From a virus, in the IMG/VR virus record IMGVR_UViG_3300034782_000011, positions 1 through 20,941 of that record: a stretch of 20,941 nt of DNA. The stretch is one strand, 5' to 3'. The notes below the pieces were generated by a model that worked only from the letters and a program-made list of their open reading frames with translations, searched no databases and was not told the DNA's origin. Positions 1-20,941 of this stretch are shown one piece after another. Each line of letters opens with the position of its first letter. Within the stretch, counting starts at the first letter, position 1. The position numbers and the translations under genes are program-made.

Positions 1-2
1 CG

Positions 3-56
3 GGATCAAAACAACAAGCCGATATTGATCATTTAGATTCTCAAAAAGAATACTAG
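3..56 (+). CDS. C-terminal end of an upstream gene (partial)
   Basis: From base 3 one frame stays open to a TAG at 54-56 and encodes a hydrophilic tail ending DSQKEY. The frame starting at base 1 is also open, to a TAG at 34-36, so the choice is not certain. I prefer the first because its stop sits just before the next gene and its composition is ordinary. If right, the stop codon lies in the loop of the terminator hairpin at 16-77, so the ascending arm of the hairpin is coding. Too little is present to name a product. Confidence 0.35.
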   Translation, partial: GSKQQADIDHLDSQKEY

Positions 57-77
57 GTGGTCAGTATCGGCTTTTTT
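16..77 (+). terminator. Intrinsic terminator with a large structured loop
   Basis: Bases 16-28 pair with 61-73 in a 13-bp stem, with one G-T wobble (T25-G64), followed directly by a run of six T (72-77). The 32-nt loop contains a small nested hairpin, ATTCT at 37-41 with AGAAT at 47-51. The T run is on the + strand, so it acts on rightward transcription from the upstream gene. The ribosome binding site of the next gene begins five bases after the T run, so read-through would still feed the fibre genes. Confidence 0.7.
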
Positions 78-91
78 ATTTGGAGGCAATA

Positions 92-367
92 ATGAGCGCA
101 TATGATAGCAAGATACAATTAGACGGGGCCTTGGCTGGTTCTTTCGGCACTACTTTATTTGATGACACAACCTCAAGGTCTGGTAACTGGGTCAAGGTAG
201 TAATACTTGAAGATTCTACAAGCTTTACGACTTTGACTGATGCTAACCGTGGCGGTACTACTCATAGCTCAGGGGTTAGCTATTCAGCCGGAACGGTATT
301 TCATGGCACGTTTACGGTAATCAAATTAGCGGCCGGAGCATGTTTAGCTTATAAGGCGGTATCGTGA
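92..367 (+). CDS. Small beta-rich virion-associated protein, unknown
   Basis: I start this at ATG 92 because GGAGG at 82-86 is correctly spaced (5 nt). The in-frame TTG at 80 lies upstream of that site and is not used. The product is 91 residues, rich in Thr, Ser and Gly, with a pattern of a short N-terminal segment, a central W-V-K-V-V-I-L-E-D strand and an A-G-T-V-F-H-G-T-F strand. I have the impression of similar small proteins beside tail fibre genes in environmental phages, but I cannot name a family. It is the first gene of a tightly coupled set: its stop TGA (365-367) overlaps the GTG start of the next gene. No signal peptide, membrane helix or catalytic motif is visible. A minor virion or fibre-base role is inference from position. 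Confidence 0.75.
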   Translation: MSAYDSKIQLDGALAGSFGTTLFDDTTSRSGNWVKVVILEDSTSFTTLTDANRGGTTHSSGVSYSAGTVFHGTFTVIKLAAGACLAYKAVS

Positions 368-636
368 GAGCTCAATACAATCAAGGGTTTGCAGATTTAT
401 TCCTTGATGATTCTAGCAGTTACCCATATTCGTTGGCGGGTAACAATGCGAGAGGTTTGCAGATAGTGAACACGGATACAAGTAATGAACTAACAGTAAC
501 AATTACGTTTTCAGATGATACGACGTTAAGTATTCCGGTTCCTGCAAGCTCGGCATACAATAGTTTTTTTGAGTCATTTAAAAGCATTACTACAAGCGGC
601 TTAGCAAGTACTTATAAAATTGGAGTTGTCTTTTGA
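364..636 (+). CDS. Small beta-rich protein upstream of the tail fibre, unknown
   Basis: A 90-residue protein starting at GTG 364, which overlaps the preceding stop by 4 bases. An AAGG at about 353-356 is the only ribosome binding site candidate, so translation is probably coupled. The centre has alternating hydrophobic and Thr/Ser residues (LTVTITFSDDTTLSIPVP), which predicts a beta sandwich or hairpin, followed by aromatic FFESF. No enzymatic motif is present. The frame, the 4-base overlap on both sides and the lack of a competing frame support a real gene. Given its position between two putative virion genes it may be a fibre attachment or tail-tip component. I do not recognise the family. 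Confidence 0.7.
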   Translation: MRAQYNQGFADLFLDDSSSYPYSLAGNNARGLQIVNTDTSNELTVTITFSDDTTLSIPVPASSAYNSFFESFKSITTSGLASTYKIGVVF

Positions 637-2693
637 ACTTTGGTTATTCTGTATTGACAAAAACAGTAAGCTCATTTTCAGATGATGTGTTTAGTGTTTA
701 TGACAATGGAGATAATACAAAACTTCTTAACTTTGAATGTTCTGGAATATCTACAGGTACTACCAGGACTTACACATGGCCCGATAGTGACGGAACCGTA
801 GCATTGACCAGTGACTTGACGGATTATGTCAAACGTGATGGTACTACATCATTGACGGGCAATTGGGATGCAGGATCATTTGAAATAAGAGCGGAAATAT
901 TTCAATCAGACGTAACCACTGGAACAAAGCCGCTAACAATAGCATCAACTACATTATGTGATAACCTCAACGCCGATTTATTAGATGGTCAGGAAGGTGC
1001 TTATTATCTTAATATCGTAAATGATACAACCCCACAATTAGGCGGTGATTTGGATGGTCAATCAACTTATGATTTGACTAACATGGTTCATGGGACTTTT
1101 TCAGGGACTGTACAAGCTGAACAACTAACCAGTACAGACGATATTACAATGAATGGTCATTTACTGACTCTTGGCGATGGTTCCGCAAATGATATTACAA
1201 TAAGGTTTGATGGTTCTACTTATGATTCAGATTTGAAATTTGATGAAAATTTAGGCAAGTTTGAAATAGTAACAACCGGCAGATATGCACTATCAATAGA
1301 TCAAGATTATACAGAAGATAATTTGACAGGGTTTGAAATTGTTTCTTTTGATTTTGATTTAGAGTATAACAATACTAACGGATTGCAAAATGTAGACTGT
1401 GACATATATGGAAATAAGGTACTTGTTACTAATTACACAGATTTTGACCAGACAGGTTATGATTTAGGCTACCAGATGGAACAATGGGGCAGTTATCTAT
1501 ACGTAATAGATAGAGCCAACTATACGGGAACGGACGAGGAATACGGGCCGAGATTAAAACAAATAGGGACACAAAGCACGGTAATAGCAACCGAGGGGAC
1601 TATAACAGCTGAGGAGTACGCTTTTATTACTCAATACGGTACTTATAGTTTTGTACAGAATGCGAAATATTTAAATAACGCTAACACCACGGCAACGTCA
1701 TTGCAATATGGAAATTATACAACTGTAAGCGCAATGACATTACAAGACACTGCGGGTACTTATAACGTGACTCAGTATGGTAACTACATGACAGTAACGC
1801 CGCCTCAGCCCGGCAATATTTCAGGTACTACCAGATGTTATGGCGATTATATTAATTTTTCTGCTGCTGGGGCGTCTAATGTTGATTATTTGTACATATT
1901 GTATTTGAAGGCTGGAAACCCAATCCCCACCCCATCAAATTGGTATGCGTTATACTCGGATACGACCGTAAAAAGTTTGTTCAAAGGCCCGATTTGGATA
2001 GACAATGATGATAGAGAATTTATTTGGGGTGCAGCTCAAGATGGTGGCATTTGGTATGATGGCACAGACTTAGCTTGTAATCCACAATTACAAGGCACAG
2101 GACGATTTAAGATAATGGCGGATGATTCAGTAACAGCAGCCGTTACCAATGTTGCCAAATTAGCACACATTACAGATGGCACGGCAAGCATAGGTTTTGG
2201 GGTTGGACTTGAATGGGTACTTGAGGATTCGGGAGACAATGAAGATGTAGCAGCGATTGAGGAGTGTGTCTGGACAGGAGCAACTAGTGGAAATGAAAGT
2301 GCAGATTTAGTTTGGAAACTAAAAGAAACAGGAAGTGCAGCAGCCGAAAGATTAAGACTAACAAGCGGTGGTAATTTGACATTGTTCGATGGTGGTGATG
2401 TTGTAATAGGTACCGTCACGGGTACGAAATTTGGAACGGCAACAAATCAGAAACTAAGTTTTTACAATGCTACTCCGATAGTACAACCAACTTCACTAAC
2501 AGCACAATTGACAACTATAACACACACGGCGCCAGGCACTCCGGATTATGCAATACAAGATTTAACAAACTCGAGTCCGTATGGATTCGCAACAAAGGAT
2601 GAGGGTAACAGTGTGTTATCTGTTATCGCTAATTTACAAACACGATTAGACGAATTAGAAACGAAATTACAGAATTTAGGCTTAGTTGCCTAG
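633..2693 (+). CDS. Tail fibre / receptor-binding structural protein
   Basis: Starts at TTG 633 with GGAG at 622-625, overlapping the previous TGA by 4 bases. It has 686 residues. The N-terminal part contains the fibre-typical TYTWPDSDGTVALTSDL (residues 47-62) and NADLLDGQ (113-120) motifs, common in trimeric phage fibres. The middle (about 240-450) is rich in Tyr, Asn and Thr and holds an irregular repeat, QYGxY at 334, 358 and 381 and YGDY at 403, which suggests a repeated beta fold. The C terminus has the frequent GTKFGTATNQKLSFYNATPIV stretch (597 on, shared with many environmental phage fibres) and ends in a heptad coiled coil, about 661-682, that would trimerise the shaft. There is no tail-spike enzyme motif that I can see. 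Base composition matches its neighbours. Assignment as a fibre is good; the receptor is unknown. Confidence 0.85.
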   Translation: MNFGYSVLTKTVSSFSDDVFSVYDNGDNTKLLNFECSGISTGTTRTYTWPDSDGTVALTSDLTDYVKRDGTTSLTGNWDAGSFEIRAEIFQSDVTTGTKPLTIASTTLCDNLNADLLDGQEGAYYLNIVNDTTPQLGGDLDGQSTYDLTNMVHGTFSGTVQAEQLTSTDDITMNGHLLTLGDGSANDITIRFDGSTYDSDLKFDENLGKFEIVTTGRYALSIDQDYTEDNLTGFEIVSFDFDLEYNNTNGLQNVDCDIYGNKVLVTNYTDFDQTGYDLGYQMEQWGSYLYVIDRANYTGTDEEYGPRLKQIGTQSTVIATEGTITAEEYAFITQYGTYSFVQNAKYLNNANTTATSLQYGNYTTVSAMTLQDTAGTYNVTQYGNYMTVTPPQPGNISGTTRCYGDYINFSAAGASNVDYLYILYLKAGNPIPTPSNWYALYSDTTVKSLFKGPIWIDNDDREFIWGAAQDGGIWYDGTDLACNPQLQGTGRFKIMADDSVTAAVTNVAKLAHITDGTASIGFGVGLEWVLEDSGDNEDVAAIEECVWTGATSGNESADLVWKLKETGSAAAERLRLTSGGNLTLFDGGDVVIGTVTGTKFGTATNQKLSFYNATPIVQPTSLTAQLTTITHTAPGTPDYAIQDLTNSSPYGFATKDEGNSVLSVIANLQTRLDELETKLQNLGLVA

Positions 2694-2702
2694 GAGAAAA
2701 AA

Positions 2703-3080
2703 ATGGCAGTAAATCAAGAAATTATCGCTCAAGATATAGCTTTGGAAACTGTGAAACAGGTTGGGAAATTTGTTGAGGCTCTTATGAATTTGAGAGATTT
2801 GCAAGAGTGGCGGAATGAATCAGACATTACAGATTTTGCCTATTGGGATTCAGGAAACACAAATGATGCAACTGAGTTATTTGGCGAAAATGCAGCAAGT
2901 GAAAATCTTATGCACATTGACGGTGCTTTGATGAACAAAATACTTGGCCAGGTTCTCGGGCCTGATATTAGCATTACCGATAGTGTAATGCATCATTTAG
3001 AAAATACAACGGTAAGCGGCGGGCCGTATAACACAAAGACTTATTGGGAAATGACACAATTAGTACGCCGTGATGTTTAA
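2703..3080 (+). CDS. Conserved-looking phage protein, unknown
   Basis: 125 residues, ATG at 2703 preceded by TAGGAGAAAAAA, which gives a good ribosome binding site. The protein is acidic and mainly helical at the N terminus (residues 1-37), then has an acidic central part, DITDFAYWDSGNTNDATELF, and ends in YWEMTQLVRRDV. No membrane segment, signal peptide or known catalytic motif is visible. It lies between the fibre gene and a membrane protein gene, and is followed by a short hairpin. It could be a fibre chaperone or a minor virion protein, but there is no direct evidence. I do not recognise the family. Confidence 0.75.
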   Translation: MAVNQEIIAQDIALETVKQVGKFVEALMNLRDLQEWRNESDITDFAYWDSGNTNDATELFGENAASENLMHIDGALMNKILGQVLGPDISITDSVMHHLENTTVSGGPYNTKTYWEMTQLVRRDV

Positions 3081-3095
3081 GTGGTTAATGAGGGG

Positions 3096-3119
3096 AGAAA
3101 GCTTACTTTAAAGCTTTTT
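3096..3119 (+). terminator. Weak hairpin with T tail between two genes
   Basis: AAAGCTT (3098-3104) pairs perfectly with AAGCTTT (3111-3117), extended by a G-T and an A-T pair to 9 bp, with a 6-nt loop. The descending arm ends in five T (3115-3119). Only two of the pairs are G-C, so it would be a leaky terminator or an RNA-stability element. The ribosome binding site of the next gene (AGGAGGG, from 3120) begins immediately after it. Confidence 0.4.
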
Positions 3120-3130
3120 AGGAGGGATTT

Positions 3131-3466
3131 ATGGAATACATAGACAATTTACTAAAAAACTGGGAACTGTTTCCCGTTCTGGTTCCTATGTTAATTATGA
3201 TTTTTGGGTATGCTTTTTATAATCGTATTTTGATTAAACAGAATGCGAAAGATGATGCAGAACGAAAAGCGTATATCCAGGAAGCAGAGAAACGAATCAA
3301 AGAAGAATTTGCAGAGGTTAACAGCCAAATAAAATGTGATAGGCTGGACAGGAAAGACGAAAAGCGTAAAATCTATGAAAACATAGATAGCGTGTCGAAT
3401 GATGTACACACGATTAGAGAGGCTATGGCAAAAATTGAAACTATTATTGAACGGGAGCTAGGATAA
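3131..3466 (+). CDS. Membrane-anchored coiled-coil protein (holin- or spanin-like candidate)
   Basis: 111 residues, with a very strong AGGAGGG binding site about 5 nt before ATG 3131. Residues 13-30 form one hydrophobic helix (FPVLVPMLIMIFGYAF). A long charged helix follows to the end, rich in Lys, Glu, Asp and Arg with heptad spacing, including a possible coiled coil at 35-60 and 80-108. There is no signal cleavage site. One N-terminal transmembrane helix plus a cytoplasmic or periplasmic coil fits small phage lysis proteins (holin or inner spanin) or a membrane-tethered assembly factor. No endolysin gene is visible next to it, so a lysis role is only suggested. Its start codon and spacing are well supported. 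Confidence 0.75.
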   Translation: MEYIDNLLKNWELFPVLVPMLIMIFGYAFYNRILIKQNAKDDAERKAYIQEAEKRIKEEFAEVNSQIKCDRLDRKDEKRKIYENIDSVSNDVHTIREAMAKIETIIERELG

Positions 3467-3480
3467 TGAGGAGTATTTGT

Positions 3481-3615
3481 ATGAGTATTTCACAAAAAGC
3501 CATGCTAATTAAGAAAGACACGGATACGATTGTCGAAATTACATCTAAAATTGAAAAACTGTTTAAGAAGAAAGGAGGAAAACATGGGCGGAAAACCAAA
3601 AAAAAACACGCCTAG
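3481..3615 (+). CDS. Tiny basic protein (44 residues), unknown
   Basis: Begins at ATG 3481, preceded by AGGAG at 3469-3473 with 7-nt spacing. An in-frame ATG at 3466, overlapping the previous TAA, is possible but has no binding site. The product is MSISQKAMLIKK... with an amphipathic N-terminal half and a very basic C-terminal half (KKKGGKHGRKTKKKHA). It ends at TAG 3613-3615, inside the next gene, so the two small genes overlap by 32 bases in different frames. No family is recognised. The binding site and the neighbouring small genes support expression, but the shortness keeps this uncertain. Confidence 0.5.
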   Translation: MSISQKAMLIKKDTDTIVEITSKIEKLFKKKGGKHGRKTKKKHA

Positions 3616-3712
3616 GGATATGAGGCTTAAAAAGAACAAAGCCAAATTTCTCAAGATTAATGGGAAAGTCAAAAAAAAATTACCAAAAATGGACAAGGGG
3701 AAAAACAAATGA
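3584..3712 (+). CDS. Tiny lysine-rich protein (42 residues), unknown
   Basis: I place the start at ATG 3584 because AAAGGAGG at 3571-3578 precedes it with 5-nt spacing. The frame is open further upstream (to at least 3530), but that part lacks a binding site. About 17 of 42 residues are lysine, with scattered Gly, Asn and Pro and almost no acidic residues, so the protein is probably disordered and able to bind nucleic acid or acidic partners. Its TGA overlaps the ATG of the next gene by 4 bases, a sign of translational coupling. No known domain fits. A role in DNA condensation, packaging or host interaction is speculation. Confidence 0.6.
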   Translation: MGGKPKKNTPRDMRLKKNKAKFLKINGKVKKKLPKMDKGKNK

Positions 3713-3864
3713 AATTTGAACTAAACAAAAATCAAATGGAAAGTTTACAAGTTTTTTTAAACCGGGTTAATTTGCGTGGTGGTGAGGTACCACAATTCAA
3801 TGATTTATTAAGGGCTTTGAGTACACCGATTGAAGAAAAGCCGGAGAAAAAAGAGAAAGTATGA
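3709..3864 (+). CDS. Small conserved-type phage protein (51 residues)
   Basis: ATG at 3709 overlaps the preceding TGA by 4 bases and has AAGGGG at 3695-3700 as binding site (8-nt spacing). Its own TGA (3862-3864) overlaps the ATG of the next gene. The sequence has a helical N-terminal half (ELNKNQMESLQVFLNRV), then a helix FNDLLRALS and a charged tail EEKPEKKEKV. Small two-helix proteins of this type, with a 'leucine-rich helix, polar turn, leucine-rich helix' plan, are frequent near the packaging genes of phages, but their function is not known to me. Overlaps on both sides make it a convincing gene in spite of its length. Confidence 0.65.
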   Translation: MKFELNKNQMESLQVFLNRVNLRGGEVPQFNDLLRALSTPIEEKPEKKEKV

Positions 3865-4679
3865 AGAAACTAATTATAATTGGTTCGGCATGGTCAAACG
3901 AACTTGTAGATTATTATGATAAGTCAAGCGAGATATGGGCAACCGGGTCATGTGTATATTATAACGATATTCCTAGATTAGATGTGTTGTTTGAGCTGCA
4001 TAAATATAGTGACGTAAAACAACTAATGGTCAAAGGCGATTATAATAGATTCAAATGCAAGGTGTATGTTCAGAGTAAAAAGATTGCCGGATTGTTTGAT
4101 CATGAATGTATTGTATATCCTTTGGATGAAATCAAAGAGCTAACGGGAGAAAATTATTTTACCTCAACTTTTGCCTATATGTTAGCTTTGGCAATCTACC
4201 AGGGATACAAAGAAATACATATTAAGAAAGCTAACCTTTCGGTTGGCAGTGAATACGAATATCAAAGGCCGTGCCTTGAGTATTTAATTGGCCTGGCCCG
4301 TGGTAAAGGGATTAATGTATATGTGAGCAAGGAAAGCGATATATTAAGCAGCTCTTATTTGTACGGTTACCAGGATCAACCTATTGGTGAGGAGAAGTTG
4401 AAAGCAAGGAAAGCTTTTGTGAAACATCAATTAGTCAAGTGCTTACAAGAGTATGAAAATCAAATTGCTCTTGGCTATCAGTATTCAGGCATGAAAGGTG
4501 TCATTGAAAAAGTAAACGCCGGTAATATGACAGCAGAAGAAAAGAAACGGATTTTAGATACATCTAAGGATATTATTCTAGATTCATTTAAAAAAGCAAA
4601 TGAATTAAAAATTGACATAAACAGATTATTAGAGGCAATGGAAACGCATAATTATTATTGTCAATTATTGGAGGCTTGA
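3861..4679 (+). CDS. Rossmann-like phage protein upstream of the portal, unknown role
   Basis: 272 residues. The N terminus KKLIIIGSAWSNE (2-14) is a beta strand followed by a Gly-Ser turn, as in nucleotide-binding Rossmann-like folds. Residues 99-121 (YFTSTFAYMLALAIYQGYKEI) and 131-151 (YEYQRPCLEYLIGLARGKGI) look like the helix-strand units of the same fold, and VYVSKESD (153-160) like a further strand. From about 175 the protein is a long helical region with Lys and Glu. It follows three tiny genes with a 4-base overlap and precedes the conserved small protein and portal. I recall similar proteins next to portal or terminase genes in other phages, without a known function. A sugar-nucleotide or nucleotide-modifying role is possible, but no catalytic residues can be assigned. 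Confidence 0.75.
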   Translation: MKKLIIIGSAWSNELVDYYDKSSEIWATGSCVYYNDIPRLDVLFELHKYSDVKQLMVKGDYNRFKCKVYVQSKKIAGLFDHECIVYPLDEIKELTGENYFTSTFAYMLALAIYQGYKEIHIKKANLSVGSEYEYQRPCLEYLIGLARGKGINVYVSKESDILSSSYLYGYQDQPIGEEKLKARKAFVKHQLVKCLQEYENQIALGYQYSGMKGVIEKVNAGNMTAEEKKRILDTSKDIILDSFKKANELKIDINRLLEAMETHNYYCQLLEA

Positions 4680-4828
4680 TGCCATTACCAAAGCCAAGAG
4701 CGGATGAAGAAGAAAAGAAATTTATTGAGCGATGTATGAGTGATGAAGTTATGAAAAAAGAATACCCTAAACAGGCTCAAAGATTAGGCATATGCTATAC
4801 GCAATGGAGGGGCGATGTTCGGAAATAA
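4679..4828 (+). CDS. Conserved small phage protein of the PLPKPR...RCMSD type
   Basis: 49 residues, ATG at 4679 overlapping the preceding TGA, with GGAGG at 4670-4674 (4-nt spacing). The sequence follows a pattern I recognise from many phage head modules: a PLPKPR start, then F-I-x-R-C-M-S-D, then V-M-K-K-E-Y-P, then Q-A-Q-R-L-G-I-C-Y-T-Q-W. In other phages it occurs as a separate small protein or as the N-terminal part of a protease or capsid-related protein. The two Cys at residues 19 and 39 and the terminal W are part of the pattern. Its end overlaps the portal start (4815) by 14 bases. The function is not known. Confidence 0.75.
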   Translation: MPLPKPRADEEEKKFIERCMSDEVMKKEYPKQAQRLGICYTQWRGDVRK

Positions 4829-6908
4829 GAAATTAAAAGAAGAAATTATGGCACTCCAAGAAAAGCTTGAGAAAGCGCAGAAGTCAACGCCCGGGTTGGG
4901 TGTATACGGCGGTGATATTACTGCAAGTGAATATGATGATATAAGTCGAGATACATTGATTGAAGATTATATCAAAATGAGAAACGGCGATTGTATAGCA
5001 TCAACAAGCATTGATATTTTAACGCTGCCTATTTTAACAGGTGGTCATTCGTTCAGGGCAGACAAAGAGAATACAAAGTACAAACAAGCCGTTGAATATA
5101 TTGAACACACTTTTGATTCGTTTTTGTATTCGTACGACGATTATAAAAGACACTGTTTATTATATCTACCTTACGGGCATATCCTTTTTGAATATGTTTG
5201 GATTACAGATGAATGGAATGGAGCTATCACAAAGCGGCTGGCTTATATGTCACCTATTCAATATGAAACTATACATGAATATCTATACACTGAAAATATG
5301 CACTTTAAGGGTATTAAACACACCAAAGAAACGCTGAACGGCGGGATTAAGTTTGTTGATATTTACTTGGACAAATTACAACTGATTACAAATGATCAGG
5401 AGTTTAATGACGTTCGTGGACGGTCTATTTTAAGGCCTGCTAGGATGGCTTGGAAATACAAACAGGATATTCTTATCGGAACGTCAACAGCTATTCGCAG
5501 GGGCGGCATGATTCCAAGATTTACTGTGATGGAAGGTGCTACAGATGAAACAAGCTCAATCAGTAAGTGCAAAACAATGGGAAGGACTATAGCAAACACA
5601 AAAGAGGCTTATATAATTGACGCTGAAAATCAATATAAATTTAATCCTGTTATTCTACAAGGCCAGACACAAAACATGCCTATGTTGCAATATTTAGATA
5701 GGCAAATGTTATTTAATACTTTATCTCAATTCATTACAACCGGAATAGGTGAGAACGGATCAAGGGCAGCTACTGAAGCGCATAAAAGTCCTTATGAAAT
5801 GCGATCTCTTGCGGTATTGAATGATTTACAAAGGGCACATCAAAAGATGATTGATAAGATACTAGATGAAAGTCATTTAATACTGGCTTTTGATGAACGC
5901 CCACAAATACAATTAGAGAGCTTGAAACAGCATGATTTAACAAAAGTCCGTGAAAATCTAGCTGGTTTAGTACAGTCTAAATTAATCGATATTACACCGG
6001 AACTAAAAGTCTTAATTAATAAAATGTTCGGATTGCCTGAATTAACAGTAAAACAAATTGAGCAAATAGAAGAAGAGAAAAAACAGATTGCCGAACAAAT
6101 AGCGCAACCAAAAGAAGAAGAAGAAAAAGAGGATAAAAAAGAGGATGCTTTGTCATTGGAATATGATCTTGACACAATGGTGATTAAAGATTCTATTTCT
6201 GATATATTTTCATTACAAAGTGCAATAGAACATTATGAAGAGATGGCAAAACAGACAAAAGACAAACTTAATGCATTGTATGCAAAGGCTTTAAACGATG
6301 CGATAGAACAAATTGAAAGTAACGGGTCATTTCGGTTAAGGTTTAAGAGAGAGGCTCAACAGGCCATGGGTGATTTTTATGATAAAGGTTTTAATCGTGG
6401 ACGGCGTGATTTTAATAAGGAAGTTGATAAACTTAAAAACAATAATAAAGACTTAGAGATTATTAATTTACAGGTTGGCAGGAAAAAAAGCTCTATACTT
6501 AGGGCTATAGATAGATTATGGACTGCTTTAGAAGACGGATTAAATAGAATTGTAGCTATGCCAAAGCAAGCTATTTCCCAAGTTGGTGGGTTAAGGGAAT
6601 ACGCAACGGTTAAATTAAAGGATTCATACAAGAAAAATAAAAATGCCGTGATATTTACCGTTGAAAATTCCTACACAGACGGAAGAGCAAGAGCAAGTGA
6701 AGAAAACAAAGATGTAATTAGGCTATTAGAATATACGGCAATACTAGATAAAAATGTGTGTATTAATTGTGCACCTTTAGACGGCTCACAATTTACATTC
6801 AAAGAGGGAATTGATTTAGGGCTTAACATGCTATCTGGCCCGCTTAACCCACTTTGTGAGGGTGGTGATGCCTGTAGATGTCAATTAGTACCATTGGAGG
6901 TAATATGA
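4815..6908 (+). CDS. Portal protein (Mu gp29-like) fused to a MuF domain
   Basis: 697 residues from ATG 4815 with GGAGG at 4806-4810. Residues 30-415 form a gp29/DUF935-type portal: the signature FNDVRGRSILRPARMAWKYKQ (197-217) matches the 'GRSLLRP...W..K' motif of this family. Portals make the dodecameric ring through which DNA enters and leaves the head. A charged linker (about 412-445, mostly Glu and Lys) leads into a second region. Residues 600-697 hold a MuF/SPP1 gp7-like head morphogenesis motif: a Y-T-D-G-R-A-R-A-S-E stretch, C649-x2-C652, LDGSQF (655-660) and C681, C687, C689 near the end, as in the usual 'CxxC...LDG...CRC' pattern. In Mu the portal and F protein are separate genes. 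The TGA overlaps the ATG of the protease gene. Confidence 0.85.
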   Translation: MFGNKKLKEEIMALQEKLEKAQKSTPGLGVYGGDITASEYDDISRDTLIEDYIKMRNGDCIASTSIDILTLPILTGGHSFRADKENTKYKQAVEYIEHTFDSFLYSYDDYKRHCLLYLPYGHILFEYVWITDEWNGAITKRLAYMSPIQYETIHEYLYTENMHFKGIKHTKETLNGGIKFVDIYLDKLQLITNDQEFNDVRGRSILRPARMAWKYKQDILIGTSTAIRRGGMIPRFTVMEGATDETSSISKCKTMGRTIANTKEAYIIDAENQYKFNPVILQGQTQNMPMLQYLDRQMLFNTLSQFITTGIGENGSRAATEAHKSPYEMRSLAVLNDLQRAHQKMIDKILDESHLILAFDERPQIQLESLKQHDLTKVRENLAGLVQSKLIDITPELKVLINKMFGLPELTVKQIEQIEEEKKQIAEQIAQPKEEEEKEDKKEDALSLEYDLDTMVIKDSISDIFSLQSAIEHYEEMAKQTKDKLNALYAKALNDAIEQIESNGSFRLRFKREAQQAMGDFYDKGFNRGRRDFNKEVDKLKNNNKDLEIINLQVGRKKSSILRAIDRLWTALEDGLNRIVAMPKQAISQVGGLREYATVKLKDSYKKNKNAVIFTVENSYTDGRARASEENKDVIRLLEYTAILDKNVCINCAPLDGSQFTFKEGIDLGLNMLSGPLNPLCEGGDACRCQLVPLEVI

Positions 6909-7897
6909 TTAATTTAGAAAATGTCAATGTAAATGATTTGTACATGCTTGAAATGGAAAACAACGTAAAACCAACTAAAGAACCTCAAGAGATTATAATT
7001 TTCCCACGTGGTAAATATTATGTGCAAAGGTATGATAAGTATCTTAATTTTAACAATGATTTTTTTGGTGAGATTATTAATAATTTTGATAGTAAAGTTT
7101 CCTTTGAACCATTCATGGACAAACAGCATGAATTAAAAGAAAGTTATGGCGATATTGAGAATTTGACTATAAAAGATAACGGCTTATATGCAACACTCAA
7201 TCTTAATGACTTAGGTGTAAAAGCAATTAAAAGCCGTGAATATAGATATTTAAGCCCGTCATTCGGTGAATTGACGGACAACGAGAAAAAATTACATAAA
7301 AATGTATTGTTTTCGGTTTCATTGACTAATGTGCCTGCATTATTGGCAACTATGCCAAAATTGCAAGAACAGCTAAAACTGGAATTAGGCAAAGAGAAGG
7401 AAAACAAAAAAGAGGAGTCTAAAATGACAGAATTAAATATGGCTTTAGGTTTGAACTCTGAGGCATCAGATCAGGTTGTTTTAAATGCGGTATTAGATAT
7501 GCAAACAGAGCTTGAAGGCGTTAAAAAAGAACGTGATGAGCTCAAATACAGAGCAGAGAAAGCAGAAAAAACCGCTAGTGAGTTAGGTGATGAACTTAAA
7601 CAAATTGAAAACGTACAACTTGAAAAAGAGGCTAAAGAAGTGATTAAACTAGCTATTGATAAAGGTCAATATCATCCAAAATTACAGGAACTTAAAATCA
7701 GCCAATACAAAAATGACAAAGAAAGTGTATTAGCTGAATTGGCGTTACTTCCAGAAAAACCCGCAGAACAAATGACAGTGAACACAGAAGAGAAAGTGGA
7801 TTTAAGCCAAGAGGATAGAGATATTATGAAAGCACAAAAACTTGATCCTAGCAAAAAAGAGGATATTGACAAATTTAAGGAATGGACAAAGGAGTAA
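6905..7897 (+). CDS. Prohead protease with scaffold C-terminal half (Mu I type)
   Basis: Starts at ATG 6905, GGAGG at 6896-6900, overlapping the portal stop; the open frame upstream of it is not used. It has 330 residues. Residues 28-150 resemble the Mu I protease family: DKQHE around His75 and the strongly typical REYRYLSPSF with Ser117, followed by VLFSVSLTNVPALLATMPKL (134-153). His75 and Ser117 are the likely catalytic pair; this is from family knowledge. Residues 154-330 are helical and highly charged, with a coiled coil (190-250), as expected for a scaffold. A second start at 7424 would yield that scaffold alone. The protease trims scaffold and capsid components during head maturation. 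Confidence 0.85.
   Translation: MINLENVNVNDLYMLEMENNVKPTKEPQEIIIFPRGKYYVQRYDKYLNFNNDFFGEIINNFDSKVSFEPFMDKQHELKESYGDIENLTIKDNGLYATLNLNDLGVKAIKSREYRYLSPSFGELTDNEKKLHKNVLFSVSLTNVPALLATMPKLQEQLKLELGKEKENKKEESKMTELNMALGLNSEASDQVVLNAVLDMQTELEGVKKERDELKYRAEKAEKTASELGDELKQIENVQLEKEAKEVIKLAIDKGQYHPKLQELKISQYKNDKESVLAELALLPEKPAEQMTVNTEEKVDLSQEDRDIMKAQKLDPSKKEDIDKFKEWTKE
7424..7897 (+). CDS. Scaffold protein from an internal in-frame start (Mu Z type)
   Basis: Inside the protease gene, ATG 7424 (Met174) is preceded by GAGGAG at 7412-7417 with 6-nt spacing. This is as good a binding site as those of the surrounding genes and would be unusual by chance. The product is 157 residues, starting MTELNMALGLNSEA, helical, acidic, with a coiled coil around the segment ELEGVKKERDELKYRAEKAE. 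Phage Mu I/Z and lambda C/Nu3 use the same nested arrangement, giving many copies of scaffold and few of protease. The site lies exactly at the end of the protease domain, which supports it. Expression is inferred. Confidence 0.65.
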   Translation: MTELNMALGLNSEASDQVVLNAVLDMQTELEGVKKERDELKYRAEKAEKTASELGDELKQIENVQLEKEAKEVIKLAIDKGQYHPKLQELKISQYKNDKESVLAELALLPEKPAEQMTVNTEEKVDLSQEDRDIMKAQKLDPSKKEDIDKFKEWTKE

Positions 7898-7900
7898 ACA

Positions 7901-8758
7901 ATGGCAGCAGTAACAGCTGAACAGATTAAAAGTTTTAAAAATTACTCTGGCCTTGTTAAATTTCCCGTTGCAAATGGTGAGACTATTTATAGCCAAGCTT
8001 TTGCATGTATTGATAACACTGGTTACCTTGTTAATCTTGCTACTACTACAGTAGCAGAGGCAAGAGTAATCGCAATCCCTTATGATAAATCAGCAAACGT
8101 AACCGGCCCTGCCGCTACAAGTGCAGCTGGTTCTATTGAAGGGACAAGCGGACTTGAAAAAGGGTCTGCGGTATCGGGAGATAAAACGGTCAGAGATTGT
8201 GTTGTAGACGGCTTGGTACTTTGTACTTTTTCGTCAATTGCGCAAAGTGATGTTGGAAAAGTTGTGTATGCAGCAAATAACAATGATCTTGACGAAAGTG
8301 CAAACGCAGGTGTACCAGTAGGGACACTTGTTGCTTATCTATCTAGTACAAGCGGATGGGTTGCACTCAATACTTTTTACATGGATGACGGCGTAAGGTT
8401 TTATAAGGGTGCATTGACAGCAACCACAGGCACAACTGGTGGAGGTGCTTTTTCTTGGGCTAACCCAATGGCAGAAACTATAATGATAACTCATTGTATA
8501 TTAGATATTAGCACGGCAGCAACAGGCGCCGCCAATGTAGATGTAGGCGTAGCCGCTAATGGCACAACCTCAAGCGACACTTTGCTTGACGGTCAAGATG
8601 TTGGAACGGCAGCCGTGGTATTATCAAGCCTTGTGAATAATGGCACTAATGGAGGTGTGGACAAAGCAACAAGCACTGAATATGTAACAGCAACAGCAAG
8701 CGCAACGCTGGCCGGTATGGTTGGCACAATTGGTATTTTTTACAGAATTTGGGAATAG
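7901..8758 (+). CDS. Head decoration / capsid-stabilising protein with an added C-terminal domain
   Basis: 285 residues, with AAAGGAG before ATG 7901. Residues 20-160 resemble phage capsid cement proteins: YSQAFACIDNTGYLV, then a Thr/Ala-rich turn, then DVGKVVYAANNNDLDES (117-133) and AGVPVGTLVAYL (136-147). Residues 185-285 look like a second beta-rich domain: METIMIT-type strand at 190-197, DVGVAANGTTSSDTLLDG (214-231) and a terminal GTIGIFYRIWE strand. The usual decoration proteins are 110-150 residues, so this one is roughly doubled. It lies between the scaffold and the major capsid gene, the normal place for such a protein. The domain call comes from resemblance and position and is not tested. 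Confidence 0.7.
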   Translation: MAAVTAEQIKSFKNYSGLVKFPVANGETIYSQAFACIDNTGYLVNLATTTVAEARVIAIPYDKSANVTGPAATSAAGSIEGTSGLEKGSAVSGDKTVRDCVVDGLVLCTFSSIAQSDVGKVVYAANNNDLDESANAGVPVGTLVAYLSSTSGWVALNTFYMDDGVRFYKGALTATTGTTGGGAFSWANPMAETIMITHCILDISTAATGAANVDVGVAANGTTSSDTLLDGQDVGTAAVVLSSLVNNGTNGGVDKATSTEYVTATASATLAGMVGTIGIFYRIWE

Positions 8759-8768
8759 GAGGTAATAA

Positions 8769-9653
8769 ATGTATAATTCACCAATAGCCCTTCTGAAGGG
8801 TATAAAAGTAGAATTCAATCAATTTCTTGCCTCACATCAAGGACATATGTTCTCAGATTTTGTGAGGATGACAAAGAGTGACACGGATAAAGAAAATTAT
8901 CGATTCCTGTCAAATCTGCCATATCTAAAAGAGTGGTTAGATGAAATTGATTTTAAAGACTATGAAGATTTTTCATATGAAATCGAAAACAAAGCATGGC
9001 AACAGGGTATAGCAGTAGATCGACATACCTTGAGCGATTCACGTAAACAATTAGGGGCGTCAATTGAAGATGAAATCAGATTGATTGCTCAGAATTTCAG
9101 TGATTTTCCTGATAAGCTCGTCTATGATCTTATGATTGCAAATGGTACTTGTTTTGATGGTGGTGCGTTTTTCAAAACTACCCACGTAAAACTTGGTACT
9201 ATTGACAATCTTAAAACAGGCACGGGGACAACCCTGGCACAGTTAGAAACTGATTTAGGAACTGCTAGGAATGCAATGTATGGTTATGTAGACGGCAATG
9301 GAATTCCAATTAATACAAATCCTAGATTTGTCGTATTGGCTCCTACTCAGCTACATGATAAGTTTTTGACATTGAGAAATTCAACTCAGATTTACGACGG
9401 GTCAGGTAACAAAACAAATATTTACAACCAATCTTTTGACATCGTTTTGAACCATTGGCAATCAACTAGTGATAATGACTGGTATTTGATTAATATTAAT
9501 CATCCTATAAAACCATTCATCTATCAGATGCGTGATAAGCCAAAGTTTGAAATGGAAGACCAAAGAAGTAAAAAATATATTAAATATTTTGTGACTGCTC
9601 GTATGAACGCTGGTTACGGAAATCCAGCAGCAATTTGTAAGACTGACAACTAG
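8769..9653 (+). CDS. Major capsid protein, Mu gpT-like
   Basis: 294 residues, from ATG 8769 with an AGGAGG site at 8758-8763. It matches the Mu gpT head subunit: ENYRFLSNLPYLKEW (42-56), NKAWQQGIAVDRHTLSD (74-90) and PDKLVYDLMIANGTCFDGGAFF-type region (114-135) are typical of this family, in which the HK97 fold builds the shell. Length is close to the family norm (about 300). No N-terminal delta domain is obvious, which agrees with a separate scaffold. It is followed by a hairpin pair that may set the level of transcription and translation of the downstream genes. Many copies per virion are needed, so strong expression is expected. Confidence 0.9.
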   Translation: MYNSPIALLKGIKVEFNQFLASHQGHMFSDFVRMTKSDTDKENYRFLSNLPYLKEWLDEIDFKDYEDFSYEIENKAWQQGIAVDRHTLSDSRKQLGASIEDEIRLIAQNFSDFPDKLVYDLMIANGTCFDGGAFFKTTHVKLGTIDNLKTGTGTTLAQLETDLGTARNAMYGYVDGNGIPINTNPRFVVLAPTQLHDKFLTLRNSTQIYDGSGNKTNIYNQSFDIVLNHWQSTSDNDWYLININHPIKPFIYQMRDKPKFEMEDQRSKKYIKYFVTARMNAGYGNPAAICKTDN

Positions 9654-9659
9654 AATTAT

Positions 9660-9688
9660 AGGGGTGGGGAAACTCACCCCTTATTTTT
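9660..9688 (+). terminator. Terminator-like hairpin after the major capsid gene
   Basis: A GGGGTG stem at 9661-9666 pairs with CACCCC at 9675-9680. A9660-T9681 and the G9667-T9674 wobble extend it, leaving a 6-nt loop GGAAAC. The tail TTATTTTT (9681-9688) completes a rho-independent terminator shape. It starts 7 bases after the capsid stop codon, a position where many phages reduce read-through so that capsid is made in excess. The same CCCC strand can also pair downstream (see the next entry). Confidence 0.65.
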
Positions 9689-9695
9689 AAGGGGT
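9676..9695 (+). promoter_or_regulatory. Alternative hairpin that would sequester the next ribosome binding site
   Basis: ACCCCTTA (9676-9683) is the exact reverse complement of TAAGGGGT (9688-9695), with a 4-nt TTTT loop (9684-9687). The right arm contains AAGGGG (9689-9694), the ribosome binding site for ATG 9700. It shares the CCCC bases 9677-9680 with the terminator stem (9660-9681), so the two cannot form together: the first blocks transcription, the second masks translation. Position and perfect pairing are seen; the regulatory role is inferred. Confidence 0.55.
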
Positions 9696-9699
9696 AAAT

Positions 9700-9927
9700 A
9701 TGTATAGAATTAAAGTAATTAATCCAACGATTGTAAATAAAACTAGATGGGCTCATACAATACCAAAAATGTTAGAAATTGAAAGCTTAGAAAAGTATTT
9801 TTCTAACTGTAAAAAGTCTGAAGAAGAAATATATAAACATCTTTGGAAAGACCCTGATCTTGAGATTGAAAAAATTGAACCTGTAAAACCAGTAAAGAAA
9901 ACTACTCGAAAAAAGGCTAAAAAATGA
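9700..9927 (+). CDS. Small FluMu-like protein (Mu gp35 position)
   Basis: 75 residues, ATG 9700 with AAGGGG at 9689-9694. The first part, MYRIKVINPT..., followed by W-A-H-T and a K-M-L-E-I-E-S-L-E-K-Y-F helix, resembles the small FluMu N-terminal-domain proteins that sit after the gpT gene in Mu-like phages. The C terminus is Lys-rich (VKPVKKTTRKKAKK), probably a disordered nucleic-acid or partner-binding tail. The TGA overlaps the next start by 4 bases. Its job in the head-tail joining region is unknown; the identification rests on gene order more than on sequence. Confidence 0.6.
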   Translation: MYRIKVINPTIVNKTRWAHTIPKMLEIESLEKYFSNCKKSEEEIYKHLWKDPDLEIEKIEPVKPVKKTTRKKAKK

Positions 9928-10376
9928 GTGATTATTGTAGCATTAGTGATGTACAAGCATTAACGCAATTGACTTATAGCAGCGATACAGAACCCACAAG
10001 TACACAAGTAAGCGGTGTTATATCACAAATAACAGGTGAAATTGATGTGATATTAGCCAGTTTAGGTGTAACAAGTCAGCCAACGGATAGCAATGTTTTA
10101 AATATGTTAAAATTAAAATGTGCTATGGGAGTAGCTGGGTTAATAGGATTGACATATTATAACAATCCTGAAGAAACTAATAATCAAATGGGTTTGTACT
10201 GGCAAGAATACAAAGATTTTCTTACTAAAATTCAGGAAAACCCGCAAATGATAATTGACGCTGCGGGGTCAGGACTGGCAACTAGCGATGTAATAGGCAA
10301 CCAGGTTACGGCTGGTTATGTAGATGAAGATGACATATTGGATAATTTTACAGATGACACAGGATTTGAATATTGA
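9924..10376 (+). CDS. Head-tail connector protein (gp36 / DUF1320-like)
   Basis: 150 residues from ATG 9924, overlapping the previous stop. The N-terminal YCSISDVQALTQL (4-16) is the usual opening of phage head-tail adaptor proteins, and the rest of the first 120 residues is helical: a QVSGVISQITGEIDVILASLG helix (28-48), then NVLNMLKLKCAMGVAGLIGL and a W-Q-E-Y-K-D-F-L-T-K-I-Q-E-N segment. The C terminus is acidic (DEDDILDNFTDDTGFEY). It sits directly after the capsid gene pair and before the gpG-like gene, which is the Mu gp36 position. Such proteins bind the portal and form the neck. Confidence 0.7.
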   Translation: MSDYCSISDVQALTQLTYSSDTEPTSTQVSGVISQITGEIDVILASLGVTSQPTDSNVLNMLKLKCAMGVAGLIGLTYYNNPEETNNQMGLYWQEYKDFLTKIQENPQMIIDAAGSGLATSDVIGNQVTAGYVDEDDILDNFTDDTGFEY

Positions 10377-10882
10377 GTGATATACTAGAAATTAAAGTAA
10401 AAGGCGCTGAGCGAACTCATGAAGCCATGTCAAGATTGGCTAAAAAGATAAATGATTTTAGGCCGGTGTTCAAGCAATTTGTGCCAGTCTATCAATCAGA
10501 GGTAATCCAAAAGGCTTTTGACACAAGAGGGGCTATATTTGGCAAGAAATGGGCGTCATATAACCCTGAATATTTGAGCTGGAAACAAAAACATTATCCA
10601 GGTCGGCAAATGTTAGTGTTAACCGGGCACTTAAAAGCAGCAGCACAAGGCGGTAGTGGTTGGAAACAAAAAATCAGTAAGAAAAAGCTAATCATGGGTG
10701 TTACTGGCAAAGATTATTTTTATTATGTACAGCAAGGATATACAAGTAGGGGAGGGAATAATATTGAACCTAGAATGTATTTACACACTAACAAAGAAGG
10801 TCACCAGGCTATGCCCACAAGGGCACAAAATATTTTAAAGGGTTTAATGGAAAAGCATATAGAGAGGTTAGTAAATGGCTAG
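10373..10882 (+). CDS. Virion morphogenesis protein (Mu gpG-like)
   Basis: 169 residues. The start is TTG 10373, overlapping the preceding TGA, with AGGA at about 10361-10364; no ATG with a binding site exists nearby. The motif FGKKWASYNPEYLSWK (56-71) and LVLTGHL (81-87) match the gpG/tail-completion family, in which a Trp-containing segment and 'LxxTGxL' are conserved, and IEPRMYL is the late conserved piece. Proteins of this family act in joining head to tail. The protein is basic, as is usual. The end overlaps the next gene by 8 bases. Confidence 0.75.
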   Translation: MSDILEIKVKGAERTHEAMSRLAKKINDFRPVFKQFVPVYQSEVIQKAFDTRGAIFGKKWASYNPEYLSWKQKHYPGRQMLVLTGHLKAAAQGGSGWKQKISKKKLIMGVTGKDYFYYVQQGYTSRGGNNIEPRMYLHTNKEGHQAMPTRAQNILKGLMEKHIERLVNG

Positions 10883-11351
10883 GTTTTACGGATATGACAT
10901 TGAGGGAGCTATTAAAACACATTTAGAGGACGTTACGGAAGGTATTAATGCACAAATAACGGCTATTAATACAAGCAGGTCAGAAAATGCCGAGACAATA
11001 GCCACTATAATGCCTGATTTTAAAAATAATACTTTCCCGGAATTGTATTTTGAATTAGGTGAAAGCACAATTGAAGACGACGGGGTATTATGTGGGCCAA
11101 GAGGTGACAAGGATACAGAATTATATGAATTAATGGTAATGATAAGCTATAAGGGAGCTGATAGAAACAAAATTAAATTACATGGTGAAATCTATATTGA
11201 GGCTTTACATAAATGTTTACATAAGCCTAATGCTGCGGGCATTACACAAGTGACTTATGAGGCAAGCAGTAGATCGGATTTATGGAGTCGAGATAATACA
11301 AATAAATATTATCGCACGGTAGGGGCGATTTTTCAAGTAAGAATAAATTAA
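10875..11351 (+). CDS. Tail terminator / completion protein candidate
   Basis: 158 residues, ATG 10875, with AGAGAGG upstream as binding site. The N terminus (FYGYDIEGAIKTHLEDVT) is a helix typical of the small tail-completion proteins. The middle, FPELYFELGES, followed by a strand ELYELMVMISYKGAD and a terminal strand TVGAIFQVRI, gives the alpha-beta pattern of tail terminators, which cap the tail tube beneath the connector. Position between the gpG-like gene and the tail tube gene supports this. Sequence similarity alone is weak, so the call rests mainly on order and fold pattern. Confidence 0.6.
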   Translation: MARFYGYDIEGAIKTHLEDVTEGINAQITAINTSRSENAETIATIMPDFKNNTFPELYFELGESTIEDDGVLCGPRGDKDTELYELMVMISYKGADRNKIKLHGEIYIEALHKCLHKPNAAGITQVTYEASSRSDLWSRDNTNKYYRTVGAIFQVRIN

Positions 11352-11362
11352 GGAGATAAAAA

Positions 11363-12679
11363 ATGGCTGGAAATACTGGTAAATTTGCTCAAGGAGCAAT
11401 GAAAAAAGAAACAACATATGGAACAGCCGTGGTGACTGATAGACCATTGTCAATGGTTAGTGAAGACCTGAATTATGTTCGTGATAGTGTAGAAGATGGT
11501 CGACAAATGGGAAAATTATTTACTAGCCGTGATATAAAAGTTGGGTCTAAAGTTGAGGGTGGTATGAATTTGACTTTTCACCCCCAAGAGGCTGGTCATT
11601 TGTTCAATGCTGCACTTGGTACTAATGAAGCGGTAGTTGATCCACCCACTGCTACTGTTTTTGTGTGGTATACTGGATCGGAGAATTATGCAAGCTTGAT
11701 GTGTTCTTCTAGTACCCTTTACGCTGAAGTCGGGGCCACAAGTGGTACGGCAAGCGCAGATACTAATTTTAACACCACGGGAGAGATTGATTTGACAAAC
11801 GCTAGTTTTGACACGGCTACAGAATTAGCAACGGCAATCGATGGCTATACAGGTTGGGAGGCTGAATATGTAGGACTATCTTCTGCGGACACTGGTAATA
11901 TTGCCGATTTTAGCGAGACAGCTCTAGAAGACGGCGGAGTAAATTATGGAGCTGAATTTCTGTTTTGCTCACCTTCTAGTACAGACAGCAAACGACATCA
12001 TATTGAACCCGCAGCCGCTACAAGCTCACTACCAAGCTATACAATGGCTATAGATAGAACAGTAGGAGCAACCGCCGATTTCAGCATAGCAGGCTATAAG
12101 TTTTCTACTTTTGAGCTTGCAGTAGATGCAAAAGGAATTGTTACTTTTAACTTTTCCGGAGTAGGGAAGTTAGAGGATGCTACAATCGATTTTCCAAGTT
12201 TGACATTGGAGGATGATGATCCGTTTATTGCGACTAATTACAGAATTTGGATTAATCGAATTGAATGTACGGACGTAAAAAATCTTAGTGTGAGTTATAA
12301 TCAAAATCTTGATCTTGGTGAGGTTGTAGGAAGTGAATATATAGCTGAACCAATGCGACAAGGCGGTGAAATTACTATTTCAGGCACTGCAAACTTAACA
12401 ACCGGGGCAAGTGGCACAAGCCAACACAGATCATTATTTACGGGTGATACGGTAGCAGAAATCATTATTTATTGTGAACATTCGGATTATTCAGATACTG
12501 CCAATGAAGTTTATAATCATTTTCTGATTAGAATTCCAAATTTAAAATTCACAGAATATAATTTTCCTATTACTGGGCCTGATAGAATTACTATTAATAT
12601 TGCAGGCAAAGCACAAGCAAGTGGAAAATACGAACATATGGAAATTGATGTGGTGGATAAAAACACAAGTACATATTAA
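11363..12679 (+). CDS. Major tail tube protein with a large insertion
   Basis: 438 residues, AAGGAG before ATG 11363. The N terminus (KKETTYGTAVVTDRPLSMVSE) and the V-G-S-K-V-E-G-G-M-N-L-T-F segment (60-72) are typical of phage tail tube proteins, in which a beta barrel stacks in hexameric rings. Residues about 97-215 form an insertion rich in Ser, Thr and Ala containing T-A-T-E-L-A-T-A-I-D-G-Y-T-G-W-E-A-E-Y. It could be a domain displayed on the tail surface. The remaining C-terminal part carries strands such as FDLAVDAKGIVTFNFSG-like (250-267) and a final ITINIAGKA strand. A tube of about 250-320 residues plus the insertion explains the length. Confidence 0.8.
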   Translation: MAGNTGKFAQGAMKKETTYGTAVVTDRPLSMVSEDLNYVRDSVEDGRQMGKLFTSRDIKVGSKVEGGMNLTFHPQEAGHLFNAALGTNEAVVDPPTATVFVWYTGSENYASLMCSSSTLYAEVGATSGTASADTNFNTTGEIDLTNASFDTATELATAIDGYTGWEAEYVGLSSADTGNIADFSETALEDGGVNYGAEFLFCSPSSTDSKRHHIEPAAATSSLPSYTMAIDRTVGATADFSIAGYKFSTFELAVDAKGIVTFNFSGVGKLEDATIDFPSLTLEDDDPFIATNYRIWINRIECTDVKNLSVSYNQNLDLGEVVGSEYIAEPMRQGGEITISGTANLTTGASGTSQHRSLFTGDTVAEIIIYCEHSDYSDTANEVYNHFLIRIPNLKFTEYNFPITGPDRITINIAGKAQASGKYEHMEIDVVDKNTSTY

Positions 12680-12690
12680 GGAGTTAAATT

Positions 12691-13182
12691 ATGCCTAATG
12701 TATCAAAACTATTAGCAAAGGCAGATAAAAAAGTTGATCTAAGCAAGTTTTTCAATGAGGAAGCTTGGATCACGATTAAGCGGATTAAGAGGGACGTTTT
12801 TAAATTGTATTCATTCATGGTTATGAATGGATTAGAAATGAACATGGCCAAACAGTACATGAGTGACGAAAAAAACGTTGATATTAATAATATTGACGCT
12901 AAAAAAGCGATTGCAACACTCGAATCAATCAATAATGAGGATGTTATAAAATTAGCTGAAAATTCTAAACAAGCTGAAAAGTTGTTACTAGAAAATGCCG
13001 TTGATTCTGACAACCATAATTTTGTCGGTGAAGATGAAAAGAAAATTAAATTGAATTATGGATTTTGGCAAACGTATGGAGCAGTAAAGGTTAATGATGA
13101 ATCAATGACGGACTATGTCATTAAACAGATTACAGAATTTCAGAGGGAAAACAGCCTGGGGGAGTTGACAGACAAGAAATAG
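12691..13182 (+). CDS. Tail assembly chaperone, short form (G)
   Basis: 163 residues, AAGGAG before ATG 12691, ending at TAG 13180-13182. It is helical and mixed-charge: an N-terminal PNVSKLLAKADKKVDLSKFF, then a KLYSFMVMNGLEM helix, then a long Glu/Lys-rich region. It sits between the tail tube and the tape measure genes, the fixed place for tail chaperones in siphoviruses. These bind the tape measure while the tube polymerises and are absent from the finished virion. A -1 shift near its end extends it (see next entry). No sequence motif identifies the family; order and the frameshift do. Confidence 0.75.
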   Translation: MPNVSKLLAKADKKVDLSKFFNEEAWITIKRIKRDVFKLYSFMVMNGLEMNMAKQYMSDEKNVDINNIDAKKAIATLESINNEDVIKLAENSKQAEKLLLENAVDSDNHNFVGEDEKKIKLNYGFWQTYGAVKVNDESMTDYVIKQITEFQRENSLGELTDKK

Positions 13183-13424
13183 AATGGACGTTAAACAGCT
13201 TGAGTATTAACGCTATACAATCAGATGATTGGTTTATATTTTGGAACGATATAATCATGAGGTTGTTTGTTAATTTTGACAATATGGGTGGTTGTATTAA
13301 GAATTTGCCGTTTAGTGGTGGGTATGAGGATCAATGGATACAAAACCCATTTTATTGGGAAGCGATAGAGTTTATTTTATCACAAGAGAAGTTTTACGAG
13401 ATAGGAAAAAATGCCAAAAGTTGA
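12691..13424 (+). CDS. Tail assembly chaperone, frameshifted long form (GT)
   Basis: If the ribosome slips -1 at the G run 13158-13162, residues 1-157 are followed by 87 residues from the -1 frame, giving a 244-residue protein that ends at 13424. The -1 frame is open from about 13120, and after the slip reads G-V-D-R-Q-E-I-E-W-T-L-N-S-L, a natural continuation. The T part has no own start: TTG 13200 lacks a binding site. Its C terminus, F-W-N-D-I-I-M-R-L and E-A-I-E-F-I-L-S-Q-E-K-F, is helical. The end overlaps the tape measure start by 14 bases. The G/GT ratio is what normally controls tail assembly. Confidence 0.7.
13158..13162 (+). other. -1 frameshift slip site (GGGGG) in the chaperone gene
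   Basis: In the zero frame the codons are CTG GGG GAG. The glycyl-tRNA on GGG (13159-13161) can slip back one base onto GGG (13158-13160) without losing a pair. The zero frame ends only 6 codons later, so the window is narrow. A short stem, CGTTAA 13189-13194 with TTAACG 13207-13212, follows, but at a greater distance than the usual 5-9 nt spacer. The site itself is the only G run in the window of possible slip positions. Confidence 0.6.
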
Positions 13425-15807
13425 TCTTGAAGTAGTAGGAAAAGATAAAGCCTCCGGGAAAATCAAGGGTATAACTGGGTCTATAATTGGAGCTCAATTA
13501 GCTGTTGACGCATTGAAAAAAGGGTTTTCACTCCTTAGCGGGGTAGTAAAACAGAGTATCGATGCGTTTATCGAACAACAAAGAGTTGAAACCCAATTAA
13601 ATGCAGTACTAGAATCAACTAATCATGCAGCAGGGTTAACGGCTACAGAGATAAAAAACATGGCGGCCGGGTTGCAACAAGTCACCACTTTTGGTGATGA
13701 AGCCATAATATCCGGTCAAAACATGCTTTTGACATTTACTAAAATTGGCAAGGATGTTTTCCCACAGGCTACAGAAATAATGCTTGATATGTCAGAGGCA
13801 ATGGGTCAGGATATGAAATCAAGTGCCGTTCAATTAGGAAAAGCTCTAAATGATCCTGTTTTGGGTGTTTCTGCATTGTCTAGAGTTGGTATTCAATTCA
13901 CAGAATCACAAAAAGAAATGATAAAAACGCTTGTGGATACCGGGGATGTTGCCGGGGCTCAAGCAATTATTATGAAGGAATTAGAAACACAATTTGGAGG
14001 GTCTGCAAGAGCTGCAAGGGACACCCTTGGTGGTAGTTTGAAGTCTCTTAATAACACATGGGGTGATTTGCTTGAAACAATTGGGGGAGTGGCAGCTCCT
14101 ATATTAAGGGAAATATCGGAAGATTTAATCGGTTTGGTCACTAATGTAAATGATTTTGTGAAAAGCTCTAACTTAATTCCTATGGTTGCGGGTTCTTTTG
14201 AGGTACTCAAACAGGTTGTCGGTGGTATAGCCGGGGCAATAGGCGAATTAGGTTCTATGATAGGTGGTAATATTAGAGATAACCTTTTGGAGTTAGGGGA
14301 AAAATCTGGTTTTGCTGCTCATAAATTTGATATTCTTGCCGCTATTTCTCAAGGTGTTCAATCAGTATTAAAAATAGTTGGGACGGTAATAAATGCATTG
14401 ATAACTAATTTTTTCAACTTTATAAACATTATCATTGAGGCGATTAAAGTATTTGGAAGCTTTAAGGACGCAATAACCGGAAAGCAAAAATGGAGTGATG
14501 CGTTTAATAGTATAAAAAATGTAGGTGATGCGGCAAAGAAATATATAGTTGAAGGCATAGGCGGGACCAAAGACGTTTTTGACTCAGTATTTGAAGAGTT
14601 TAAGGCTTTTGGTGTAAATGTTCAAATTGAAAGTGATAAATATACAACAGCATTCCAAGATGGTTATAATTCAATAATTTCTACCGTTGATAATAATCCT
14701 ATCGAGCCCAAAATGATAGCTCCTGATATGGATTCAGTTGTCAGAGATATAAGAACACAGATTGAAGAAGTTGCAGTACCTGAAATAAAAGCACAACTTG
14801 AAATTGATGTAAGTGCAATAGTTAGTAATATAGCCGGAGCGATAGGGGGAGCTTTTGGTGGTGCTAGTGGTGATTTTGGGCTTAATTTTAGCGGATTAGA
14901 AGAAGACTTGGCAAACTCTGAAAAACAGTATAATGATAGGATTGAGGCGCTAAAAGAACAGGCAGAAAATGCAAGTGATGTTGAAAAGGAAAGAATTAAA
15001 GAACAAATAAAAGCCCTTGAAAAACAAAAAGAAAAAGAAATGGAATCAATCCAAAATGAAATAGACAAATTAAAAGAATTGTCTGAACAAAGAGCAGAGG
15101 CAGGTGGGCTTTTGGGTGAAATTACAAGTGGTATAAGTGCAGTTGTCCAAGGATTTGCAAGTGGGGGGATTGTAGGTGGTATTATAGCAGCTATTACAGT
15201 TTTTATGAATTTAATTAAAGACGGGCTTGCGCCCACTATCGATGAATTAGCGCCTTTTCTTGATGTTTTACTTGAGCAATTTGTAACATTAGGAATGCAG
15301 GTTGGGCGTATATTAGCCCCTCACATGAAAATATTAGTTACTATATTAATTGTAGTTAATACGTTACTAGAAGTATTTTTACCGTTATTGATTGCTTTGC
15401 AATTTCCGCTTGAGGTGTTAGCCGGGCTATTGATTCATATTGTTAACCCACTACGAGAGGTCAACAAACAATTGCAAGCCTTTGCGCAATGGATTAATGA
15501 TACAATTGGAGCTGTTAATGATGCCCTGGGGGGTGGAGGCGGTGGTGGCGGCGGCAATTGGTGGGATAATCCTTTCGGTTTTCAACATGGCGGTGAATTT
15601 ACCGTCCCGGCTGGTTACCCCAATGACTCATTCAAACCTAACATTGCTTTAACATCGGGTGAACGGGTAACGGTAACTCCTGCGGGTCAATCGTCAAGGG
15701 GTGAAATGACAATGATATTTAATATCGGTGAAATAAGAGACAGGGAGACGGCGGATTATTTCGCTGGTCAAGTTATGCAATTATATGAGCAAGAGGCAAG
15801 CAGATAA
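13411..15807 (+). CDS. Tail tape measure protein
   Basis: 798 residues, ATG 13411 with a weak AGGA binding site overlapping the end of GT. The N-terminal 220 residues have the usual 'phage tail tape measure' pattern (VETQLNAVLESTNHAAGLTATEI-like region, TFGDEAIISGQNMLLTFT, MSEAMGQDMKSSAVQLGKAL, and LGGSLKSLNNTWGDLLETIGG). Residues about 497-562 form a long coiled coil. Residues about 580-605 and 626-672 are hydrophobic and may insert in the host membrane. A run of nine Gly (707-715) leads to the common C-terminal motif GFQHGGEFTVPAGYPNDSF and GERVTVTPAG. At about 0.15 nm per residue the tail would be near 120 nm. Confidence 0.92.
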   Translation: MPKVDLEVVGKDKASGKIKGITGSIIGAQLAVDALKKGFSLLSGVVKQSIDAFIEQQRVETQLNAVLESTNHAAGLTATEIKNMAAGLQQVTTFGDEAIISGQNMLLTFTKIGKDVFPQATEIMLDMSEAMGQDMKSSAVQLGKALNDPVLGVSALSRVGIQFTESQKEMIKTLVDTGDVAGAQAIIMKELETQFGGSARAARDTLGGSLKSLNNTWGDLLETIGGVAAPILREISEDLIGLVTNVNDFVKSSNLIPMVAGSFEVLKQVVGGIAGAIGELGSMIGGNIRDNLLELGEKSGFAAHKFDILAAISQGVQSVLKIVGTVINALITNFFNFINIIIEAIKVFGSFKDAITGKQKWSDAFNSIKNVGDAAKKYIVEGIGGTKDVFDSVFEEFKAFGVNVQIESDKYTTAFQDGYNSIISTVDNNPIEPKMIAPDMDSVVRDIRTQIEEVAVPEIKAQLEIDVSAIVSNIAGAIGGAFGGASGDFGLNFSGLEEDLANSEKQYNDRIEALKEQAENASDVEKERIKEQIKALEKQKEKEMESIQNEIDKLKELSEQRAEAGGLLGEITSGISAVVQGFASGGIVGGIIAAITVFMNLIKDGLAPTIDELAPFLDVLLEQFVTLGMQVGRILAPHMKILVTILIVVNTLLEVFLPLLIALQFPLEVLAGLLIHIVNPLREVNKQLQAFAQWINDTIGAVNDALGGGGGGGGGNWWDNPFGFQHGGEFTVPAGYPNDSFKPNIALTSGERVTVTPAGQSSRGEMTMIFNIGEIRDRETADYFAGQVMQLYEQEASR

Positions 15808-16586
15808 TGGCTACACATTACCAATTATATGACGGTACTAATACATACAACCTTGATTCTAATGCAAAAGTCATTTCTTTCGGTTATCCTGGGAGGATTA
15901 ACAATTTTGTACAATACGCAGGGGGTAATGGTGCTGTTTATAGAGGTTTTGGAAGGTATACCAATAGACAAATATCTATAACATTTAGATTTCGTGAAAG
16001 CCCTGTGCCGATTGGTTCAAGTGATAGACAAACTTTGGTTAGGTTTTTAACTTTGCCAAGTTCGACTGATTTATGGTTAAGACGGTTACTTTCAGATGAA
16101 AGCACGTGGACAAAGATAAAGGTTTATCCTCAGTTGAAAGCTAATGAAGTCTATAATACGATGAAAATTAGCGATAGAATAACCATTAACTTTGAAACTG
16201 AGAAAGCTTTTTTTGAAGCTGAAAGCTCGACCACCGGGTCAAGTGCTATTTCTGATAGTACTGAACATAATGTCAGTATTACAAATGGCGGTGATGTAGA
16301 TTGCCCACTACAAATTAAATTCACACCGACGGGAAATGAAACAAGGTTTAAAGTCACTAATAGCGATGGCAATGGGATTATACTTGGTGGTGCGTTCAAT
16401 GCAGGAGATCAAGTTGTATATGATACAAGCGACAACACAATGACAATTGCAGCTATAGACCAAACACCACAAAATTATATTGTTAATGGCTCTCCGTTTA
16501 CAATTCCAACCGGCACAAATGATGTATACGTCACTTGTTCAGGGGCTGGAACATTCGCTTATTCATTTGAGGCAAGATATTTATGA
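15807..16586 (+). CDS. Distal tail protein (Dit-like)
   Basis: 259 residues; ATG 15807 overlaps the TAA of the tape measure gene by 1 base, with GAGG upstream. Residues 1-130 resemble the tail-attaching ring domain of Dit (GYPGRINNF, YRGFGRYTNRQISITFRF). Residues 155-225 resemble the galectin-like C-terminal domain: NGGDVDCPLQIKFTP (159-173), then FKVTNSDGNGIIL and AGDQVVYDTSDNTMTI. Dit forms the hexameric hub ring between tube and tail tip. Position after the tape measure gene agrees. The final domain after 225 is a short Pro/Thr-rich strand region. Confidence 0.75.
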   Translation: MATHYQLYDGTNTYNLDSNAKVISFGYPGRINNFVQYAGGNGAVYRGFGRYTNRQISITFRFRESPVPIGSSDRQTLVRFLTLPSSTDLWLRRLLSDESTWTKIKVYPQLKANEVYNTMKISDRITINFETEKAFFEAESSTTGSSAISDSTEHNVSITNGGDVDCPLQIKFTPTGNETRFKVTNSDGNGIILGGAFNAGDQVVYDTSDNTMTIAAIDQTPQNYIVNGSPFTIPTGTNDVYVTCSGAGTFAYSFEARYL

Positions 16587-18235
16587 TTTATTATATTGGT
16601 AAGCATGGGATCGGTGAGACTATTGAGCTTACTGATCTACAAAGTCCGGTAAGTAGTCAATATAAATGGCATGTTTATATATATTCGTCAGATAGTGGAT
16701 ATAAAAAAGACTGGTACCTAGGTCAAGAAAATTGCCCGATTAATAAAATACAATTTGAAATTAATGAAAAAGGTTGCGCCAATGCGGTTATAGGGTTTTC
16801 AGAGGTGGATTTTATTATTAACTCGAATGATGAAATTAATGTATTATATGACGGGTTTTTGCTGTATGTAGGAATAATTGAAAATGTAATTGATCCCAAA
16901 GGCGGGACTTTGCCTTGTAAACCATGGCGGAATAGATTAGAGAATCACCTACTTTATGACGGCTCTTTTTCATCAAAAACAGATAGTGAAATATTGCAAA
17001 CTATTATTCAATCTGTTCAAGATGATTCAAAAGTATATTGGAATGCTGGATTAGTGGATACGGGGTCAACAACTACATATTCACCTGATTATGAATATAA
17101 AAAAATAGGTTCTATTATTCAAGATAGAGTCGATGGGTTAGATGATAGAAAATGGGGCGTATTTGTAAGTAAAGCTCTTGAAATATACCAACCAAGTACA
17201 TCATTGACAAAGTGGTTGTTATATTCTGATATGCCCGATTATACACAAATAAGCGTGAAGAAAAATTATAGCACTATAAAAGTTACTAGATACCAAGTAT
17301 TTAAAAAAACTGGAACTGGTGCGGTCAGTCGAGCGGGTCAAGTTGGTTACGATGCCGCTGGGGGTGATTACCCTATATTGACAGAGTTTGAAAACAATGT
17401 TGGAATAAAAGAGGATAAATACACCGTGGACACGGAAAACGTAAGCGATACAGAGGCCAAAGATTTGGCTTATGCTGCATTACAAGCACAAACGGTAGGG
17501 TTAACAATTGACGTTAAAAATCTTGACATAGATGTATATAGACCGGCAATTGGTGACCTTGTGAGGATTGAAGACAAAGAAGAAAAAGTCATAAAACAAA
17601 TTATTTCTTGTGATACGTTAACACAAAGCGAGGATGAATATTATCAAGCCGGTTCCTGGTCAGATACGGGCCATGGAACCATAGCACTTGATGAAACTAA
17701 CTTCAAAGAAGGCACTGGAAGTGTAAAATTTATCGGTTCGGCTTTGAATCATGGAATTATATATACTTTTGATGATATTCAAAGATTTTCTGGATTAGAA
17801 AAGATTTGCTTTATGATTCGTTCTGATAATGCTTTGTTGGATGGTGAGCTTATATGGTCAGTTGGTGAAAGTGCAGGTGGAGCTCCTACAAGCAGCGGTG
17901 ATTTATTTCATGTAGAAATACCTATTATAATTAGCTCATTGGATACGTGGCAATATTATGAGGCAAGTTTGACAGATAACTTTAAATATTTTGGTTTAAG
18001 GTTTACAACGGCCCCAAGCAGTGCAACCACTGTAAATATTGATCAGATAAGTATTTACGCAGATAGTAAAATTGTTTATGAAGGCAACGTTAAACAAATT
18101 AATTATGTAGTAGATCAAAATGGCTATAGTTGCCATATAAAATTAAGTGAATATGATCTTATGGCAAATGATGTGTTTTTTGATATGGACAAAAAATTAA
18201 ATAAATTAGAGACAATAGTCTATGACGGGAGTTAA
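16583..18235 (+). CDS. Tail hub / tip protein (Tal-like) with an inserted carbohydrate-binding-like domain
   Basis: 550 residues, ATG 16583 overlapping the Dit stop, with GAGG at about 16570. Residues 1-330 have the plan of tail hub proteins: NKIQFEINEKGCANAVIGF (54-72), YDGFLLYVGIIENV (89-102), DRKWGVFVSKALEIY (188-202), and a late PAIGDLVRIEDKEEKVIKQI (321-340). The hub chain then breaks at about 343 and resumes at about 495 with KIVYEGNVKQINYVVDQNGY. The 150 residues between begin GSWSDTGHGTIALDETNFKEG and end TTVNIDQISIY, which is the pattern of a jelly-roll carbohydrate-binding module. A coil-like end (ANDVFFDMDKKLNKLETIV) closes the protein. It may bind surface sugars at the tail tip. 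Confidence 0.7.
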   Translation: MIYYIGKHGIGETIELTDLQSPVSSQYKWHVYIYSSDSGYKKDWYLGQENCPINKIQFEINEKGCANAVIGFSEVDFIINSNDEINVLYDGFLLYVGIIENVIDPKGGTLPCKPWRNRLENHLLYDGSFSSKTDSEILQTIIQSVQDDSKVYWNAGLVDTGSTTTYSPDYEYKKIGSIIQDRVDGLDDRKWGVFVSKALEIYQPSTSLTKWLLYSDMPDYTQISVKKNYSTIKVTRYQVFKKTGTGAVSRAGQVGYDAAGGDYPILTEFENNVGIKEDKYTVDTENVSDTEAKDLAYAALQAQTVGLTIDVKNLDIDVYRPAIGDLVRIEDKEEKVIKQIISCDTLTQSEDEYYQAGSWSDTGHGTIALDETNFKEGTGSVKFIGSALNHGIIYTFDDIQRFSGLEKICFMIRSDNALLDGELIWSVGESAGGAPTSSGDLFHVEIPIIISSLDTWQYYEASLTDNFKYFGLRFTTAPSSATTVNIDQISIYADSKIVYEGNVKQINYVVDQNGYSCHIKLSEYDLMANDVFFDMDKKLNKLETIVYDGS

Positions 18236-18237
18236 AA

Positions 18238-19071
18238 ATGGCTAATGAATTAATACCGTGTCATGATCCGTTTGCAAGTGATGCGGTTACTGAATATCAT
18301 CATATACAAAGTACCTATTATAGCGGTAGTTATCCTAATGTTACGGCTCCGGCTGCTGCTAATTTCCCTGTACAGACACCTACAAGGTATTTTTTATCGT
18401 TACCCTTTGTAATTGATGCAACGGCTTTAACGGGTGCCAGGCCTGTTTTATTGCGTGATGTGGATAACACAACCGATTTAACACGAGTGACGGGGGCTCC
18501 AGGGGCCAATCAATTCAGAGTTGCGCCTTCGGACAGTGCATATAATATAATTATAGAATTACATTCGGGCCAAGCAGGCGTTGAGATAGGTTATGATTTA
18601 TACGCAACTGAGGGGGCTATGGTTGGGAATGTAGACGATGAAATTATGATGCAAAAAGGCATTGACATATGGGGAGATTTAACGGCTAGTGGTGATTCAT
18701 CAATTACAGGATCAATTACTGTTTCAGGTGGGATTGATAACAGTGGTGGTACTACACTAAAAACAAAAATATTAACTATTGGCGATTGGAATATGGACAC
18801 CACGTCAAACAGAGGGCCTATTGCTCATGGATTGGGGTCGTCTTGGACAAATATTAGACATTTAAGTGCTGTTATCAGAGAGGATTCAGATGGTTATAGG
18901 ATACCATTGTTGTCAAGTTCAGCGTCGGCGACTAGTGGCCACAATACAATTGAAGTTAGAGACAGTACTAATTTATATTTAAACAGAGAAACTGGAGGGC
19001 GTTTTGATAATGCCAATTTTAATTCAACCTCTTATAACAGAGGATGGATATATATAGTATACGAGGTGTAA
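18238..19071 (+). CDS. Tail tip fibre / receptor-binding protein
   Basis: 277 residues, GGGAG at 18227-18231, ATG 18238. The N-terminal 140 residues (LIPCHDPFASDAVTEYHHIQ and a beta-rich part ending IGYDLYATEG) probably attach it to the hub. A short shaft of strand repeats, DLTASGDSSITGSITVSGGIDNS-like (residues 150-172), is followed by a globular C-terminal domain, KILTIGDWNMDTT (182-194), HGLGSSWTNIRHLSAVI, NLYLNRETGG, GWIYIVYEV. I have seen this 'IGDWxM...HGL' opening in many phage fibre tips. It is followed 3 bases later by the next, lectin-like frame. Receptor is unknown. Confidence 0.7.
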   Translation: MANELIPCHDPFASDAVTEYHHIQSTYYSGSYPNVTAPAAANFPVQTPTRYFLSLPFVIDATALTGARPVLLRDVDNTTDLTRVTGAPGANQFRVAPSDSAYNIIIELHSGQAGVEIGYDLYATEGAMVGNVDDEIMMQKGIDIWGDLTASGDSSITGSITVSGGIDNSGGTTLKTKILTIGDWNMDTTSNRGPIAHGLGSSWTNIRHLSAVIREDSDGYRIPLLSSSASATSGHNTIEVRDSTNLYLNRETGGRFDNANFNSTSYNRGWIYIVYEV

Positions 19072-19074
19072 AAA

Positions 19075-19119
19075 ATGGCAAATACAACATATGATAAAAT
19101 ACAAGCTGCGGACACTTAA
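19075..19119 (+). other. Best start of the lectin-like gene, out of frame
   Basis: ATG 19075 has GAGG at 19063-19066 before it and reads MANTTYDKIQAADT, then TAA 19117-19119. That opening joins naturally to LNDADQ in the +1 frame, where the lectin-like protein continues. The break lies at about 19114-19118. The gene therefore is either recoded by a +1 slip, or carries a one-base change, or is a sequencing error. Confidence 0.6.
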
Positions 19120-19369
19120 TGATGCCGACCAATTGGCGAATGCTTCTATCACATACGCCCAGGCTTTTTCATCGGCTCCAAGGATATTGATTGGGGGGTA
19201 TAGGGAAGAAGCTAATCTTGATACTAGCGAACGACGGAGGATGACGGCAGCTAGATATGTTAGTGTATCAACTACAGTTGCCCATATTCAGTTTTTTAAT
19301 GACAATAATGATTTTGATGGTGATGAATCAGTTAGATTAGATTATGAAGCCATCGGTGAATGGAGTTAA
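19091..19369 (+). CDS. H-type lectin-like receptor-binding protein
   Basis: 92 residues if counted from ATG 19091. This start has no binding site, and the true N terminus may be the out-of-frame ATG at 19075. Residues from about 19 on follow the H-type lectin pattern: SITYAQAFSSAPRILIGGY (19-37), then a run of charged residues (REEANLDTSERRR), a V-S-V-S-T-T-V-A-H-I-Q-F-F strand, and the closing VRLDYEAIGEW. In H-type lectins the last strand has a conserved W or Y near the end, as here. Such domains bind N-acetylgalactosamine in eukaryotes and occur in phage fibres. It is the last gene of the rightward block. Confidence 0.65.
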   Translation: MIKYKLRTLNDADQLANASITYAQAFSSAPRILIGGYREEANLDTSERRRMTAARYVSVSTTVAHIQFFNDNNDFDGDESVRLDYEAIGEWS

Positions 19370-19427
19370 ACACACCCTTTAAATATACCCTCAGACTGCA
19401 ATATAAGCCCACCACGGCGTTTTATTT

Positions 19428-19958
19428 CTAAAATGGTATTTCGTCATTGTTGGATTTTTCATTTTGTTCAATTATATCTAAATCTTTTAGTTTTTGCTCT
19501 ACTGTAGGTATTTCTACATGATCAAGTATTTCGCCAAGATAGAATTTATATAAATTAATAAATTCGCTTTCAGGTATTTTTATTGCGCCATCGGCTTGGT
19601 GTTTTATATCAGCTTGAGCCATTGAATAAGCTTTGTATTGCGCTTCATTTAGTTGCTCTAAACTAATCTTTTGAAATCCTTTGTAAGCTTGGTTTTCTTT
19701 TGGCATTACGTGTAAAGTCCATGAATTCCACATGCTACCATTTTTAGTTTGTCCTGATGCGTGTTTAATGTCTTTAACATCGTTTTGACCTTCTACATAT
19801 TCACCTTTTTGGATTTGTAGTCTATTGGTATAGCTTTTCACATATCCAGCCATTTTTTGATCATTCCAGACTACATCACACCAGGCGTTCCAGTTTTTAC
19901 GCCCGTTGTAAGTGTCCTCTTTTACATCGCCTGCATTCAAAATAATTAATTTGTTCAT
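19428..19958 (-). CDS. SSB-like single-stranded DNA-binding protein
   Basis: The start is ATG 19958, with AAAGGAG (19964-19970 on the + strand as CTCCTTT) 5 nt before it; the open frame extends further upstream without a binding site. It has 176 residues. The C-terminal tip is NNDEIPF, the acidic, Pro-Phe-ending tail by which SSB proteins recruit partners such as exonucleases and helicases. The N-terminal part (INLNAGDV-type first strand, KNWNAWCDVVW, AGYVKSY, KGEYVEG) alternates as an OB fold would, and aromatic residues W23, W26, W31, W77 and W80 may stack on bases. A helical linker follows. It does not match standard SSB signatures, so it may be a divergent phage SSB or an SSB-partner mimic. 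Confidence 0.65.
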   Translation of the reverse strand: MNKLIILNAGDVKEDTYNGRKNWNAWCDVVWNDQKMAGYVKSYTNRLQIQKGEYVEGQNDVKDIKHASGQTKNGSMWNSWTLHVMPKENQAYKGFQKISLEQLNEAQYKAYSMAQADIKHQADGAIKIPESEFINLYKFYLGEILDHVEIPTVEQKLKDLDIIEQNEKSNNDEIPF

Positions 19959-19968
19959 GTTTACTCCT

Positions 19969-20388
19969 TTAATTCCATGTTTTTGTTGCCATATATAACG
20001 CTTGTAAATACATATAGCGCTCATAAACTAAATCTATATTTTTTTTTCGTTCTGTTCCGAGTATTGGTTCATACCATTTACTGTTTACTTCTAGTATGGC
20101 ATGCGTTGAGGTGTTACCCTTTATGATTACCATTTCTGATTCAATAAAGTTTTCTTCACATAAATGCATTGCCAATATAGCATAATCTTCACAATCCCCC
20201 GTTTTCCTTTCCAGTGTTTCTGATGGTAATTGCCAATAATTAGTAACTCCATGAGCGTCTTTATCTGACTTATATTCTATTTCAGTAGAACAAAAATATA
20301 ATATTTCTTCTAGTGTTTTTGTCTGAAATCCCATTGTGCAATGAAACAGAAAAGGAATTAATAATAATAAAAATTGAAAGTTTTTCAT
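19969..20388 (-). CDS. Exported transglutaminase-like cysteine protease (BTLCP-like)
   Basis: 139 residues from ATG 20388, with AAGGAG (20396-20401) 7 nt before it. The N terminus MKNFQFLLLLIPFLFHC is a signal sequence, with Cys17 in a loose lipobox (LFHC), so the product may be a lipoprotein. YWQLPSETLERKTGDCEDYA (51-70) closely follows the bacterial transglutaminase-like cysteine proteinase (BTLCP) pattern, with catalytic Cys66. His96 in STHAILEV is the next catalytic residue. The third, normally Asp or Asn, is Glu107 in KWYEPI, which is unusual. It is short for the family (about 180-240). Its start lies 23 nt after the hammerhead cleavage site, and its stop is 11 nt before the SSB-like start. 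Confidence 0.75.
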   Translation of the reverse strand: MKNFQFLLLLIPFLFHCTMGFQTKTLEEILYFCSTEIEYKSDKDAHGVTNYWQLPSETLERKTGDCEDYAILAMHLCEENFIESEMVIIKGNTSTHAILEVNSKWYEPILGTERKKNIDLVYERYMYLQALYMATKTWN

Positions 20389-20404
20389 TGTTTAACTCCT
20401 TAAT

Positions 20405-20456
20405 ATTCGTTGACGCCTTTCGGCGTTTCGTCCTTTTAGGACTCATCAGAACGAAT
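20405..20456 (-). ncRNA. Type I hammerhead ribozyme
   Basis: On the - strand (5' to 3', from 20456) stem I strand AUUCGUU (20456-20450) is followed by CUGAUGA (20449-20443). Stem II is GUCC (20442-20439) with GGAC (20433-20430), loop UAAAA, or 5 bp with loop AAA. Then come GAA (20429-20427) and stem III ACGCC (20426-20422) with GGCGU (20417-20413), closed by a GAAA tetraloop. C17 is C20412, and the 3' strand of stem I is AACGAAU (20411-20405). All stems are perfectly paired and every invariant core base is present. Cleavage is predicted between 20412 and 20411. The ends lie in stem I, so it is type I. Stem I is short, with no clear loop for a tertiary contact, so activity may be modest. Confidence 0.92.
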
Positions 20457-20728
20457 TATTTTTTATAACCAAAAACTAGTCTGTAGCTTTCAATTGGTGT
20501 ACTATACCATAATTTAAAATAGCTATATCTTCCGTCAAAACCTGAAATTATATCTGCTACTTGCTCAATCTCTTTCTCAGATATTTTTTTATCCAATTCA
20601 AAATTACCACAGACACCTGATTTAATACCCAAACTAAATAATTTAATATTAGTTTCTTGATCATAATAAATCTTATTGGTATTAAGTTTTATTGAAAATG
20701 TTGTTGATACTTGTTTTAAATCATTCAT
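20456..20728 (-). CDS. Small protein of 90 residues, unknown
   Basis: ATG 20728, with AAGGAG (20735-20740 on the + strand as CTCCTT) before it. The sequence has alternating strands at the N terminus (TTFSIKLNTNKIYYD, LFSLGIKSGVCGNFEL), a helix E-I-E-Q-V-A-D-I-I-S-G-F and a final strand YRLVFGYKK, a small alpha-beta fold. No signal peptide or catalytic motif is present. The TAA stop (20458-20456) ends on the first base of the hammerhead, so cleavage would leave this message with a ribozyme-derived 3' end. Early-type phage genes of this kind are often unknown, and this one is not recognised. Confidence 0.7.
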   Translation of the reverse strand: MNDLKQVSTTFSIKLNTNKIYYDQETNIKLFSLGIKSGVCGNFELDKKISEKEIEQVADIISGFDGRYSYFKLWYSTPIESYRLVFGYKK

Positions 20729-20740
20729 TCTAAACTCCTT
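20726..20740 (-). repeat. Repeated start region, copy 1
   Basis: AAGGAGTTTAGAATG on the - strand is identical to the 15 bases at 20910-20924. It spans the ribosome binding site and the ATG of the 90-residue gene. Confidence 0.6.
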
Positions 20741-20912
20741 ACTTTTTCAATTCTTCTTTTGCTTTTTCATATACATGATCATAGACTTTTTCTGGTGCGT
20801 AATAAACAATTATTGCGCCGTCTTTCTTTGGCACACCCTCATATCCCAAAGTAGACAATTTTTCGTCTATTATGTAATCAAGATCGCTCAACCCTAAAAT
20901 TATTTTTTTCAT
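20739..20912 (-). CDS. Small protein of 57 residues, unknown
   Basis: Runs from ATG 20912 to TAA 20741-20739. AAAGGAGTTTAGA lies before it, giving a strong binding site. The sequence begins MKKIILGLSDLDYIIDEKL, passes STLGYEGVPKKDGAIIVYYAP and ends YEKAKEELKK: strand, helix, strand, helix. The stop TAA merges into the AAGGAG of the next gene, a compact operon join. The 15-base start region (ATG and its binding site) is identical to that of the 90-residue gene. No homologue comes to mind. Length and coupling make it a likely real gene. Confidence 0.65.
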   Translation of the reverse strand: MKKIILGLSDLDYIIDEKLSTLGYEGVPKKDGAIIVYYAPEKVYDHVYEKAKEELKK

Positions 20913-20924
20913 TCTAAACTCCTT
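20910..20924 (-). repeat. Repeated start region, copy 2
   Basis: The second copy of the 15-base binding site and ATG, before the 57-residue gene. The two other leftward genes have related but not identical versions (AAGGAGTTAAACAATG and AAAGGAGTAAACATG). Confidence 0.6.
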
Positions 20925-20941
20925 TAATTAATCTATCTATA

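Follow-up and report, generated by a model that had tools for sequence, protein, structure and literature searches.

Prokaryotic hammerhead ribozymes were described by Perreault et al. in 2011 as clustered in prophages, together with the proposal that they cut long phage transcripts into operon- or gene-length messages (PMC3088659). Tandem prokaryotic hammerheads cleave in vitro, an Agrobacterium set also cleaved in E. coli, and a halovirus hammerhead lies 13 nt before a helicase gene, with a cited mapped 5′ end located ≤3 nt from the site (PMC3088659). A review from 2017 treated the role of prokaryotic hammerheads as open and noted their persistent link with phages (PMC6155905). Theta ribozymes, which are HDV-like and sit beside phage tRNAs (PMC10879173), are likewise small self-cleaving RNAs at phage RNA boundaries, but they belong to another class, occur at tRNA 3′ ends, and are relevant here only to the tRNA-linked hammerheads discussed in the last section.

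The hammerhead analyzed here comes from a virus fragment of 20,941 bases (the whole stretch is referred to as the window) and is a further member of this known phage kind, ordinary for it, as transcript-dividing phage hammerheads were already proposed in 2011. It resembles the Perreault et al. set (PMC3088659) in its core and architecture, its phage origin, its intergenic location, and its placement, suited to dividing a polycistronic transcript, and differs from that set in being a single copy within the fragment and in having Mu-like head genes and other genes around it. In comparison with HHphage of haloviruses HF1/HF2 (PMC3088659), an archaeal-virus structural variant with a mapped 5′ end and a start codon 13 nt downstream, the window copy is canonical and has its predicted cut 23 nt before the start codon. 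Set against the Rfam family RF00163 (Hammerhead_1), it is full length and has all core positions, while its stem I is short and without an internal loop. The anatomy of the ribozyme, its position, and a geometry common to other phages are read from the letters; transcription, cleavage, and all later steps are what we infer from them. On this basis, the element is probably a cis-acting type I hammerhead that divides the message of a leftward phage operon at a gene boundary. The window also gives access to a large population of phages whose hammerhead positions and tertiary contacts become statistically readable.

Setting and anatomy of the ribozyme

The + strand of the window encodes two Mu-like products, the head protein gpT and a protease, along with a portal and a tape-measure protein, while a leftward operon, with the ribozyme inside it, occupies the right end. 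The preliminary description placed a type I form between two co-directional phage genes, and this is what was found: the ribozyme is intergenic in a Mu-like phage fragment and shares the − strand with both neighboring genes. It was the only hammerhead detected in the 20.9-kb fragment with the Rfam and phage models. The gap between the flanking 90-aa and 139-aa genes measures 67 nt, whereas the adjacent junctions of the operon overlap or span approximately 10 nt, so that the junction with the ribozyme is the only wide one in an otherwise compact leftward operon. The features of the locus are as follows:

20456–20728, − strand: upstream gene, 90 aa, no family match; the ribozyme follows its stop codon
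20456–20458, − strand: UAA stop closing the upstream gene, with its final A opening the 7-bp stem I (same geometry seen in the census)
20405–20456, − strand: whole type I hammerhead, 52 nt (sequence; Rfam RF00163, 32.5 bits; phage hammerhead model, 65.2 bits)
20450–20456, − strand: stem I 5′ strand, AUUCGUU, pairing with 20405–20411
20443–20449, − strand: core box 1, CUGAUGA, invariant save U7 among 41 relatives
20430–20442, − strand: stem II, GUCC/GGAC, with loop UAAAA, or 5 bp with loop AAA (sequence, fold)
20427–20429, − strand: core box 2, GAA (sequence, alignment of relatives)
20413–20426, − strand: stem III, ACGCC/GGCGU, with a GAAA tetraloop; A15.1-U16.1 present (sequence, fold)
20411–20412, − strand: predicted cleavage site GUC^A, after C17 at 20412 (hammerhead rule)
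20405–20411, − strand: stem I 3′ strand, AACGAAU, with which the downstream product would begin after cleavage (sequence, fold)
20396–20401, − strand: Shine-Dalgarno AAGGAG, 7 nt before the AUG of the downstream gene (sequence)
19969–20388, − strand: downstream gene, 139 aa, transglutaminase-like cysteine proteinase fold (DUF553 / Peptidase_C93 / Transglut_core)

From 20456 to 20405 the − strand reads AUUCGUU-CUGAUGA-GUCC-UAAAA-GGAC-GAA-ACGCC-GAAA-GGCGU-C-AACGAAU. The CUGANGA ... GAA core of a type I hammerhead is present, as are the A15.1-U16.1 pair and three stems, of which stem I is open. Stem I has 7 bp (20456–20450 with 20411–20405; 6 bp without the outer A-U pair), stem II has 4 bp (20442–20439 with 20433–20430), to which U20438-A20434 may be added as a fifth pair leaving a loop of AAA, and stem III has 5 bp (20426–20422 with 20417–20413). 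The triplet GUC at 20414–20412 has the NUH form required of a cleavage site, and the hammerhead rule places the cut after C17. The claims made earlier for this site were borne out: each of the invariant hammerhead bases is found on the − strand, no mismatch occurs in any of the three stems, stem III is closed by the GAAA loop, and the coordinates, including the predicted cut at 20412/20411, are exact to the base. When the element was folded alone, the minimum-free-energy structure consisted of exactly the three hammerhead stems (z −2.9), and the same three stems were recovered in the minimum-free-energy fold of 261 nt around it. Past stem I, the Shine-Dalgarno begins after 3 nt, and the distance from the predicted cut to the downstream ATG is 23 nt. 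The N-terminus of the 139-aa product, as translated, is signal-peptide-like and ends in LFHC, which marks the protein as a possible lipoprotein.

Match scores and the phage hammerhead population

The Rfam model Hammerhead_1 matched positions 20406–20455 (− strand) end to end with a score of 32.5 bits (E = 1.1e−4 against all 4227 Rfam families, E = 2.6e−8 for the single family on the record alone), and this was the sole notable Rfam match in the window. No tRNA or other Rfam family was found at the ribozyme site, and a match to sR41 at 4700 was rejected as being far under its cut-off. The preliminary description had counted a missing above-threshold Infernal hit as grounds for refutation, and the score is indeed 1.5 bits short of the Rfam gathering score of 34, which is a database filing rule and not a biochemical one. 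Other phage copies scored 28.8–36.2 bits with the same model in three contigs and 40 bits in contig L022, indicating that the Rfam model is not tuned to phage copies. A covariance model trained on 41 phage hammerheads, with the window left out, gave the window 65.2 bits (E = 1.4e−16), a score that is favored by the fact that the model loci were fetched with a pattern modeled on the core and stem II of the window, and the second-best place in the window scored 10.3 bits; the Rfam score is free of this bias. Since copies from the same population score equally low and the population model is strongly positive, the sub-threshold Rfam score is a matter of the database cut-off.

Relatives of the phage itself were searched through its genes. 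The 139-aa gene recovered 7 distant relatives, with a convincing hammerhead in none of their records, and the scans with the 198-aa and 90-aa genes found no relatives. The gpT-like head protein, used alone and as an alignment, retrieved a single relative (L128, 41% identity), whose whole record contained no hammerhead; against annotated phages, the head gene reached ~31% at best and the 139-aa downstream gene found no match. Scanned bacterial genomes contained no relatives, and no other hammerhead in the viral contigs searched shared the stem I 5′ strand of the window. Across these gene, ribozyme, and genome scans, no close relative of the window phage was found.

The hammerhead population proved large, as a single strict type I pattern matched at least 119 IMG/VR stretches of viral contigs, and type I hammerheads are therefore common in the phages of these collections. 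The preliminary description had called hammerheads known in bacteria and phages but uncommon there, which these counts contradict. With a wider descriptor, 199 hammerheads were parsed among the matches listed, of which 170 were distinct with a stem I of ≥5 bp; stem I was exactly 6 bp long in 149 of the 199. The search pattern favors type I, and the counts cover type I, not types II and III.

Most of the 170 parsed hammerheads among the matches listed had a geometry similar to that of the window, and by a crude gene call, 103 of these 170 have a gene of their own strand on either side. Likewise among the matches listed, a long same-strand open frame ended between −60 and +30 of C3 for 126 of 163 hammerheads vs. 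785 of 3260 random places (24%), and a long-frame ATG was present 5–70 nt past the cut for 117 of 158 vs. 953 of 3400 random places (28%), with a median distance of 26 nt. The commonest stops in these matches were UAA just before C3 (28), UGA inside the core (21), and UAG 8 nt before C3 (14), a pattern that is partly built in because one frame of the core CUGAUGA reads UGA; the stop of the window begins at −9 relative to C3, within the main cluster. With a stop at stem I and the next ATG 20–30 nt past the cut, the shared geometry makes the idea of mRNA processing directly testable. The genes downstream of phage hammerheads were varied (RNA polymerase, anti-restriction, MazG-like, and unknown ones). 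In one contig (L079), eight type I copies within 14 kb split a row of small genes into blocks of ~1–6 genes, and series of hammerheads at successive gene boundaries were also observed in L047, L088, L063, and L126. Rfam type III matches were found in L079, L088, and L124 (the best at L079 8622–8676, 47.4 bits), so that hammerhead types are possibly mixed in such series.

Covariation in this population suggests that loop II and stem I make a genuine tertiary contact. Among the matches listed, 86 distinct copies had a loop II of 5 nt, and in these the last base of loop II and the base 3′ of stem I were U-A in 66, A-U in 14, and other combinations in 6 (loop II position 5 vs. base 3′ of stem I, Fisher p = 8e−15 for the U/A cells, kinship not corrected). 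Nearly all copies had U as the first base of loop II and A as the base 5′ of stem I, whereas the four members of one sequence family had A and U at these places. These flanking bases were absent from the search descriptor, while the three stems were part of it; the overall pairing of 98.6% in alignment A1 is accordingly a circular result where the stems are concerned and carries information solely on the two extra loop II-stem I pairs, each present in 90% of its rows. Pairing between loop II and stem I is the simple explanation, as in the U..U/A..A copies and in the swapped family the bases concerned cannot pair within their own helix, and the putative pairs agree with the reverse Hoogsteen pairs reported between loop II and stem I in type I hammerheads (PMC6155905). 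The window, with U...A in loop II and A/U flanking stem I, has the A-U version of the covarying position. Its bases would fit the contact, though A20456-U20405 and U20438-A20434 could lengthen stems I and II instead.

Proposed role and rival readings

In the reading that we favor, transcription of the operon would let the 52-nt element fold, with stem II docking on the end of stem I, and the RNA would cut after C20412 during or soon after transcription. The upstream message would then end at its 3′ side in the stem II and stem III hairpins with a 2′,3′-cyclic phosphate, whereas the downstream message would start with a 5′-OH and a 23-nt leader carrying the Shine-Dalgarno. The likely use of such a cut would be that the separated messages are free to decay and to be translated at different rates.

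A real, cutting ribozyme could instead serve mainly to tune the downstream gene, through the stability of its message or a freed ribosome-binding site, and not to separate messages. In favor of this, the ATG comes 23 nt after the predicted cut and the Shine-Dalgarno 3 nt past stem I, and in 31 of 58 phage Shine-Dalgarno cases the predicted accessibility rose by >0.1 on cleavage, with a fall in 3 of 58 (ordinary junctions were not compared). In the window, however, the predicted accessibility of the Shine-Dalgarno is unchanged (0.05 uncut, 0.04 cut), with pairing to the coding start predicted both before and after the cut, and an unmasking of translation by cleavage is thus unsupported here; we consider tuning as the main role unlikely. 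The Shine-Dalgarno stretch AAGGAGUUAA (20401–20392, − strand) is predicted to pair with UUAAUUCCUU, which consists of signal-peptide codons of its own gene, and the pairing may be a by-product of U-rich hydrophobic codons. Also unlikely is the idea that type I hammerheads serve many phages as a regular component of gene boundaries, with the window as one instance, in which a ribosome on the upstream gene would block folding and cleavage would report its translation. The ribozyme would in that case be fused to the upstream stop (at C3 −3, +1, −8, or nearby), and a finishing ribosome would cover stem I and the core.

The remaining explanations fare worse than a division of the operon message. 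The element could be a hammerhead that has decayed or lost activity, or a hairpin, for instance a terminator, with a mere resemblance to one. This would be in line with a score slightly below the Rfam cut-off and with the terminator-like score of the + strand, where T-rich letters come after the stem III hairpin; every core base and stem pair is nevertheless intact and the + strand genes end ~1 kb away, which makes this improbable. The + strand segment in question spans 20412–20427, with the stem III hairpin followed by TCGTCCTTTT. A terminator on the − strand was ruled out, as stem III is followed there by CAACGAAUAUU, with no U run. Hammerheads leave ligatable ends, and several phage contigs carry hammerhead series, so that the ribozyme could mark an end of an RNA unit that is circularized or ligated, with two hammerheads freeing a fragment and its ends then being joined. 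Against this, the window contains no second hammerhead, and Perreault et al. sought spliced or circular products and detected none (PMC3088659), leaving it a very slim prospect. Chance resemblance, which the preliminary description had rightly judged very unlikely, has no point in its favor and a negligible probability: no comparable motif occurred on either strand of 150 first-order Markov windows, the phage model gives the E value of 1.4e−16, and the element is placed exactly at a gene boundary. For practical purposes, we regard it as refuted.

Hammerheads linked to phage tRNAs

In a subset of the phage contigs (L050, L053, L131, L135, L137, L139, and L144), the predicted cut coincides with the first base of a tRNA (ARAGORN offset 0 or +1), for instance, at 8399–8525 in L050 and at 6483–6600 and 6633–6756 in L053. 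The tRNA was tRNA-Tyr in 5 of the 7 called cases, mostly tRNA-Tyr(GUA), and two further tRNA-Tyr-like cases were recognized by eye (L053 at 6525, and L143). The number of tRNA-linked hammerheads is a lower bound because the search pattern required a GGTTCGA T-arm. In these copies, the 3′ strand of stem I is at the same time the start of the tRNA acceptor stem. Their cleavage would generate the 5′ end of the tRNA, bearing a 5′-OH, with no need for RNase P, and a hammerhead at the 5′ end would mirror the theta ribozymes known at tRNA 3′ ends (PMC10879173).

A further set of copies (alignment A3: L011, L021, L029, L052, L067, L068, L082, L095, and L115) has a constant stem I, CTGTCT/AGACAG, and is often found inside or beside phage tRNA arrays. 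These hammerheads are followed by a conserved stretch of ~150 nt (ACCTTGTGGTGTA ... GGTTAG ... GGCATCCAAGGATAAACCACA), in which ARAGORN calls no tRNA and which is possibly an unnamed RNA.
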